This document shows positions 1 to 64,000 of a stretch of 64,000 bases of DNA, one piece after another. The notes under the pieces are model-generated. The model ran no database searches, was not told the origin of the DNA, and was given only the letters and a program-made list of their open reading frames with translations. The translations under genes and the position numbers were made by a program. The DNA is from Streptomyces roseirectus (GTDB lineage Bacteria; Actinomycetota; Actinomycetes; Streptomycetales; Streptomycetaceae): NCBI RefSeq assembly GCF_014489635.1, contig NZ_CP060828.1, positions 7,253,501 to 7,317,500 of the forward strand, written 5' to 3'. Numbering within the stretch: the first letter of the stretch is position 1; each line of letters starts with the position of its first letter.

Positions 1-1394
1 ACACGACCCCGAGCCCCCCGAACCCCCCACGCGGGCGCCTCCCCGGCCCCCGGCTCCACCACCGTCCGGTGAAACTCGTGCCCCCGCATCCGCGTCCCGA
101 CCCCGGCCAGCACACTCTCACTGACGGCGACGGCATCCCGGTACCCCAGCGTCAACCGCTCCGACATCCGCGCCGACGCGTCGATCACCCCACACATCGG
201 AACCCCGTCCAATTCCCGGCACAGATAAAGCAACCCCGCACACTCGGCCGCGACAGGCGCCCCCGCCTCCACCAACGCCACGACATCCTTCCGCAGCCCC
301 TCATTGGCGGACAACTCCGCCCCATAAACCTCCGGAAACCCACCCCCGACAACCAACCCAGCAGTCCCCTCCGGCAACCCCTCATCCCGCAACGGATCAA
401 ACGTCACGACCTCCGCCCCAGCAGCGGCAAGCAATTCAGCATGCTCGGCATAGGAAAAGGTGAACGCGGCCCCACCGGCAACAGCGACAACGGGCCGCGC
501 GCCCGGGGTTTTCGACAGAAGGCCCTCTTTCGCACCCTGCCCGACCAAATCCAGCCCGTCCGGCGCTTGAGGACGAGGCCCGTCCAGGGCCGAAGCGGGG
601 GTCTGGGGGCGGCAGCCCCCAGGGTCGGGATTGGGAAGGGGCGGCGGGGGCGAAACCCTCAGGGCCGCACCCGCATCCCACCCGTCACCCCCCACGTCCC
701 CGGCAGCCCGCGCCAACCCCATCAACGCCTCCAGATCACACCCCGCCTCCACCTGCGCCGCCATCGCCGCCACCGCCTCCACCGCCGCCCCCCGCCGCTC
801 GGCGACCGGCACCAACCCCAGATGCCGGGACGGCACGTCCACCTGCCCCACCCGCCGCAACACCCCCAGCACCGGCACCCCGGCGGACTCCAGCGCCTCC
901 CGCAACAACTCCTCGTGCCGGTCGGAGGCGACCTTGTTGAGAATCACACCCCCCACCCGAACCTCGGGATCCCAGGAGACGAACCCATGCACGAGCGCGG
1001 CCACGGACCGCGACTGCGAAGACGCGTCGACGACCAGCACGACCGGCGCCCGCAACAACTTCGCGACCTGCGCCGTGGACGCCAACTCCCCTTCCCCACC
1101 GGCCCCGTCGAACATCCCCATGACGCCCTCGACGACGGCGACGTCCGCCCCCCGGGCCCCGTGGAGGAACAGCGGAGCCACCAACTCCGGCCCACACAGA
1201 TACGCGTCGAGATTCCGCCCCACCCGCCCGGTGGCGAGCGAGTGATACCCGGGATCGATGTAGTCCGGCCCCACCTTGTGCGCGGACACGACAAGCCCCC
1301 GCGCGGCGAACGCGGCCATCAACCCCGTGGCAACCGTGGTCTTCCCGCTCCCGGAGGACGGCGCGGCGATGACCAGCCGAGGAACGGACCTCAC
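1..1394 (-). CDS. cobB: cobyrinate a,c-diamide synthase, 3' end off the window
   Basis: ATP-dependent amidation of the a and c side chains of (hydrogeno)cobyrinate, using glutamine. From a GTG at 1394 (overlapping the cobO stop as GTGA) one open frame of 464 codons runs to the left edge. The N-terminal P-loop ATPase domain has GSGKTT at residues 15-20 and a KVGPDYIDP motif. The C-terminal class I glutamine amidotransferase domain has the nucleophile motif ECAGL. The two domains are joined by an unusually long Pro-rich linker (about residues 245-300) encoded partly by a dispersed Streptomyces-type repeat. Codons in the C-terminal half use more T at position three than its neighbours do. It is the sixth gene of the riboswitch-led cobalamin operon. 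The identification is firm; only the C-terminus is unseen. Confidence 0.93.
   Translation of the reverse strand, partial: MRSVPRLVIAAPSSGSGKTTVATGLMAAFAARGLVVSAHKVGPDYIDPGYHSLATGRVGRNLDAYLCGPELVAPLFLHGARGADVAVVEGVMGMFDGAGGEGELASTAQVAKLLRAPVVLVVDASSQSRSVAALVHGFVSWDPEVRVGGVILNKVASDRHEELLREALESAGVPVLGVLRRVGQVDVPSRHLGLVPVAERRGAAVEAVAAMAAQVEAGCDLEALMGLARAAGDVGGDGWDAGAALRVSPPPPLPNPDPGGCRPQTPASALDGPRPQAPDGLDLVGQGAKEGLLSKTPGARPVVAVAGGAAFTFSYAEHAELLAAAGAEVVTFDPLRDEGLPEGTAGLVVGGGFPEVYGAELSANEGLRKDVVALVEAGAPVAAECAGLLYLCRELDGVPMCGVIDASARMSERLTLGYRDAVAVSESVLAGVGTRMRGHEFHRTVVEPGAGEAPAWGVRGARGR
547..623 (-). repeat. dispersed GC-rich repeat lying in frame inside cobB
   Basis: On the minus strand this reads GGGGGCTGCCGCCCCCAGAC, then a CCCGCTTCGG core, then CCTCAAGCGCCGGACGGGCT. 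This matches, from memory, a repeat seen between genes in many Streptomyces genomes. Here it is translated (about residues 257-282) as a Pro/Gly/Ala-rich linker between the ATPase and amidotransferase domains, without breaking the frame. Confidence 0.6.
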
Positions 1395-1990
1395 CACTCG
1401 ATCCCCCGCTGCCCCTTCTGCCCCGCGTCCATCGGATGCTTGACCTTGGACATGTCGGTGACGAGATCGGCGAGTTCCACCAGCTTCTCCGGCGCGTTAC
1501 GCCCGGTGATAACGACATGCTGGGTCCCGGGCCGATCCCGCAGCACGGAGACGACCTCATCGGTGTCGATCCACCCCCAGTGCATCGGATAGGCGAACTC
1601 GTCCAGCACGTAAAGCTTGTACGTCTCGGCGGCGAGATCCCGCTTGACCTGCTCCCACCCCTCCCGCGCCTTCTCCTCGTTGTCCATCTGGGCATCCCGC
1701 TGCACCCAGGACCACCCCTCACCCATCTTGTGCCAGTCGACCGAGCCCCCCTCCCCGGAAGCCCCCAGCACCCGAAGCGCGTTCTCCTCCCCGACCTTCC
1801 ACTTCGCCGACTTGACGAACTGGAACACCCCGATGGGCCACCCCTGATTCCAGGCCCGCAACGCGAGCCCGAAAGCGGCGGTCGACTTCCCCTTGCCGAT
1901 TCCCGTATGGACGACGACCAGTGGCCGATTCCTCCGCTGACGGGTCGTCAAACCGTCGTCCGGCACCACACTCGGCTGCCCCTGAGGCAT
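1391..1990 (-). CDS. cobO: cob(I)yrinic acid a,c-diamide adenosyltransferase
   Basis: 199 aa. Transfers the 5'-deoxyadenosyl group of ATP to Co(I) corrinoid (CobO/BtuR family). A short basic N-terminus precedes the P-loop-like GIGKGKSTAAFG at about residues 31-42. The family signatures FQFVKSAKW and YVLDEFAYPM (Walker B-like) are present. Length is normal for the family. It starts at ATG 1990, overlapping the upstream chelatase stop by one base (TAATG), and ends overlapping the GTG of cobB, so the three genes are probably translationally coupled. Confidence 0.95.
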   Translation of the reverse strand: MPQGQPSVVPDDGLTTRQRRNRPLVVVHTGIGKGKSTAAFGLALRAWNQGWPIGVFQFVKSAKWKVGEENALRVLGASGEGGSVDWHKMGEGWSWVQRDAQMDNEEKAREGWEQVKRDLAAETYKLYVLDEFAYPMHWGWIDTDEVVSVLRDRPGTQHVVITGRNAPEKLVELADLVTDMSKVKHPMDAGQKGQRGIEW

Positions 1991-3975
1991 TACGCGGCCC
2001 TCCTCTGAACGTCCTTGACCAGCCCGGCAATTGACTCCGCCCGCAATTCGTCGAGCGTGACGGCGGTCCCGCCCAACTCCCCCGCGAGCCGCCCCGCGAG
2101 CCCGAGCCGCACAGGACCCGACTCGCAGTCGACCACCACGGACGCCACCCCCTCGGCGGCGAACAGCCGAGCGGCCCGCCCGGCGAGCACCACCGGCTCG
2201 GGCCCCCCGGTCGCCCGCCCGTCCGTCACCACGACGACCAGCGCCCGCCGCGCCGGATCCCGCATCCGCTCCACCCGCAGCACGTCATGCGCCTTGAGCA
2301 GCCCGGCGGCCAGCGGCGTACGCCCCCCGGTCGGCAGCGACTCCAGCCGGGCGGCGGCGGCATCCACCGACGACGTGGGAGGCAGCGCGACCTCCGCCGA
2401 CGCCCCCCGGAACGTCACCAGCCCCACCTTGTCCCGCCGCTGATACGCGTCCAGCAGCAACGACAACACCGCCCCCTTCACCGCGCTCATCCGCTGCCGG
2501 GCCGCCATCGACCCCGACGCGTCGACGACGAACAGCACGAGGTTGGACTCACGCCCCTCCGTCACCGCCTGCCGCAGATCGTCCCGCCGCACCACGAGCC
2601 CACGCCCGACCCGCCCCCGAGCCCGCTGATGCGGCGCGGCGGCCTGCACGGTCGCCGCCAAGTGCAGCTTGGTCAACGCCCCTTGAGGACGCCGCGCCCC
2701 GGTCGTCCGCCCCTGCTCGGTCCGCGCCCGGGACCGCCGCCCGGCAGCCCCCTCGCCGACTCCCGGCACACTCAACACCTTCGCCCGGAACGGCTCGGCA
2801 GCCCGCACGGCCGACTGCTCGCCACCACCCCCGACAGGCTCCCCACCCTCCCCGGCCTCAGGCTGAGCAGCGGCACCACCACCATCCCCCTGCCCACCCT
2901 CGGGCGCCGGCTGCCCACCACCCCCACCGGGCCCGTCCGGATCCGGATCGTCCTCGGGCGACTCCCCGGAAAACTCCTCCAACGTCTCGTCGAGCTTGTC
3001 CTCATCAAGTCCCGGCGCGTCAAACGGATTACGCCGACGACGATGAGGCAACGCCAACAGCGCCGCCTGCCGCACATCCTCGGCCAACACCTCGGTCCGC
3101 CCCGCCCAAGCGGCCAACGCGGTAGCGGTCCTGGCCATCACGATGTCCGCCCGCATCCCGTCGACCTCGAACGCCGCACAGGTCGCCGCGATCTGCCGCA
3201 ACGCCCCGTCGCCCAGCCGCACCGACGGCAACAACTCCCGGGCCGCGACGATCCGTTGCCGCACGGCACGCTCCTCGTCGGCCCAACGCGCCGCGAACTC
3301 CGCCGGATTGTCGTCGTAGGCAAGCCGACGCCGCACGACCTCGACGCGCTGATCGGGCTCCCGGGAAGCGGCGACCTCGACGGTCAGCCCGAACCGGTCG
3401 AGCAACTGCGGCCGCAGTTCCCCCTCTTCGGGATTCATCGTCCCCACGAGCAGGAACCGAGCGGCATGCCGCACGGACACACCCTCACGCTCGACGTACG
3501 ACGCCCCCATGGCAGCGGCATCGAGCAGCAGGTCGACAAGATGGTCATGCAGCAGGTTGACCTCGTCGACGTACAGAATCCCGCGATGCGCATCGGCCAG
3601 CAGCCCAGGCTCGAAAGCCTTCACCCCCTCGGCGAGCGCCCGCTCGATATCCAGCGCCCCCACAAGCCGATCCTCGGACGCCCCGACAGGCAACTCAACC
3701 ATCCGAGCGGCCCGTTGAGCACCCCCGCCGACCTCATGCGGCCCATCAGGGCAAGCCGGATCAGGAGAGGCCGGATCACAGGAGAACCGACACCCCGCGA
3801 CCACCGACACCTCCGGCAACAACGCCGAAAGCGCCCGCACGGCAGTGCTCTTCGCGGTCCCCTTCTCGCCGCGCACGAGCACACCGCCCACAGCGGGCGA
3901 CACCGCGTTCAACAACAACGCGAGCCGCAGATCGTCCTGCCCCACAACTGCCGTGAACGGAAACGGAGTACTCAC
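1990..3975 (-). CDS. fused AAA+/VWA chelatase subunit (ChlI-ChlD type), cobaltochelatase partner
   Basis: 661 aa. Probable ATPase partner of CobN in inserting cobalt into the corrin ring; in actinomycetes this fused ChlI/ChlD-like protein replaces CobS and CobT (inference from family knowledge and position directly after cobN). An N-terminal AAA+ module has Walker A GEKGTAKS at residues 36-43 and an ILYVDEVNLL Walker B. A long acidic, Gly/Pro-rich linker follows (about residues 345-425), then a C-terminal von Willebrand A domain with the MIDAS motif DASGS at 485-489. I chose the GTG at 3975 because it overlaps the cobN stop (GTGA) and begins the conserved PFPFTAVVGQ sequence; the longer frame from 4056 would lie inside cobN. 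Confidence 0.9.
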   Translation of the reverse strand: MSTPFPFTAVVGQDDLRLALLLNAVSPAVGGVLVRGEKGTAKSTAVRALSALLPEVSVVAGCRFSCDPASPDPACPDGPHEVGGGAQRAARMVELPVGASEDRLVGALDIERALAEGVKAFEPGLLADAHRGILYVDEVNLLHDHLVDLLLDAAAMGASYVEREGVSVRHAARFLLVGTMNPEEGELRPQLLDRFGLTVEVAASREPDQRVEVVRRRLAYDDNPAEFAARWADEERAVRQRIVAARELLPSVRLGDGALRQIAATCAAFEVDGMRADIVMARTATALAAWAGRTEVLAEDVRQAALLALPHRRRRNPFDAPGLDEDKLDETLEEFSGESPEDDPDPDGPGGGGGQPAPEGGQGDGGGAAAQPEAGEGGEPVGGGGEQSAVRAAEPFRAKVLSVPGVGEGAAGRRSRARTEQGRTTGARRPQGALTKLHLAATVQAAAPHQRARGRVGRGLVVRRDDLRQAVTEGRESNLVLFVVDASGSMAARQRMSAVKGAVLSLLLDAYQRRDKVGLVTFRGASAEVALPPTSSVDAAAARLESLPTGGRTPLAAGLLKAHDVLRVERMRDPARRALVVVVTDGRATGGPEPVVLAGRAARLFAAEGVASVVVDCESGPVRLGLAGRLAGELGGTAVTLDELRAESIAGLVKDVQRRAA

Positions 3976-6900
3976 TGGTCGCCCTCCAAGTCGCCTTCCA
4001 GCTCCAGATACGTGGCACGCAGCCGCTCCAGCGTGTCCGCGTCGGGCTCCGCCCACAGCCCACGGTCGGCCGCCTCAAGCAGCCGCTCGGTGATCCCGCG
4101 CAGCGCCCACGGGTTGGACTTCTTCATGAAGTCCCGGTTCTCCGGGTCGAAGACGTACTCGGCCGACAGCTTCTCGTACATCCAGTCGTCGACCACGCCC
4201 GCCGTCGCGTCGTACCCGAACAGGTAGTCCACGGTCGCGGCCATCTCGAAAGCACCCTTGTACCCGTGCCGCCGCATCGCCGCCATCCAGCGCGGGTTGA
4301 CCACCCGGGCCCGGAACACGCGGTGCGTCTCCTCGCCGAGCGTGCGCGTCTTCACCTGGTCCGGCGTCGCCGAATCCCCCACGTACGCCTCGGGGTTGGC
4401 CCCGGTGAGGTGGCGGACCATGGCGACCATGCCGCCGTGGTACTGGAAGTAGTCGTCGGCGTCGACGAGGTCGTGCTCTCGCGTATCCACGTTCTTCGCC
4501 GCGACCGCGATCCGCTTGAACGCCGTCTCCATGTCCCCCCGAGCCGCGCGCCCGTCCAGCCCCCGCCCGTACGCGTAACCGCCCCACACCGCGTACACCT
4601 CGGCGAGATCCGCGTCCGAGCGCCAGTTGCGGGCGTCGATCAGCGGCAGCAACCCGGCGCCGTAAGCCCCCGGCTTGGAACCGAAGATACGGGCGGTGGC
4701 CCGGCGTCGGTCGCCGTGCTCGGCCGTGTCCTCGTCGACGTGCGCGCGCACGAAGTTCCCCGAGGCGGGCTCGTCCAGCTCGGCCACGGCACGCACCGCG
4801 TCGTCGAGGAGCCCCACGACGTGCGGGAACGCGTCCCGGAAGAAGCCGGAGATGCGGACGGTGACGTCGATGCGGGGCCGCCCCAGCTCCTCCAGCGAGA
4901 CGACCTCGAACCCGGTCACGCGGCGCGACGCGTCGTCCCACACCGGCCGGCACCCCAGCAGCGCGAGGATCTCGGCGATGTCGTCGCCCTGGGTCCGCAT
5001 CGCGGACGTCCCCCACACCGTCAGCCCCACGGACTTCGGGTACTCCCCGGTGTCCGCGAGGTACCGCTGCACGAGCGAGTCCGCGAGCGCTTGCCCGACC
5101 TCCCAACTCAGCCGCGAGGGAATGGCCTTGGGGTCGACGGAGTAGAAGTTCCGGCCGGTCGGCAGGACGTTGACGAGACCGCGCGTCGGCGACCCGGAGG
5201 GCCCGGCGGGCACGTAACCCCCGTCCAGCGCCCGCAGGATGTGCCCGATCTCGTCCGTCGTCCGGGCGAGCCGGGGCACGACCTCCTCGCAGGCGAACGT
5301 CAACACGGCCACGGCGTCCGGCAGTTCGGTACCGATCACCTCACGCACCAGAGCGGGCACGCCCGCCACGGACCAGCCCCGCTCCTCCATCCCGACGGCG
5401 ACCCGTCGGCACAGCTGCTCCAGCAGGTCGATCGCGTCGGCGGCGGTCCGCGCCGGCCCCTCCACCAGCTCGCTCAGCTCGACCGGCACCTTCACCGCGG
5501 CCCCCGGCTCGGCCAGCAACTCCTTCTCCACCAGCCCGAAATGGGCCGCGAAGGCGGACCGCAGCCCCGGCAGCGCGTTCGCTTGACCGCCCCACACCTG
5601 CGAGGCCCGCAGCACGGCGAGGACGAGGTTCACACGGGCCTCGTCGACCGGCCCGCCGCCGAGGATGTGCAGCCCGTCGCGGATCTGCACGTCCTTGATC
5701 TCGCAGAGGTAGCCGTCGATATGCATGACGAACTCGTCGAAGTCGTCGTCGTCCGGCTGCTCGTCCACATGCAGGTCGTGGTGCAGCTCGGCGGCCTTCA
5801 CGAGCGTCCAGATCTGCGCCCGCACGGCCGGTGCCTTCACCGGGTCGAGATCGCTCACGAGCGCGTACTCGTCGAGCAGTTGCTCCAGCTTCGCGAGGTC
5901 CCCGTAGGTGTCCGCGCGCGCCATCGGCGGCACCAGGTGGTCCACCACGGTCGCGTGCCCGCGCCGCTTCGCCTGCGTCCCCTCGCCGGGGTCGTTGACG
6001 ATGAACGGGTAGATCAGCGGCAGTTCACCCAGCACGGCGTCCGGCGCACAACCCCCGCTCAGACCAAGGCCCTTGCCCGGCAGCCACTCCATCGTGCCGT
6101 GCTTGCCCATGTGGACGATCGCGTCGGCGCCGAACGAGTTGTCCAGCCAGCGGTACGCGGCCATGTAGTGGTGCGATGGCGGCATGTCCGGGTCGTGGTA
6201 GATCGCGATGGGGTTCTCCCCGAACCCGCGCGGCGGCTGGATCATCACGACGACGTTCCCGAACTGGAGGGAGGCGAGAACGATGTCGTCCCCGTCGACG
6301 TACAGCGACCCCGGCGGCTCGCCCCACGCCTCGGTCATCGCGTCCCGCAACTCCGGGTCCAGCTTGTCGAACCACGCCTGGTAGTCGGCCAGCGGCACCC
6401 GCGCGGGCGCCGACGCCAACTGCTCCTCGGTCAGCCACTCGACGTCGTGCCCGCCCGCCTCGATGAGCCGGTGGATCAACTCGTCGCCCTCGGACGGGTA
6501 TCCGCTCACCCCGTACCCGGCGTCCCGCAGCGCGTCCAGCACCCGCACCGCCGACGCGGGCGTGTCCAGGCCGACCGCGTTGCCGACCCGGGAGTGCTTC
6601 GTCGGGTAGGCGGTGAACACCAGCGCGACGCGCTTCTCCGCGTTCGGCTTGTGCCTCAACCGCGCGTGCCTGACGGCGATTCCGGCGACCCGCCCGGCCC
6701 GCTCGGGGTCGGCGACGTACACGGGGACGTCGTCCGGGCCCTGCTCCTTGAAGGAGAACGGGACGGTGATGAGCCGCCCGTCGAACTCGGGGATCGCGAC
6801 CTGCATCGCCGCGTCCATGGGGGAGAGCGCGGCGTCGCTGGCGTCCCACGTCTCCCGCGACGACGTCAGGCAAAGCCCTTGCAGCACAGGGACGTCGAGG

Positions 6901-7622
6901 TCGGCGAGCGCGCCGATGTCCCACGCCTCCTCGTCGCCGCCGGCCGACGCCTCCGAGGCGTGCGTGCCGCCCGCCGCGAGGACCGTCGCCACCAACGCGT
7001 CGGCCCCGCCCAGGAGTTCGTAGAGCCCGGCGTCCGCGCCGCGCAGCGAACCGCAGTACACGGGAAGGGCGTTGGCGCCGCGCGCCTCGATCGCGTCGCA
7101 CAGCGTGTCGACGAAGCCGGTGTTGCCGCTCAGCTCGTGGGCCCGGTAGAAGAGCACGCCGACGGTCGGCCGGCCCTCCCGCACCTCGTAGGACCCGTGA
7201 ACCCCGAACTCCGGCATCTTCTGCGGCTCTTCGAAGCCCTCACCGGTCAGCAGCACGGTGTCGGACAGGAACCGGGCCAGCTCGACGAGGTTCGCGGGCC
7301 CGCCCTCGACGAGGTAGCGCAGCGCCTCCGCCACGACCCCGGCGGGCACCGACGACTCGGCCATCAGCTCCGCGTCCGGCACGGCCTCGCCGCCCAGCAA
7401 CACGGTGGGAATCCCCGCCGACTTGAGCGCCGCGAGCCCGTCCTCCCACGCCCGCTTGCCGCCGAGGAGGCGGACGACGGCGATGTCGGCGCCCTCGATC
7501 AGCGCCGGCAGCTCCTCGGCAACGTCCACGCGTGTCGGGTTACCGATCCGGTACGGGGCGCCGCAGGCGCGGGCCGCCAGCAGGTCCGTGTCGGCGGTCG
7601 ACAACAACAACACTGTGCTCAT
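3972..7622 (-). CDS. cobN: aerobic cobaltochelatase large subunit
   Basis: 1216 aa, the usual size for CobN. It binds hydrogenobyrinic acid a,c-diamide and cobalt and, with its ATPase partner, inserts the metal. It shows the CobN/BchH-type central blocks [15 protein letters not shown] and [17 protein letters not shown] and the C-terminal [16 protein letters not shown] region. The start at ATG 7622 overlaps the cobQ stop as ATGA, and the end overlaps the chelatase GTG. The minus frame is open throughout; the 1516-codon plus-strand frame at 4266-8816 is its GC shadow. Confidence 0.96.
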
Positions 7623-9127
7623 GCGGGCGCTCCTGGGGGGATGAAGGGCAGTCCTTGCGGTGCTCCGGACTCGATGAGCCGCCAGAGCGCGTCGGTGTCC
7701 GCGTGCTGTTCGATCAGGTCGCCGAGCAGATCGAGCTGTCGCTCGCGCAGGTCGGCGAAGGAGGTGTCGGCGGCGGGCACGAAGCGGCGGCCCGCGGTGG
7801 CCGCCACCTCCCGCAGAAAGGCCCGCCGGAAGCCGTCCGACTCCAGCGAACCGTGCCAGTGCGTACCCCAGACGGCGCCGACCCGGCAGCCGTCCAGGAA
7901 GGGTTCACCACCGTCGACGGAGGCGACCCCGTGGTGGATCTCGTACCCCTCGACCCGCTCGCCCAGGGCCTCGCCCACCGGCCGGGTCAGGGTCTTCTCG
8001 CGGGCGAACCGCACCCGCACGGGCAGCAGTCCGAGCCCGTCGACGACTCCGGCGCGCGACTCGACGTCGTCCTCGATCCGCTCGCCGAGCAGCTGGAAAC
8101 CGCCGCAGATCCCCAGCACCGGCCGCCCCGCGGCGGCCCGGCGCGCCAGCTCGGTCGCCAGCCCCCGCTCCCGCAGCCACTCAAGTGCCTTCACCGTCCC
8201 GCGCGTTCCGGGGACGACGACCAGGTCCGCGTCGGCGAGTTCTTCCGGCCGGTCCACGAACCGCACGACGACGCCGGGTTCGGCGGCGAGCGCGTCGACG
8301 TCCGTGAAGTTCGACATCAGCGGCACCGCGCAGACGGCGACCCGCAGCACGTCCTCGCCGACCGGCGGCGCGAGCGACGACTCGCGGACGGCGCCCCGCA
8401 GGGACACCGCCATGCCGTCCTCCTCGTCGATCCCGAGGCCCGCGCGGAACGGCAGCACCCCGTACGACGACCGTCCGGTCAGCCCGCGCAGCATCTCCAA
8501 CCCCGGTTCCAGCAGCGACACATCGCCCCGGAACTTGTTCACCAGGAACCCCGCGACCAGCGCCTGGTCCTCCGGCGCCAGCAGCGCGACCGTCCCGAAG
8601 AACGAGGCGAAGACCCCACCCCGGTCGATGTCGCCCACCACCAGCACCGGCAGCCCCGCGTTGCGGGCGATGCCCATGTTGACGATGTCGGTCCGCCGCA
8701 GGTTGATCTCCGCCGGCGACCCCGCACCCTCGCAGATGACGGCGTCATGCGTGGCCCGCAGCTCGGCCAGGCACTCCAGCACGGTCCCGAGCAACTGCTC
8801 CTGCCGCCCCCCGTGATACCGGCGCGCGTCCATCTCGCCGACGGGCTTCCCCATCAGCACGACCTGACTGCTCCGCTCCCCGCCGGGCTTCAGCAGCACG
8901 GGGTTCATCAGCGCCGACGGCTCGATCCGGCACGCCTGCGCCTGCATGGCCTGCGCCCGCCCGATCTCCGCCCCCTCCCGCGTCACGAAGGAGTTCAGCG
9001 ACATGTTCTGCGCCTTGAACGGCGCGACCTTCACCCCCTGCCGCACCAGCCACCGGCAGATCCCCGCCGTGACGACACTCTTCCCGGCGTCCGAGGTGGT
9101 CCCGGCGACCAGCAGTCCGCCACTCAT
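7619..9127 (-). CDS. cobQ: cobyric acid synthase
   Basis: 502 aa. Amidates side chains b, d, e and g of adenosylcobyrinic acid a,c-diamide in four ATP- and glutamine-dependent steps. The N-terminal dethiobiotin-synthetase-like domain begins [14 protein letters not shown] (P-loop variant) and has the family motif [11 protein letters not shown]. The C-terminal class I amidotransferase-like domain carries VLGICGGFQ with the nucleophilic Cys near residue 345. The start ATG at 9127 overlaps the cbiB stop by four bases. Confidence 0.96.
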
Positions 9128-10296
9128 ACGTCACCCCCCTTGTCGAAGAACCGCGCACCCATCCCGCGCCACAAGCCCACAACAGGCGCCACCCCGACAC
9201 CGTTCCGCGCGGCACCCGAAGCGAGGCCCGCGCGGGCTGTCCCGGCCGGGGCAGCACCCGCCACCAGGGCCGCGCACACCGCACGTGCCGCCGTGCCCGA
9301 GCCCCGCCGCGGGCTCCCAGCCGATGAGGCCCCAGCCGCCCCTCGCCCCGAACCCCCGCTCAACGCCGCCCCGGCCACCATCCGCCCGGCGACCGTCGCC
9401 CCCAGCGCCAGCCAGCTCACCCGGCGGGACAGCCGCACCGCCCGCTCGATGTCCGGCACGCCGACGGCCCGCCCGTCCCCGTTCAGCACGGGCCGGTGCT
9501 CCACCCGCCCCGCGTACGACAGCGTGCCGCCCATCCGCACCCCGAGCGCCCCGGCGAACGACGCCTCCACGGGCCCGGCGTTGGGGCTCGGATGCTTCCC
9601 GGCGTCCGCCCGCCACGCCCGTACGGCCCCCCGGGGATCGTCCCCGGCGGCACAGGCCAGCACGGCCGTCAGCCGCGCCCCCGGCCACCCGGCGACGTCG
9701 TCGAGACGCGCGGACGCCCACCCGAACCGCCGCAGGCGGGGCGACTTGTGCCCGACCATCGCGTCGAGCGTGTTGACGGCCCGGAACCCGAGCAGCCCCG
9801 GCACTCCGCCGACGGCCCCCCACACCAGCGCGCCCACGACCGCGTCGGACGTGTTCTCGGCGACCGACTCCACGACGGCCCGCGCGATCCCGTCCGCGTC
9901 CAGCGCCTGCGGGTCGCGCCCGCACAGGTGCGGCAGCCGGGCCCGCGCCGCCTCGACGTCCCCGGCCTCCAGCGCCCGCCCGATGTGCCGGGCCTCGCGC
10001 GCCAGCGAGGTGCCGCCGACGACCGCCCAGGTGGCGGCGCCGGTCAGGGCGAGGGAAGCGGCGGGGGAGCGGCGTACGGCAGCGGAGGCCGCCGCGCCGA
10101 GCAGGACCGCGCCGCCCGCGCAGACGGCCGTGTGCAGCGCACCCCACCCCCGGTGGTCGCGCCACAGCGCCTTCTCCACAGCGCCCGCGGCACGCCCGAA
10201 CGCGGCGACCGGATGCCCCCGGCGGGGATCGCCGAGCACCAGGTCACCGAGGAGTCCGGCGGCGGCGCCGTACGCGTAGAGGCGATCGGCACCCAT
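9124..10296 (-). CDS. cbiB: adenosylcobinamide-phosphate synthase (cobalamin biosynthesis membrane protein)
   Basis: 390 aa. Joins aminopropanol (phosphate) to adenosylcobyric acid; an integral membrane protein of the CobD/CbiB family. Visible family motifs are GDPRRGHPV near the N-terminus, [18 protein letters not shown] in the middle, and [19 protein letters not shown], with several hydrophobic segments. The last roughly 65 residues are a low-complexity Gly/Ala/Arg extension not expected in the core family. It is the first gene of the operon, directly downstream of the cobalamin riboswitch. Its own ribosome-binding site is poor, whereas a 19-codon frame ending four bases upstream has a good one. 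Confidence 0.93.
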
Positions 10297-10300
10297 CGGC

Positions 10301-10360
10301 TCAGCCGGCCGCGGGGGCGGGCAGCGGTCGGGGGCGGTACCTCAAACGGCGGCCGAGCAT
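10301..10360 (-). CDS. possible 19-aa leader peptide between riboswitch and cbiB
   Basis: ATG at 10360, stop TGA four bases before the cbiB ATG. The product would be Arg/Pro-rich (MLGRRLRYRPRPLPAPAAG). It has a Shine-Dalgarno-like GAGGA nine bases before the ATG, placed just after the riboswitch, while cbiB lacks a clear one, so translation of cbiB could depend on re-initiation. It is too short for codon statistics to decide and may not be translated. Confidence 0.3.
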   Translation of the reverse strand: MLGRRLRYRPRPLPAPAAG

Positions 10361-10374
10361 CGCGTTATGTCCTC

Positions 10375-10530
10375 ACTCAGGGTGTCCACGCCCTGGTTCG
10401 ACGAGACCGGCGGTGGGAGTTCCTGGCTCCCGGGGATGACTACCCCGGTCACAGTGGCGGGACCGCGCCGGATTCGCACCGGTCTTCCTCCCTGGCCGCC
10501 GTACATGGCCCCGGCAGTCCACCACGCCCC
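10375..10530 (-). promoter_or_regulatory. cobalamin (B12) riboswitch
   Basis: Read on the minus strand, the leader contains the classic conserved blocks: CCGGTGCGAATCCGG (about 10486-10472), then GGTCCCGCCACTGTGACCG, and after a variable hairpin the B12-box core AGCCAGGAACTCC (10429-10417). A small hairpin CAGGG-N8-CCCTG and a GTGAGGAC ribosome-binding site follow. It sits 80 nt before cbiB, first gene of the operon, so adenosylcobalamin should shut down cbiB-cobQ-cobN and the genes after them. The exact 5' end is not defined. Confidence 0.92.
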
Positions 10531-10588
10531 TCAAACAGCCGTCAACTCACCGTTGACCTGCGAGAGCGGAGTGTGCAGAACCCCACAT

Positions 10589-10622
10589 GAAACCCCGCAC
10601 GGCATACACCGTGCGGGGTTTG
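10589..10622 (-). terminator. terminator of the pit operon
   Basis: Inverted repeat AAACCCCGCACGG / CCGTGCGGGGTTT with a short loop, 18 bases past the stop of the small membrane protein gene. It separates the pit operon from the riboswitch leader downstream. Confidence 0.85.
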
Positions 10623-10639
10623 GGAAGGCGCCGTGCGGC

Positions 10640-10861
10640 TCAGGCCACGATGAGGCTGATGCCGTACGCCACGGCCCCCAGGCACGCCGCGAAGCACGCG
10701 TACGCGCCCGTGACCGCGAGCGCCGCCGAGCCGCCGTCGGCCTGCGCCCGCTCGTGCCGGGACAGGCCCATCACGCCGAGGGTGAAGAGGGTCACGAGCC
10801 CGACGGTGACGACGAGGCTGACACCGAAGACGGAGCCGAGTGCGGACCAGTCGATCTTCAT
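10640..10861 (-). CDS. small two-TM membrane protein downstream of pit
   Basis: 73 aa, unknown function. There are two hydrophobic stretches (about residues 10-32 and 46-71) separated by a charged segment SRHERAQADGG, consistent with a two-helix hairpin in the membrane. It lies 20 bases downstream of the phosphate transporter gene on the same strand and before a shared terminator, so it is probably co-transcribed and may assist the transporter (inference). ATG 10861 is the only sensible start. Confidence 0.8.
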   Translation of the reverse strand: MKIDWSALGSVFGVSLVVTVGLVTLFTLGVMGLSRHERAQADGGSAALAVTGAYACFAACLGAVAYGISLIVA

Positions 10862-10881
10862 GGTTGCGGTGTCCTTCGGGG

Positions 10882-12105
10882 TCAGACGGTCGCGGCCGGG
10901 GGAGCGGCCGGGTCGGTGGTGGCGACGGGGGAGGGGATGACGACCTTGATCTCACCGGCGTCGGTACCGGCGTCGGACCCGCTCGCGGCACCCGCGCCGT
11001 CGTCGTCCGTGTCGTTGACGTTGTTGTGGTCGACGACCTCGCGCCGCGAGATCTTCCAGATCGCCGCGCTGGAGGCGACGAGGAAGACGGCGACGGCGGC
11101 CGTGCCCCAGTCCCCGAGGTCCGTGACGGTCTCGGCGAGCGCGCCGACCAGCGCGGCGGCCGGCAGCGTCAGCCCCCAGGCGACGAACATGCGCGTGGCC
11201 GTCGACCAGCGCACGACCCCGCCCTTGCGGCCGAGCCCCGCGCCCATCACGGACCCGGAGACCGCGTGCGTGGTGGAGAGGGAGAAGCCCAGGTGGGAGG
11301 AGGCGAGGATGACCGTCGCGGCGGACGTCTGCGCCGCGAAGCCCTGCTGCGGCTGGAGGTCGGTGAGGCCCTTGCCCATCGTGCGGATGATGCGCCAGCC
11401 GCCCAGGTAGGTGCCCAGCGCGATCGCGAGGCCCGCGGAGAGGATGACCCAGGTGGGCGGGTCCGAGTCGGGCGCGAGGGAGCCGCCCGCGACGAGCGCG
11501 AGGGTGATGATGCCCATCGTCTTCTGCGCGTCGTTCGTGCCGTGCGCGAGGGAGACCAGGCCGGCCGAGGCGATCTGCCCGAACCGGTAGCTCTTCTCGG
11601 CGGCCTTGCCTTCGGCCTTCCTGCCCAGGGTGTACGAGAGCCGCGTGGCGAGCATCGCGGCGAGACCGGCGACGATCGGGGCGGCGACCGCCGGGATCAG
11701 CACCTTCGTGACCAGCACGTCACCGTGCACCGCGCCCGAGCCGGCCGAGGCCAGCGTGGCGCCGATCAGGCCGCCCATGAGGGCGTGCGAGGAGCTGGAG
11801 GGCAGGCCCACCAGCCAGGTCAGCAGATTCCAGAGGATCGCGCCGACGAGGGCGGCGAAGATCACCTCGGGACGTATACCGCTTTCGTCGACGAGCCCCT
11901 TGGAGATCGTGTTGGCGACCTCCACGGAGAGAAACGCTCCCACAAGGTTGAGCGCGGCGGACATGGCCACCGCCACCTTGGGCCTCAGTGCGCCGGTCGA
12001 GATGGTGGTGGCCATCGCGTTGGCGGTGTCGTGGAAACCGTTCGTGAAATCGAACGCGAGAGCGGTGATCACCACTATCGCGAGGATCAGCGAGAAGTTT
12101 TCCAT
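10882..12105 (-). CDS. pit: inorganic phosphate transporter, PiT family
   Basis: 407 aa. Low-affinity phosphate (metal-phosphate) symporter of the cytoplasmic membrane. Both PiT signature repeats are visible: FDFTNGFHDTANAMAT near the N-terminus and SLAHGTNDAQKTMG in the second half, within about ten hydrophobic segments. The C-terminus is a polar Asp/Ala-rich tail. A PHO-box-like repeat lies about 50 bases upstream, suggesting PhoP control. It heads a two-gene unit with the 73-aa protein. Confidence 0.95.
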   Translation of the reverse strand: MENFSLILAIVVITALAFDFTNGFHDTANAMATTISTGALRPKVAVAMSAALNLVGAFLSVEVANTISKGLVDESGIRPEVIFAALVGAILWNLLTWLVGLPSSSSHALMGGLIGATLASAGSGAVHGDVLVTKVLIPAVAAPIVAGLAAMLATRLSYTLGRKAEGKAAEKSYRFGQIASAGLVSLAHGTNDAQKTMGIITLALVAGGSLAPDSDPPTWVILSAGLAIALGTYLGGWRIIRTMGKGLTDLQPQQGFAAQTSAATVILASSHLGFSLSTTHAVSGSVMGAGLGRKGGVVRWSTATRMFVAWGLTLPAAALVGALAETVTDLGDWGTAAVAVFLVASSAAIWKISRREVVDHNNVNDTDDDGAGAASGSDAGTDAGEIKVVIPSPVATTDPAAPPAATV

Positions 12106-12152
12106 TTACCCAGGCAATCGTTCGAAGTCATTGGCCGGTCGACCGTAGGAAA

Positions 12153-12174
12153 CCTGGGTGAACGGAAGATGAAC
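12153..12174 (-). promoter_or_regulatory. PHO box (PhoP operator) upstream of pit
   Basis: Minus strand reads two tandem 11-nt direct repeat units, GTTCATCTTCC and GTTCACCCAGG. Both fit the Streptomyces PhoP unit (GTTCA followed by C-rich bases, 11-nt spacing). The site ends 48 bases before the pit start codon. Confidence 0.75.
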
Positions 12175-12244
12175 TGAACAGGGCGTCACGGTGTCGCTCA
12201 GGGCAGGACTGTCTACGCGCGCCCACCCCGGCAGAATCCCCCGT

Positions 12245-12916
12245 ATGGCAGAGCAGAGACGAGCACGCCCCGAAGAGGCCGCCGCGTGGCGGGACCTCAC
12301 CGCCACGGCCCGCCGCACGGTCACCGACGGACTGGTCGTGGGGACGTCAGGAAACGTGTCGGTCCGCGTCGGCGAGGTGGTCCTCGTCACCCCCACCGGC
12401 GTCCCCTACGACCGCCTGGGCCCCGACGACATCACCGGTGTCGACCTCGACGGCCACCAGGTCCTCGGCACCCTGAAGCCGACCAGCGAACTCCCCATGC
12501 ACCTCACGGTCTACCGCGCGACCGACGCCGGCGCCGTCGTCCACACCCACTCCGTCCACGCCACGGCCGTCTCCACCCTGGTCCCCGAACTCCCCCCGGT
12601 CCACTACATGACCGGCGCCCTCGGCGGCCCCGTCCGCGTCGCCCCCTACGCGACCTACGGAACCGAACAGCTCGCCGAGCACATCCGGACGGCCCTGGAG
12701 GGGCGCACGGCGTGCCTGATCCAGAACCACGGCACCCTGGCGTACGCCCCCACCCTGGAGCGCGCCTTCAACGACTCCGCGCAACTCGAATGGATGGCCC
12801 GCCTCTGGCTCCTCGCCTCCTCGGTCCCCGGCCGCACCCCGAGCCTCCTGACCCCGGACCAGGTACGGGAAGCGGGCGACAAACTGAGCCGCTACGGCCA
12901 GCGGGCGACGCCCTGA
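12245..12916 (+). CDS. class II aldolase/adducin family protein (L-fuculose-phosphate aldolase-like)
   Basis: 223 aa. Zinc-dependent aldolase fold. The metal-ligand pair HTHSVHAT (His-x-His) and the later QNHGT histidine are present, together with the substrate-phosphate loop GTSGNVSVR and the LKPTSELPMH segment with the acidic catalytic residue. ATG 12245 is preferred over an upstream GTG because the sequence homologous to the family begins there. The substrate cannot be read from the sequence; sugar-phosphate or methylthioribulose-type aldolase are both possible. Possibly co-transcribed with the hydrolase 52 bases downstream. Confidence 0.88.
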   Translation: MAEQRRARPEEAAAWRDLTATARRTVTDGLVVGTSGNVSVRVGEVVLVTPTGVPYDRLGPDDITGVDLDGHQVLGTLKPTSELPMHLTVYRATDAGAVVHTHSVHATAVSTLVPELPPVHYMTGALGGPVRVAPYATYGTEQLAEHIRTALEGRTACLIQNHGTLAYAPTLERAFNDSAQLEWMARLWLLASSVPGRTPSLLTPDQVREAGDKLSRYGQRATP

Positions 12917-12968
12917 CGGCCCCGGACGTCCACTGGCCCCACCCGCGAACCACCCGGACACTGGACGG

Positions 12969-14093
12969 GTGCGCCCAGTCAGAGCGACGGCCGTCGCCGT
13001 CTCCGCAGCAGTGGCAGCCGGCGCGGCGAGCGTCGCCGTGGGCCGGGTGGCGAGCGACGCCGCGCTGAAGGCCCCGCCCGGCCGCCCCCTGCCGACCGAA
13101 CCGCGCCTGACGGTCCACGGCACGGCGGCCGGCCAGGTCACCCTCACCCGTGACCTGGCCGCCCTGCGCCCCGGCACCTACGGCCTCACCGGCGACGGCG
13201 TCCACGCCGTCACCGGCCCCGTCCTCCCGCACGCGCCCCACGACGCCGACACGGTCGTCCGCCGCCTGGAACGCGTCTCCCACGGCGCCCTGACCCCCGG
13301 CACGGCCGTCCGCCTCACCCCGGACCTCCACACCGGCGACCCCACCACGGCCCTCGGCCTCGACCACACGGACGTCGAGATGCCCGGCGAACTCGGCGCG
13401 CTGCCCGCCTGGTTCGTGCCCGGCGCCCGCCGCACCTGGGTGATCGCCGTGCACGGCCTCGGCGCGGGCCGCGCGCACGCCCTGAACGTCCTCGGCTTCC
13501 TGCACCGGCGCCGCTTCCCCGTCCTCGTCCCCGCCTACCGGGGCGACGAGGGCGCGCCCCGCCCCGCCGACGGCCTCAACCACCTCGGGACGACCGAGTG
13601 GCGCGACGTCGACGCGGCGATCCGGTACGCCCTCGGGCGCGGCGCCGACCGCGTGATCCTCCTCGGCTGGTCGACCGGCGCGGCGATGGCCCTGCGCGCG
13701 GCCACGCACTCCGGCGCCGCCGCCCGGATCTCCGGCCTCGTCCTCGACTCCCCGGCGCTCGACTGGCGCACCACGCTGCGCTCGCTGGCCGCCGCCCGCC
13801 ACACCCCGGGCGCGCTGCTCCCGCTCGCGGTCCGCGCCGCGCAGGGCCGCCTCGCCGACCACGAGGCGCCCCCGACCGACGAGTTGGCCCTCCCGGCCGG
13901 CGTCCCCACCCTCGTCCTCCACGGCCCCGGCGACACCGTCGCCCCCTGGGACCTCTCCCGCCGCCTCGTCGCCCGCACCCCCGGCCTCGCCACCCTCCAC
14001 GAGGTGCGCGACGCACCGCACGGGGCGATGTGGAACGCCGATCCCGGCGCGTACGAGGAGACCCTGCGGAGGTTTCTGACGCCGCTGATGTGA
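12969..14093 (+). CDS. membrane-anchored alpha/beta hydrolase
   Basis: 374 aa from GTG. An N-terminal hydrophobic Ala/Val-rich segment (about residues 6-30) looks like a signal anchor. The hydrolase fold follows: a WVIAVHGLGAGRAH oxyanion region, the nucleophile elbow GWSTGAA (G-x-S-x-G), a later acidic residue in LHGPGDTVAPWD, and the catalytic His in RDAPHGAMWN. This is a serine esterase/peptidase-type enzyme; the substrate is unknown. Confidence 0.87.
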   Translation: MRPVRATAVAVSAAVAAGAASVAVGRVASDAALKAPPGRPLPTEPRLTVHGTAAGQVTLTRDLAALRPGTYGLTGDGVHAVTGPVLPHAPHDADTVVRRLERVSHGALTPGTAVRLTPDLHTGDPTTALGLDHTDVEMPGELGALPAWFVPGARRTWVIAVHGLGAGRAHALNVLGFLHRRRFPVLVPAYRGDEGAPRPADGLNHLGTTEWRDVDAAIRYALGRGADRVILLGWSTGAAMALRAATHSGAAARISGLVLDSPALDWRTTLRSLAAARHTPGALLPLAVRAAQGRLADHEAPPTDELALPAGVPTLVLHGPGDTVAPWDLSRRLVARTPGLATLHEVRDAPHGAMWNADPGAYEETLRRFLTPLM

Positions 14094-14352
14094 CAGACGC
14101 ACGGCAGGCCCCCGAGGTTGATGTGCGCGGCGGCGCGGGCGAGTTGACGGCGTGACCCCGCCGGGCCCGCGCACCCCGGCAGTGTGAGTCCCGGCACACC
14201 CGACAGCCCCGGTAGCGGGGATTCCGCTTTGCCTCGTCCCCGTTCCGAGCACCCCCTCCACCCTCTCCCCGCGCCTCGTGCGTTGGCCAGTCCCATAGCC
14301 GCCCGTGACATTCCGTTTGGGTTTTCGGACCGTCAACCGGAAGACTGCACGT

Positions 14353-15954
14353 GTGACGTCCCGTATCCCGCGCGACTCCAGGCTTCGACTCGTCCGCCCG
14401 CGACCCCTGGCCGCCGCCCCCTCAGCAGTGAACCAGCGGCGCCCGCGCCGCGCCGCGCCCCGCCCCCCGGAGGGCACACCGGCCCCGGCGGAACTGGCCC
14501 GCATGGCTCGCTCGGGCCTGGCCGCCGCCGCCCGCGTGGCCCGCTGGGCGGACAACGCCCTCGGACCGGGCAAGGACGCCGCGACCATCGACGACCGGGC
14601 GACCCTCTCCGACGCGACCGCGCAGCGCGCGGCGAGCGATCTCGGGCTGACCCCCGACCGCGTCCGCGCCGACTGGGACACCGCCCGGCTGGCCGGCCTC
14701 ATCGAGGTGCACGGCGCGAGCGCCCGCCCCGGCTGGCGCCTGCGCGCCTGGGACCGCGACGACAGCGCCGTCCTGCGCGGCTGGGTCGCCCTCTTCGACG
14801 CGTGGTCCCTCGCGACGCCCGAACCGGCCGACGAGGAGCCCTCCACGGTCGCCGAGGTCGTCTCGGCCATGCCGCAGGTCCTCTCCTTCCTCCAGCTCTC
14901 CGCCGGTCCCGTCCCGGTCGACCAGCTCCTCGACCTCCTCGCCCAGCGCGTGACGGAACTCCGCACGGAACGCTGCGAGGTGCCCTACGGCCAGAGCGCC
15001 GGCCTCGGTGAGACCGAGGGGACCGGCGAGGACATAGACGCGGCCGCAGACACGACCGGAGACACGGCGGGGGAGGCCGTCGTACCCGCCGGGTTCATCG
15101 GACTCGCCCAGGACGCCCAGGACACGGACACGACCGCCGCCGCAGTCGGCGCGCCCGGAAGCACCGTCGCGCCCGCCGGCCTCGCCACCACCGCCGGCAC
15201 CCCCGCCGAGACGGCCCCCGCGCTCGACCCCGCCGAACTCGCCCCCCTCCTCGACTGGGCCCTCCACGCCCTCGCCTCCGTCGGCGCGCTGACCTGTGGC
15301 GAGGGCCAGGCGACCCTGACCCCGCTGGGCAGCTGGGCGACCTGGGTGAAGCTGGAGCAGATCTGCGTGGCCGCGCAGAGCCCCGCCGGGAACATCGAGC
15401 AGGCCGCCGAGGACATGCTGCGCGGCTGCGCCCAGCTCCGCCCGAACGCGGCCCGCGCCGAGTACCGCGCCTGGTTGGCGGCGCGCACCGTGGGCAGCGC
15501 GGTGACGGAACTCCTGGTCGCCGCGCGAGGCGAGGACGCCCTCCTGCGGGGCCTCGCCTTCGAAGCCCTGCGCGTCGTGGGCGCCCCCGCCGAACCGGAC
15601 GTCCGCGCCGTCGTCGACGAACCCGCCCTGCGCCCCTACGCGCTCCTGTGGCTCGCCGAACACGACGGCGTCGACCCCGAGGACGCCCACGAAGTCCTCA
15701 CCCGGGAGGAAGCCACCTGGCTCTGGGTGGACACGGCGGCCGCGGTGGCCGACCACGGCGAGGCCCCCATGCTGGTCCGCCACCTCGAATCCGCCCTCCA
15801 GCCCACCGTCCCCGCCCTCCTCACCGAGGTCCGGGCGGTCGGCCACCCCCGCACCGTCCAGGTCCTGGTGGCCCTGGCGGCGGCCCACCCGGACCCGGCC
15901 CTGGCCAAGGCGGTCCGCAGGGCGGCCTTCCAGGTCCACACCGGCGGCAGCTGA
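14353..15954 (+). CDS. conserved actinobacterial protein of unknown function
   Basis: About 533 aa from GTG 14353, which has GGAAG nine bases upstream; an ATG-equivalent at 14305 is in frame and would add 16 residues. The Arg/Pro-rich N-terminus is followed by winged-helix-like segments (ATAQRAASDLGLTPDRVRADWDTARLAGLIEV), an acidic Asp/Thr/Ala-rich linker (about residues 220-310), and a C-terminal helical, HEAT-like region. I do not recognise a catalytic motif. The alternation of short winged-helix-like and helical repeats could mean a scaffold or regulator, but this is speculation. Confidence 0.75.
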   Translation: MTSRIPRDSRLRLVRPRPLAAAPSAVNQRRPRRAAPRPPEGTPAPAELARMARSGLAAAARVARWADNALGPGKDAATIDDRATLSDATAQRAASDLGLTPDRVRADWDTARLAGLIEVHGASARPGWRLRAWDRDDSAVLRGWVALFDAWSLATPEPADEEPSTVAEVVSAMPQVLSFLQLSAGPVPVDQLLDLLAQRVTELRTERCEVPYGQSAGLGETEGTGEDIDAAADTTGDTAGEAVVPAGFIGLAQDAQDTDTTAAAVGAPGSTVAPAGLATTAGTPAETAPALDPAELAPLLDWALHALASVGALTCGEGQATLTPLGSWATWVKLEQICVAAQSPAGNIEQAAEDMLRGCAQLRPNAARAEYRAWLAARTVGSAVTELLVAARGEDALLRGLAFEALRVVGAPAEPDVRAVVDEPALRPYALLWLAEHDGVDPEDAHEVLTREEATWLWVDTAAAVADHGEAPMLVRHLESALQPTVPALLTEVRAVGHPRTVQVLVALAAAHPDPALAKAVRRAAFQVHTGGS

Positions 15955-15964
15955 CCGGCCCCGC

Positions 15965-16855
15965 TCAGCGGAACGTGTCGCAGCGGTCCATGTCACCGCT
16001 CCGGTACCCGGTGGCGAACCACTGCTGCCGCTGGGCAGCCGAGCCGTGCGTCCAGGACTCGGGCGTGACCCGGCCCTGGAACCGCTCCTGGATGCGGTCG
16101 TCCCCGACGGCGGCGGCCGCGTCCAGCCCGTCCTGGACGTCCGCGTCCGTGAGCCGGGCGATCAGCGGGCGCCCGGTGGCCGGGTCCGGCGTCGTGGTGG
16201 CGTGGTGGGCCCACACCCCGGCGTAGCAGTCGGCCTGCAGCTCGACCCGTACGGCGTTGCTGTCCGCGCCCGTGCGCCCGTCCTGCGCGCGCGTGAGGGT
16301 GCCCAGCAGATCCTGGACGTGGTGCCCGTACTCGTGCGCGACGACGTACGCCTGCGCGAAGGAACCCCCGCTCGCCCCGAACTTCGTCCGCAGCTCGTCG
16401 AAGAACCCGAGGTCGAGATAGACCTTGCGGTCCCCGGGACAGTAGAACGGCCCGACGGCGGAGGAGGCGGCCCCGCACGCGGTGCTGACCCGCCCACTGA
16501 ACAGGACGGTCGGCGACGCCGTGTACGCGCGCCCCCGCGCACGGAATTCCGTACGCCAGTAGTCCTGCACGCTGTTGACGACGGCGACGATCCGGCAGTC
16601 GTCCCGCGTGTTCGCGTCCCGCCCGCTGCGGCAGGTCTCCTGCACCTGCGCGAGCGGGGACGCGACGGAGCTGGGTCCGTCACCTCCGGAGGAGAGCCCG
16701 AGCTGGTCGGGGCCGACCCCGAGGAACAGCGCGAGCAGGAGGGCGATCACCCCGGCGATCCCGCCGCCCACGGTGGCCCGCCCGCCGGGGATCCGGCTTC
16801 CGCGCACGTCCTGCACCTCGGAGGTGTCCAGCGGCGCGTCGTCGTCGAACTGCAT
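15965..16855 (-). CDS. neutral zinc metallopeptidase (YpfJ family)
   Basis: 296 aa. The cytoplasmic N-terminus (MQFDDDAPLDTSEVQDVRG, typical of the family) is followed by a Gly/Ala/Leu transmembrane helix (about residues 25-48), then a peptidase domain with HEYGHH (HExxH) and a downstream ELQADCYAGVWAHH segment holding the third ligand. Cysteine pairs suggest an extracytoplasmic domain. I chose ATG 16855 because it begins the family-typical sequence; the longer frame to 17005 has no support. It is convergent with the upstream unknown gene, ten bases apart. Confidence 0.9.
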   Translation of the reverse strand: MQFDDDAPLDTSEVQDVRGSRIPGGRATVGGGIAGVIALLLALFLGVGPDQLGLSSGGDGPSSVASPLAQVQETCRSGRDANTRDDCRIVAVVNSVQDYWRTEFRARGRAYTASPTVLFSGRVSTACGAASSAVGPFYCPGDRKVYLDLGFFDELRTKFGASGGSFAQAYVVAHEYGHHVQDLLGTLTRAQDGRTGADSNAVRVELQADCYAGVWAHHATTTPDPATGRPLIARLTDADVQDGLDAAAAVGDDRIQERFQGRVTPESWTHGSAAQRQQWFATGYRSGDMDRCDTFR

Positions 16856-16950
16856 GCCCCCAGCCTGCGCCCCGCGCCCCGCCCCCGCCCGCCCGGTACA
16901 CCCGGACGGCGCACGCCCCGCCGCCGCCAAAACCGCTTGCGGGCCCCCGT

Positions 16951-16956
16951 TAGACT
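16951..16956 (+). promoter_or_regulatory. -10 element (TAGACT) for a leaderless transcript
   Basis: A near-consensus -10 hexamer ends six bases before the ATG at 16963, the spacing expected if transcription starts at that ATG. I see no strong -35 match. Confidence 0.55.
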
Positions 16957-16962
16957 GAACCC

Positions 16963-16986
16963 ATGGCCATTCTCCTCGCGCATTAG
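16963..16986 (+). CDS. seven-codon leaderless frame (MAILLAH) ahead of the ABC-F gene
   Basis: ATG GCC ATT CTC CTC GCG CAT TAG. It begins where transcription from the TAGACT element should begin and ends 57 bases before the ABC-F start. A small hairpin, GACGA-N5-TCGTC, follows its stop. ABC-F genes elsewhere are controlled by leader-peptide ribosome stalling, so this is a candidate attenuator peptide. It is far too short to prove by coding statistics. Confidence 0.45.
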   Translation: MAILLAH

Positions 16987-17043
16987 ACGACGGGATCGTC
17001 CGCACACCCTCGTCCAGCCCCCATTCAGCCCTGGAGTCTGTCC

Positions 17044-18642
17044 GTGATCTCCGCCTCCGGTATCGAACTGCGCGCAGGCGCCCGCATCCTCATCGAGAAC
17101 GCCACCTTCCGCGTCGCCAAGGGCGACCGCATCGGCCTCGTCGGCCGCAACGGCGCGGGCAAGACGACCCTGACGAAGGTCCTGGCCGGCGAGGGCCAGC
17201 CCGCCGCCGGCCAGGTCGCCCGCTCCGGCGAGGTCGGCTACCTCCCCCAGGACCCCCGCACCGGCGACCTCGACGTCCTCGCCCGCGACCGCATCCTCTC
17301 CGCGCGCGGCCTGGACACCCTGATCCGCAAGATGCGCGACAACGAGCAGCGCATCGCCAACGGCACCGGCGCCACCCGCGACAAGGCCCTGCGCCAGTAC
17401 GAGCGCCAGGAGACCGAGTTCCTGACCAAGGGCGGGTACGCGGCCGAGGCGGAGGCCGCGACGATCGCCGCCGCCCTGAACCTCCCCGACCGCGTCCTCG
17501 GCCAGCCCCTGCACACCCTCTCCGGCGGCCAGCGCCGCCGCGTCGAGCTGGCCCGGATCCTGTTCTCGGACGCCGACACGCTCCTGCTGGACGAGCCCAC
17601 GAACCACCTCGACGCCGACTCCATCGTCTGGCTGCGCGACTACCTGAAGACGTACCGGGGCGGCTTCATCGTCATCTCCCACGACGTGGACCTCGTCGAG
17701 ACGGTCGTCAACAAGGTGTTCTACCTGGACGCCAACCGCGCCCAGATCGACGTCTACAACATGGGCTGGAAGCTCTACCAGCAGCAGCGCGAGGCCGACG
17801 AGAAGCGCCGCAAGCGCGAGCGGCAGAACGCCGAGAAGAAGGCCGCCGCCCTGCACTCGCAGGCCGACAAGATGCGCGCCAAGGCCACCAAGACGGTCGC
17901 CGCGCAGAACATGGCCCGCCGCGCCGACAAGCTGCTCGCGGGCCTGGAGGCCGTCCGCGTCTCCGACAAGGTCGCCAAGCTCCGCTTCCCCGAGCCCGCG
18001 CCCTGCGGCAAGACCCCGCTGATGGCGGAGGGTCTGTCGAAGTCGTACGGCTCCCTGGAGATCTTCACGGACGTCGACCTCGCCATCGACAAGGGTTCCC
18101 GCGTCGTCATCCTGGGCCTCAACGGCGCCGGCAAGACGACCCTGCTGCGCCTGCTCGGCGGCGTCGAGAAGCCCGACACCGGCCAGGTCGTCCCCGGGCA
18201 CGGCCTCAAGCTCGGCTACTACGCGCAGGAGCACGAGACGCTGGACCCGGAGCGCTCGGTCCTGGAGAACATGCGCTCCTCCGCGCCGGACCTGGACCTC
18301 GTCGAGGTCCGCAAGGTGCTCGGCTCGTTCCTGTTCTCCGGGGACGACGTCGACAAGCCGGCCGGCGTGCTGTCCGGCGGTGAGAAGACCCGCCTCGCGC
18401 TCGCGACGCTGGTCGTCTCCTCGGCGAACGTCCTGCTGCTCGACGAGCCCACCAACAACCTCGACCCGGCCTCGCGCGAGGAGATTCTGGGCGCGCTGCG
18501 CACCTACAAGGGCGCCGTCGTCCTCGTCACCCACGACGAGGGCGCCGTGGAGGCGCTGCAGCCCGAGCGGATCATCCTGCTGCCGGACGGCGTGGAGGAC
18601 CTGTGGGGCGCGGACTACGCGGATCTCGTCGCCCTGGCTTGA
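17044..18642 (+). CDS. ABC-F family ATPase (ribosome-associated)
   Basis: 532 aa, no transmembrane segments. Two ATP-binding cassettes: GRNGAGKTT with LSGGQRRRVELAR and LLLDEPTNHLD in the first; GLNGAGKTTLLR with LSGGEKTRLALA and LLLDEPTNNLD in the second. A basic, Lys/Arg/Gln-rich P-site-tRNA-interaction linker with a long helix (QQQREADEKRRKRERQ) lies between them. ABC-F proteins act on the ribosome, as translation factors or in antibiotic resistance; this sequence resembles the Uup/EttA-like housekeeping type more than a dedicated resistance factor, but I cannot decide. GTG start at 17044 with CTGGAG seven bases upstream. The leader contains the MAILLAH frame. Confidence 0.93.
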   Translation: MISASGIELRAGARILIENATFRVAKGDRIGLVGRNGAGKTTLTKVLAGEGQPAAGQVARSGEVGYLPQDPRTGDLDVLARDRILSARGLDTLIRKMRDNEQRIANGTGATRDKALRQYERQETEFLTKGGYAAEAEAATIAAALNLPDRVLGQPLHTLSGGQRRRVELARILFSDADTLLLDEPTNHLDADSIVWLRDYLKTYRGGFIVISHDVDLVETVVNKVFYLDANRAQIDVYNMGWKLYQQQREADEKRRKRERQNAEKKAAALHSQADKMRAKATKTVAAQNMARRADKLLAGLEAVRVSDKVAKLRFPEPAPCGKTPLMAEGLSKSYGSLEIFTDVDLAIDKGSRVVILGLNGAGKTTLLRLLGGVEKPDTGQVVPGHGLKLGYYAQEHETLDPERSVLENMRSSAPDLDLVEVRKVLGSFLFSGDDVDKPAGVLSGGEKTRLALATLVVSSANVLLLDEPTNNLDPASREEILGALRTYKGAVVLVTHDEGAVEALQPERIILLPDGVEDLWGADYADLVALA

Positions 18643-18651
18643 TCGAATGGA

Positions 18652-18956
18652 TGATCCACTGAGTATGGATCATTCGGCCTACCGGTGATCCATCATCTGT
18701 GTGAGATCTCCTCGTATCGAGGTGTGTCCGTTCCGCTTTTCCCGGCCGACCCCTTTGGCGACGCACGTTGCCGAGGGGTCGGCTTTCTTGTCTCTCTGAC
18801 CTGCGTATTCACGCAATGTGGCGTTCGACCGGGCGGACACGGCCGTGCGGAAGTCAAGATTCCGATTGTGGAGACGGACTCCTGTCGTCAAAACCGTCGC
18901 CCACGGACCTTGCCGAATGGGTGGCCAGGAAGCCCGGGAGGGGTGATCATGAGGGG
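18652..18956 (+). promoter_or_regulatory. cluster of GATC motifs upstream of gbn
   Basis: Four GATC tetramers lie in the gbn upstream region: ATGATCC near 18652, GGATCAT near 18669, GTGATCC near 18685, and the palindrome TGATCA near 18945. Three of them carry the extended ATGATC/GATCAT form. The first two form an inverted repeat (ATGATCC-N9-GGATCAT). Gbn is known as a GATC-binding protein, so this is a candidate self-binding region. Confidence 0.45.
18744..18790 (+). terminator. strong terminator or attenuator between the ABC-F gene and gbn
   Basis: GCCGACCCCT ... AGGGGTCGGC stem with an inner GGCGAC/GTTGCC stem, followed by CTTTCTTGTCT. Confidence 0.8.
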
Positions 18957-18987
18957 ACCAGAGCGCACTTCCCATGAGGAGGCACGG

Positions 18988-19209
18988 GTGGCCGAGACTC
19001 TGAAGAAGGGCAGCCGGGTGACCGGCGCCGCGCGCGACAAGCTCGCGGCAGACCTGAAGAAAAAGTACGACTCCGGTGCGAGCATCCGGGCGCTGGCCGA
19101 AGAGACCGGCCGCTCGTATGGCTTCGTCCACCGGATGCTCAGCGAGTCGGGCGTCACGCTCCGTGGGCGTGGCGGCGCGACCCGGGGCAAGAAGGCCGCC
19201 TCGTCCTGA
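18988..19209 (+). CDS. gbn: Gbn-like small nucleoid-associated DNA-binding protein
   Basis: 73 aa, very basic. The central helix-turn-helix reads SGASIRALAEETGRSYGFVHRML (about residues 29-51, quoted in two overlapping parts: SGASIRALAEETG and GRSYGFVHRML). A Lys-rich N-terminus and a basic RGRGGATRGKK tail flank it. This matches the size and sequence I remember for S. coelicolor Gbn (SCO1839), a GATC-binding nucleoid protein affecting development. GTG 18988 is chosen because GAGGAGG lies five bases upstream; an in-frame ATG at 18950 is possible but lacks such a site. Single-gene unit between two strong terminators. Confidence 0.88.
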   Translation: MAETLKKGSRVTGAARDKLAADLKKKYDSGASIRALAEETGRSYGFVHRMLSESGVTLRGRGGATRGKKAASS

Positions 19210-19237
19210 GGTCGGGTGGGCCGTCGTTCTCGATGGT

Positions 19238-19274
19238 GACCACCCGGTCGGCGTACTGACCGACCGGGTGGTTA
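19238..19274 (+). terminator. terminator of gbn
   Basis: Twelve-base perfect inverted repeat CCACCCGGTCGG / CCGACCGGGTGG with an eight-base loop, 30 bases past the gbn stop. Confidence 0.85.
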
Positions 19275-19327
19275 CTGTGCAGTCACTTACGTTTCACTGA
19301 GGTGACCGCACCCATCGGAGGCGCCCC

Positions 19328-20119
19328 ATGGCTTCGCTCGCACCGGCACTGGACAAGGACGGCGTACGGCTCACCGTCGACGACACGCTCGCCACGGTGA
19401 CGCTGACCAACCCGGCCAAGCGCAACGCGCAGAGCCCCGCGATGTGGCGGGCGCTCGCCGAGGCCGGGCGTGCCCTGCCGGGCACCGTCCGCGTCGTGGT
19501 GCTGCGCGGTGAGGGCAAGTCCTTCTCCGCCGGCCTCGACCGGCAGATGTTCACGCCCGAAGGCATCGAGGGCGAACGCTCCTTCATCGATCTCGCACGC
19601 GGTGACGACGCCGAACTCGACGCCGCCATCGCCGAGTTCCAGGAGGGCTTCACCTGGTGGCGGCGCAGCGACGTCGTGTCCGTCGCCGCTGTCCAGGGAC
19701 ACGCCATCGGTGCGGGCTTCCAGCTCGCCCTCGCCTGTGACCTGCGCGTCGTCGCCGACGACGTGCAGTTCGCCATGCGCGAGACCAGCCTGGGCCTGGT
19801 CCCCGACCTCACGGGCACCCACCCCCTGGTCTCCCTGGTCGGCTACGGCCGCGCCGCCGAGATCTGCCTGACGGGCCGTTACGTCCACGCCGAGGAAGCC
19901 CTGCGCATCGGCCTGGCCAACACGGTCGTCCCGGCGGCCGGCCTGGACGCCGCCGTCAAGGACCTGACGGCGGCCCTCCTGGCGGCCCCGCGCGACGCCG
20001 TCGTGGAGACCAAGGCGCTGCTCCAGGGCGCCGCCGGACGCTCCTACGACGAACAGCGCGCCGCCGAACGCGCCTCCCAGGCACGCCGGCTGAGGGACCT
20101 GGCGGGGCTGGGGGAGTAG
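19328..20119 (+). CDS. enoyl-CoA hydratase/isomerase family protein
   Basis: 263 aa crotonase-fold enzyme acting on acyl-CoA thioesters. The oxyanion-hole motifs are RGEGKSFSAGLD and HAIGAGFQLALACDLR. The usual second catalytic Glu region reads ETSLGLVPDLTGTHPL, with an Asp where many hydratases have a second Glu/Gly, so the exact reaction is uncertain. ATG 19328 has CGGAGG eight bases upstream. Single gene, convergent with the next. Confidence 0.9.
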   Translation: MASLAPALDKDGVRLTVDDTLATVTLTNPAKRNAQSPAMWRALAEAGRALPGTVRVVVLRGEGKSFSAGLDRQMFTPEGIEGERSFIDLARGDDAELDAAIAEFQEGFTWWRRSDVVSVAAVQGHAIGAGFQLALACDLRVVADDVQFAMRETSLGLVPDLTGTHPLVSLVGYGRAAEICLTGRYVHAEEALRIGLANTVVPAAGLDAAVKDLTAALLAAPRDAVVETKALLQGAAGRSYDEQRAAERASQARRLRDLAGLGE

Positions 20120-20161
20120 CCCCCGGGCTTCGGGGCGCTTCGGGGTTTCCCGGCGTCTCCG

Positions 20162-20845
20162 TCACCCCACGGCCGTCACCAGCACCGCCGCCGTGGGGCT
20201 CCCCGGCAGCCGCTGTACCGCCGCGCGAGCCGCTCTGGCGACGTCCAGGATCCGCAGGTCCACGCGGACGGCGAGCTCCACGCGCGCGTGGAGCCCCGGC
20301 AGTGACTGGGTGCCGGCCCGCTCCTCGTTGTGGACGGTGCCGCCCAGGACACCCGGTACCCCGGCGAGCGCGTCGTCCTGAGGGCCCGTCCAGGCGGGGA
20401 GCGGCGCGAGGGCACCCTCTGGATCGCCCTCCGGTTCAGGGACGTCGTCCAGGGGGCCCGTCACGTGGAGGTCGATCTCCGTGACGACGAGACCGACCCG
20501 TTCCGACGTCGCTGCCGCGAGGGCGGCACGCAGGCGGGCGGCGGCCGTGGGGAGGGGGTCCGTCGGGCGGGAGGAGAACTCGGCGGACAGGCGCAGCGGG
20601 CCCGGCGGGAGGGCGCTCGCGGGTGGCGGGACGACAGGGGCGGGCGCGTCCTGGGGGTCCGTCAGGGACAGGCGCAGGGGGCCCAGGCGCACGCCGGACA
20701 CCTGGCCCGCGAGCGCCCGCCGCAGGGCCGTCTCCGCCGCGCTCTCCGCGATCCAGCAGCCGTCGCGCGGGCCGCCCAGCGGGAGGTACCTGCCGAGTCC
20801 GAGGTGATGGCGGACCGTCTGCCGCCAGTGCTGCTCCGCAGTCAT
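20162..20845 (-). CDS. conserved Streptomyces protein of unknown function (P10-like annotation), divergent from the Asp23 module
   Basis: About 227 aa. The N-terminus is characteristic (QTVRHHLGLGRYLPLGGPRDGCWIAE). The remainder is rich in Ala, Leu and Pro, with two beta-rich repeats ending in VRVDLRILDVARAAR. I recall similar proteins being labelled 'nucleopolyhedrovirus P10 family', which says little about function. The start is uncertain: ATG 20845 is used, but GGAGG is only one base before it; ATG 20863 would place that site inside the gene. It shares a 93-base divergent promoter region with the Asp23 genes, suggesting a related role. Confidence 0.75.
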   Translation of the reverse strand: MTAEQHWRQTVRHHLGLGRYLPLGGPRDGCWIAESAAETALRRALAGQVSGVRLGPLRLSLTDPQDAPAPVVPPPASALPPGPLRLSAEFSSRPTDPLPTAAARLRAALAAATSERVGLVVTEIDLHVTGPLDDVPEPEGDPEGALAPLPAWTGPQDDALAGVPGVLGGTVHNEERAGTQSLPGLHARVELAVRVDLRILDVARAARAAVQRLPGSPTAAVLVTAVG

Positions 20846-20938
20846 TCCTCCAGCCTGCCGCATCCCCGGAGCGCGAGCGGGCAACCGCGCTTACGGTGGG
20901 ACAGGTCGAGGCAGACCGACCGGAAGGGACGTGCGGAG

Positions 20939-21403
20939 ATGACCGACACGACACAGAGCCCCGTCGGCGAGACCGAACAGACGGCGCGCAAGACCGTCAA
21001 ACGGGGCGGCGGCGACCCGGCGACCAGGGGCCGCACGACGATCGCCGACGGCGTCGTGGAGAAGATCGCGGGGCTCGCCGCGCGCGACGTCGTCGGCGTG
21101 CACGCCATGGGCAGCGGCCTCAGCCGCACCTTCGGCGCCGTGCGCGACCGCGTGCCCGGCGGCTCCAAGTCCGTCTCGCGCGGCGTGAAGGCCGAGGTCG
21201 GCGAGGTGCAGACCGCGCTGGACCTGGAGATCGTCGTCGACTACGGCGTCTCGATCGCCGACGTCGCGCGCGCGGTGCGCGAGAACGTGATCGCCGCCGT
21301 CGAGCGGATGACCGGCCTCGAAGTCGTCGAGGTCAACATCGCGGTGAGCGACGTCAAGCTGCCCGAGGAAGAGGACGACGAGCCGGAACCCCGGATCCAG
21401 TGA
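20939..21403 (+). CDS. Asp23/Gls24 family envelope stress protein
   Basis: 154 aa. The Asp23 domain occupies about residues 32-140: GRTTIADGVVEKIAGLAARDVVGVH, a TALDLEIVVDYGVSIADVARAVRENV core, and VVEVNIAVSDVKLP. N- and C-terminal tails are polar, the latter very acidic. Family members in Firmicutes sit under the membrane bound to AmaP, which is encoded three genes downstream. First gene of a five-gene run. ATG 20939 is preceded by GGGACGTGCGGAG. Confidence 0.9.
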   Translation: MTDTTQSPVGETEQTARKTVKRGGGDPATRGRTTIADGVVEKIAGLAARDVVGVHAMGSGLSRTFGAVRDRVPGGSKSVSRGVKAEVGEVQTALDLEIVVDYGVSIADVARAVRENVIAAVERMTGLEVVEVNIAVSDVKLPEEEDDEPEPRIQ

Positions 21404-21428
21404 CGTCCGCGACGCGGAGGGAGCAGAC

Positions 21429-21614
21429 ATGAGCAGGGCCGTGATCGGCATGATCGCCGGCATGGCGCTGGGCTTCGCCGGGTACTTCGGCGGATTCGGC
21501 GCCTTCCTCCTGGTGGCCGCCCTCGGCGCCATCGGGTTCGTCGTCGGCCGGTTCCTCGAAGGGGACCTGGACCTCGGCGACTTCCTGCGCTCGCGCGACG
21601 ACCGGCGCCGATGA
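21429..21614 (+). CDS. small membrane protein of the Asp23 module
   Basis: 61 aa. A Gly/Ala/Phe-rich hydrophobic region (residues 4-42), enough for one long or two short helices, is followed by the acidic-then-basic tail GDLDLGDFLRSRDDRRR. The position between two Asp23-like genes and the composition resemble the DUF2273-type small membrane proteins found in Asp23 operons. GGAGGGAG lies eight bases upstream of the ATG. Its stop overlaps the next ATG (ATGA). Confidence 0.85.
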   Translation: MSRAVIGMIAGMALGFAGYFGGFGAFLLVAALGAIGFVVGRFLEGDLDLGDFLRSRDDRRR

Positions 21615-21955
21615 CGTCCGCCGTCGCGGCGGGGGAGCGCGGGGCGACCCGGATCGCCGACCGGGTCGTCGCGAAGATCGCCTCCCAGGCGGCCCGCGAA
21701 GCCCTCGGCCCCCTCCCGCCCGACGCCGCCCCGCCGCACGCCATGGTGGTCGTCACGCACGACCGCGCGCGCGTACGCGTGTCCCTCGAACTCGACTACC
21801 CCACCGACATCGCGGCGCGCTGCCGCGAGGTGCGTCGACTCGTGGTCGAGCGGGTACGCGCGTTGGTGGGAATGGAGGTGCCCGAGGTCGCCGTCACGGT
21901 CGAACGGCTCCACCCGGCACCGGTACCTGGCGAGGCACAGGGGAGGACGCGATGA
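21611..21955 (+). CDS. second Asp23/Gls24-like protein (short)
   Basis: 114 aa. A divergent Asp23 domain is visible: RIADRVVAKIASQAAREAL at the N-terminus, RVRVSLELDYPTDIAARCREVRRLVVERV in the middle (parallel to the core of the first copy), and EVAVTVERLHP near the end. It is probably a paralogue that could pair with the larger protein. Overlaps both neighbours by four bases, implying translational coupling. Confidence 0.85.
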   Translation: MTSAVAAGERGATRIADRVVAKIASQAAREALGPLPPDAAPPHAMVVVTHDRARVRVSLELDYPTDIAARCREVRRLVVERVRALVGMEVPEVAVTVERLHPAPVPGEAQGRTR

Positions 21956-22608
21956 GCGAACCCCACGGCAGCGAGGGCACGACCCAGCGGCTGCCGGTGA
22001 TCCTGGAGAAACCCGACAGCGGGCCACAGACGCCCCCGCACGAGCCCGGGGCACCGGCGGCGGCCGTCCGCCGCTTCTGGTCCGTGCGGCGCGCGCCGGC
22101 CGCCCTCACGGCCCTCGCCGTCCTGGCCGTCGCCGGCGTCTTCCTGTACGACATCGCCGCCGTGCGCGCCGACCGGCCCGCGATGCGCTGGCGCCGCGAA
22201 CTCGCCCACCAGCTCGCCCAGCGGCCCCTGGACGACACCTGGGTGCTGACCGGCGCGGGTGTCGCCGCCGCCCTGGGCCTGCTGCTCCTGGTGCTCGCGG
22301 TGACGCCGGGCCACCGCGACGTCCTGCCGATGCGCCCGACCCACCCGGACGTCCGCGCGGGCCTGCACCGCGACGCCGCCGCCCTCGTCCTGCGCGACCG
22401 CGCGATGGAGGTCTCCGGCGTCCAGTCCGTCCACGTCAGGATGGGACGGCGCCGTATCGACGTCCGTGCGGTGTCCCACTTCCGGGACCTGGACGACGTC
22501 CGCGCGGACCTCGAAGCGACCCTGGGGGCCGCGCTCGACGGGCTCGCTCTCGCGCATCCGCCGGCCCTCTCGGCGCACGTGCGCCGGCCGCCACGGAAGA
22601 AGGGGTGA
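21952..22608 (+). CDS. membrane protein with DUF6286-type domain
   Basis: 218 aa. Polar N-terminus, then transmembrane helices at about residues 50-68 (ALTALAVLAVAGVFLYDIAA) and 99-117 (VLTGAGVAAALGLLLLVLAV). A cytoplasmic alpha/beta domain follows, resembling the Asp23 core (HRDAAALVLRDRAMEVSGVQSVHVRMG). The topology is close to that of AmaP, encoded next, so the two may form a paired membrane anchor (inference). Four-base overlaps on both sides. Confidence 0.85.
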   Translation: MSEPHGSEGTTQRLPVILEKPDSGPQTPPHEPGAPAAAVRRFWSVRRAPAALTALAVLAVAGVFLYDIAAVRADRPAMRWRRELAHQLAQRPLDDTWVLTGAGVAAALGLLLLVLAVTPGHRDVLPMRPTHPDVRAGLHRDAAALVLRDRAMEVSGVQSVHVRMGRRRIDVRAVSHFRDLDDVRADLEATLGAALDGLALAHPPALSAHVRRPPRKKG

Positions 22609-23192
22609 CCCCGATGCTCCGCACCGTCAACCGCGTCCTGATCGGCCTCACCGGGCTCGCCCTGCTCACGCTGGGCGGCGCCGTCCTGGCCGTCGGCCTG
22701 GGCGCGAACCCGCCGTCCTGGTGGCTCCACGACGGCCCCCACGACGTCCTGCTCAGCACCGCCGAACGCACCCGTTGGCGCGAGGAGAGCTGGTGGTGGC
22801 CGGTCGTCCTCGGCGGCCTCGCGCTGCTGGTGCTGCTCGCCCTGTGGTGGCTGACGGCCAACCTGCGCCGGCGCCGCCTGGGCGAGGTCCTGATCAACAC
22901 CGGCGACGGCGAATCGGCCCTCCTGCGCGGCAGCGCCCTGGAGAACGTCCTGGCGACCCAGACCGCCCACCTCGACGGCGTCTCCCACGCGCGCGTGCAC
23001 CTCACGGGCCGCCGGGACGCCCCGCAGACCCAGGTCCACCTGAGGGTGGAACCCCACGCGTCCCCGGGCGAGGCACTGCGGCACTTCATCACCGAGTCCC
23101 TGGCCCGCGCGCGCGACTCGGCCGCGCTGAAGGCGCTCCCAGCGGAGGTGCGGGTGCGCGCGATGAAGCACAAGGCGGAACGGGTCAGCTGA
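22605..23192 (+). CDS. amaP: alkaline shock response membrane anchor protein AmaP-like
   Basis: 195 aa. Two transmembrane helices: residues about 12-32 (LIGLTGLALLTLGGAVLAVG) and 65-84 (WPVVLGGLALLVLLALWWLT). A C-terminal cytoplasmic domain follows with repeated beta-alpha units (ESALLRGSALENVLATQT; ARVHLTGRRDAPQTQVHLRV). AmaP anchors Asp23 to the membrane in staphylococci; the same combination is present here. Starts at GTG 22605, overlapping the previous stop; ATG 22614 is an alternative. Confidence 0.85.
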   Translation: MTPMLRTVNRVLIGLTGLALLTLGGAVLAVGLGANPPSWWLHDGPHDVLLSTAERTRWREESWWWPVVLGGLALLVLLALWWLTANLRRRRLGEVLINTGDGESALLRGSALENVLATQTAHLDGVSHARVHLTGRRDAPQTQVHLRVEPHASPGEALRHFITESLARARDSAALKALPAEVRVRAMKHKAERVS

Positions 23193-23225
23193 GACCCGGC
23201 CGGAAACCGTGCCGCCGATGCCCGC

Positions 23226-23981
23226 TCAGAAGCCGTGCCGCATCCCGCCGTCCACCGGAAGCATGATCCCCGTCAGGTAGGAGGCGGCCGGCGACAGCAG
23301 GAACGCGCCCGTGCGCCCGAACTCCTCCGGCCGCCCGTACCGGCGCAGCGGGATCCGCGACTCGTTCGCGGCCCGCGTCGCCTCCGGGTCCGCCGACAGC
23401 GCGTCCAGCTCCCGCACCCGGTCCGTGTCGATGCGCGCCGGCAGCAGCCCCACGACCCGGATCCCGCGCGGCCCCAGCTCGTCCGCGAGGGACTTGGCGA
23501 ACCCGGCGAGACCGGGCCGCAGCCCGTTGGAGATGGTCAGCCCCGGGATCGGCTCGTGCACGGACCCCGACAGCACGAACCCGATCACACCCCCGTCCTC
23601 CAGCTCGGCGGCGGCCGCGCGCGCGAGGCGCACGGCACCGAGGAACACGGACTCGAACGCGGCCTCCCACTGCTCGTCCGTGTTGTCCGCGACGAACCCC
23701 GGCGGCGGCCCGCCCACGCTGACGAGGATCCCGTCGAACCCCCCGAACGCCTCGCGCGCGGCGCCGATCAGCCGCTCCGGCGCGCCCGCGTCCGCGTTGT
23801 CGACGGCGACCCCGACGACGTCCGGGCCCAGCTCCGCCGCGGCGGCGGCGGCCCGATCGGCGTCCCGCCCGGAGACGACCACCTTCGCGCCGTCCGCCAG
23901 CAGCTCGCGCGCAACCGCGTTGCCGAGCCCGCGCGTGGCCCCCGTGACGACGTACACCCGGTCCTTCAGTCCAAGATCCAT
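23226..23981 (-). CDS. SDR-family protein with substituted catalytic residues
   Basis: 251 aa Rossmann-fold short-chain dehydrogenase relative. The cofactor motif TGATRGLG (residues 13-20) and the C-terminal LPVDGGM are intact. The active site is altered: the usual Y-x3-K is Ser151-x3-Arg155 (in TISNGLRPGLAGF), and the NNAG motif reads SVGGPPPG. The active-site serine SGS at 138-140 remains. This divergent pattern recurs in some annotated 3-oxoacyl-ACP reductase-like SDRs, so it may define a subfamily with different chemistry. ATG 23981; the long upstream extension in the same frame lies inside the GH15 gene. Five bases separate it from that upstream gene. Confidence 0.88.
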   Translation of the reverse strand: MDLGLKDRVYVVTGATRGLGNAVARELLADGAKVVVSGRDADRAAAAAAELGPDVVGVAVDNADAGAPERLIGAAREAFGGFDGILVSVGGPPPGFVADNTDEQWEAAFESVFLGAVRLARAAAAELEDGGVIGFVLSGSVHEPIPGLTISNGLRPGLAGFAKSLADELGPRGIRVVGLLPARIDTDRVRELDALSADPEATRAANESRIPLRRYGRPEEFGRTGAFLLSPAASYLTGIMLPVDGGMRHGF

Positions 23982-23986
23982 GGCCC

Positions 23987-25774
23987 CTATCCTGCCTGCT
24001 CGCCGTCGAACAGGGCGAGGGCCGAGTTGACCAGCCCGATGTGGCTGAACGCCTGCGGGAAGTTGCCGAGCTGACGGCCGCTGACGGGGTCGTACTCCTC
24101 GGCGAGCAGGCCGACGTCGTTGGTGAGGCCCACCAGGCGCTCGAACAGGGCGAGGGCTTCCGCGCGGCGGCCCGTGAGGTCGAGGGCGTCGACGAGCCAG
24201 AACGAGCACACCAGGAACGTCCCCTCGGAGCCGGGGAGGCCGTCGACGGTCGTGCCGTCGGTGCTGTAGCGGCGCAGCAGCCCGTCGTGGCCCAGCTCCT
24301 CGCGGACGGCGTCGACGGTGCCGACCACGCGCGGGTCGTCGGGCGGGAGGAAGCCGACGCGGGGGATCAGCAGGAGGGCCGCGTCGAGGTCGGGCGAGCC
24401 GTAGGACTGCGTGAAGGTGTTCCGCCCGGCGTCGTAGGCGCGCTCGCACACCTCCCGGTGCACGGTGTCGCGCAGCTCGCGCCAGCCGTCGAGGTCGCCG
24501 CGCAACTGCGGATGGGCCTCCAGCGCGCGTACCGCGCGGTCGGCGGCCACCCACACCATCACCTTCGAGTGCGTGAAGTGCCGCCGCCCGCCCCGCACCT
24601 CCCACAGCCCCTCGTCGGGCTGCCGCCAGTTCTCACGCAGCCACTCCATGAGCGAGTGCTGCAACGCCCACACGTGCGGGCGCGCCCGCATCCCCGAGTC
24701 GCGCGCGAGCGCGAGGGAGTCCATGACCTCGCCGTACACGTCCAGCTGGAGCTGGTCGACGGCGCCGTTGCCGACCCGGACGGGGCGCGAGCCCTCGTAG
24801 CCCGACAGCCACGGCAATTCCTCCTCGGGCAGGCGGCGTTCACCCGCCACGCCGTACATGATCTGGAGGTCCGCCGGATCACCGGCGACCGCGCGCAGGA
24901 GCCAGCGGTGCCACGCCTCGGCCTCCTCGTGGTACCCGGCCGACAGCAGCGCGCCCAGGGTGAGCGTCGAGTCGCGCAGCCAGCAGTGCCGGTAGTCCCA
25001 GTTGCGGACGCCGCCCAGCTCCTCCGGCAGCGACGTCGTGGGCGCGGCGACGATGCCGCCCGTCGGCGCGTACGTCAACGCCTTCAGCGTGATCAGGGAA
25101 CGCGTCACAGCGGCCCTGTAGGGCCCCTTGTAGCGGCAACGGGCCGACCAGGCGCCCCAGTCCTCCAACGAGGCCGCCAGCGCCTCGTACGGGTCCACCC
25201 GGGGCGGATGCGGTTCGTGCGACGGGTGCCAGGTCAGCACGAACGCCACCCGCTCGCCCTGCGCGACCTCGAACTCCGCGTGCGTCCCGAAGTCCTCGCC
25301 CCACGTGCGCACCGGCGGCTCACTGCGCAGCCACACCGAGTCCGGCCCCGCGACGGCGACCCGGTGGCCGTCCGAGCGCCGCATCCACGGCACGATCGAC
25401 CCGTAGTCGAACCGCAGCCGCAACGTGCTGCGCACGGTCACCCGCCCCCGCAGCCCCTCCACGATCCGCACCAGATCGGGCGCCCGGTCGCGCTGCGGCA
25501 TGAAGTCGGTGACCCGCACCGCCCCCTCGCCGGTCTCCCACTCGGTGTCCAGGACCAGCGTCTCGCCCCGGTACGCGCGCCGGGAACAGCCCCCGTCGGC
25601 GTCCTTCGGCGCGATCCTCCAGTGCCCGTTGCCCTCGTCGCCCAGCAGCCGCGCGAAACACGCGGCCGAGTCGAAACGCGGCAGACACAGCCAGTCCACA
25701 GACCCGTCCCGGCCCACCAGGGCGGCGGTCTGTTCATCGCCGACGACGGCGTAGTCCTCGATGCGCGGGTGCAT
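23987..25774 (-). CDS. glycoside hydrolase family 15 protein (glucoamylase/trehalase-like)
   Basis: 595 aa, cytoplasmic (no signal peptide). It begins with the family-typical IEDYAVVGDEQTAALVGRDGSVDWLCLPRFDS. A beta-sandwich N-terminal domain is followed by the (alpha/alpha)6 catalytic domain with GGVRNWDYRHCWLRDS and the C-terminal EEYDPVSGRQLGNFPQAFSHIGL. Similar actinobacterial enzymes hydrolyse trehalose, others alpha-glucans; the substrate is not decided here. ATG 25774 begins the conserved sequence. It forms a probable two-gene unit with the downstream SDR. Confidence 0.9.
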   Translation of the reverse strand: MHPRIEDYAVVGDEQTAALVGRDGSVDWLCLPRFDSAACFARLLGDEGNGHWRIAPKDADGGCSRRAYRGETLVLDTEWETGEGAVRVTDFMPQRDRAPDLVRIVEGLRGRVTVRSTLRLRFDYGSIVPWMRRSDGHRVAVAGPDSVWLRSEPPVRTWGEDFGTHAEFEVAQGERVAFVLTWHPSHEPHPPRVDPYEALAASLEDWGAWSARCRYKGPYRAAVTRSLITLKALTYAPTGGIVAAPTTSLPEELGGVRNWDYRHCWLRDSTLTLGALLSAGYHEEAEAWHRWLLRAVAGDPADLQIMYGVAGERRLPEEELPWLSGYEGSRPVRVGNGAVDQLQLDVYGEVMDSLALARDSGMRARPHVWALQHSLMEWLRENWRQPDEGLWEVRGGRRHFTHSKVMVWVAADRAVRALEAHPQLRGDLDGWRELRDTVHREVCERAYDAGRNTFTQSYGSPDLDAALLLIPRVGFLPPDDPRVVGTVDAVREELGHDGLLRRYSTDGTTVDGLPGSEGTFLVCSFWLVDALDLTGRRAEALALFERLVGLTNDVGLLAEEYDPVSGRQLGNFPQAFSHIGLVNSALALFDGEQAG

Positions 25775-25829
25775 GGAGGCCGGTTTCCCGCCGGACGCCG
25801 GGAACAATCAACCGCACGCCCGAGCGGGC

Positions 25830-26627
25830 CTACACCGTCGCCGGTTCCGCAGGCGCCGTCCCGTCCCGCTGCGCGGCGGCCTCGGCGCGGTCGCGGCGCT
25901 CACGGCGGACCAGGACGTACCAGCCGACGGGGACACCGGCGGCGAAGAGCCACCACTGGACGGCGTAGGCGTAGTTGAGGGCCGCGTTCTCGTCGCCGGG
26001 CTTGCCGATCAGCTCAGGGGTGTCGCCCCGGGGCTCGGGGGACGTCAGGACGAGGTAGCCGCCGAGGACGGGGGCGCCGAGCCGGTGCGCCTCCTCCCCG
26101 CTGCTGATCAGCATGATCTGCCGGTCGGGCAGGCCCTTGAGGTTCTTGATGCCGCTCGCCGCGGTCGTCTCGTCCGGCATCAGCCGCCCGGTGACGGTGA
26201 CCTGCCCGGCGGGCGGCGCCGGGATCTTCGGGAACGCCGTCTGGCTGGGCCCGTCGGCGGGGATCCAGCCCCGGTTCACCAGGACGACCTTGCCGTCCGC
26301 CAGGACGAGCGGCGTGAGGACGTGGAAGCCGACCTCGTCGTCCGCGTTGACCCGGCGGCGCACGACGACCTCGCGCGCGGGGTCGAACCGGCCGACCGCC
26401 GTGACGGAGTGGTAACGCTCCTCACGGGTGACCGCGTGCCCGGGGGACGTCAGCTTCTCCACCGGCACCGGATCGGCGCGCAGGGCCGACGCCACCAGTT
26501 CGTTGCGGGCGTGGCGCTCCTCGTACCGGTGCATCTGCCAGATGCCCAGCCGGATCATCGTAGGGATGAGGACGAGGGCGACCAGCGTGAGGATCACCCA
26601 CTGCCGGGACAACAGGAAGCGGTACAC
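25830..26627 (-). CDS. SURF1 family cytochrome oxidase biogenesis protein
   Basis: 265 aa. Two transmembrane helices at the ends (about residues 8-28 and 222-242) flank an extracytoplasmic domain, the classic SURF1 topology. Signatures seen are LGIWQMHRYEER after the first helix, VLVNRGWIPAD in the middle, and NYAYAVQWWLFAAGVPVGW in the second helix. SURF1 helps assemble heme-copper oxidase. GTG 26627 is chosen because YRFLLSRQW is the family N-terminus. Confidence 0.92.
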   Translation of the reverse strand: MYRFLLSRQWVILTLVALVLIPTMIRLGIWQMHRYEERHARNELVASALRADPVPVEKLTSPGHAVTREERYHSVTAVGRFDPAREVVVRRRVNADDEVGFHVLTPLVLADGKVVLVNRGWIPADGPSQTAFPKIPAPPAGQVTVTGRLMPDETTAASGIKNLKGLPDRQIMLISSGEEAHRLGAPVLGGYLVLTSPEPRGDTPELIGKPGDENAALNYAYAVQWWLFAAGVPVGWYVLVRRERRDRAEAAAQRDGTAPAEPATV

Positions 26628-26817
26628 CCCACGACCGTACAACCCGGTCCCCGGACCGCACCCGGCAGGGGTCCGCCGCTGTGTAACAGTGCCCGCGCCG
26701 GTACAACCGCGCGGCCCCCTCGCCGGTCGAACCGGGTGTGCAGCACGACCGCGCCGAGGCGGAACCGGTGCCGCCCGGCGCGACTCCCGACGTCCCGACA
26801 GACCCCGGAGCCGCACC

Positions 26818-27612
26818 GTGCCCAGAAAACCCCGCCTCACCGCCCTCGCCGCGCTCCTGCTCGCCGCCGGCGCCCTGGCCGCCCCCACCGCCTCGGCGAA
26901 GCCCGCCGCCGACCGCGCCTACACGCTGACCGTGACCACCACCCCGGCGACCACCAATACCGCCGAGCGCTATGTCGACGTCACCGGCACCGTCACCAAG
27001 GCCGACGGCACCCCCGCGGCCGGCATCCCCGTCACCCTCAGGGAGACCCTCCTCTTCACCACCTGGAACCCCTGGGGCGACCCGATCGACCCCACCTACT
27101 ACGAGACCCACGACATCGGCACCCCGGTCACCGACGCCACCGGCACGTTCACCGTCCCGGACGTCGCCATCGACCACACGACCGGCGGCAGCCTGCTCAA
27201 CGTCCAGCCCCGGGTGCGGATCACCGCCTCCTTCGACGAGGACGGCGACCCGAACACCCCGCAGGACGGCTACTACGCGGACACCACGGTGAACCTCAAG
27301 ACCCGGCCCAGTTCCGTGAGTTACCAGGTCAACAAGAAGAAGGTGAAGACGGGCGACATCCTCACCGTCCAGGGCAAGGTCACCCTCCCCAAGGGCGTCG
27401 AACCCGAGGGCACCGAGGTCTTCCTCCAGACCTACTGGGAGGGCCAGTACCGGGTGAAGGTCACCGCCGAGGAGGACGGCTTCTTCGTGATGTCCGTACG
27501 TGTGCGCGGGTACGACGGCACGTTCGCCCTGCGCACCGCCCCGACGGACCTCTACATCACGGGCGCGCACCAGACACTGCCGATCACCAACACCTCGCTG
27601 CCCCGCCCCTAG
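26818..27612 (+). CDS. secreted protein with Ig-like/carboxypeptidase-regulatory-like repeats
   Basis: 264 aa from GTG. A clear Sec signal peptide (LTALAALLLAAGALAAPTASA, cut after about residue 27) is present. The mature part has two beta-sandwich-like repeats, each beginning with a 'T-x-V-x-G-x-V' pattern (YVDVTGTVTKADGTPAAGIPV; ILTVQGKVTLPKGVEPEG). No catalytic motif is seen. Probably an extracellular or wall-associated protein of unknown role. Convergent with the exonuclease gene, three bases apart. Confidence 0.85.
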   Translation: MPRKPRLTALAALLLAAGALAAPTASAKPAADRAYTLTVTTTPATTNTAERYVDVTGTVTKADGTPAAGIPVTLRETLLFTTWNPWGDPIDPTYYETHDIGTPVTDATGTFTVPDVAIDHTTGGSLLNVQPRVRITASFDEDGDPNTPQDGYYADTTVNLKTRPSSVSYQVNKKKVKTGDILTVQGKVTLPKGVEPEGTEVFLQTYWEGQYRVKVTAEEDGFFVMSVRVRGYDGTFALRTAPTDLYITGAHQTLPITNTSLPRP

Positions 27613-27615
27613 CGC

Positions 27616-28602
27616 CTACGGGCCGTCGGCCGGCGCGACGTCCCGCAGGAGCTGGCCGAACGCGGCCTCGTCGACGACCGGCGTGCCGAACTGGCGGGCC
27701 TTGACGACCTTCGAGGTGCCCGAGTCCGGGTCGTTGGTCACCAGGAGGCTGGTGAGCCGGGAGATGGACGTCGAGACGTGCAGACCGGCCTCTGCCGCGC
27801 GGTCCTCCAGCAGCTCCCGCTCGGTCGAGGTGTCGCCGGAGAACGCGATCCGCATGCCCTGCTTGAGCGGCTTGCCGTCCTCGAACCGCCCGGGGTTCGG
27901 GTACGGGCAGGCGGGCCGCTTGCGGGACGGCCGCCAACTGGACGGCCGGTACCCGCCCGCCTGCCGCCCGATCAACGGCGACGCCGGCCGGTCCTGCCAC
28001 TCCGTCAGCGGCCGGCACTCGTGCAGCGGCAGCCGCACCCCGCGCGCGGCGGCGGCCCGCAGACTCGGCCGGAACGCCTCCGCGAGCACGCGCGCGTCGT
28101 CGAGCGCGTGGTGCGCGCGCTGCTGCACGACGCCGAAGTGCGCGGCCAGCGTCTCCAGCTTGTGGTTGGGCAGCGGCAGGCCCAACTCCTTGCTCAGCAC
28201 GATCGTGCACAGCCGCTGCCGCACCGGCGCCTCGCGCTTCGCGCGCGCGTACTCACGGGCGATCATCTGCCAGTCGAACACCGCGTTGTGCGCCACCAGC
28301 ACCCGGCCCTCCAGACGCCGCGAGAACTCCTCCGCGACCTCCGCGAACAGCGGCGCCCCTTCGAGCACGTCACTCGTCAGCCCGTGGATCCACACCGGCC
28401 CCGGATCCCGCTCCGGGTTGACCAGCGTGTACCAGTGGTCCTCGACCTCCCCGCGCGCGTCCAGCCGGTAGACCGCCGCCGACACTATCCGGTCGTCACG
28501 GGCGAGCCCGGTGGTCTCCACGTCGACCACCGCGTACCCCTGCGGGTACACGTCAGGCCAATCAACGGGCGACGAGGCGGCGAGCGTACGGTCTTCGAGC
28601 AT
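27616..28602 (-). CDS. DEDDh 3'-5' exonuclease with C-terminal BRCT-like domain
   Basis: 328 aa. The exonuclease domain (about 20-190) shows ExoI VDVETTG, ExoII AHNAVFDWQ and ExoIII HHALDDARVLAEAF, as in the DNA polymerase III epsilon fold. A linker with a short Arg/Pro/Tyr-rich stretch leads to a C-terminal region (about 245-320, KQGMRIAFSGDTSTERELLEDRA ... LLVTNDPDSGTSKVVKA) that looks like a BRCT domain. Likely a DNA repair or nucleotide-end processing enzyme. The leading MLEDRTL sequence is a typical start. Confidence 0.88.
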   Translation of the reverse strand: MLEDRTLAASSPVDWPDVYPQGYAVVDVETTGLARDDRIVSAAVYRLDARGEVEDHWYTLVNPERDPGPVWIHGLTSDVLEGAPLFAEVAEEFSRRLEGRVLVAHNAVFDWQMIAREYARAKREAPVRQRLCTIVLSKELGLPLPNHKLETLAAHFGVVQQRAHHALDDARVLAEAFRPSLRAAAARGVRLPLHECRPLTEWQDRPASPLIGRQAGGYRPSSWRPSRKRPACPYPNPGRFEDGKPLKQGMRIAFSGDTSTERELLEDRAAEAGLHVSTSISRLTSLLVTNDPDSGTSKVVKARQFGTPVVDEAAFGQLLRDVAPADGP

Positions 28603-28643
28603 GGTTCACGAGGATACGGGCCCCCACCGACAGCCCTGTCACC

Positions 28644-28905
28644 TCACCCCCGAGCGGGGCCCGGACCGCCCGCCGTGAACGGCGCCGGCAGTGACCGGTA
28701 GACCTCGCCGCTCGCCCCCTGCGGGGCCGTCCCGCCGTGCACGGGGCCCGGCAACTCCCGCTGTCCGCGCGGCCGGTGGCGACACTGCCGCGTCCGGGGC
28801 CGGCTCCTGGCGCTGCGCGTCCAGCACGCGTACGCGCGCGGCGAACCGCACGGCCGACTCCCCGTCACCTCAGGGGCTCGCGTACGTGTGCCACACCGTC
28901 AGGCC
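28644..28905 (-). pseudogene. probable decayed gene: internal TGA and a frameshift
   Basis: On the minus strand one frame reads LTVWHTYASP, then a TGA at 28872-28870, then GDGESAVRFAARVRVLDAQ and on to PPAARTAG. From there high third-position GC moves to another frame that reads QRELPGPVHGGTAP ... GEVYRSLPAPFTAGG and ends at 28644. Neither frame alone looks coding over its full length; joined they do. A sequencing error could explain one lesion but hardly both. The family is not recognised. It lies directly after the CoA transferase stop, on the same strand. Confidence 0.45.
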
Positions 28906-28950
28906 CCCAGGGGCGTGCGCCCCGGCGTGGTCACGCCCAGGCCGCGCCCC

Positions 28951-30378
28951 TCACGCCCACCGCGCCGCGTCCTGCCCCCACCGCCCCGGCGGCCGGGCCC
29001 AGTCCACCGGGCCGCCCTCGAAGGTCACCGGCGAGCGCGCGTACCGGAGCCGTCCGAGGGGGCTGTCCCGTTCGGTGAGCCAGGGGGCGGGGTCGGGGGT
29101 CTCGCGCGCGGGGGCGCCGGACGTCTCGTGCGCGGGGGCGTCGGTCGTGCCGTCCGCCAGGAGCCAGGCGGCGGTGCGGGCCAGGGCCAGCCGCAGGACT
29201 CGCCCCTGCCCGTCGCCGTACGTGCGCTCGGTGACCGCCCTGAGCACCCCGGCGGCCAGCAGGTACCCCGTGCCGTGGTCCAGCGCCTGCGCGGGCAGCG
29301 CGCCGGGTCGCTCGCCGTCGCCCTCGGTGTCCGCGATGCCCGTCGCCGCCTGGACGAGGCTGTCGAACCCCCGCCGCTCGCCCCAGGGCCCGTACGCGCC
29401 CCACGCCGACAGCTGAGCGACGATCAGGCCGGGACGCCGCTCGGCCAGCGCCTCGGGGGAGAGGCCGAACCGGTCCAGCGCGCGGGGGCGGTACCCGGTG
29501 ACGACGACGTCCGCCGAGGCCAGCAACTCCTCGAACACCTCCCCGCCGACCCGCAGATCGAGCCGCGCGGACCGCTTCCCGAACCCCGTGTCCGCATGCT
29601 GGTCCGCCAGCTCGGCCGGCTCCGGCGCGTCCACCCGCAGCACGTCCGCCCCGAGCAGCGCGAGCGTCCGCGTCGCGACGGGCCCGGCGATGACCCGGGT
29701 CAGATCGAGCACCCGGAGCCCGGCGGCGGGCAACAGAGGCAGCCCGTCACGCCCGTCGAAACCGCCGCCCACGCGTGCGTGCACCTCACCGCGAAAACCG
29801 TCGCCCTCCCACACCCCCGTCCGTCCCCACTCCACCAGCGCCCGCCGCCCCACCTCGGCCGCCTGCGCATGCCCCGCCCACTCCTCCCGCGTACGCGACG
29901 CCACAGCGAGCCCCCCGGCCCCGTACACGGCTTCCTCGGCCTCCAGGGACGACCGCTCGGCCAGCGCCGCCGCGACGGCGTCGGGGGAGTCCGAGGACAC
30001 GTCCAGGGCGCGCAGCAACCGCGCCCGGTGATGGGGGTAGTTGGCGTGGGTCCGCACCCACCCGTCCCGGGTCCGCCAGAACCGTGACAGCGGGGCGAAC
30101 GACACGGGCGCGCGCCCGCCGACCAGCAGATGGCGTTCGCTGACGAACGCCGCCGCGACGGCCCCGTCGTCGACGTGGACGGCCGGTACGCCGGCCAGTC
30201 CCGCCCGCCGGGCGGTGAGTTCGGCGGCGGCCAGCGCGCACGCGCCGACACAGGCCCGCGCGAGCCGCCGTACGGGCAGCCGGGAGACCAGCACGCCCTC
30301 CCGCCCGGTCACCGAGACCCCGGCCACCAGCCCCGGATCCCCGCCCAGGGCCTCCCACGCCACCGCTGTGTCAGTCAT
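28951..30378 (-). CDS. family III CoA transferase (CaiB/BaiF-like)
   Basis: 475 aa. The central block LRVLDLTRVIAGPVATRTLALLGADVLRVD is the family signature, followed by KRSARLDLR, a long helical region with GYRPRALDRFGL, and SAWGAYGPWGERRGFDSLVQAATGIA. The N-terminal 200 residues include a second, degenerate half, as in two-domain CaiB proteins. It transfers CoA between carboxylic acids; the substrate is unknown. ATG 30378 is preferred; the longer frame overlaps the divergent GNAT promoter. Confidence 0.87.
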   Translation of the reverse strand: MTDTAVAWEALGGDPGLVAGVSVTGREGVLVSRLPVRRLARACVGACALAAAELTARRAGLAGVPAVHVDDGAVAAAFVSERHLLVGGRAPVSFAPLSRFWRTRDGWVRTHANYPHHRARLLRALDVSSDSPDAVAAALAERSSLEAEEAVYGAGGLAVASRTREEWAGHAQAAEVGRRALVEWGRTGVWEGDGFRGEVHARVGGGFDGRDGLPLLPAAGLRVLDLTRVIAGPVATRTLALLGADVLRVDAPEPAELADQHADTGFGKRSARLDLRVGGEVFEELLASADVVVTGYRPRALDRFGLSPEALAERRPGLIVAQLSAWGAYGPWGERRGFDSLVQAATGIADTEGDGERPGALPAQALDHGTGYLLAAGVLRAVTERTYGDGQGRVLRLALARTAAWLLADGTTDAPAHETSGAPARETPDPAPWLTERDSPLGRLRYARSPVTFEGGPVDWARPPGRWGQDAARWA

Positions 30379-30427
30379 GGCTGCCACTATGCCTTCACGG
30401 CAGCAACTCACCGAAGGACGGGGAGCG

Positions 30428-30997
30428 ATGAGCGACCACTTCACCGACGCGGCAGGCCGCCCCCACACCGTGCGCGACGCACAACCCGCCGACGAACCGG
30501 CCCTCTGGTCCCTCTTCCAGGCGTGCGCCGACTACTTCGAGGCCGCGACGGGCCTCCCGCCCGCCCCGGGCGACGTGCAGAGCCTCTTCTACGGCCTCCC
30601 CGAGGGCGCCGACTGGGACGACAAACGCATCCTGGTGGCCACGGACGCGGACGGCACCGTCGTCGCCCTGGCCGACGTGGTGATGCGCTACCCGGCGCCC
30701 GAGGACTGTTCGGTCGGCCTCTTCCTGGTGCACCGTTCGCGGCAACGCGCCTCCCTGGGGACGTCGTACGCGACACACCTGATCAGAAAGGCGACAGAAA
30801 CGGGCGTCCGCCGGATCACGGCGACCGTCCCGCGGGGCTGGGAGAGCGGGCGCCGGTTCCTCGGGGCGCTCTCCTTCACGTTCACGGGCGTGCCCGCACG
30901 CGAGGAGAGCCGCAACCGCAACCGGGGCCCGCGGGAGACCGCCGTCGACGTGGCCGAACTGCGCGTCGACGGCGGCGCGGAGGGCGTTACTTCGTGA
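30428..30997 (+). CDS. GNAT family N-acetyltransferase
   Basis: 189 aa. GNAT-like order: N-terminal RDAQPADEPALWSLFQACADYFEAATG, a beta-strand pair around ILVATDADGTVVALADVV, and a region SVGLFLVHRSRQRASLGTSYATHLI in the position of the acetyl-CoA-binding loop (R/Q-x2-G-x-G/A is degenerate). A later WESGRRFLGALSFTFTG motif also fits. The substrate is unknown. Its 3' end overlaps the convergent protease gene by 11 bases. Confidence 0.82.
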   Translation: MSDHFTDAAGRPHTVRDAQPADEPALWSLFQACADYFEAATGLPPAPGDVQSLFYGLPEGADWDDKRILVATDADGTVVALADVVMRYPAPEDCSVGLFLVHRSRQRASLGTSYATHLIRKATETGVRRITATVPRGWESGRRFLGALSFTFTGVPAREESRNRNRGPRETAVDVAELRVDGGAEGVTS

Positions 30998-32507
30998 CGG
31001 CCTTGAGCGCGTTCACGACACCGGCCCCGTAGAACCCGTTGTAGAACTTGCCGCCGACGCAGGTCGCGTCGACGACGCCGTCACCGTTGCCGTCGTACGG
31101 CTCGGCGGGGCACGCCTGCTTGTCGGCCTGGATCTTCAGCAGGGCGGTGAGCTGCGCCGGGCTCGCCCACGGGTGCGTGGACTTGAGGAGCGCGGCGACC
31201 CCGGCGGCGTGCGGGGCGGCCATCGAGGTGCCCTGGAGGAAGCCGTAGGAGTTGTTCGGCATGGTGGACAGGATGCGGCCGTTCTTGGACGGCGTGTCCG
31301 GGATCTGGTACCGGTCCCCGCCGGGCGCCGCGACCTCGACCGCGCCGTAGCCGTAGGTGGAGTAGTACGACTTGGTGCCCTTGACGCCGGTCGCGCTGAC
31401 CGTCACCAGACCGGGCAGCTGGGCGGGCACGTCGAGGCACTTGTGCGGGTCGATCGTCCGCGTCACCGGCGTCGTGTCGTTCGGGCTGGTGGTGTCCTCG
31501 ATCGCGTCGGAGTCGAGGTCGTGGTTGGAGTTGCCCGCCGAGGCGATGCTCAGGGTGCCCTTGCGCTGCGCGTAGCTCTGCGCGCGGTTCACCGCGTCGA
31601 CGACGGCCTTCTGGTCGGGGTCGTCGAGGCAGTTGTAGAGGTACGGGTCGACGTAGTAGCTGTTGTTCGTGATCTCGACGCCGTGGTCGGCGGCGAAGAC
31701 GAACGCGCAGACGACGGCCTCGGGGTAGAAGAACTGGCCCTCGCCCTGCGAGACGCGGATCCCGGAGACCTTGACGCCGGGCGCGACCCCGGCGACGCCG
31801 ATGCCGTTGCGCGCGGCGGCGATCTCACCGGCGACGTGCGTGCCGTGGTAGTGGCCCGGGTCGGCCGGCCGCCAGGCGCCCGCCGTGGTGTCCGCGACCC
31901 CGCCGACACAGCTCGCGGACTGCGACGCCGAGAAGTTGGGCGCGAGGTCGGGGTGGGTGTCGTCGACGCCCGTGTCGATGACGGCGACGGTGACCTTCTT
32001 GCTGCCCGGGTTGATCTCGGCCGCCTTGTCGGCGCCGATCGCGCGCAGGTCCCACTGGTCGGCCTCCATCGGCTCCTGACCGGCGGTCGCGGCGGACGCC
32101 AACTGGGCCGCCTGCGCCTGCGTGAGCTTCTGGACGGCACCCTCGTCGGTCGTCCCCGCCGGGGTCAGCGGCGCCGTACGGGTCGCGCCCGCCGACTGGA
32201 CGCCGCGCGCCTTGCGTATCTCGGCGGCGAACCCGGCGTTCGCCGAGTGGGCGACGATCACGCCGATCTTCTCGTACGCGATCACGACGGTCCCTCCCGC
32301 CGCCGTGATCGCCTTCTTCACCGACGCGATCGTGCGGTGATCCGCCTTCGTGTTGACGACGTACGTGAGCGTGCCGGCCTCGGTGGTCGCGCTGACCGGG
32401 GCGGGTGCGGCGGTGGCCGCCGTCGGCAGGAAGCCGAGGGAGGCGGTGAGCGTCAGCACGAGCGGCACGGCGAGCGCGAGGCGTCGTCTGGAAGGCAGAT
32501 GAGCCAT
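30987..32507 (-). CDS. secreted S8 serine protease (subtilisin-like)
   Basis: 506 aa. Signal peptide (LALAVPLVLTLTASLGFLP...ATAA), then an inhibitor-I9-like propeptide (about 45-105), then the peptidase domain with the full triad: Asp in AVIDTGVDDTHPD, His in HGTHVAG, Ser in GTSMAAPHAAG, plus the oxyanion Asn in ASAGNSN. Several cysteines suggest disulfides. A C-terminal DGNGDGVVDATC stretch resembles a calcium-binding loop. Exported, probably for nutrient peptide release or surface protein processing. Confidence 0.94.
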   Translation of the reverse strand: MAHLPSRRRLALAVPLVLTLTASLGFLPTAATAAPAPVSATTEAGTLTYVVNTKADHRTIASVKKAITAAGGTVVIAYEKIGVIVAHSANAGFAAEIRKARGVQSAGATRTAPLTPAGTTDEGAVQKLTQAQAAQLASAATAGQEPMEADQWDLRAIGADKAAEINPGSKKVTVAVIDTGVDDTHPDLAPNFSASQSASCVGGVADTTAGAWRPADPGHYHGTHVAGEIAAARNGIGVAGVAPGVKVSGIRVSQGEGQFFYPEAVVCAFVFAADHGVEITNNSYYVDPYLYNCLDDPDQKAVVDAVNRAQSYAQRKGTLSIASAGNSNHDLDSDAIEDTTSPNDTTPVTRTIDPHKCLDVPAQLPGLVTVSATGVKGTKSYYSTYGYGAVEVAAPGGDRYQIPDTPSKNGRILSTMPNNSYGFLQGTSMAAPHAAGVAALLKSTHPWASPAQLTALLKIQADKQACPAEPYDGNGDGVVDATCVGGKFYNGFYGAGVVNALKAVTK

Positions 32508-32842
32508 GGGATCTCCACATCATCCGGGTACGGCGGAACACCGGGCGCGAGGTCCGCGTCCGGGCAGGTACATGACCAGAGGTCAGGCTCGAAGTTATCC
32601 GCCGGACTCGCCCCTCGGCAATGACTTCCTAAAGATCACGTTCCGCGATCCGGGTGAGGCGAGGTCCCGCCGGATCCCCCGGACGTCAACTTTCGAAACA
32701 ACCCGAACGAGTTGAACCGGTTTCCGTGCGGCGCCGTGACCTTGGGCAGGAAGCCCGAGGCTGATCGGGCCATCCGGCGTATGCCTTTACATATATGCCT
32801 GTACGTCCGTTAGATCCGACCTTCGCAGTGCGAGGAGACTCC
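32508..32842. other. 335-base divergent intergenic region (protease / DUF485-symporter)
   Basis: No supported gene. It is less GC-rich than its surroundings. On the plus strand TTTACA and TTAGAT, 18 bases apart around 32784-32813, form a plausible promoter for the DUF485-symporter operon. Confidence 0.5.
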
Positions 32843-33199
32843 GTGGCCACCGAGACACCGCCCCCCTCGAAGATCCCAGCCCAGCGCCCCTCAGCCGAGG
32901 AGTTCGAAGCGGTGCAGGAGAGCGCGGAATTCGGTGAACTGCGCCGCTCCTACCGCAGCTTCGCGTTCCCCCTGACCGTCGGCTTCATCGCCTGGTACCT
33001 GCTGTACGTCCTGCTCTCCAACTACGCGGGCGACTTCATGGGCACCACGGTCGTCGGCAACATCAACGTCGCCCTCGTCCTCGGCCTCGCCCAGTTCCTG
33101 ACCACGTTCCTCATCGCCTGGTGGTACGCGCGCATCGCCGCGGCCAAGTTCGACCCCAAGGCCGAGGCGATCAAGACCCGTATGGAGGGCGCCGAATGA
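32843..33199 (+). CDS. DUF485 membrane protein, symporter partner
   Basis: 118 aa from GTG with GAGGAG seven bases upstream. The typical DUF485 layout is present: a charged N-terminus ending in FGELRRSYRSFAFPLT, two transmembrane helices (about 50-70 and 83-104), and a basic AAAKFDPKAEAIK tail. In bacteria this small protein (YjcH-like) precedes the acetate permease gene, exactly as here. Its stop overlaps the symporter ATG (ATGA). Confidence 0.93.
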   Translation: MATETPPPSKIPAQRPSAEEFEAVQESAEFGELRRSYRSFAFPLTVGFIAWYLLYVLLSNYAGDFMGTTVVGNINVALVLGLAQFLTTFLIAWWYARIAAAKFDPKAEAIKTRMEGAE

Positions 33200-34821
33200 G
33201 CCCCATGCTGACCACCCTCGCGGCCGGCGGAGCGGCGAGCGAGCACCGCACCCTGATCATCAGCCTGTTCTCGGCGTTCGTCCTCGCCACCCTCGTCATC
33301 ACCGTCTGGGCCGGCCGCCAGACCAAGGACGCCTCCGACTTCTACGCGGGCGGGCGCCAGTTCACCGGCTTCCAGAACGGCCTCGCCGTCGCCGGCGACT
33401 ACATGTCCGCCGCCTCCTTCCTCGGTATCGCGGGCGCCATCGCCCTCTTCGGCTACGACGGCTTCCTCTACTCCATCGGCTTCCTGGTCGCCTGGCTCGT
33501 CGCCCTCCTCCTGGTCGCCGAACCCCTGCGCAACTCCGGCCGCTACACCATGGGCGACGTCCTCGCCTACCGGATGCGCCAGCGCCCGGTCCGGACCGCC
33601 GCCGGCACCTCCACCATCGTCGTCTCGATCTTCTACCTGCTCGCGCAGATGGCCGGCGCCGGCGTCCTCGTCTCGCTGCTGCTCGGCATCACCAGCGACA
33701 CCGGCAAGATCGCCATCGTCGCCCTCGTCGGCGTCCTGATGATCCTGTACGTCACCATCGGCGGCATGAAGGGCACCACCTGGGTCCAGATGGTCAAGGC
33801 CGTCCTGCTCATGGCGGGCGCGCTGCTGCTGACGTTCCTGGTGATGCTCAAGTTCGACTTCAACATCTCCGACCTGCTCGGCACCGCCGCCGACAACAGC
33901 GGCAAGGGCGCCGCGTTCCTGGAGCCCGGCCTCAAGTACGGCCTCACCGGCACCACCAAGCTCGACTTCATCTCGCTCGGCATCGCGCTGGTCCTCGGCA
34001 CCGCCGGGCTCCCGCACATCCTGATCCGCTTCTACACGGTGCCCACCGCGCAGGCCGCCCGGAAGTCCGTCCTGTGGGCCATCGGTCTCATCGGCGCCTT
34101 CTACCTGATGACCCTCGCCCTCGGCTTCGGCGCGGCGGCCCTGATCAGCAACGCCGAGATCACCGCGTCCAACAAGGCGGGCAACACGGCCGCGCCACTC
34201 CTCGCACTCCATCTCGGCGGCGTCGACTCCAACTGGGGCGCGATCCTGCTCGCCAGCATCTCCGCCGTCGCCTTCGCGACGATCCTCGCGGTGGTCGCGG
34301 GGCTCACGCTGGCCTCCTCGTCGTCCTTCGCGCACGACATCTACGCCAACGTCATCAAGAAGGGCCAGGCCAGCGAGAAGGAGGAGATCCGGGCCGCCCG
34401 CTGGGCCACCGTCGGCATCGGCGCGGTATCGATCCTGCTGGGCGCCCTCGCGCGAGACCTGAACGTCGCGGGGCTCGTCGCCCTCGCCTTCGCGGTCGCC
34501 GCGTCCGCGAACCTGCCCACCATCCTCTACAGCCTCTTCTGGAAGCGGTTCACCACCAGCGGCGCCCTCTGGTCCATCTACGGCGGCCTGATCAGCGCCG
34601 TCGGCCTGGTGCTGTTCTCGCCGGTCGTCTCCGGCAAGGCGACGTCGATGTTCCCCGACGTCGACTTCCACTGGTTCCCGCTGGAGAACCCCGGCATCAT
34701 CTCGATCCCCGTCGGCTTCCTCCTCGGCATCGTCGGCACCTACCTCTCGAAGGAGGAGCCCGACAAGAAGAAGTACGCCGAGCTGGAGGTCCGCTCCCTC
34801 ACGGGCACCGGCGCGCACTGA
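33196..34821 (+). CDS. actP: cation/acetate symporter (SSS family)
   Basis: 541 aa, about 13 transmembrane helices. Sodium:solute symporter motifs are seen: DFYAGGRQFTGFQNGLAVAGDYMSAASFLG near the N-terminus, GLPHILIRFYTVPTAQAARKS in the middle, and SSSSFAHDIYANVIKKG after helix 9. It imports acetate or other short monocarboxylates (possibly pyruvate or propionate) with a cation. ATG 33196 overlaps the DUF485 stop. A strong terminator follows. Confidence 0.93.
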   Translation: MSPMLTTLAAGGAASEHRTLIISLFSAFVLATLVITVWAGRQTKDASDFYAGGRQFTGFQNGLAVAGDYMSAASFLGIAGAIALFGYDGFLYSIGFLVAWLVALLLVAEPLRNSGRYTMGDVLAYRMRQRPVRTAAGTSTIVVSIFYLLAQMAGAGVLVSLLLGITSDTGKIAIVALVGVLMILYVTIGGMKGTTWVQMVKAVLLMAGALLLTFLVMLKFDFNISDLLGTAADNSGKGAAFLEPGLKYGLTGTTKLDFISLGIALVLGTAGLPHILIRFYTVPTAQAARKSVLWAIGLIGAFYLMTLALGFGAAALISNAEITASNKAGNTAAPLLALHLGGVDSNWGAILLASISAVAFATILAVVAGLTLASSSSFAHDIYANVIKKGQASEKEEIRAARWATVGIGAVSILLGALARDLNVAGLVALAFAVAASANLPTILYSLFWKRFTTSGALWSIYGGLISAVGLVLFSPVVSGKATSMFPDVDFHWFPLENPGIISIPVGFLLGIVGTYLSKEEPDKKKYAELEVRSLTGTGAH

Positions 34822-34839
34822 CGCCGACGCCCGTCCCAG

Positions 34840-34877
34840 AAGGGCCGTGCCGCACCCCCTCCGGCGGCACGGCCCTT
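34840..34877 (+). terminator. terminator of the DUF485-symporter operon
   Basis: Perfect 13-base inverted repeat AAGGGCCGTGCCG / CGGCACGGCCCTT with a C-rich loop. Confidence 0.88.
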
Positions 34878-35011
34878 CGCACGTCCGGATCGCATGTCCG
34901 GCGGCCGGTGATCGTCGGCACTGGAGCGTTGTCAGTGGTGTCACGTAGGCTCATTGGTAACGGAAAGGCAATTCCGAGAAGCGGCTTCACCGAGGCGAGG
35001 GAGGGGCCCAC

Positions 35012-36001
35012 GTGCTCATCGACACCTACGGCCGGACGGCCACCGACCTGAGAGTGTCCCTGACGGACCGCTGCAACCTGCGGTGCACGTACTGCATGCC
35101 CGAAGAGGGCCTGCAGTGGCTCGCCAAGCCCGACCTCCTCACGGACGACGAGATCGTCCGCCTGGTGGACATCGCCGTCCGCCTCCTGGGCGTCACGGAG
35201 GTCCGCTTCACCGGCGGCGAACCCCTCCTGCGCCCCGGCCTCACCGGCATCGTCGAGCGCGTCGCGGCCCTCACCCCCCGCCCGCAGACGTCCCTGACGA
35301 CCAACGGCATAGGGCTGCGCCGCACCGCCCCCGCCCTCAAGGCGGCCGGCCTCGACCGGGTCAACGTCTCCCTCGACACCCTCCGCCCCGACGTCTTCAA
35401 GGCCCTCACCCGCCGCAACCGCCTCCAGGACGTCCTGGACGGCCTGGAAGCTGCCCGCGCGGCCGGCCTCACCCCCGTCAAGGTCAACACCGTCCTCATG
35501 CCGGGCCTCAACGACGACGAGGCCCCCGACCTCCTCGCCTGGGCCGTCGACCACGCCTACGAACTCCGCTTCATCGAGCAGATGCCGCTCGACGCCCAGC
35601 ACGGCTGGACCCGCGACGGCATGGTCACCGCGGGCGACATCCTCACCTCCCTGCGCACCCGCTTCGACCTCACCTCCGAGACCCAGGACGAACGGGGCTC
35701 GGCCCCGGCGGAACGCTGGCTGGTCGACGGCGGCCCCTACAAGGTCGGCGTCATCGCCTCCGTCACCCGCCCCTTCTGCGCCGCCTGCGACCGCACCCGC
35801 CTCACCGCCGACGGCCAGATCCGCACCTGCCTCTTCGCCCGCGAGGAGACCGACCTGCGCGGCGCCCTGCGCGGCGACGCCTCCGACGAGGAGATCGCCG
35901 AGCTGTGGAGGGCGGCGATGTACGGCAAGAAGGCGGGCGCGGGGCTGGACGACCCGTCGTTCGTGCAGCCGCAGCGGCCGATGTCGGCGATCGGCGGCTG
36001 A
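35012..36001 (+). CDS. moaA: GTP 3',8-cyclase (molybdenum cofactor biosynthesis)
   Basis: 329 aa. Radical SAM enzyme that converts GTP to 3',8-cyclo-GTP in the first step of molybdopterin synthesis. The N-terminal SAM cluster CNLRCTYC (Cys21, 25, 28), the FTGGEPLLR motif, and the C-terminal second cluster CAACDRTRLTADGQIRTC (C-x2-C-x13-C) are all present, as is a terminal Gly-Gly needed for activity. GTG start with GAGGGAGGGG six bases upstream. Confidence 0.96.
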   Translation: MLIDTYGRTATDLRVSLTDRCNLRCTYCMPEEGLQWLAKPDLLTDDEIVRLVDIAVRLLGVTEVRFTGGEPLLRPGLTGIVERVAALTPRPQTSLTTNGIGLRRTAPALKAAGLDRVNVSLDTLRPDVFKALTRRNRLQDVLDGLEAARAAGLTPVKVNTVLMPGLNDDEAPDLLAWAVDHAYELRFIEQMPLDAQHGWTRDGMVTAGDILTSLRTRFDLTSETQDERGSAPAERWLVDGGPYKVGVIASVTRPFCAACDRTRLTADGQIRTCLFAREETDLRGALRGDASDEEIAELWRAAMYGKKAGAGLDDPSFVQPQRPMSAIGG

Positions 36002-36029
36002 CCGGAAGGCACGCGAGGGGGTTTCGGGA

Positions 36030-36248
36030 TCACGCCCCTTCGGGGGCTTCCCACTCCTCGAACCTGACGACGTCCTTGAGGAAACCCCGCACCCCGAGGA
36101 ACTGCGACAGATGCTCCCGGTGCTCCTCGCACGCGAGCCACGTCTTGCGCCGCTCCGGCGTGTGCAGCTTCGGGTTGTTCCAGGCCAGCACCCACACGGC
36201 GGCCGTACGGCAGCCCTTGGCCGAGCAGATGGGGGTTTCGTCGGTCAC
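36030..36248 (-). CDS. small putative zinc-binding protein
   Basis: 72 aa, unknown function. The spacing of Cys8-x4-Cys13 and Cys40-x2-His43-x2-His46 suggests a single zinc site. The tail is acidic (FEEWEAPEGA). It is conserved-looking but I cannot place it in a named family. ATG 36248 is the only reasonable start. Convergent with moaA, 28 bases apart. Confidence 0.75.
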   Translation of the reverse strand: MTDETPICSAKGCRTAAVWVLAWNNPKLHTPERRKTWLACEEHREHLSQFLGVRGFLKDVVRFEEWEAPEGA

Positions 36249-36271
36249 AGCGTCGTCTCACAACCCGTACA

Positions 36272-36320
36272 CAAAAAGGCGACGCCGAGCAGCCACGGGG
36301 GGAGCTGCCCGGCGTCGGTC
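36272..36320 (-). terminator. rho-independent terminator (minus strand)
   Basis: Minus strand GACGCCGGGCAGC ... GCTGCTCGGCGTC stem followed by CTTTTTG. It lies downstream of the DUF3099 gene and just before the 72-aa gene. Confidence 0.8.
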
Positions 36321-36453
36321 CGTCGCTCCGACGGGGGATGCGGAGCGCCTAGGAAGTATGTCACGGCAACACGCCACCGTGGCACCGGAACAACGGGATT
36401 GATCTGAGCTTTTCTTGAGCCTTGTCCACACGGAACGCAGAGTGCGTTCACTG

Positions 36454-36825
36454 TTACCGTTCGGTAGCTCCGGACCCCGCGTCCTCCGGGAAGGATTCCG
36501 CCGGACGCTCCGCAACGCGCGGCGGCCCGATGGCCGCCCGCCCCGGCGAGGCCACGAACGTCGAGGGAAGCCCCGGCGCGTTCTCCCGCCCCGCGTTGGC
36601 GATCACGACCGCGACGTACGGCAGCAGGATCCCGAGGACCAGCGCCACCGCCGCGACATGCCGCTCCACGTTCCACAACAGCGCCGCGAGAATCACCGAC
36701 ACCGTCCGCACGGACATCGAGATGATGTACCGCCGCTGCCGCGCCCGCACGTCGTCCTGGAGACCCTGCCGGGCACCGGTGATCCGGAACACCTGGCCGT
36801 TTCCGCCGACGTCCTGCTTCCGCAT
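36454..36825 (-). CDS. DUF3099 family membrane protein
   Basis: 123 aa. Family-typical N-terminal core QVFRITGARQGLQDDVRARQRRYIISM, then two transmembrane helices (about 40-56 VRTVSVILAALLWN and 60-80 VAAVALVLGILLPYVAVVIA), then a Pro/Ala-rich tail. ATG 36825 begins the conserved part; the 64 residues upstream in frame are Arg/Gly shadow sequence. Function unknown. Confidence 0.85.
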   Translation of the reverse strand: MRKQDVGGNGQVFRITGARQGLQDDVRARQRRYIISMSVRTVSVILAALLWNVERHVAAVALVLGILLPYVAVVIANAGRENAPGLPSTFVASPGRAAIGPPRVAERPAESFPEDAGSGATER

Positions 36826-37049
36826 CAGATTCCACCGTCCGCCCGCATACGACTCACCCCGGGCACCGAACCCGCCCCCGGGCCTCCTCCACGTTACGCC
36901 GCGCCTGCGCCCCCTTCGAGCCCGGGGCACCGCAAGGCCGGGCGATCCTCCTGCGCCGACCCGCGTACGCCCGTCTCGACATGCGGCGTACGGCGACCGG
37001 ACCGACACTGGGGGCACTGCTCACGTCGATCCGTAACAAGGAGGCAGCC

Positions 37050-37328
37050 ATGGGCTGGTTGTGGGCGATCATCGTGGGGCTCGTGCTGGGTCTGCTCGCG
37101 AAGGCGATCATCCCGGGCAAACAGCACAGCCCCCTCTGGCTGACCACCATCTTCGGCATCCTCGGCGCGATCGCCGGCAACGCCCTCGCCCGAGCCGTCG
37201 GCATCGACGCCACCCGGGGCATCGACTGGGGCCGCCACGCGTTCCAGCTGATCGCGGCGGTGGTGATCGTCTTCCTGGGCGACATGGCGTACGCGGCAAC
37301 GCTGGGCAGGAACAAACAACGCACCTGA
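37050..37328 (+). CDS. GlsB/YeaQ/YmgE family stress-response membrane protein
   Basis: 92 aa with three transmembrane helices: WLWAIIVGLVLGLLAKAI, LTTIFGILGAIAGNALARAVG and FQLIAAVVIVFLGDMAYAA. The Gly-rich helix packing and the IIPGKQH loop are family hallmarks. Perfect ribosome-binding site AAGGAGG five bases before the ATG. Single gene ending at a bidirectional terminator. Confidence 0.93.
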   Translation: MGWLWAIIVGLVLGLLAKAIIPGKQHSPLWLTTIFGILGAIAGNALARAVGIDATRGIDWGRHAFQLIAAVVIVFLGDMAYAATLGRNKQRT

Positions 37329-37337
37329 GACAGGACA

Positions 37338-37367
37338 GAGGGTGCCTTCCAGCGGGAAGGCACCCTC
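37338..37367. terminator. bidirectional terminator between the GlsB-family gene and tyrS
   Basis: Perfect 13-base inverted repeat GAGGGTGCCTTCC / GGAAGGCACCCTC with an AGCG loop between convergent genes. Confidence 0.9.
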
Positions 37368-37382
37368 ACACACGACGTCGGC

Positions 37383-38648
37383 TCAGCCGGTGAACTCCAC
37401 CGCCGCGAGGTTCTTCTTGCCCCGCCGCAGCACCAGCCACCGCCCGTGCAACAGGTCCTCCTGCGCCGGGACGGCGTCCTCGGAGGCGACCTTGACGTTG
37501 TTCACGTAGGCGCCGCCCTCCTTGACGGTCCGCCGCGCCGCCGACTTACTGGCGACCAGCCCGACCTCGGCGAACAGATCCACCGCGAGCCCCAGCTCGG
37601 ACACCTGGACGTGCGGCAGCTCGGAGAGCGACGCGGCCAGCGTCTTCTCGTCCAGCTCCGCCAGCTCACCCTGACCGAACAGCGCCTTCGACGCGGCGAT
37701 CACGGCGTCCGTCTGCGCAGCACCATGCACCAGCGTCGTCAGCTCCTCGGCCAGCGCCCGCTGGGCGGCCCGCGCCTGCGGACGCTCCTCGGTCTGCCGC
37801 TCCAGCTCCTCGATCTCCTCACGGGAGCGGAAGCTGAAGATGCGCAGGAACTTGGAGACGTCCCGGTCGTCCGCGTTCAGCCAGAACTGGTAGAACGCGT
37901 ACGGCGTCGTCATCTCCGCGTCGAGCCAGACCGTCCCCGACTCGGTCTTGCCGAACTTCGTGCCGTCCGCCTTGGTGATCAGCGGCGTCCCCAGCGCGTG
38001 CACCTCCGCCTGCGGCTCGACCCGGTGGATCAGGTCCGTGCCCGACGTGAGGTTGCCCCACTGGTCGCTGCCGCCGGTCTGCAGCGTGCAGCCGTAACGG
38101 CGGTACAGCTCCAGGTAGTCCATGCCCTGGAGGATCTGGTAGCTGAACTCCGTGTAGCTGATGCCCGCGTCGGAGTTGAGGCGCCGCGAGACGGCCTCCT
38201 TCGCGATCATCTTGTTGACCCGGAAGTACTTGCCGACGTCCCGCAGGAACTCGATCGCCGACATGCCCTGCGTCCAGTCCAGGTTGTTGACCATCCGCGC
38301 GGCGTTCGGCCCCTCGAAGTCCAGGAACCGCTCGATCTGCCCGCGCAGCCGCTCCACCCAGCCGGCCACCACCTCGGGCGCGTTCAGCGTGCGCTCCGCC
38401 GTCGGCTTGGGGTCGCCGATCAGGCCCGTCGCCCCGCCGACCAGGCCCAGCGGGCGGTTGCCCGCCTGCTGGATCCGCCGCATCGTCAGGATCTGCACGA
38501 GGTTGCCGAGGTGCAGGCTGGGGGCCGTCGGGTCGAAGCCGCAATAGAACGTGACAGGACCGTCCGCGAACGCCTTGCGCAATGCGTCCTCGTCCGTGGA
38601 GAGGGCGACCAGCCCACGCCACTTCAGTTCGTCGACGATGTCCGTCAC
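37383..38648 (-). CDS. tyrS: tyrosyl-tRNA synthetase
   Basis: 421 aa class I aminoacyl-tRNA synthetase, the usual bacterial length. Tyrosine-binding [15 protein letters not shown] with the HIGH-equivalent HLGN, the GGSDQWGN motif, and KMSKS-equivalent KFGKT are present. A C-terminal S4-like RNA-binding domain ([21 protein letters not shown]) completes the family order. GTG start at 38648 with AAGGAG upstream. No T-box leader is visible. Confidence 0.97.
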
Positions 38649-38706
38649 GGTTCTCTTGTCTCCTTGAAGATCACAGCCGGCGGCCGGTCGGCCACCGTCT
38701 ACGAGG

Positions 38707-40101
38707 TTATACGCCCTGACTGACAGAGCTCATATTGAAATCCGGCACCCGCAGCGCCGGCATCGCCGCCCGCGTGAACCAGTCGCTCCACTCACGCGGC
38801 AGCGTCTTCTCCGTCCGCCCCGCCTCGACGGCCCGCCCGAGCAGGTCGACCGGCGACTCGTTGAACCGGAAGTTGTTGACCTCGCCGACGACCTCGCCGT
38901 TCTCGACGAGGTAGACCCCGTCCCGGGTCAGCCCGGTCAGCAGCAGCGTCGCCGGGTCGACCTCGCGGATGTACCACAGGCACGTCAGCAGCAGCCCGCG
39001 CTCCGTCGACGCGACCATCTCGTCCAGCGACCGCTCGCCGCCGCCGTCCAGGACGAGGTTGTCGCCGCCCGGCGCGACCGGCAGGCCCGTGAGGGAGGCG
39101 CTGTGCCGGGTGGTGATGAGGCTCTTCAGCTCGCCGCCGCCGATCCACTCGGTGGCCCGCACGGGCAGCCCGTTGTCGAAGACGGACGTGTCGCCGCCCG
39201 AGGAGTGCGCGATGACGAACGGCGCCGATTCGAGCCCCGGCTCGTGCGGGTCGCTGCGCAGCGTCAGCGGCAGCTCGGTCAGCCGCTCGCCGAGCCGCGT
39301 CCCGCCGCCCGGCTTCGAGAACACCGTCCGCCCCTCGATGGCGTCCCGGCCCGACTGCGACCACAGCTGGTAGATCAGCAGGTCCGCGACGGCCGTCGGC
39401 GGCAGCAGCGTCTCGTAGCGCCCGGCGGGCAGCTCGATCCGGCGCTCGGCCCAGCCGAGGCGGACGGCCAGCTCGGCGTCCATCGCCGCCGGGTCGACGT
39501 CCTTGAAGTCCCGTGTGGAGCGCCCCGCCCACGCCGAGCGGGCGCGGTCGGGCGACTTGGCGTTCAGCTCCAGCGTGCCGTTGGGCTGGTCGTGCCGCAG
39601 CCTGAGCCCCGTCGAGGTGCCCAGGTACGTCGAGACCAGCTCGTGGTTGGCGAACCCGTACAGCTCACGCCCGCCCGCCCGCGCGCGGGCGAACGCCTCG
39701 CCCAGCGCGGGCGCGAAGTCCGCGAACACCGCGGACGACGTCTCGGCGGGCGCCTCGGTGAACTCCGGCGACGCCGGTGTGCCCGTCACCAGCGGCTGCG
39801 CGTCCTCGGCGGGGCCCGCCGCGCGCGCGGCCTCCTCGGCGGCCCGGACCAGCGACTCCAGTTCGTCGCTCGTGACGGCGGCCCGGGTCACCACGCCCGA
39901 CGCGGTGCCCTCCCTGCCGTCCACCGTCGCGACGACCGTCAGCGTGCGCCCGCGCGTGACGCCGTTCGTCGTCAGCGCGTTGCCCGCCCAGCGCAGGTTC
40001 GCCGACGACTGCTCGTCCGCGATGACGACGCACCCGTCCGCCCGCGACAGCTCCAGCGCCCGCTCGACGATCTCGTGCGGCTTGTTGACGGCGGCACTCA
40101 T
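38707..40101 (-). CDS. tldE: metallopeptidase-family partner TldE/PmbA
   Basis: 464 aa. TldE (PmbA) subunit of the TldD/TldE heterodimeric protease, which in other bacteria trims peptides such as microcin B17 and CcdA. The N-terminal [17 protein letters not shown] and the C-terminal block [43 protein letters not shown] are characteristic. It lacks the HExxxH motif, as expected for this subunit. ATG 40101 overlaps the tldD stop (ATGA), so the pair is coupled. Confidence 0.93.
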
Positions 40102-41621
40102 CGCCCGGCCTCCTGCGTGGTGTTGAGGATGTTGACGCCCTTGAAGAGCGCGGACGGGCAGCCGTGCGACACCGCCGCGACCTGGCCCGGCTGGGCCTTG
40201 CCGCAGTTGAAGGCGCCGCCGAGGACGTACGTCTGGGGGCCGCCGACGGCCGTCATGGAACCCCAGAAGTCGGTGGTCGTGGCCTGGTAGGCGACGTCGC
40301 GGAGCTGGCCCGCGAGGCGTCCGTTCTCGATGCGGAAGAACCGCTGCCCGGTGAACTGGAAGTTGTAGCGCTGCATGTCGATGGACCAGGAGCGGTCGCC
40401 GACGACGTAGATGCCCCGCTCGACGCCCCCGATCAGGTCCTCCGTCGACATGCCGGCCGGGTCGGGCGCCAGCGACACGTTCGCCATGCGCTGCACGGGC
40501 ACGTGGCGCGGCGAGTCGGCGTACGCGCACCCGTTGGAGCGGCCGAGCCCCGTCAGCTTCGCGATGCGCCGGTCGAGCTGGTAGCCGACCAGCGTGCCGT
40601 CCTTCACCAGGTCCCAGGACTGGCCCGCGACGCCCTCGTCGTCGTAACCGATCGTCGCGAGGCCGTGCTCGGCGGTGCGGTCGCCGGTGACGTTCATCAG
40701 CTCGGAGCCGTACTTCAACGTGCCGAGCTGGTCGAAGGTGGCGAAGGAGGTGCCGGCGTAGGCGGCCTCGTAGCCGAGCGCGCGGTCTAGTTCGGTGGCG
40801 TGGCCGATGGACTCGTGGATCGTCAGCCACAGGTTGGAGGGGTCGACGACGAGGTCGTACAGGCCCGCCTCGACGCTCGGCGCGCGCATCTTCTCGGCGA
40901 GCAGCGCCGGCATCTCCGCCAGCTCGGCGTCCCAGTCCCAGCCGGTGCCCGTCAGGTACTCCCAGCCCCGCCCGGCCGGCGGCGCGAGCGTGCGCATGGA
41001 GTCGAACTCGCCGCTCGACTCGTCGACGGAGACGGCCGTCAGCTGCGGGTGCACCCGCACGCGCTGCTGCGTCGTGACCGTGCCCGCGGTGTCGGCGTAG
41101 AACTTGTTCTCGTGGACGGTCAGCAGCGAGGCGTCGACATGGTCGACCCCGTCGGCGGCCAGGAGCCGCCCGCTCCACTCGCCGAGCAGCGCCGTCTTCT
41201 CCTCGTCCGGCACCGAGAACGGGTCGATCTCGTACGCCGACACCCAGGTCTTCTCGGCGTGCACGGGCTCGTCGGCCAGCTCGACCCTCTCATCGGACCC
41301 GGCGGCCTTGATGACCCGCGCCGACAGCTTGGCCATCGCCACCGCCTGCGAGGCCACCTTCGCGGCGGCGTCCATGCTCAGATCGACCCCCGAGGCGAAC
41401 CCCCAGGTCCCCCCGTGCACCACCCGCACCGCGTACCCCAGGTCCGTCGAGTCCGACGTCCCCGCCGGACGCCCGTCCCGCAGCCGCCACGCCGCACTGC
41501 GCACCCGCTCGAACCGGAAGTCCGCGTGCTCGGCCCCCAGCGCCCGCGCCCGCGCGAGCGCGGCGTCCGCGAGGGCCCGTAGCGGGAGGGCCAGAAACGA
41601 TGGATCGATCTCATGGGGCAC
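40098..41621 (-). CDS. tldD: zinc metalloprotease TldD
   Basis: 507 aa. Catalytic subunit with the zinc motif HESIGHATELDRALG (HExxxH), followed by the C-terminal domain with the glycine-rich VLGGAFNCGKAQPGQ segment. Length is normal. GTG 41621 begins the family sequence HEIDPSFLALPLRALADAAL; the longer frame from 41684 has no ribosome-binding site. First gene of the tldD-tldE pair, divergent from fabG. Confidence 0.94.
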   Translation of the reverse strand: MPHEIDPSFLALPLRALADAALARARALGAEHADFRFERVRSAAWRLRDGRPAGTSDSTDLGYAVRVVHGGTWGFASGVDLSMDAAAKVASQAVAMAKLSARVIKAAGSDERVELADEPVHAEKTWVSAYEIDPFSVPDEEKTALLGEWSGRLLAADGVDHVDASLLTVHENKFYADTAGTVTTQQRVRVHPQLTAVSVDESSGEFDSMRTLAPPAGRGWEYLTGTGWDWDAELAEMPALLAEKMRAPSVEAGLYDLVVDPSNLWLTIHESIGHATELDRALGYEAAYAGTSFATFDQLGTLKYGSELMNVTGDRTAEHGLATIGYDDEGVAGQSWDLVKDGTLVGYQLDRRIAKLTGLGRSNGCAYADSPRHVPVQRMANVSLAPDPAGMSTEDLIGGVERGIYVVGDRSWSIDMQRYNFQFTGQRFFRIENGRLAGQLRDVAYQATTTDFWGSMTAVGGPQTYVLGGAFNCGKAQPGQVAAVSHGCPSALFKGVNILNTTQEAGR

Positions 41622-41890
41622 GAGTGGGGTCCCTTCGGGGTGCTCGCCTGTGATGACCGTCGCAGGCAGTGAATCATGTCGCACACCGCGCGTTCCCCCG
41701 AAATCCCGCCCCCTGCCGGGCCACCGGCGCCGACTGTAGGAACCCGACAGCCAGGTTCTTGACCCACTGTCGGTGCCCGAATGTCCGTGAAAGGGGACGG
41801 GCGGATAGGTTTTCGGGGAAGCCGCCTGTCACCCGGGACCCCGGGGCGTCCGGGCGGGATGTGTCAGACCCCTATCGAAAGGGTGATCCG

Positions 41891-42595
41891 TTGAGCCGCT
41901 CGGTTCTCGTCACCGGAGGCAACCGGGGCATCGGCCTCGCCATCGCCCGCGCATTCGCCGACGCCGGCGACAAGGTCGCGATCACCTACCGCTCGGGTGA
42001 GCCGCCGGCGGGCTTCCTGGCCGTCAAGTGCGACATCACCGACCCGGAGCAGGTCGAGCAGGCGTACAAGGAGATCGAGGAGCAGCACGGCAACGTCGAG
42101 GTCCTGATCGCCAACGCGGGCGTCACCAAGGACCAGTTGCTGATGCGGATGTCCGAGGACGACTTCACGTCGGTCATCGACACCAACCTCACCGGCACCT
42201 TCCGCGTCGTCAAGCGCGCCAACCGCGGCATGCTGCGCGCCAAGAAGGGCCGCGTCGTCCTGATCTCCTCGGTCGTCGGCCTGTACGGCTCGCCGGGCCA
42301 GGCGAACTACGCCGCGTCCAAGGCCGGCCTCGTCGGCTTCGCCCGCTCCCTCGCCCGCGAGCTGGGCTCCCGCAACATCACCTTCAACGTCGTGGCCCCC
42401 GGTTTCGTCGACACCGACATGACCAAGGTCCTCACCGACGAGCAGCGCGCCGGCATCGTGTCCCAGGTGCCGCTCGGCCGGTACGCGCAGCCGGAGGAGA
42501 TCGCCGCGACGGTGCGGTTCCTCGCCTCCGACGACGCCTCGTACATCACTGGAGCCGTCATCCCCGTTGACGGCGGACTGGGAATGGGTCACTGA
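41891..42595 (+). CDS. fabG: 3-oxoacyl-[ACP] reductase
   Basis: 234 aa. NADPH-dependent reduction of 3-ketoacyl-ACP in type II fatty acid synthesis. SDR motifs TGGNRGIG and NAG, the catalytic SSVVGLYG serine, and NYAASK (Tyr-x3-Lys) are complete, and the C-terminus VDGGLGMGH is typical. I chose the TTG at 41891 because SRSVLVTGGNRGIG starts there and AAAGGGTGA lies just upstream; no ATG or GTG fits. Five bases from fabI, same strand: a fatty acid operon. Confidence 0.94.
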   Translation: MSRSVLVTGGNRGIGLAIARAFADAGDKVAITYRSGEPPAGFLAVKCDITDPEQVEQAYKEIEEQHGNVEVLIANAGVTKDQLLMRMSEDDFTSVIDTNLTGTFRVVKRANRGMLRAKKGRVVLISSVVGLYGSPGQANYAASKAGLVGFARSLARELGSRNITFNVVAPGFVDTDMTKVLTDEQRAGIVSQVPLGRYAQPEEIAATVRFLASDDASYITGAVIPVDGGLGMGH

Positions 42596-42600
42596 TCACC

Positions 42601-43368
42601 ATGAGCGGAATCCTCGACGGCAAGCGCGTCCTGATCACCGGCGTCCTGATGGAGTCCTCCATCGCCTTCCACGCCGCCAAGCTGGCCCAGGAGCAGGGCG
42701 CCGAGATCATCCTGACGGCGTTCCCCCGGCCCACGCTCACCGAGCGCATCGCCAAGAAGCTGCCCAAGCCCACCAAGGTCATCGAGCTGGACGTCACCAA
42801 CGACGAACACCTCGGCCGCCTCGCGGACATCGTCGGCGAGGAACTGGGCGGCCTCGACGGCGTCGTCCACTCCATCGGCTTCGCCCCGCAGGACGCCCTC
42901 GGCGGCAACTTCCTCAACACGCCGTTCGAGTCCGTGGCCACGGCCATGCACGTCTCGGCGTACTCCCTGAAGTCGCTCACCATGGCCTGCCTGCCGCTGA
43001 TGCAGAACGGCGGCTCGGTCGTCGGCCTCACCTTCGACGCGCAGTACGCCTGGCCGCAGTACGACTGGATGGGCCCGGCGAAGGCCGCCCTGGAGGCCAC
43101 CAGCCGCTACATCGCGCGCGACCTCGGCAAGCAGAACATCCGCTGCAACCTCATCTCCGCGGGCCCCATCGGCTCCATGGCCGCCAAGTCCATCCCCGGC
43201 TTCAGCGACCTCGCCGCCGTCTGGGACGACCGCTCCCCCCTGGAGTGGGACCTCAAGGACCCCGAGCCGGCCGGCAAGGGCATCGTCGCCCTCCTCAGCG
43301 ACTGGTTCCCGAAGACCACGGGCGAGATCATCCACGTGGACGGGGGGCTGCACGCGATCGGCGCGTGA
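42601..43368 (+). CDS. fabI: NADH-dependent enoyl-[ACP] reductase
   Basis: 255 aa InhA/FabI-type reductase completing each elongation round. It has the FabI order GVLMESSIAFHAAKLAQEQGAEIILT, HSIGFAP, and catalytic QYDWMGPAK (Tyr-x6-Lys). Immediately downstream of fabG. In mycobacteria the homologue is the isoniazid/triclosan target. Confidence 0.96.
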   Translation: MSGILDGKRVLITGVLMESSIAFHAAKLAQEQGAEIILTAFPRPTLTERIAKKLPKPTKVIELDVTNDEHLGRLADIVGEELGGLDGVVHSIGFAPQDALGGNFLNTPFESVATAMHVSAYSLKSLTMACLPLMQNGGSVVGLTFDAQYAWPQYDWMGPAKAALEATSRYIARDLGKQNIRCNLISAGPIGSMAAKSIPGFSDLAAVWDDRSPLEWDLKDPEPAGKGIVALLSDWFPKTTGEIIHVDGGLHAIGA

Positions 43369-43432
43369 CGCTGCCACGGGGGCTGAAGCAGCCGCGGTCT
43401 CCGCTTCTGTCTTCTGTTGTGACTGTTTTGAC

Positions 43433-43472
43433 GAGGGCTCGTCCCCGGGAGTTCCCCGGGCGACGGGCCCTC
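43433..43472 (+). terminator. terminator of the fabG-fabI operon
   Basis: Long hairpin: outer arms GAGGGCTCGTC / GACGGGCCCTC (one wobble) enclosing a perfect CCCGGG-AGTT-CCCGGG inner stem. Confidence 0.8.
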
Positions 43473-43564
43473 ACCCGTTCGGCGTACCAGGCCGGGCGCC
43501 GCACCCCGAAGCGGGGCCACTGTGGACGTACTCCCCTCCCGAGCCATGCCGAGGAGGTTCCCTT

Positions 43565-43915
43565 GTGCGCGTATCCCGCGGTGTCACCCCTGCGATAGCA
43601 GCTCTCGCCCTGCTGCTGGGGCTGCCGTACGAAGCGATGCCGCACGCGCGTGTGCGTGAACCGGCCGTCCACGCGCGCGTGGAGCCCTTCGGGGCGGAGT
43701 GCCGTACCGGGGTCGAGGGTTCACAGGCCGTCGTCTGGTGCCACAACCCCTACCCGGCCACCGACCGCGTCCGGCTGCACATCGAGTGCGCCCGCTGGTG
43801 GGACGTCGACACCGACACGGCCCCCGTCGACGCCGGCCCTGCCAGGACCGTACGGCTCACCGGGCGCTGCTGGAAGGAGATCCGCGCGGTGTGGGTCACC
43901 CACGCGCGCGGCTGA
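43565..43915 (+). CDS. small secreted protein, unknown function
   Basis: 116 aa from GTG with GAGGAGG nine bases upstream. A signal peptide (TPAIAALALLLGLPYEAMPHA) is followed by a mature domain of about 90 residues with four cysteines (GAECRTG, VVWCHN, IECARW, GRCWKE), which could form two disulfides. Its 3' end overlaps the convergent regulator gene by 20 bases. Confidence 0.8.
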   Translation: MRVSRGVTPAIAALALLLGLPYEAMPHARVREPAVHARVEPFGAECRTGVEGSQAVVWCHNPYPATDRVRLHIECARWWDVDTDTAPVDAGPARTVRLTGRCWKEIRAVWVTHARG

Positions 43916-44576
43916 ACCGGCACCCGAACGCGTGCCCCGCCGCCTCCTCGGCCGCCGCGCGCGCGTCCCCCGTCCGGATCGCGTCGATCAGCCGCGCGTG
44001 CTCCACGTACGACCCCGGCGACAGCTCGGGGCCGACGTCGTCGCGCAGGAAGTCCCGCAGCACTTCGCCGAGGTCCGCGTACAGCGCGGTCATCGCGTCG
44101 TTGTGCGACGCCGCCACCACCGCGAGGTGCAGCGTCGCGTCGGCCGCCACGAACGCCTCCGGCTCCCCGGCCGCCCACGCCTCCTCGCGCCGCGCGAGCA
44201 ACGCGTCCAACTGCCTCAGGTCCTTCGCCGTCCGGCGCTCCGCGGCCAGCTTCGCCGCGCTGGACTCCAACGCCGCGCGCAGCTCCGCGATGTGCCGGGG
44301 GTCGGCGCCGGCGAAGCGGCGGTGCATCACGCCGGCCAGCTCGCTCGTCGCCACGACGTACGTCCCCGAGCCCTGCCGGATGGACAGCAGCCCGTTGTGC
44401 GCGAGCGCCCGCACGGCCTCCCGGACGGTGTTGCGCGCCACGCCCAGCTGCTCGACCAGCTCCGGTTCCGTCGGGATGCGCGAGCCGACCGGCCACTCAC
44501 CGGAGGTGATCTGCTGACGCAGCGCGGCGATGACCTGCTCGGAGAGGGCGGACCGGCGGGGGTGTGTCAAGGCCAT
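43896..44576 (-). CDS. FadR-subfamily GntR transcriptional regulator
   Basis: 226 aa. N-terminal winged helix (ALSEQVIAALRQQITSGEWPVGSRIPTEPELVEQLGVARNTVREAVRALAHNGLL, residues about 10-65) and C-terminal FCD domain with helical metal/ligand-binding histidines (DATLHLAVVAASHN, HARLIDAI). Divergent from the MFS gene, 60 bases apart, which it probably controls. ATG 44576 is preferred over 44591. Confidence 0.92.
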   Translation of the reverse strand: MALTHPRRSALSEQVIAALRQQITSGEWPVGSRIPTEPELVEQLGVARNTVREAVRALAHNGLLSIRQGSGTYVVATSELAGVMHRRFAGADPRHIAELRAALESSAAKLAAERRTAKDLRQLDALLARREEAWAAGEPEAFVAADATLHLAVVAASHNDAMTALYADLGEVLRDFLRDDVGPELSPGSYVEHARLIDAIRTGDARAAAEEAAGHAFGCRFSRARG

Positions 44577-44619
44577 GAGACACCTTCGCACAGGCAGGGC
44601 GGACAGGGCGGTCGGTAAA

Positions 44620-44641
44620 ACATCCTATGATTCTATGATGG
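44620..44641. promoter_or_regulatory. candidate GntR operator overlapping the MFS promoter
   Basis: CATCCTATGATTCTATGATG is an imperfect dyad with CATC/GATG ends and also a direct CTATGAT repeat. It overlaps two TATGAT hexamers that could act as -10 elements, in the gap between the regulator and the transporter. Inferred from position and symmetry only. Confidence 0.4.
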
Positions 44642-46173
44642 GTGGCATGGCGAGCAAGACGACACGGACGACGGCCCCGATCCGGACGGCACACCAGGCA
44701 CCGGACACGACATCCCCGGCGCCCTCCACGCGCGCGTGGACGAAACGGCTCCTGGCCGTCGCCGTCGCCCTCACCGCCGTCAACCTCCGCCCGGCCATCA
44801 CCAGCCTCGGCGCGCTCCTGGAGGAGGTCCGCGACGGCATCGGCATGAGCGGCGGCGTCGCCGGGGTCCTCACCTCCGTGCCGCCCCTGTGCTTCGCGCT
44901 CGTCGGCGTCACGGCACCCCGTCTCGCCCGCCGCTTCGGCGCCCCGGCGGTCGTCTGCGCGGGCCTGCTCGCCCTCACCGCCGGCCTCCTCCTACGGCCC
45001 TACCTCGGCGGCGTCCCCGGCTTCCTGGCCGCCAGCGCCCTCGCCCTCATGGGCATAGCCGTCGGCAACGTCCTCATGCCGGTCATCGTCAAGACCCACT
45101 TCCCCGACCGCGTCGGCCCCATGACCGGCCTCTACTCCATGGGCCTCGCCCTCGGCACGGCCACGGCGGCGGCGGTCACCGTCCCCCTGACCCACGCCCT
45201 GGGCGAGGGCTGGCGCGCGGGCCTCGCGGTGTGGGCCGGGCTCGCGGGGGCGGCCGTGGTGCCGTGGGTGGTGTTCGGGTGGGGGCGTCGGCGCGGGCGC
45301 GGCGAGCCAGAGGTGCCTGGGGGAGTGCGGCGGGCCGGAGGGACGGGCCGGGTTCAGGGGTCCGCCGCGCGTGCGGGTTCGGGCGCGGCCGACGGGGGTG
45401 AGGCGGGCCGTGGTTTCGGCGGGGCCGGTGAGCTGTCGGCGTCCGGTGGTGCGCGCGGGGACGGTGGCGCGGGCAGCACCGGTGAGGCCGGTGTCAGGGC
45501 ACGCGCGCGCGTGAAGGACGCCGGCCGTGCGGGGGACGTCGTCCGTGCGCAGGCGCCGTTGCGGATCACCCGGAGCCGTACCGCCTGGGCGCTCGCCGTC
45601 TTCTTCGGGCTCCAGGCCACGGGCGCGTACGTGACGATGGGCTGGATGGCGCAGATCTTCCGTGACGCCGGGGTGTCGGCGGGCACGGCGGGGCTGCTGC
45701 TCGCCGTGACGATGGTCCTGGGCGTCCCGCTGGCCTTCGTGATCCCCCGGCTGGCGACGCGGCTGCCGCACCAGGGCCCGATCGTGGTCGCGCTCGGCGT
45801 CTGCGGTCTCGCGGGGTACGCGGGCCTGTACGCCGCCCCCGCGTCCGGTGCCTGGGCGTGGGCCGTCCTGCTCGGCATCGCCAACTGCGCCTTCCCGCTG
45901 GCCCTCACGATGGTCGGCATGCGCGCCCGCACCGGCGCCGGTGTCGCCCAGCTCTCCGCGTTCGCCCAGAGCACCGGCTACCTCATCTCCATCCCCGGCC
46001 CCCTCCTCATGGGCGTCCTCTACCAGTCCACCGGCAACTGGCACCTCCCCCTCACCCTCATGTCCCTCCTCCTCGTCCCCCAGACCGCCGTCGGCATCCT
46101 CGCGGGCCGCAACCGCACAGTCGAGGACGAACTGACCCCCACGGAGAACCCGGCCCCCACGAACAGCCGTTGA
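44638..46173 (+). CDS. CynX/NimT-family MFS transporter with a long central loop
   Basis: About 511 aa, 12 transmembrane helices. The first helix region (VALTAVNLRPAITSLGALL) and the GLYSMGLALGT motif in helix 5 fit the cyanate/nitroimidazole-type family. Between helices 6 and 7 lies a cytoplasmic loop of about 110 residues, almost all Gly/Ala/Arg/Ser (RRRGRGEPEV... to VRAQAPLRITRS), much longer than usual for this family. The start is uncertain among ATGs 44635, 44638 and 44647; TATGAT at 44626-44631 would make the transcript leaderless near 44638. Confidence 0.88.
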   Translation: MGGMASKTTRTTAPIRTAHQAPDTTSPAPSTRAWTKRLLAVAVALTAVNLRPAITSLGALLEEVRDGIGMSGGVAGVLTSVPPLCFALVGVTAPRLARRFGAPAVVCAGLLALTAGLLLRPYLGGVPGFLAASALALMGIAVGNVLMPVIVKTHFPDRVGPMTGLYSMGLALGTATAAAVTVPLTHALGEGWRAGLAVWAGLAGAAVVPWVVFGWGRRRGRGEPEVPGGVRRAGGTGRVQGSAARAGSGAADGGEAGRGFGGAGELSASGGARGDGGAGSTGEAGVRARARVKDAGRAGDVVRAQAPLRITRSRTAWALAVFFGLQATGAYVTMGWMAQIFRDAGVSAGTAGLLLAVTMVLGVPLAFVIPRLATRLPHQGPIVVALGVCGLAGYAGLYAAPASGAWAWAVLLGIANCAFPLALTMVGMRARTGAGVAQLSAFAQSTGYLISIPGPLLMGVLYQSTGNWHLPLTLMSLLLVPQTAVGILAGRNRTVEDELTPTENPAPTNSR

Positions 46174-46534
46174 CCGGCTCACGCGGGATCCGCCGGGCGT
46201 TGCGGTCACGCGTACCGCTCACCGGCGTGAGCACCCCGACGTGACGCGCCGGCGCTCACCTCGGCGGGCCGACCTGCCGAGTCACCGGTGCCGCGCCGGT
46301 ACACCACCACCCGCCGCGACCAGGCGGCGCAGCCGGTCCGCCGACGGAACGCGAGGGCCAGGGCAGACGGGGCTGACGGCAGGCTCGCGCGGCGGGGCGG
46401 GGCGTTCGACCCCGCCAACCCCCGCCGGCCCGGCCTCGGGCCACTCACCCCACCCACCCGAACCCTCACCCCTGATCCGACCCTGACCCCACCCCCCGCG
46501 CCGTCCCCTCCACCCCAGGTGCGAAACTGGTCGT
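46174..46534. other. 361-base region without a supported gene
   Basis: Between the MFS gene and the 38-aa partner. Short frames exist on both strands (an 87-codon minus frame at 46206-46469 is the longest clean one) but they have Arg/Ser/Ala-rich composition and no start signal. I see no strong hairpin. Confidence 0.4.
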
Positions 46535-46651
46535 ATGCCTCTGCTCGACCCGAATCCGCAGAACGGGCAGCGGAAGATGCTCATCGTCTTCGGCTCGTTC
46601 CTCGCCATCTTCGTCGTGATCGCCGTCATCGCCACGATCGCTTCGCCGTGA
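46535..46651 (+). CDS. 38-aa single-helix membrane protein (SGM_5486 family, transporter-associated)
   Basis: MPLLDPNPQNGQRKM, then a strongly hydrophobic helix (LIVFGSFLAIFVVIAVIATIA) and a two-residue tail. It matches what I remember of the SGM_5486 family of very small Streptomyces proteins encoded beside an MFS transporter, as here. A polar N-terminus and a single C-terminal helix suggest a bitopic membrane protein. Confidence 0.8.
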   Translation: MPLLDPNPQNGQRKMLIVFGSFLAIFVVIAVIATIASP

Positions 46652-46683
46652 CTCAGGAGCCCCAGGGGGAGCGGGACGGTGGG

Positions 46684-46711
46684 GGTAACCCCCCATCCCC
46701 TAGGGGGTGAG
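46684..46711. promoter_or_regulatory. CsoR-like GC-tract palindrome
   Basis: GGTAACCCCCCATCCCCTAG followed by GGGGTGAGT: opposed C5-6 and G5 tracts around CCTAGG, flanked by A/T. Resembles copper-sensor (CsoR) operator sequences of Streptomyces in general layout. It is about 120 bases upstream of the 68-aa protein gene. Confidence 0.3.
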
Positions 46712-46766
46712 TGTCAGGGTCAAGTGGGTGGAAGCCCGGATGGGCGGGGACGCCCGGAGTCCGTAC

Positions 46767-46811
46767 CTTCGAGTCGTGGCCGCGAGACGGCGGCCGCGAG
46801 GACACTCGAAG
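46767..46811 (+). promoter_or_regulatory. two-tier hairpin in the leader of the 68-aa protein gene
   Basis: Outer stem CTTCGAGT / ACTCGAAG with inner stem GGCCGC / GCGGCC, ending six bases before the GGAGGA ribosome-binding site. Confidence 0.4.
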
Positions 46812-46826
46812 CGCTGCGGAGGAACC

Positions 46827-47033
46827 ATGCCGGCCCGTTCCCACACCCGCCCCCACCCGGCGACCACGGGCGGCCCGGAGACCCGACTGCGCTGGTGGGC
46901 CGTCGCCCTCCCGATCCTGGCCTTCCTGACCCTCCTGTCCCTGGTGATGAACCCGGCGGACGCCCACGCGGCGGCCTCGGACCCGGCCTGGACCCAACTG
47001 GTCGAGCGGGTACGCCAGTTGATGGCGGGCTAG
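46827..47033 (+). CDS. small membrane-associated protein, unknown function
   Basis: 68 aa. GGAGGA three bases before ATG 46827 decides the start. The N-terminal 22 residues are polar and basic, then one hydrophobic helix (WWAVALPILAFLTLLSLVM) with an Ala-x-Ala motif after it (DAHAAASD), so it may be a signal anchor or cleaved signal peptide, then the short amphipathic tail WTQLVERVRQLMAG. No family recognised. Confidence 0.65.
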   Translation: MPARSHTRPHPATTGGPETRLRWWAVALPILAFLTLLSLVMNPADAHAAASDPAWTQLVERVRQLMAG

Positions 47034-47209
47034 ACAATGCGCACACCCCCAGCCACGCTCTCGCCACACCCCGGCGACACCTCCGCCCCCGCCCCGCCGA
47101 CCCCGCCGAACCCCGCAGCTCGGACCCCTCTTCGAACCCTCACCCCTCCACCGAACCCGCCTGTCAACTCCCCGAGCCCGGTGGCCTGTTTCATGCGAAG
47201 CTGGGACGT

Positions 47210-47728
47210 ATGAGCGTTGAAGAACCCCGCAAGATCGTTCTCCTCCGGCACGCGAAAGCGGAGTGGAGCGACGGAGACGACCACGAGCGCCCGCTCGCCG
47301 AGCGAGGCCGCAAGGACGCCCCCACGGCCGGCCGCAAACTGGCGCAGACGGGGATCCCCTTCGACCTGGCCCTGTGCTCCACCGCGGCCCGCACCCGCGA
47401 GACCTGGAAGCTCGCGGTCCCGGAACTCGCGGAGCGCCCGAGGACGGTCTACGAGGAGCGGATCTACGAGGCGTCCCTCGGCGAACTGATCGCCCTGCTC
47501 AACGAGACGCAGGACGACGTCCGCAACCTCGTCCTGATCGGCCACAACCCCGGCGTCCACGCCCTGGCCGACGCCCTGGCCGGCGAAGCCGACGCCGACC
47601 TGCTCCCCCGGATGAACCGCTCCGGCTTCCCCACCTCCGCCCTCGCGGTCCTCACCTTCGACGGCTCCTGGAAGAGCGTCGAACACGGCGTGGCACGCCT
47701 GGTCGACTTCTGGACGCCGAACGCGTAA
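47210..47728 (+). CDS. SixA-like histidine phosphatase
   Basis: 172 aa. Histidine phosphatase superfamily with the catalytic motif LLRHAKAEW (Arg-His) at the N-terminus and the second His in GHNPGVH. Similar to SixA phosphohistidine phosphatases, which remove phosphate from His of signalling or PTS proteins. Convergent with serB. ATG 47210 fits the family N-terminus. Confidence 0.9.
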   Translation: MSVEEPRKIVLLRHAKAEWSDGDDHERPLAERGRKDAPTAGRKLAQTGIPFDLALCSTAARTRETWKLAVPELAERPRTVYEERIYEASLGELIALLNETQDDVRNLVLIGHNPGVHALADALAGEADADLLPRMNRSGFPTSALAVLTFDGSWKSVEHGVARLVDFWTPNA

Positions 47729-47797
47729 CCACCGAGGAAGAAGAGGAAACGGACAGGGGCCCGGCACCGCGCAGGCGGCCCCGGGCCCTCGTACCGA

Positions 47798-47820
47798 GGA
47801 CGCCGCCGGGAGCGGCGTCC
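47798..47820. terminator. bidirectional terminator between the phosphatase gene and serB
   Basis: Nine-base perfect inverted repeat GGACGCCGC / GCGGCGTCC with a five-base loop between convergent genes. Confidence 0.75.
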
Positions 47821-47831
47821 AGAAATCCGGC

Positions 47832-49052
47832 TCAGTCCTCGTCGTGCGTGTCCGCCGCCTCGACCTCTTCGCGGGTGACCCCCAGCAGATACAGCACGGT
47901 GTCGAGGAACGGCACGTTCACCGCCGTGTGCGCGGCCTCCCGGACCACCGGCTTCGCGTTGAACGCCACCCCGAGCCCCGCCGCGTTGAGCATGTCGAGG
48001 TCGTTCGCGCCGTCCCCGATCGCGACGGTCTGCGCGAGCGGCACCCCCGCCTCGGCGGCGAACCGCCGCAGCAGCCGTGCCTTGCCCGCCCGGTCGACGA
48101 TCTCCCCGGTGACCCGCCCGGTGAGCTTCCCGTCGACGATCTCCAGCGTGTTGGCCTGCGCGAAGTCGAGCCCGAGCCGCGCCTTGAGATCGTCCGTGAC
48201 CTGCGTGAACCCGCCCGACACGACCCCGACCTGATAGCCGAGCCGCTTCAGCGTACGGATCAGCGTCCGGGCACCCGGCGTCAGCCGGACCTCCCTGCGG
48301 ACCTTCTCCACCACCGACGCGTCGAGTCCGGCGAGCAGCGCCACGCGCGCGTGCAGCGACTGCTCGAAGTCCAGCTCGCCCCGCATCGCCGCCGCCGTCA
48401 CCTCGGCGACCTGCTCCTCGCACCCGGCGTGCGCCGCGAAGAGTTCGATCACCTCGTCCTGGATGAGCGTCGAGTCGACGTCCATGACGATCAGCCGCTG
48501 CGCCCGCCGGTGCAGCCCGGCCGCGACGACCGCGACGTCCACCCCGAGCGCCGCCGCGTCGGTCACCAGCGCGGTCCGCAGCGGTGCCGTCTCGACGCCC
48601 GACACCGCGAACTCCACCGCCGTGACCGGGTACTTGGCGAGCCGGAAGATACGGTCGATGTTGCCGCCGGTCTTGGTGATCCGCGCGGCGATCGCGGCCG
48701 TCGCCTCGGCGGTCAGCGGATGCCCGAGCACCGTCACGAGCGAGCGCCCGAGCCCGCGCGGCCGGTTGTCGCCGATGCCGGAGATGATCTCCGCCTGCAT
48801 CTTCATCGACTCGGCCCAGCTGTGGACGGTCGACCGCAGCTCGCCCTCAAGCCCGCGCGGCGGCTCGGTGACCAGCGCGCACAGCACCATCCGGCCCCGC
48901 GTCACCACCTGCTCGATGTCGACCACGTCGACCGAGTAGGCGGCAAGCGTGTCGAACAGCCCGGCCGTGATGCCCGGCCTGTCCTTGCCGAAGATCTTGA
49001 CGAGAAGAGTGGGGACGTCAGAGGCCGGAGCCTGCGTCTGCGTATCGCTCAT
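47832..49052 (-). CDS. serB: phosphoserine phosphatase with N-terminal ACT domains
   Basis: 406 aa. Final step of serine synthesis. An ACT domain (about 13-90, LLVKIFGKDRPGITAGLFDTL) and a second ACT-like half (about 95-175) precede a HAD phosphatase domain with motif I MDVDSTL, motif II SGGF, and motif III/IV GDGANDLDM. The two-ACT form is typical of actinobacteria, where serine may regulate it. ATG 49052. Confidence 0.95.
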   Translation of the reverse strand: MSDTQTQAPASDVPTLLVKIFGKDRPGITAGLFDTLAAYSVDVVDIEQVVTRGRMVLCALVTEPPRGLEGELRSTVHSWAESMKMQAEIISGIGDNRPRGLGRSLVTVLGHPLTAEATAAIAARITKTGGNIDRIFRLAKYPVTAVEFAVSGVETAPLRTALVTDAAALGVDVAVVAAGLHRRAQRLIVMDVDSTLIQDEVIELFAAHAGCEEQVAEVTAAAMRGELDFEQSLHARVALLAGLDASVVEKVRREVRLTPGARTLIRTLKRLGYQVGVVSGGFTQVTDDLKARLGLDFAQANTLEIVDGKLTGRVTGEIVDRAGKARLLRRFAAEAGVPLAQTVAIGDGANDLDMLNAAGLGVAFNAKPVVREAAHTAVNVPFLDTVLYLLGVTREEVEAADTHDED

Positions 49053-49177
49053 GGTCCCTACACCGTAACCGCCACCTCGTACGATGCGCCGCCCCGGTCC
49101 GACAGGCGGACGGGGAACAGTGGACGACGGGAGGGTGACGACGGCCCGACGCGCTCATATTTTCAACGCGCGTCCCC

Positions 49178-50659
49178 TCACCCCTCCGGCCTCCGCAGAT
49201 AGGGGTTCGTATCAGGGTTGGGCGCCCGGTACGACGGCCGAGGCGCATAAGGCCCGCTCGCCCCGGACCCCCCATTCCCACTCCCGCTGCCGTTCCCGCC
49301 TCCACCCCCCACCGCCAACCGCGACGCCCCCTTCCCTGCGGCCCCGCTCACCCACGCCAGCACCGCCCCCAGCGCCCCCGCCCCCACACCCCACCCGACC
49401 CCCACCAACCCCGCCACCACCACATCCCCCCGCAACTCCAGCGCCGCCCCCACGGCATCGACCCCCAGCACCGACAGCCCCGCGTCCACCGACACCACCG
49501 TCACCCGGGCCAGCACCGCGAGCGCCACCCCCGTCACCACCCCCAACCGCACCGCGCACCCCCCGACGAACCGCCGGGCCCCGCCCGAAACCGGCGTCCG
49601 GACCGCCGCGAACACCCCCGCCAGCAGCGTCATCAGCGCCGCCGCGACCCCCAACAGCCATACCCGCCCGTCGAGTTCGGCGAGCCGCGCGAGCGTCACC
49701 GACCCCGGCTCCCCGGAGGCGAGCAGCCGGTCCACCGGATCCGGCAGGACGTACGTGAGGATCCCGCTCGCCTGCCCGTCGAACGGCACGAAGAGCCCGA
49801 CGCCGACCCCGACCCACACCCCGTTCGGCGCCCCGAGCAGCGCGGCGCCGAAGATCCGGCCCGGATGGTCGTCCCGGAGCGAGGCGAAGACGGCGGCGGC
49901 CCACCCCGCCGCGACGGCGATCAGCAGCACGGACACGACCGCCGACACCGCCGGCCGCACCGAGCGGTGCACGAACCCCCAGTTCAGCGGCAACGGCGTA
50001 CGCCGGGAGGCGAGCACGGCGAGCAGCAGGACCCCGGCGCACCAGCCGAGCCCGCCCAGCAGCGTCGGCCCGGTGTCGACGGTGAACCCGACGGCGGCCT
50101 CCGCCTCGACGAGGTCCCCGATCCGGTCCGGCAGCAGCCCGCCGACGTCCCCGACGCCGGGGATCTCCAGCTTGTCGGGGCTGCGCAGGGCCCCGCCGTC
50201 GATCGTGATCACATCGTGCCCGGCCCAGGCGAGCCCGCCGAGCATCGCGACGAACAGCACGGCCACCGCCCCCGCGCGGACGAGGAGTTCGGCGAGGGAG
50301 ACGACAACTCCGGCCGCCCGCAAGGACCGCAGGAAGAACCAGGACAAAAGGAGCGCACCGACCAGGCTGACGCCGAGTGGCGCGATATCGATGGCGCTCG
50401 CGGCCTCCGCCCCCGTCAATCCGAACGCGGACATGTCACCCGAGGGCGACACCGAACCACCCGCCCCGAGCGCCACCACGGCCGCCGTCATCGGCCCGAG
50501 CGACCCGGCGGAATCGGCCCGCAGCAGATGCAGCCCGAGCGCCGCCACCCCCGTCATCCCGATCAACGCCCAGCTCACAGCGGCGATCGCGGACAGCAGA
50601 GCGTCCCCCCATGGCACGCCCCGCCCGTACGCCGTTCGTCCTACGCTTCCCCCGGCCAT
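49178..50659 (-). CDS. streptophobe family membrane protein
   Basis: 493 aa. Eleven or so hydrophobic segments, the first about residues 21-43 (LLSAIAAVSWALIGMTGVAA), interrupted by a loop with GSVSPSGDMSAFGLTGAEAASAID, and a C-terminal Gly/Ser/Asn-rich tail ending PNPDTNPYLRRPEG. The layout matches what I know as the Streptomyces 'streptophobe' family: multi-pass, no known substrate. Codon use falls off at the Gly-rich tail. Divergent from the FHA-ABC gene. Confidence 0.88.
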   Translation of the reverse strand: MAGGSVGRTAYGRGVPWGDALLSAIAAVSWALIGMTGVAALGLHLLRADSAGSLGPMTAAVVALGAGGSVSPSGDMSAFGLTGAEAASAIDIAPLGVSLVGALLLSWFFLRSLRAAGVVVSLAELLVRAGAVAVLFVAMLGGLAWAGHDVITIDGGALRSPDKLEIPGVGDVGGLLPDRIGDLVEAEAAVGFTVDTGPTLLGGLGWCAGVLLLAVLASRRTPLPLNWGFVHRSVRPAVSAVVSVLLIAVAAGWAAAVFASLRDDHPGRIFGAALLGAPNGVWVGVGVGLFVPFDGQASGILTYVLPDPVDRLLASGEPGSVTLARLAELDGRVWLLGVAAALMTLLAGVFAAVRTPVSGGARRFVGGCAVRLGVVTGVALAVLARVTVVSVDAGLSVLGVDAVGAALELRGDVVVAGLVGVGWGVGAGALGAVLAWVSGAAGKGASRLAVGGGGGNGSGSGNGGSGASGPYAPRPSYRAPNPDTNPYLRRPEG

Positions 50660-50888
50660 CGCAGACCCCCCGATCCGCCGCCTCTGTCCCCCTCGTGGGC
50701 GTTTACCACTCTCAGGGCGGGTTTCCGCCCCGTCAACGGCGTCGACGGGGGCGCGTGGACGCCGTCTTCACAACCCCCCGACAACTCCCGAACAACCTCC
50801 GACCACCCCCGGGAGGGCCCGACTTTCGGTCAGAGGGCCACTCCTGAAATAGTTCCCCCCGATGTTCGACATCCCTAGACTCCCTCTG

Positions 50889-53414
50889 ATGAGGGGCTAT
50901 TCGGGGGACAACTCAGTGGGGCATGGAGTGCCTGAACTCGTACTCGAAACAAACGGACGTACCTGGACGCTCGATCCATCCAGGGCATACACACTCGGAC
51001 GCGACCCTCAGGGGGACGTCGTGTTCGACGACGCCAGGGTCTCCTGGCGGCACGCAACGGTCAGCTTCGACGGCCGCGGCTGGGTCATCGAGGACCACGG
51101 CAGCACCAACGGCAGCTACACGCAGGGCCAGCGGATCCAGCGCCTGGAACTCGGCCCCGGCAGCGTCGTCAACCTCGGCAACGCCACCGACGGACCCCGC
51201 CTGAGCCTGACGGCGGCCCCCATGGCGGTCGCCCAGCAGCAGGCGGCCCCGCAGCAGGTGGCTCACCAGCAGCACGCCGCCCCGCAGCAGCCGTACGCCG
51301 CCCAGGCCGCCGGCTGGAACCAGCAGCAGCCCGCCGCGCACATCCCGCAGCAGGGCCCCGGCGTCGGCGCGGGGGCGCCGCCGGTCTACGGCGACCGCAG
51401 CCCGACCACGTTCCACCAGCTCGCGCTCGGCCGCGTCATGCGCATCGGCCGTGCCCTGGAGAACGAACTGGTCGTCTCCGACCTCCAGGTCTCCCGCCAC
51501 CACGCCGAGTTCCACTCGACGCCCGACGGCCGCATGGAGATCCGCGACCTCGGCTCGCACAACGGCACCTACGTCAACGGCCAGCCGATACCGAAGGGCG
51601 GCTCGGCGCTGCTCGGCCCCGCCGACATCGTCGGCGTCGGCCACTCGACGTTCCGGATCGTCGGCGACCGCCTCGAAGAGTTCGTCGACACCGGCGAGGT
51701 CTCCTTCTCCGCGCGGCACCTGACCGTGACGGTCGACGGCGGCAAGCAGATCCTCAAGGACGTCTCCTTCGGCGTCCCGGAGAAGTCGCTGATCGCGGTC
51801 ATCGGCCCGTCCGGCTCCGGCAAGTCGACGCTGCTCAAGGCGCTCACCGGCTACCGGCCCGCCGACCAGGGCGAGGTCCTGTACGACAACCGCAACCTCT
51901 ACAAGCAGTTCGCGGAGCTGCGCCAGCGCATCGGCCTGGTCCCGCAGGACGACATCCTGCACAAGGAACTGACGGTCAAGAAGGCCCTCAAGTACGCGGC
52001 CAAGCTGCGCTTCCCGGCCGACACCACGACCGCCGAGCGCGAGTCCCGCATCGACGAGGTGCTGCGCGAGCTGAAGCTGGACATCCACAAGGAGAAGAAG
52101 GTCACCTCCCTCTCCGGCGGCCAGCGCAAGCGCGTCTCCGTCGCCCTGGAGCTGCTGACCAAGCCGTCGCTGATCTTCCTCGACGAGCCGACCTCGGGCC
52201 TCGACCCCGGCATGGACCGCGACGTCATGCAGCTGCTGCGCGGCCTCGCCGACGACGGCCGCACCGTCCTCGTCGTCACCCACTCCGTCGCCGAACTCGC
52301 GATCTGCGACAAGCTGCTCGTGATGGCGCCGGGCGGGTCCGTGGCCTACTTCGGGCCGCCCGAGGAAGCGCTCAACTTCTTCGGCTACGACACCTGGGCC
52401 GACGTCTTCTCCGCCTTCGAGAACTACCGCGACTACGACTGGGCGGGCCGCTGGAAGGGCTCGCAGCACTACCAGATGTACGCCGCCGACCTCGACGCCG
52501 TCGCCCCGCAGGCCGTAGCCGTGCCGCCGATGCAGGCGATGAAACCGCCGAAGCCACAGGGGTGGCTGAGCCAGTTCGTGACGCTGGTGCGCCGCTATGT
52601 CTCGGTCATCGCGTCCGACAAGGGCTTCCTCGCTCTCATGGTGATCCTCCCGGCGGTGCTCGGCGCGGTCAGCCTGCTGATCGACGCCGACAAGGGCCTC
52701 CTTCCCAATGGGGTCAACGCGCAGTCCGGGCGCATCGTTCCCAACGGCACCGCCACGACCGTCCTGCTCATCCTCGCGGTCGGCGCCTGCTTCGCCGGGG
52801 CGGCCAACTCGGTCCGTGAGCTGATCAAGGAACGGGTCATCTACGAGCGGGAGCGCGCGACGGGCCTGTCCCGCTCGGCGTACCTGATGTCGAAGGTGTT
52901 CGTGCTCGGCCTGATCACCGTCTTCCAGGGCCTGCTGGTCGGCGTGATCGGCTTCTCCAGCCGTGAGATCCCCGCGAAGGGCCTGGTCCTGGGCGGCGCG
53001 ACGCTGGTCGAGCTGTCCGTGCCGATCATGGCGCTGGGCTTCACCTCGATGATGTTCGGCCTGGTGATCTCCTCGCTGGTGAAGACCGCCGAGAAGACGA
53101 TGCCGCTGCTGGTGATGTTCGCGATCATCCAGGTCGTCTTCACGGGTTGCCTGTTCACCCTGAACGGCTCGATCGGCGTCAACGAGTTCTCCTACCTGAT
53201 GCCGTCCCGCTGGGCCGTCGCCGCCGCCGGCGCGACCCTCGACTTCAACCGCATCAGCCCGCCCAAGGAGGGCGAGAGCACCGACCCCCTCTGGGAGCAC
53301 ACGGTCGGCGCCTGGAGCATGGACATGGCCGCCCTCATCGCCCTCGGCGTGATCTGCGGCTTCTTCGTCTCCCGCTTCCTGCGCAGGCACGAGCCCGAGG
53401 TCATGCGCAAGTAG
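50889..53414 (+). CDS. FHA-domain ABC-2 transporter (fused ATPase and permease)
   Basis: 841 aa from ATG 50889. Two FHA domains: the first about residues 25-90 (LGRDPQGDVVFDD, SWRHA, STNGSY), the second about 170-260 (IGRALENELVVSDLQVSRHHAEF, SHNGTYVNG). They are separated by a Gln/Ala/Pro-rich linker. An ABC ATPase (GPSGSGKST, LSGGQRKRVSVALELL, LIFLDEPTSGLD) and a C-terminal ABC-2 permease of six helices follow. FHA domains read phosphothreonine, so a Ser/Thr kinase probably controls it. TAGACT at 50876-50881 places the transcription start at this ATG (leaderless); GTG 50928 is an alternative. Confidence 0.9.
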   Translation: MRGYSGDNSVGHGVPELVLETNGRTWTLDPSRAYTLGRDPQGDVVFDDARVSWRHATVSFDGRGWVIEDHGSTNGSYTQGQRIQRLELGPGSVVNLGNATDGPRLSLTAAPMAVAQQQAAPQQVAHQQHAAPQQPYAAQAAGWNQQQPAAHIPQQGPGVGAGAPPVYGDRSPTTFHQLALGRVMRIGRALENELVVSDLQVSRHHAEFHSTPDGRMEIRDLGSHNGTYVNGQPIPKGGSALLGPADIVGVGHSTFRIVGDRLEEFVDTGEVSFSARHLTVTVDGGKQILKDVSFGVPEKSLIAVIGPSGSGKSTLLKALTGYRPADQGEVLYDNRNLYKQFAELRQRIGLVPQDDILHKELTVKKALKYAAKLRFPADTTTAERESRIDEVLRELKLDIHKEKKVTSLSGGQRKRVSVALELLTKPSLIFLDEPTSGLDPGMDRDVMQLLRGLADDGRTVLVVTHSVAELAICDKLLVMAPGGSVAYFGPPEEALNFFGYDTWADVFSAFENYRDYDWAGRWKGSQHYQMYAADLDAVAPQAVAVPPMQAMKPPKPQGWLSQFVTLVRRYVSVIASDKGFLALMVILPAVLGAVSLLIDADKGLLPNGVNAQSGRIVPNGTATTVLLILAVGACFAGAANSVRELIKERVIYERERATGLSRSAYLMSKVFVLGLITVFQGLLVGVIGFSSREIPAKGLVLGGATLVELSVPIMALGFTSMMFGLVISSLVKTAEKTMPLLVMFAIIQVVFTGCLFTLNGSIGVNEFSYLMPSRWAVAAAGATLDFNRISPPKEGESTDPLWEHTVGAWSMDMAALIALGVICGFFVSRFLRRHEPEVMRK

Positions 53415-53431
53415 TTCCCGAGCACGACGAC

Positions 53432-53465
53432 GAAGGGCGCCCCCTGCGGACAGGGGGCGCCCTTC
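53432..53465. terminator. terminator between FHA-ABC gene and SLT gene
   Basis: Perfect 15-base inverted repeat GAAGGGCGCCCCCTG / CAGGGGGCGCCCTTC with a four-base loop between convergent genes. Confidence 0.92.
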
Positions 53466-53479
53466 GTACGTGCTCGGGC

Positions 53480-54169
53480 TCAGTACGCGCTGTTCACGTT
53501 GTCGATCGAGCCGTACCGGTCGGCCGCGTAGTTGGCGGCGGCGGTGATGTTGGCGACCGGGTCGTAGATGTTCGTCGAGGTCCCGGAGACGTGGTACGCG
53601 TTGAACGTCGGCTGGATGACCTGGAGCAGGCCCTTGGACGGGATGCCCTTGGCCGCGTTGCTGTCCCAGTTGTTGATCGCCCAGGGGTTGCCGGAGGACT
53701 CCCGGATGATGTTGCGGTACAGCCCGTTGTAGGAGCCGGGGATGCCCTTGCGGTCCATGATGTCGAGGGCGTTGCGAATCCAGCCGTCCAGGTTGTTCGG
53801 GTACGTCTTGGCGGCGGCCGGCTTCAGGGCCGCGCGCTGCGTGGACCGGCTCGCGGTCTTCTTCGCGGCGCGGTCGGCGGCGACCTTCTTCTCGGCGGCC
53901 TTCTTGGCGGCCGCGGCCTTCTTCGCCGCGGCGGCCTTGGCGGCGGCGTCGGCCTGCGCCTTCTTCTGCGCGGCGATGGCCTCGATCTTCGCGCCGGCGG
54001 TGGAGAGCTTGTCGGTCACGTCCGCCTTGGCGTCGGTGCGGTAGGCGACGTTCGACGGGAGCGCGGCCTCGGTGGTCTGCGCGTCGGCCGGCACGACGGC
54101 GAAGGCGAGGGCGGCGGCGCCGAGGGTGGCGGCACCGGCTATCGCGATCTTGTGCGTGTTCTTGGGCAT
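53480..54169 (-). CDS. secreted transglycosylase-like (SLT) domain protein
   Basis: 229 aa. Signal peptide (KIAIAGAATLGAAALAFAVVPADA). Then an Ala/Lys-rich helical region (about 60-120, KKAQADAAAKAAAAKKAAAA) that looks like a coiled coil or wall-crossing stalk. The C-terminal SLT domain (about 130-229) has the catalytic Glu in NIIRESSGNPWAINNWDSNA and the GLLQVIQPTFNAY segment. Probably a lytic transglycosylase acting on peptidoglycan; it has no LysM. ATG 54169 is preferred over 54265. Confidence 0.9.
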   Translation of the reverse strand: MPKNTHKIAIAGAATLGAAALAFAVVPADAQTTEAALPSNVAYRTDAKADVTDKLSTAGAKIEAIAAQKKAQADAAAKAAAAKKAAAAKKAAEKKVAADRAAKKTASRSTQRAALKPAAAKTYPNNLDGWIRNALDIMDRKGIPGSYNGLYRNIIRESSGNPWAINNWDSNAAKGIPSKGLLQVIQPTFNAYHVSGTSTNIYDPVANITAAANYAADRYGSIDNVNSAY

Positions 54170-54585
54170 GGCGGGTGACCTCTCGAAGAGCGGGGAGGTC
54201 GCTCGGAATGTCCGTCGGCGGACGTGGTGGCGCTGAGCGACGGCAGCCATTCTTAGCGGCCGCAAAATGACCGGGCAAAGGTGTGACGTACGATCCCCGG
54301 TAGTAGAGCGGGTAGGTGCAAAACGCCCTAAAGCGCCCAGTCATGCCCGTTCACACCCCGACCGTTTGTCTCCTATTCACCCTCGTAGGTGATGTGGGTC
54401 CTATGCGCGGGCTCACATCGAGCGCGTAACGGTCTCACCAAGTGTTGCTGGAGCAATGCGATCCGTGACGTCCGTTCCGGTCACCCCTCCGGCCGCCCCC
54501 GACCTCAGCCCTAGGACCACGGCCCGACCCCCCTGCCGTCACTGGTCGGATCCGCGTTGTCACACCCCGCCGGTACCGTGAGGCC
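54170..54585. other. 416-base divergent intergenic region (SLT protein / histidine kinase)
   Basis: No gene found. AT content is higher than average. On the minus strand I looked for the conserved blocks of a c-di-AMP (ydaO) riboswitch, common before Streptomyces wall-hydrolase genes, and did not find them. It is long enough for a structured 5' leader or several operators. Confidence 0.4.
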
Positions 54586-55731
54586 ATGAGTCAAGGTCCC
54601 AGGTCAGGGCTGGCGGCGGTGAGCGCCGCGCTCCTGGCGATGAGCAGGCACCTGGAGGTGCGCGACGTCCTCAAGACGATCGTGGCCTCCGCGCGCGAAC
54701 TGCTCGACGCCCAGTACGCGGCCCTCGGCGTGCCCGACGACCACGGCGGCTTCGCCCAGTTCGTCGTCGACGGCGTGAGCGACGACCAGTGGAAGGCCAT
54801 CGGCCCCCTCCCGCGCCAGCACGGCATCCTCGCGGCCATGCTCAAGGAGGCCAAGCGCGAACGCCTCGCGGACGTGCGCGAGGACCCCCGCTTCGGCGGC
54901 TGGCCCGAGGCCCACCCCGACATGTCCGACTTCCTGGGCCTGCCCATCCACAACGGCGACGAGGTCGTCGGCGCCCTCTTCCTCGCCAACAAGCGCTGCT
55001 CCAAGCCGAAGGGCGAGTGCGGCTTCACCGAGGAGGACATGGACCTCCTCGCGATCCTCGCCCAGCACGCCGCGATCGCCCTCACCAACGCGCGCCTGTA
55101 CGAACGCAGCCGCGAACTCACCATCGCCGAGGAACGCTCCCGCCTCGCCCACGAGCTGCACGACGCTGTCAGCCAGAAACTCTTCTCCCTGCGCCTCACC
55201 GCCCAGGCCGCCGCCGCCCTCGTCGACCGCGACCCCTCACGCGCGAAGGGCGAGCTGCACCAGGTCGCCGCCCTCGCCGCCGAAGCCGCCGACGAACTGC
55301 GCGCCGCCGTCGTCGAACTCCGCCCCGCAGCCCTCGACGAGGACGGCCTCGTCGCCACCCTGCGCACCCAGATCCAGGTCCTCGACCGCGCCCACACCGC
55401 GCGCGTGACGCTCACCGCACGCGGCGTGCGCGCCCTGCCCGCCGCCCAGGAGGAGGCACTGCTGCGCGTCGCCCAGGAAGCCCTCCACAACGCCCTGCGC
55501 CACTCCGGCGCGACCGGCGTGGACGTCACCCTGGAGCGGCTGGGCAACGGCGCCGTCCTGCGCGTCACCGACGACGGCAAGGGCTTCGACCCCGCGGTCG
55601 TCCGCCGCGCGGGCCGCCACCTCGGCCTCGTCTCCATGCGCGACCGCGCCAGCGGCGTCGGCGGACGCCTCACCGTCACCTCGGAGCCCGGCCAGGGCAC
55701 CGTCATCGAGATGGAGGTCCCCGGTGGCTGA
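54586..55731 (+). CDS. GAF-domain sensor histidine kinase (NarL-type partner)
   Basis: 381 aa, soluble. N-terminal GAF domain (about 25-170, LDAQYAALGVPDDHGGFAQFVVDG ... FLGLPIHNGDEVVGALFLANK), a HisKA_3 dimerisation helix with phospho-acceptor LAHELHDAVSQKLFSLRL, and HATPase_c (EALHNALRHSGA, DDGKGFD, GLVSMRDRA). Cognate of the response regulator encoded 8 bases upstream of its stop. Confidence 0.94.
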   Translation: MSQGPRSGLAAVSAALLAMSRHLEVRDVLKTIVASARELLDAQYAALGVPDDHGGFAQFVVDGVSDDQWKAIGPLPRQHGILAAMLKEAKRERLADVREDPRFGGWPEAHPDMSDFLGLPIHNGDEVVGALFLANKRCSKPKGECGFTEEDMDLLAILAQHAAIALTNARLYERSRELTIAEERSRLAHELHDAVSQKLFSLRLTAQAAAALVDRDPSRAKGELHQVAALAAEAADELRAAVVELRPAALDEDGLVATLRTQIQVLDRAHTARVTLTARGVRALPAAQEEALLRVAQEALHNALRHSGATGVDVTLERLGNGAVLRVTDDGKGFDPAVVRRAGRHLGLVSMRDRASGVGGRLTVTSEPGQGTVIEMEVPGG

Positions 55732-56365
55732 GCCGATCAGGGTGCTCCTCGTGGACGACCACCAGGTCGTCCGCCGGGGTCTGCGCACGTTCCTGGAGGT
55801 GCAGGACGACATAGAGGTCGTCGGCGAGGCGGGCGACGGCGCGGAAGGTGTCGCCCGCGCGCAGGAGCTGCAGCCCGACGTCGTCCTCATGGACGTCAAG
55901 ATGCCCGGCATGGACGGGGTCGAGGCGCTGCGCAAACTCCGCGAGCTCGACAGCCCCGCGCGCGTGCTGATCGTCACGAGCTTCACCGAGCAGCGCACGG
56001 TGATCCCGGCCCTGCGCGCGGGCGCCGCCGGGTACGTCTACAAGGACATCGATCCCGACGCCCTCGCCGGCGCCATCCGTTCCGTGCACGCGGGACACGT
56101 CCTGCTCCAGCCCGAGGTCGCCGGGGCACTGCTCTCCCAGGAGGAGACGCCGGGCGGGCAGGGGAGGGGCGGGTCGCTCACCGAGCGCGAGCGGGAGGTG
56201 CTGGGGTTGATCGCGGACGGGCGGTCCAACCGGGAGATCGCGCGGGCGCTGGTGCTGTCCGAGAAGACCGTCAAGACGCACGTCTCGAACATCCTCATGA
56301 AGCTCGACCTGGCGGACCGGACGCAGGCCGCGCTGTGGGCCGTGCGGCACGGGGTCACGGGCTGA
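55724..56365 (+). CDS. NarL/LuxR-family response regulator
   Basis: 213 aa from GTG, overlapping the kinase gene by 8 bases. Receiver domain with acidic pocket DDHQ and phospho-acceptor Asp in VVLMDVKMPGMDG, and a C-terminal LuxR helix-turn-helix (LTEREREVLGLIADGRSNREIARALVLSEKTVKTHVSNIL). Its targets are unknown; the two chaplin genes begin 170 bases downstream. Confidence 0.94.
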   Translation: MAEPIRVLLVDDHQVVRRGLRTFLEVQDDIEVVGEAGDGAEGVARAQELQPDVVLMDVKMPGMDGVEALRKLRELDSPARVLIVTSFTEQRTVIPALRAGAAGYVYKDIDPDALAGAIRSVHAGHVLLQPEVAGALLSQEETPGGQGRGGSLTEREREVLGLIADGRSNREIARALVLSEKTVKTHVSNILMKLDLADRTQAALWAVRHGVTG

Positions 56366-56536
56366 GAAAGGCTGGCCAGGGGCGGTGGAGGGCGGCAAGC
56401 GGAGGGATCACGTCCAGTCCGAGATTCATACTGTCGTGGGAATGTCACCCACATGGCGCATCCCCTGGCGGGGGCACGCCGTTCTCCTTGCGTGCCACGG
56501 CGACCGTCGTGGTGAATCGCCAGGAGGGCTTGAGAA

Positions 56537-56788
56537 GTGAAGAACCTGAAGAAGGCCGCCGCCGTGACGATGGTGGCCGGTGGGCTCGTGGCCGCCGGGG
56601 CCGGGCTCGCCTCCGCGACCGACGGCTCCGGAGCGGGTGCCTTCGGCGAGGCCCACGGTTCCCCGGGTGTCGTCTCCGGCAACGTCATCCAGGTGCCGGT
56701 CCACGTCCCCGTCAACGCGGTCGGCAACAGCGTCAACGTCATCGGCCTGCTCAACCCGGCGTTCGGGAACCTGGGCGTCAACCGCTGA
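56537..56788 (+). CDS. chpE: short chaplin, ChpE-type
   Basis: 83 aa from GTG. Signal peptide KKAAAVTMVAGGLVAAGAGLASA, then one chaplin domain: GSPGVVSGNVIQVPVHVPVN, then AVGNSVNVIGLLNPAFGNLG. There are no cysteines in the domain, as in ChpE of S. coelicolor. Chaplins are secreted amyloid-forming surface proteins that make aerial hyphae hydrophobic. AGGAGG lies 10 bases upstream of the GTG. The regional order (kinase, regulator, chpE) supports the name. Confidence 0.9.
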   Translation: MKNLKKAAAVTMVAGGLVAAGAGLASATDGSGAGAFGEAHGSPGVVSGNVIQVPVHVPVNAVGNSVNVIGLLNPAFGNLGVNR

Positions 56789-56989
56789 AACCCCGGCGGG
56801 GGAGCGGCGGTTGGGGGGCGCGGGGGCGGCGGTTCTACAAACGGCAGGTCTGCTGATCGTCCCGTCGCTTCAATGATCCGAACGGGCGCAGTTGTGACCG
56901 GCTCCCGTGCCGTTCGTGACCACTCCCGCGTTGTGCAGCGCACGACCCGCGGCCGGGTCGGATACGCAAACGCAGGAGGAACGCTTCTC

Positions 56990-57229
56990 ATGAACATCGC
57001 CAAGAAGGCCGCCGTGGCCCTCACCGTCGCCGGTATCGCCGCTGGTGCTTCCGCTGGTGCCGCTGTCGCCGACTCCTCCGCCGAGGGCGCGGCCGTGAAG
57101 TCCCCGGGCGTCGGCTCCGGCAACGTCGGCCAGATCCCGGTCCACGTCCCCGTCAACGTCGTCGGCGACTCCGTCAACGTCATCGGCCTGCTGAACCCCG
57201 CCTTCGGCAACACGGGCGTCAACGACTGA
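56990..57229 (+). CDS. second short chaplin, also cysteine-free
   Basis: 79 aa. Signal peptide KKAAVALTVAGIAAGASAGAAVA, then a single chaplin domain: KSPGVGSGNVGQIPVHVPVN followed by VVGDSVNVIGLLNPAFGNTG, about 75% identical to the first in this core. Again no cysteines. CAGGAGGA is 7 bases before the ATG. It follows chpE by about 200 bases with its own likely promoter region and ends at a strong terminator. Confidence 0.9.
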   Translation: MNIAKKAAVALTVAGIAAGASAGAAVADSSAEGAAVKSPGVGSGNVGQIPVHVPVNVVGDSVNVIGLLNPAFGNTGVND

Positions 57230-57246
57230 CCCCACCTCACACCGCC

Positions 57247-57278
57247 ACGGGGCCCCACTCCTCAGAGTGGGGCCCCGT
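57247..57278 (+). terminator. terminator of the chaplin gene
   Basis: Perfect 14-base inverted repeat ACGGGGCCCCACTC / GAGTGGGGCCCCGT with a four-base loop, 18 bases after the stop. Confidence 0.9.
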
Positions 57279-57348
57279 AGCCGTGCGACGAACGACGGGC
57301 CAAGGGCCGATTCCCTCTGCGCCCCGACGACGGAGACTCACGCGAGTT

Positions 57349-57613
57349 CCCCGCGCCCCCGCAACCGCTCCCGGCGCGGCGACGGCCACCTGCACCCGCC
57401 CCACCACGCTCGCGCTACTGCGCCTGGCCGCCTCACCCGCGCACGCCCTCCCATCCGCAGCCGGCTGCGCGCCCCGCCCAGCCGCGGCCGGGGCCGCGCG
57501 GCCCCGCCCGGTCGCCCCGGCCACCTCAGCCCGGCCTCAACCCCGCGCCCCCGCAACCGCCCCCGCGCAGCAACGGCCACTTGCACCCGCCCCACCACGC
57601 TCGCGCTACTGCG
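57349..57613. repeat. two imperfect 74-bp direct repeats
   Basis: Copies at 57349-57422 and 57541-57613, start-to-start 192 bases. Both run from CCCCGCGCCCCCGCAACCGC to CCACCACGCTCGCGCTACTG. The second copy has a few substitutions and small deletions. Part of a gene-free, C-rich field. Confidence 0.7.
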
Positions 57614-57779
57614 CGCCCGGCAGTCCCACCCGCATCAGCTCCCCATCCGCGCCCGGCCCAGCCCCGCCCAGCCCCAGCCGCCGGCGCACTCCAACTCGGC
57701 CTCACCCCCCGGCCCCGGGGAAGGGCCCCGGGGAAGGGCAAGGCCCGCGCCACAGCCCCGGCTGCCAACTCACCCCAGC

Positions 57780-58030
57780 CCGGCCTGAGTTCCGCGCCAC
57801 CCCCTCCGCCCCCGCCACCCCGCGCCCCGGCCTGAGTTCCGCGCCACCCCCTCCGCCCCGCGCCCCGGCCTGAGCCCCGCGCCACCCCCTCCGCCCCGCG
57901 CCCCGGCCTGAGCCCCGCGCCACCCCCTCCGCCCCGCGCCCCGGCCTGAGCCCCGCGCCACCCCCTCCGCCCCGCGCCCAGGTCTCAGCCCCGCGCCACC
58001 CCCCTCCGCGCCCGCCACCCCGCGCCCCCT
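57780..58030. repeat. 38-bp tandem repeat array
   Basis: Unit GGCCTGAGCCCCGCGCCACC then CCCTCCGCCCCGCGCCCC. Two perfect copies follow two slightly variant ones, bounded by longer, divergent copies at each end, six in all. There are no spacers, so it is not CRISPR-like. Minus-strand frames through it are Gly/Arg-rich repeats without a start signal. Confidence 0.75.
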
Positions 58031-58818
58031 CACCAACCCCCCATCTCCCGCCCCTCCACATACGCGTTGTAAGCCGCCACCAACGCCCGCCGGGCCGTTC
58101 GCTCCACGGGCCGCAGGGCCTCCCCCCGGGCGGTCATCTCGGATGCGCTCACCGCGCCCCCGTGTCCGTTGTCGGTGGCGAGGGAGAGCAACAGGCCGAT
58201 GCGCTGGGCGAGTTCGAGGACGCGTACGGCGCGAGGGGGATAGCCGGGGGCCAGGAGTTCGCGGCCCCGGTCCGCGCGGGCGCGGTACGCGTCGATGGCG
58301 GCCTCCGCGACGGGCCCGGACGCGGCGACGTCGAGCCGCGACAGCACGGCGGTGGCCTCCCGCAGGGCCTCGGCCAGCTCACGCTCCGCCTCACCGAGGG
58401 ACGGCACATCGGCGGGCGGCGCCTCGCGGACGGGCAGACAGTGCCAGGTGACCTCGACGTGGACGTCCCCAGAGGGCCCCGCCTCGAAGACCTCCGGCAC
58501 CAGCCCGAGCGCGGCCCCGTGACAGACCACCGCCTCCTGAGCCTCCAGCGCCCGCGCGTTGAACTCCGGCGGCCCGCTGAGCCCCAGCGGATGCCCCGGC
58601 GCGGGCAGCGCGATCCGCAGTCCGCTCACCCCGAGCGTCCGCAGCCGCCCGAACGCGAGCGACAGCCCGACGGCCCCGGACTCACCCGGCACCCCCTCCA
58701 CCCGATGCACGGCGTCCTCCCCGACAACGGCGGCGACCGCGTCGTCAGGAGAGACAAGTCCGGCCAACAGGGCATTTCCCCAGGCCGCGAAGCGACCAGC
58801 ACGTGGTTCCGAAAGCAT
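58030..58818 (-). CDS. conserved actinobacterial protein of unknown function
   Basis: 262 aa, no signal or membrane segment. The N-terminal half is beta-rich with Gly/Pro (AFGRLRTLGVSGLRIALPAPGHPLGLSGPPEFN), the C-terminal half helical (EAERELAEALREATAVLSRLDVA ... RALVAAYNAYVEGREMG). No motif recognised. ATG 58818. Its stop lies at the very edge of the tandem repeat field. Confidence 0.78.
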   Translation of the reverse strand: MLSEPRAGRFAAWGNALLAGLVSPDDAVAAVVGEDAVHRVEGVPGESGAVGLSLAFGRLRTLGVSGLRIALPAPGHPLGLSGPPEFNARALEAQEAVVCHGAALGLVPEVFEAGPSGDVHVEVTWHCLPVREAPPADVPSLGEAERELAEALREATAVLSRLDVAASGPVAEAAIDAYRARADRGRELLAPGYPPRAVRVLELAQRIGLLLSLATDNGHGGAVSASEMTARGEALRPVERTARRALVAAYNAYVEGREMGGW

Positions 58819-58971
58819 GCCCCCAGCCTAAGGAGCGGACCGATGGAACAGGCCGTCCGGCCGGTGGCGTAGATTTTCCCGAAGGGGCCGCGCCCACCCA
58901 TGCGCGGCGCCGGCCCACTGGCACACGCGACAACCGAGACCGGCCACACTGCAAGGGGAGACAACGCGCTC

Positions 58972-59769
58972 ATGAGCGATGTTCTGGAGCTTCAGGACGT
59001 ATCGGTGGTCCGCGAGGGCCGGTCGCTGGTGGACCAGGTCTCCTGGTCGGTCAAGGAAGGCGAACGCTGGGTCATCCTCGGCCCGAACGGCGCCGGCAAG
59101 ACGACCCTCCTCAACCTGGCCTCCACCTACCTCTTCCCGAGCGCCGGCACCGTCGCCGTCCTCGGCGAGACCCTGGGCAAGCCCGGCACGGACGTCTTCG
59201 AACTCCGCCCCCGCGTCGGCATGGCCGGCATCGCCCTCGCCGAGAAGCTCCCCAAGCGCCAGACGGTCCTGCAGACCGTCCTGACCGCCGCCTACGGCAT
59301 GACCGCCGGCTGGCAGGAGGAGTACGAGGACGTCGACGAACTCCGCGCCCGCGCCTTCCTCGACCGCCTCGGCATGAGCGACTACCTCGACCGCCGCTTC
59401 GGCACCCTCTCCGAGGGCGAGCGCAAGCGCACCCTCATCGCCCGTGCCCTCATGACCGACCCCGAGCTGCTGCTGCTCGACGAGCCCGCCGCCGGCCTCG
59501 ACCTCGGCGGCCGCGAAGACCTCGTCCGCCGCCTCGGCCGCCTCGCCCGCGACCCCATCGCCCCCTCGATGATCATGGTCACGCACCACGTCGAGGAGAT
59601 CGCCCCCGGCTTCACCCACGTCCTGATGATCCGTCAGGGCAAGGTCCTCGCCGCCGGCCCCGTCGAACTCGAACTCACCTCCCGCAACCTCTCCCACTGC
59701 TTCGGCCTCCCCCTCGTCGTCGAGCAGGTCGGCGACCGCTGGACGGCCCAGGGCCTCCCGCTCTCCTGA
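58972..59769 (+). CDS. stand-alone ABC transporter ATPase
   Basis: 265 aa. One ABC domain: Walker A GPNGAGKTT, signature LSEGERKRTLIARAL (Glu for the usual Gly-Gly), Walker B LLLLDEPAAGLD, His switch MVTHHVEEI. No permease gene is adjacent. The form resembles ModF/PhnC-like cytosolic ATPases that act without a permease. ATG 58972 with AAGGGGAG upstream is preferred to 58900. Confidence 0.9.
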   Translation: MSDVLELQDVSVVREGRSLVDQVSWSVKEGERWVILGPNGAGKTTLLNLASTYLFPSAGTVAVLGETLGKPGTDVFELRPRVGMAGIALAEKLPKRQTVLQTVLTAAYGMTAGWQEEYEDVDELRARAFLDRLGMSDYLDRRFGTLSEGERKRTLIARALMTDPELLLLDEPAAGLDLGGREDLVRRLGRLARDPIAPSMIMVTHHVEEIAPGFTHVLMIRQGKVLAAGPVELELTSRNLSHCFGLPLVVEQVGDRWTAQGLPLS

Positions 59770-59818
59770 CCCGCACGCGCTCTGTCCGCGCCGACCTCGC
59801 GGACCTACCATTGACCTT

Positions 59819-60247
59819 GTGGACATCGACGCGTGGGTGTGGTGGCTCGTCGGCGCGGCAGCGCTCGGGATTCCCCTGGTGATCACGACCATGCCCGAGT
59901 TCGGCATGTTCGCGGTCGGCGCGATCGCCGCCGCCGTCGCGGCCGGACTCGGCCTCGGGGCCGTGGGACAGGTGCTCGTCTTCGTCGTCGTCTCGGTGGC
60001 GCTCGTCGCCGTCGTACGGCCGATCGCCAACCGGCACAGCAGACAGCGCCCCCAACTCCCCACCGGCATCGACGCGTTGAAGGGCAAACAGGCCCTCGTC
60101 CTCGAACGCGTCGACGGCTCCGGCGGACGCATCAAACTCGCCGGCGAGGTCTGGTCCGCCCGCTCCCTGGACACCGACCGCGCCTACGAACCCGGCCAGG
60201 AGGTCGACGTCGTGGACATCGAAGGCGCTACGGCGATCGTCCTGTGA
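59819..60247 (+). CDS. NfeD-like membrane protein
   Basis: 142 aa from GTG. Two transmembrane helices (about 8-22 and 40-68) and a C-terminal OB-fold domain (KGKQALVLERVDGSGGRIKLAGEVWSARS ... VDVVDIEGATAIVL). NfeD proteins pair with SPFH proteins; the SPFH gene follows, so the two probably form a membrane complex. Confidence 0.92.
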   Translation: MDIDAWVWWLVGAAALGIPLVITTMPEFGMFAVGAIAAAVAAGLGLGAVGQVLVFVVVSVALVAVVRPIANRHSRQRPQLPTGIDALKGKQALVLERVDGSGGRIKLAGEVWSARSLDTDRAYEPGQEVDVVDIEGATAIVL

Positions 60248-60328
60248 GCCTCCGCGCGACGACCCAACTGAACTGAACGACCTGCGAGTTATGTGAAGGT
60301 CTGACAGACTCGACCAGCAAGATCTTCT

Positions 60329-60375
60329 GCACCCATAAGATCGTCGACAGCCAGTCGGCACCCATAGGATCGTCG
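60329..60375 (+). promoter_or_regulatory. tandem 18-bp direct repeats upstream of the SPFH gene
   Basis: GCACCCATAAGATCGTCG at 60329-60346 and GCACCCATAGGATCGTCG at 60358-60375, one mismatch, 29 bases apart. Each contains a TA-AGAT/TAGGAT hexamer, so they could be two copies of a -10 region or an operator pair. The second ends 36 bases before the ATG. Confidence 0.5.
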
Positions 60376-60411
60376 GAAAGCGCCGAGGCGGAGAAGGGTA
60401 CGGGGAGCACG

Positions 60412-61377
60412 ATGGAACCGGTCATCATCGTCCTGATCATTCTGGTGGTGTTGGTCTTCATCGCCCTGATCAAGACCATCCAGGTCATCCCACAGGCGAG
60501 CGCCGCCATCGTCGAGCGCTTCGGCCGCTACACACGGACGCTGAACGCGGGCCTCAACATCGTCGTCCCGTTCATCGACACCATCCGCAACCGCATCGAC
60601 CTGCGCGAACAGGTCGTCCCGTTCCCGCCGCAGCCGGTGATCACCCAGGACAACCTGGTCGTCAACATCGACACCGTCATCTACTACCAGGTGACCGACG
60701 CGCGCGCGGCGACGTACGAGGTCGCCTCCTACATCCAGGCCATCGAACAGCTCACCGTCACCACGCTGCGCAACATCATCGGCGGCATGGACCTGGAACG
60801 GACCCTCACCTCCCGCGAGGAGATCAACGCGGCCCTGCGCGGCGTCCTCGACGAGGCCACCGGCAAATGGGGCATCCGCGTCAACCGCGTCGAGCTGAAG
60901 GCGATCGAACCGCCCACCTCCATCCAGGACTCGATGGAGAAGCAGATGCGCGCCGACCGCGACAAGCGCGCCGCGATCCTCACGGCCGAAGGCACGCGCC
61001 AGGCCGCCATCCTCACCGCCGAGGGCGAGAAGCAGTCCCAGATCCTGCGCGCCGAGGGTGAGGCCAAGGCCGCCGCCCTCAAGGCCGAGGGCGAGGCCCA
61101 GGCCGTCCGCACGGTCTTCGAGGCCATCCACGCCGGCGACCCCGACCAGAAGCTCCTCAGCTACCAGTACCTCCAGATGCTCCCCAAGATCGCCGAGGGC
61201 GACGCCAACAAGCTCTGGATCGTCCCCAGCGAGATCGGCGACGCCCTCAAGGGCCTCTCCGGCGCCATGGGCAGCTTCGGCGGCCTCGGCGGAGGCGGCA
61301 ACGGCAGCAGCAACGGCGGTGGTTCGAGCAACCTGGAGAAGAACCCCGAGCGCCGGGAGAAGCCGCAGATCGACTGA
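60412..61377 (+). CDS. SPFH/band 7 domain protein (flotillin/stomatin-like)
   Basis: 321 aa. One N-terminal transmembrane helix (residues 4-22), then the SPFH domain (about 25-200, VIPQASAAIVERFGRYTRTLNAGLNIVVPF), then a charged coiled-coil region of AEGEKQ/AEGEAK repeats (about 190-240), then a Gly/Ser-rich tail. Forms membrane microdomain scaffolds, often with NfeD encoded just upstream. Confidence 0.94.
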   Translation: MEPVIIVLIILVVLVFIALIKTIQVIPQASAAIVERFGRYTRTLNAGLNIVVPFIDTIRNRIDLREQVVPFPPQPVITQDNLVVNIDTVIYYQVTDARAATYEVASYIQAIEQLTVTTLRNIIGGMDLERTLTSREEINAALRGVLDEATGKWGIRVNRVELKAIEPPTSIQDSMEKQMRADRDKRAAILTAEGTRQAAILTAEGEKQSQILRAEGEAKAAALKAEGEAQAVRTVFEAIHAGDPDQKLLSYQYLQMLPKIAEGDANKLWIVPSEIGDALKGLSGAMGSFGGLGGGGNGSSNGGGSSNLEKNPERREKPQID

Positions 61378-61394
61378 GTCCCGCGGGACGACGA

Positions 61395-61454
61395 TTTCTG
61401 GACGACGATGAGGGGCCCCAACTCGAGTTGGGGCCCCTCATCGTCGTCCAGAAA
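61395..61454. terminator. 60-bp perfect palindrome between SPFH and HNH genes
   Basis: Two 30-base arms with no spacer: left arm begins TTTCTGGACGACGATGAGGG and ends CCAACTC, right arm is its exact complement. The flanking bases do not pair. As RNA it forms an extremely stable hairpin between convergent genes, best read as a bidirectional terminator, but the length and perfection are far beyond the other terminators here. Confidence 0.9.
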
Positions 61455-61484
61455 GTCCTGGAAGTCCCGGCGACCCTGGAAGGC

Positions 61485-61991
61485 TTACGCCGCGTCCCGG
61501 CTCAGCCACTCCGGCAGGGCCCGCAGATCCTCCGCGCCCAGCGACAGCAGCATCGCGTCGGCCGGGGTCGGCTCGAACGGCTCCCTCAGCAACGGCATCC
61601 CCGCCTGCTCCGGCGTCCGGTCGGCCTTGCGGTGGTTGTCCTCCGCGCAGGACGCCACCGTGTTCAGCCAGGAGTCCCGGCCACCCTGCGCCCGCGGCAC
61701 CACATGGTCCACGGTCGTCGCCCTGCGCCCGCAGTACGCGCACCGGTGCCGGTCCCGCACCAGCACCCCCCGGCGCGACCACGGCGCCTGTCTGCGGAAC
61801 GGCACCCGCACATACCGGCACAACCTGATCACCCGCGGCGCGGGTATGTCGACCACGGCGCCCCGCATACGCAGTTCGGGGTGGGCCTGCTCGACGACGG
61901 CCTTGTCCTGGAGCACCAGAACGACGGCCCGGTTCAACGTCACCGTAGACAGCGGCTCGAAGCTCGCGTTCAGCACCAGCGTGTCCCGCAT
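61485..61991 (-). CDS. HNH endonuclease family protein
   Basis: 168 aa. The C-terminal HNH domain reads CAYCGRRATTVDHVVPRAQGG, with CxxC and catalytic DH, then SWLNTVASCAEDNHRKADRTP with the second Cys/His cluster. The N-terminal MRDTLVLNASFEPLSTVTLNRAVVLVLQDKAV is a conserved helix typical of Streptomyces HNH proteins of this class. ATG 61991 is chosen over GTG 62000 because GGGAGG lies 8 bases upstream. Confidence 0.9.
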   Translation of the reverse strand: MRDTLVLNASFEPLSTVTLNRAVVLVLQDKAVVEQAHPELRMRGAVVDIPAPRVIRLCRYVRVPFRRQAPWSRRGVLVRDRHRCAYCGRRATTVDHVVPRAQGGRDSWLNTVASCAEDNHRKADRTPEQAGMPLLREPFEPTPADAMLLSLGAEDLRALPEWLSRDAA

Positions 61992-62075
61992 CCAGCCCAC
62001 CTCCCGTTGCGCATCGGCCCGCTCCCCGGCGGGCGTGGATCAACTCTGGACGGGCACGCCGAGATGGACAACGCA

Positions 62076-62121
62076 ATAAAAAATGCCCGCCCCTGATCAC
62101 TTCCAAGACCAGAGGCGGACA
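62076..62121 (-). terminator. terminator of the YbhB gene
   Basis: Minus strand: GTCCGCCTCTG ... CAGGGGCGGGC (one wobble) followed by ATTTTTTATT. A classic rho-independent terminator 26 bases after the stop. Confidence 0.88.
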
Positions 62122-62146
62122 AACGTCGAGTGAACTCTGAACCGCG

Positions 62147-62686
62147 TCAGTTCGCGGCCGGCACCTCGTACTCACCGATCAACTGCGCCCGCGCGATCGC
62201 GTGGAACCGCAGGTTGAAACCGACGTACGCGGGCGACGCGTCCCCGTCGACACCCAGCTTCTCCTGGTCCACGGCGTACACCGTGAACACGTACCGGTGC
62301 GGCCCGTCCCCCGCCGGCGGCGCGGCACCCCCGAAGTCCCGCGTCCCGTAGTCGTTACGGACGTGGACGGCGCCTTCGGGCAGCCCCTTGAACTCGCCCG
62401 TACCGGCGCCGGCCGGCAGCTCGGTCACGGACGCCGGGACATCGAACAGCACCCAGTGCCAGAACCCGCTGCCCGTCGGCGCGTCCGGGTCGTAGCACGT
62501 CACCGCGAAGCTCTTCGTCTCCGCCGGGAACCCCTCCCACCGCAGCTGCGGCGAGACGTTCCCCTCGGCGTAGACCTGGTCGGCCTTGAGCGTGGCACCC
62601 TCCGTGACGTCCTCACTCGTCACCGAGAACGCCGGGACGGGCGGGTGGAAGTCATGGGGGAGAGGCCGCCGCTTGAGCTCGGACAC
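62147..62686 (-). CDS. YbhB/YbcL (PEBP) family protein
   Basis: 179 aa. Phosphatidylethanolamine-binding-protein fold, with the family signatures CYDPDAPTGSGFWHWVLFDVP and the C-terminal HRYVFTVYAVDQEKLGVD. No signal peptide. GTG 62686 is used because CAGGAGGTACCGAG lies directly upstream; the longer frame is unsupported. Role in bacteria unknown, possibly a kinase-inhibitor-like regulator. Confidence 0.92.
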   Translation of the reverse strand: MSELKRRPLPHDFHPPVPAFSVTSEDVTEGATLKADQVYAEGNVSPQLRWEGFPAETKSFAVTCYDPDAPTGSGFWHWVLFDVPASVTELPAGAGTGEFKGLPEGAVHVRNDYGTRDFGGAAPPAGDGPHRYVFTVYAVDQEKLGVDGDASPAYVGFNLRFHAIARAQLIGEYEVPAAN

Positions 62687-62727
62687 CTCGGTACCTCCTG
62701 AATCGGGTCGTTCCTCGGAACCCGAGC

Positions 62728-63510
62728 CTAGAACCAGTTCCGCTTGCTGCCGACCTCGGCCAGCCACTGGTTCAGATACGCCGCCCAGTCCGTGCCCTGG
62801 AAGTCACGCAGACCCACCTGGAAGGAGCGGAAGGTGTCACTGCCCTCGCTGAACAGGCCCGGCTTCTTGTCCATCTCCAGAATGACGTCCATCGCGTTCT
62901 CGTCGGCCACGAAGCTCAACTCGACCTGGTTCAGGCCGTGGTACTGGGACGGCGGGAAGAACTCGATCTCCTGGTAGAACGGCAGCTTCTGACGCGTACC
63001 CCGGATGTGCCCGCGCTCCATGTCCGCGCTCTTGAAACGGAACCCGAGCTGGGTGAAGGCGTCGAGGATCGCCTGCTGCGCCGGCAGCGGGTGGACGTTG
63101 ATCGGGTCCAGGTCGCTGGAGTCGACGGCCCGCGCGATCGCCAGCTCGGTCGTCACCCCGATGTTCATCCCGCGCAGCGGCTGCCCGCCGATCGACGTCA
63201 CCGGCGTCTCCCACGGGATGTCCAGCCCGAACGGCACCGCGTGCACGGCCCCCGCCTGCAGCTCGAAGGCCCCGCCGAGGCTGACCTTCGCGAACTCGAT
63301 GTTCTGCTTGTACTCCGAGTCCTGCCCCTCGACCTCGACCTGCGCCTGCAGCCCGATCGACAGCCCCTCGATGTTCTGGTTCACGGACCCGCCCTGGATC
63401 CGCACCTCACCCTGCACGACCCCGCCCGGCACGACGTTGACCTCGGTCAGCACCGTCTCCACCGACGCCCCGCCCGCACCCAGGCTCGCGAGCAGCTTCT
63501 TGAACGCCAT
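62728..63510 (-). CDS. Spo0M-family sporulation control protein
   Basis: 260 aa, arrestin-like beta-sandwich. N-terminal MAFKKLLASLGAGGASVETVLTEVNVVPGGVVQGEVRIQGG and VELSFVADENAMDVILEMDKKPG are strong family matches. In Bacillus, Spo0M regulates early sporulation. ATG 63510, with GAGGGAG upstream. About 40 bases from the YbhB gene start. Confidence 0.93.
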   Translation of the reverse strand: MAFKKLLASLGAGGASVETVLTEVNVVPGGVVQGEVRIQGGSVNQNIEGLSIGLQAQVEVEGQDSEYKQNIEFAKVSLGGAFELQAGAVHAVPFGLDIPWETPVTSIGGQPLRGMNIGVTTELAIARAVDSSDLDPINVHPLPAQQAILDAFTQLGFRFKSADMERGHIRGTRQKLPFYQEIEFFPPSQYHGLNQVELSFVADENAMDVILEMDKKPGLFSEGSDTFRSFQVGLRDFQGTDWAAYLNQWLAEVGSKRNWF

Positions 63511-63518
63511 GACTCTCC

Positions 63519-63556
63519 CTCGTTGTATTACGTCCGGCTCGTTGTTCTACGTCCGA
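63519..63556 (-). repeat. tandem 19-bp repeat in the Spo0M promoter region
   Basis: Plus strand CTCGTTGTATTACGTCCGG then CTCGTTGTTCTACGTCCGA, 16 of 19 identical, immediately before the start codon. Could be a duplicated promoter or operator element. Confidence 0.5.
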
Positions 63557-63647
63557 TTGACCGGGCCTTCGATCCCTACCAACGCGTTCAGGCCACGTCC
63601 GGTTCCGCCCCTCGGCACGCACCCCGACTGCACTACGCTCGACGGCC

Positions 63648-64000
63648 ATGATCGCGAGCCCCGACCGTACGCCCCTCCCCAGGACCTTCTTCGAGCGCCC
63701 CGTCCTGGAGGTCGCCCCCGACCTGCTCGGCCGCCTCCTGGTCCGGACGACCCCGGACGGCCCGATCGTCGTACGCGTCACCGAGGTCGAGGCGTACGAC
63801 GGCCCGAACGACCCCGGCTCCCACGCCTTCCGCGGCCGCACCGCCCGCAACGCCGTGATGTTCGGCCCGCCCGGTCATGTGTACGTCTACTTCACCTACG
63901 GCATGTGGCACTGCATGAACCTCGTCTGCGGTCCCGAGGGCGAGGCGAGCGCCGTCCTGCTGCGCGCCGGAGAGATCGTCGAGGGCGCCGAACTGGCCCG
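63648..64000 (+). CDS. DNA-3-methyladenine glycosylase, truncated by the window edge
   Basis: First 117 residues of an AAG/MPG-family base-excision repair enzyme. The sequence has the conserved [22 protein letters not shown] start, the [50 protein letters not shown] core with catalytic Glu in EVEAYDG, and HAFRGRT. It removes alkylated purines from DNA. TACGCT eight bases before the ATG with no ribosome-binding site suggests a near-leaderless message. Confidence 0.94.

Follow-up and report, generated by a model that had tools for sequence, protein, structure and literature searches.

Background

In translational attenuation of resistance genes of the erm and cat type, a short leader frame precedes the gene, whose Shine-Dalgarno (SD) sequence is sequestered; a ribosome stalled by the drug is expected to expose it. 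The ABC-F gene leader of Streptomyces roseirectus analysed here is like those systems, and like that of cplR in Clostridioides difficile, in its short frame and in a resistance-gene SD that a stalled ribosome would be expected to free. The cplR gene is under both translational and transcription attenuation and an anti-SD element has been shown beside its frame (PMC10201436), whereas the frame described here has a predicted leaderless start and would supply the anti-SD strand from its own codons. In S. coelicolor, tiaA and are5sc are likewise ARE-ABC-F genes of Streptomyces with very short frames, and ribosomes stall at the start codon of these frames with LSAP drugs; they differ from the present leader in having 5' UTRs of 194 and 232 nt, ribosome-binding sites (RBSs) for the frames and predicted terminator/anti-terminator folds (PMC12421871). 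Leaderless leader frames are also known in Streptomyces from leuL, trpL, ilvL and others of S. lividans, but these amino-acid leaders are longer, are rich in the regulated amino acid and are linked to transcription attenuation of amino-acid genes, and no anti-RBS role is described for them in the cited sections (PMC8079986). Similarly, mycobacterial leaderless small frames, including cysteine-rich ones, lie upstream of genes for which control in cis has been proposed; there the proposals are cysteine sensing or translation coupling, and the main text of that report does not mention Rv1473 (PMC4633059). Among the matches listed in a search of open-licence papers, none described a leaderless frame ahead of an ABC-F gene. 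One published finder of bacterial upstream frames includes a search for an SD in candidate frames (PMC10219788), so leaderless upstream frames may have been passed over.

Results

The leader and its conservation in Streptomyces

The original prediction was that a leaderless frame of seven codons ahead of an ABC-F gene serves as a ribosome sensor. The positions given for the TAGACT hexamer, the ATG, the stop, the 57-base interval and the ABC-F start were all borne out by the sequence, and the small hairpin placed after the stop was seen in the predicted fold (16986-17014). The frame reads ATG-GCC-ATT-CTC-CTC-GCG-CAT-TAG, with the ATG at 16963 and the TAG at 16984-16986; six nucleotides separate TAGACT from the ATG, and 57 bases (16987-17043) separate the stop from the ABC-F start. 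The features are the following.

16929-16940, plus strand: upstream promoter element AAAA-N4-TTGC, conserved in Streptomyces (comparison of same-genus loci)
16951-16956, plus strand: -10 element TAGACT (sequence)
16963-16986, plus strand: predicted leaderless upstream frame, MAILLAH and stop, which is also the 5' strand of helix P1 (sequence and comparison)
16963-16975, plus strand: 5' strand of helix P1, formed by AUGG, CA and CUCC of the frame (predicted pairs; covariation in relatives)
16986-17014, plus strand: helix P2, a hairpin whose first base is the last one of the stop codon (predicted fold)
17033-17045, plus strand: 3' strand of helix P1, formed by the SD GGAG (17033-17036), the spacer and the first bases of the start codon (predicted fold; covariation)
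17044-18642, plus strand: ABC-F gene, 532 amino acids, GTG start (NCBIfam ribo_prot_ABC_F)

From the -10 element and its spacing, transcription is predicted to start at the ATG of the frame; in mapped S. lividans promoters the spacer between the -10 and the start is 5-7 nt in 88.7% (PMC8079986). We scanned both strands of the window (the whole stretch of 64 kb that was analysed) for TANNNT followed after 6 or 7 nt by ATG or GTG and by a stop within 10 codons, and a single site was returned, the MAILLAH frame. A search of 16800-17200 against Rfam gave one match at E<=1, and its 13.6 bits were well short of the family's gathering score of 49; no match exceeded a gathering score.

The exact peptide MAILLAH was found in 53 of 150 genomes of the genus, and at each of the 30 MAILLAH loci taken (L001-L030) tblastn found the ABC-F gene; the nine loci that gave no hit all lay outside this set. 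When the scan was anchored on the gene, a leaderless frame was predicted at all 76 named Streptomyces-type loci (L061-L136, which include one Streptantibioticus locus; 0.3 expected) and at all 22 class-search loci from the same genus (L031-L052; 0.0 expected), the expectations being taken from dinucleotide shuffles. The frame had seven codons in 92 of these 98 same-genus loci, which represent 97 distinct upstream regions, and 8, 9 or 10 codons in the other six. The peptides included MAILLVH, MAFLLVH, MANLLAD, MAILPVH, MAVPLVH, MPHLLVH and MDFSLLVA: Ala2 was retained in most frames and LL-(A/V)-H was common, residue 3 was I, F, N, T, C, D, S, V, P, L, A or H, and the LL pair was replaced by LP, LR, PL or FL in some. 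From the frame stop to the ABC-F start there were 55 to 126 nt, spread over the three phases (40, 39 and 19 loci). In this comparison of orthologous upstream regions, by which the prediction was to be judged, the -10, the stop and the frame were kept across Streptomyces, and the residues of MAILLAH varied. Conservation of the peptide as the sole constraint was rejected, since codon 3 is nearly free and families use different peptides.

Of 81 genus genomes searched with a covariance model made from leaders of the same genus, 79 had a match at E<=1: a single one below 1e-10 in 68, and a weaker best match in 11. Second matches had E values of 0.009 or worse; one of them, weak and at E 0.009, lies at G074:C1:1698105-1698191.

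The promoter

The -10 hexamer of the 98 same-genus loci was TAGACT in 64, TAGAAT in 26, TAAACT in 6, and TACAGT and TAGAGT in one each. It lay within the 5-8 nt before the start codon by which we define a leaderless transcript, the distance being 6 nt in 51 loci and 7 nt in 47. Further upstream, TTGC ended 10 nt ahead of the -10 in 88 of the 98 and the A-run ended 18 nt ahead of it in 78. When 31 genus genomes were searched for the pattern AAAA-N4-TTGC-N10-TANNNT, 24 matches were obtained, spread over 23 genomes, with none in the other 8; by coordinates, 23 of the 24 adjoin a match of the leader model, the exception being G007:C1:437333. The geometry of 16929-16956 appears fixed as AAAA-N4-TTGC-N10-TAGAMT and, apart from that one match, was seen only at the ABC-F gene; the middle of the element is sometimes GTGCTTGCAC, an inverted repeat. 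No -35/-10 pair of the sigma-70 type was found for the leader promoter. Control by WblC was considered and rejected: the WblC/WhiB7 motif, GAAAWY-N3-TKGMNN-N16-19-TANNNT (PMC7157823), fitted none of the 98 same-genus promoters by exact pattern.

Probable reading of the frame by ribosomes

To ask whether the frame behaves as a coding unit, 245 regions were examined, of which 152 distinct ones (91 of the same genus and 61 of others) carried TA(G/C)(A/C)NT followed after 6 or 7 nt by ATG or GTG; they were selected without regard to stop codons. The frame opened at the predicted +1 closed within 11 codons in 151 of the 152 (the exception was L054), against 25 and 6 for the other two frames; before duplicates were removed, the figures were 158 of 159 against 29 and 6. 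In family f19 the stop itself was kept while its type changed (TGA in 12, TAA in one, TAG in one). In f19 and f18 taken alone the test is uninformative, as one of the other frames closes equally often (14 of 14 and 6 of 6, respectively). As judged from sequence comparison, the closure by stops and the change of stop type favour translation of the frame. We consider it a real, genus-wide leaderless frame that is probably translated and whose RNA pairs with the RBS of the ABC-F gene in Streptomyces.

Predicted base pairing between the frame and the ABC-F RBS

When Streptomyces leaders were folded, many of them formed a helix, P1, in which AUGG and CUCC from the frame bind CCGU and GGAG at the ABC-F start and SD; P1 enclosed the hairpin that begins at the stop codon. 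Other folds were obtained in some of the 23 leaders inspected, for example L052, L125, L129 and L131. In S. roseirectus the predicted outer pairs of P1 are 16963-17045, 16964-17044, 16965-17043, 16966-17042, 16968-17040 and 16969-17039, and the inner ones are 16972-17036, 16973-17035, 16974-17034 and 16975-17033. Over 50 distinct Streptomyces frame/RBS pairs, the mean duplex energy was -10.05 kcal/mol, compared with -9.35 (sd 0.15) when frames and RBSs were re-paired, and none of 5000 re-pairings was as good as the native set.

The covariation was examined at the third base of codon 2 in the 33 of those 50 pairs with a 14-base stretch from SD to start (L051, with a frame one codon longer, was excluded). 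That base and its partner were C-G in 18, A-U in 8 and another combination in 7; in a longer alignment the counts were C-G 16, A-U 10, U-A 1, U-G 1 and other 5. Fisher's exact test on C/A by G/T at this pair gave P 8e-5, a value that is not corrected for relatedness. The change at codon 2 is silent, which points to the RNA and not to the peptide as its target. In the shorter alignment 93.6% of cells were paired against 89.6% in shuffles, and cells with two-sided change numbered 11 against 5.0, with none of 500 shuffles as high. For the longer alignment, leaders with a gap of more than 70 nt or more than 90% alike were left out beforehand and the length variants L073, L115 and L122 were dropped from the remaining 36; two pairs showed two-sided changes, which affected 15 cells where shuffles gave 7.1, and none of 500 shuffles reached that number. 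A shift of L129 and L048 in the 3' strand of this alignment lowers the share of paired cells. Two further measures did not rise above the shuffles in either alignment: how many pairs had a two-sided change (2, with 1.7 and 2.7 in shuffles) and how many further pair types occurred (5 against 4.6 and 13 against 12.8). In individual leaders, AAAU pairs with AUUU in the MANLLAD leaders and AUUU with AAAU in L130 (MAFLLVH), AUGGCUG pairs with CAGCCAU in Kitasatospora, and in L169, of family f19, CUCCGUGGC pairs with GCCACGGAG.

Beyond the genus, 35 clusters over families were compared with shuffles; 12 had P<0.05, with a combined P of about 1e-11, and in 28 of the 35 the native partner was better than the median swapped one. 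Those that did no better than shuffles include L125, L144, L165, L170, L173, L178, L185 and L244, and some of them may be false frames. Native pairing beat re-pairing in family f17 (5 of 5000 as good); in f19, with five distinct pairs, no native preference was found (2254 of 5000 as good). When the frame was ranked against other stretches of its own upstream region, the median quantile was 0.41, with 5 of 35 clusters in the top 5%; in most clusters its complementarity was thus not exceptional. Complementarity alone is common in GC-rich upstream DNA, and the argument for pairing is therefore carried by the covariation. On this comparison, sequestration of the RBS by the leader RNA is supported within Streptomyces only.

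In relatives, helix P2 usually has the form GACGGCG/CGCCGUC; other complementary arms were seen by eye in L051 and L052. In the longer alignment, where 83.1% and 89.2% of P2 cells were paired, no P2 pair changed on both sides, and an RNAalifold consensus from 36 leaders contained P1 and not P2. On account of this lack of covariation in P2 we weighed translational attenuation slightly lower, and both arrest by the peptide and a static hairpin slightly higher.

To simulate a ribosome on the frame, the first 15 nt of the leader were blocked. Mean SD accessibility in the 98 same-genus loci then went from 0.29 to 0.34 and was raised in 37; as these changes were small, the cost of opening the landing site was added as a measure. 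The mean cost for the RBS fell from 11.74 to 9.14 kcal/mol, and a drop of at least 2 kcal/mol was observed in 59 of 98 loci when the frame was blocked versus 3 of 98 when the spacer was; in the controls, the mean cost was 9.51 with the frame shuffled and 11.65 with the spacer blocked. The corresponding drop was seen in 2 of 4 Kitasatospora loci, in 6 of 27 of f17 (mean 8.66 to 8.12), in 2 of 11 of f18 (11.22 to 10.71) and in 1 of 14 of f19 (7.39 to 7.53). In f19, SD accessibility was raised by the downstream control block in 10 of 14 and by the frame block in 1 of 14. As for the S. roseirectus leader itself, its fold was no more stable than those of shuffles (z +0.98; 176 of 200 shuffles folded at least as well) and its opening cost was almost unmoved by occupancy (10.2 to 10.1). 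Modelling thus gives this leader's own predicted fold a marginal standing, and in two other families the energetics of occupancy lend it no support. A CUCC inside the ABC-F gene, noted by eye, is another possible partner of the SD.

Frames in other lineages

At E<=1e-130 an ABC-F orthologue was matched in 237 of the 246 class genomes, and 80 further loci were picked for spread among the matches listed. Of the loci from other genera, 26 of 88 had a strict predicted leaderless frame (0.7 expected), with different peptides, and in 23 of the 88 the start of the ABC-F gene itself looked leaderless. Kitasatospora had the frame in 3 of 4 loci by the strict scan and in the fourth by a wider one. By this wider scan, which has no shuffle control of its own, it was found in 27 of 30 loci of f17, many with M-x-(T/A)-P-D, and in 14 of 20 of f19, with M-(M/N)-x-V-A-D. 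Family f18 had it in 10 of 20 (0.0 expected), for example as MTSAAS, and f4 in 0 of 20, with 8 of the 20 ABC-F genes leaderless-like. In the additional set (L261-L310), 12 of 50 upstream regions were identical to earlier ones, and the f17 and f19 loci are partly repeated.

Some f17 frames (L265, L267, L274, L276, L281 and others) are of a second predicted leaderless type, GTG-started V-(R/C)-x-x-(P/S)-D; their genes have an AGAAAG-like or similar SD and in most of them pairing with the RBS is weak. In L058, from another genus, the TGA stop of a predicted leaderless, GTG-started frame was seen by eye to overlap the TTG start of the ABC-F gene, which suggests direct coupling there, and in L137 and L138 the frame finishes at the SD.

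Mechanism and alternatives

We favour, at somewhat better than even chances, translational attenuation of the ABC-F gene, in which the leaderless frame would be both the ribosome sensor and the anti-RBS strand. At the level of sequence, the conserved promoter, start, stop and frame, and the covariation of P1 in Streptomyces, are in keeping with it. Transcription would begin at the A of the short frame's ATG, and the first ribosome would load straight onto the 5' end and read the seven codons. If it left promptly, AUGG, CA and CUCC would fold back on GGAG, UG and CCGU of the ABC-F SD and start, with P1 probably kept in register by P2, the hairpin beginning at the stop codon; translation of the ABC-F gene would then be low. 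Were ribosomes held on the frame, as PTC-binding antibiotics would hold them, the anti-RBS strand would be covered, the RBS would open and the ribosome-protection protein would be made. Sensing is probably general, responding to any hold-up in the first codons and not dependent on the peptide, and we infer that drug sensing is the likely purpose of the leader. The leaderless and translated part of the original prediction is supported, as the -10, the frame with its stop and a start at the predicted +1 are all conserved; a specific stalling peptide is not favoured, given the nearly free residue 3, the substitutions of LL and the unrelated peptides elsewhere. The pairing of the frame with the RBS in Streptomyces was no part of that prediction and would connect the sensor to the gene.

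Arrest by a specific nascent chain, MA-x-LL-(A/V)-H, possibly with a phenicol or an oxazolidinone acting at the penultimate Ala, would agree with the rule by which these drugs stall ribosomes at a penultimate Ala, Ser or Thr, and with the retention of Ala2 and the frequent LL-(A/V)-H; moreover, OcrA-type proteins counter both classes of drugs (PMC9159947, PMC13041422). We nevertheless find such arrest quite improbable, for residue 3 is nearly free, LL varies, MPHLLVH contains no Ala, Ser or Thr, other families have M-x-(T/A)-P-D, M-(M/N)-x-V-A-D, MTSAAS and others, and a third codon base that changes silently is among the covarying letters. Transcription attenuation, with the hairpin after the stop as a terminator governed by the position of the ribosome as for lmrC, vmlR and others, is the usual route for ABC-F resistance genes (PMC12421871, PMC10201436), and a hairpin does follow the frame; it may also take the form of a Rho-dependent ending. 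However, a simple consensus scan found no terminator-like site in 16850-17150, no U-run follows the hairpin and the covarying pairs involve the RBS itself, so we judge this route unlikely.

The strong conservation at the nucleotide level, together with peptides that differ between families, would also be expected of a static RNA hairpin that partly hides the RBS for a low constant level, the frame being a chance spelling of conserved letters. Against this, a stop falls within 11 codons of the predicted +1 in 151 of 152 regions and far more rarely in the other frames, and it remains in f19 while its type changes, which leaves the static hairpin with a small chance. Still less probable, and very unlikely, is a role in coupling or ribosome loading, in which ribosomes would pass from the frame to the ABC-F start and expression would be raised with no sensing of drugs; mycobacteria offer described examples of small leaderless frames that are coupled (PMC4633059) and the arrangements in L058, L137 and L138 would suit it, but the distance from stop to start varies over 55 to 126 nt and all three phases in the 98 same-genus loci.

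Should translational attenuation by the leaderless frame be confirmed, the leader would be a two-in-one device, with the sensor and the lock on the RBS in the same seven codons and no need for an SD of its own. The drug response of leaderless initiation differs from that of ordinary initiation, and leaderless initiation would itself be the sensing step. More tentatively, and with somewhat less than even confidence, we propose that Actinobacteria have repeatedly evolved this minimal sensor, a leaderless frame of 4-10 codons that would be at once the loading site of the first ribosome and the anti-SD of the ABC-F gene, with the timing of the first ribosome relative to RNA polymerase deciding the outcome. 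The peptide would be irrelevant in such a sensor, and consequently any drug that holds the ribosome on the first codons would turn the gene on.

The ABC-F gene and its neighbours

The ABC-F protein passed the NCBIfam model ribo_prot_ABC_F (392 bits, cut-off 380) and was far below the cut-offs for EttA and Uup. Among solved structures compared by sequence, PoxtA was the best (274 bits), with YbiT narrowly behind (268 bits); as these two scores are close, a resistance role is likely rather than proven. On the 3' side of the gene (18685-20119), the translations show a small helix-turn-helix-like frame ending at 19209 and an enoyl-CoA hydratase-like frame at 19328-20119, genes of the kinds that also neighbour Rv1473 in Mycobacterium tuberculosis. 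From its family and this neighbourhood, the ABC-F gene is a probable orthologue of ocrA (Rv1473, MAB_2736c), and the leader suggests how an OcrA-type intrinsic resistance gene could be switched in antibiotic producers. OcrA is the phenicol-oxazolidinone ABC-F protein of mycobacteria and is reported to protect them from linezolid and chloramphenicol (PMC9159947, PMC13041422). To judge from a cited title, Rv1473 is reported to be regulated by WhiB7; it differs from the present gene in that no leader frame is described for it in the cited parts of those papers (PMC9159947, PMC13041422) and in that the Streptomyces promoters misfit the WblC motif. The name SCO6512 was considered for the S. coelicolor gene; a name look-up did not confirm it, and it was dropped. 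The divergent neighbour on the other side (15965-16855, minus strand) encodes a neutral zinc metallopeptidase of the KPN_02809/YpfJ family.
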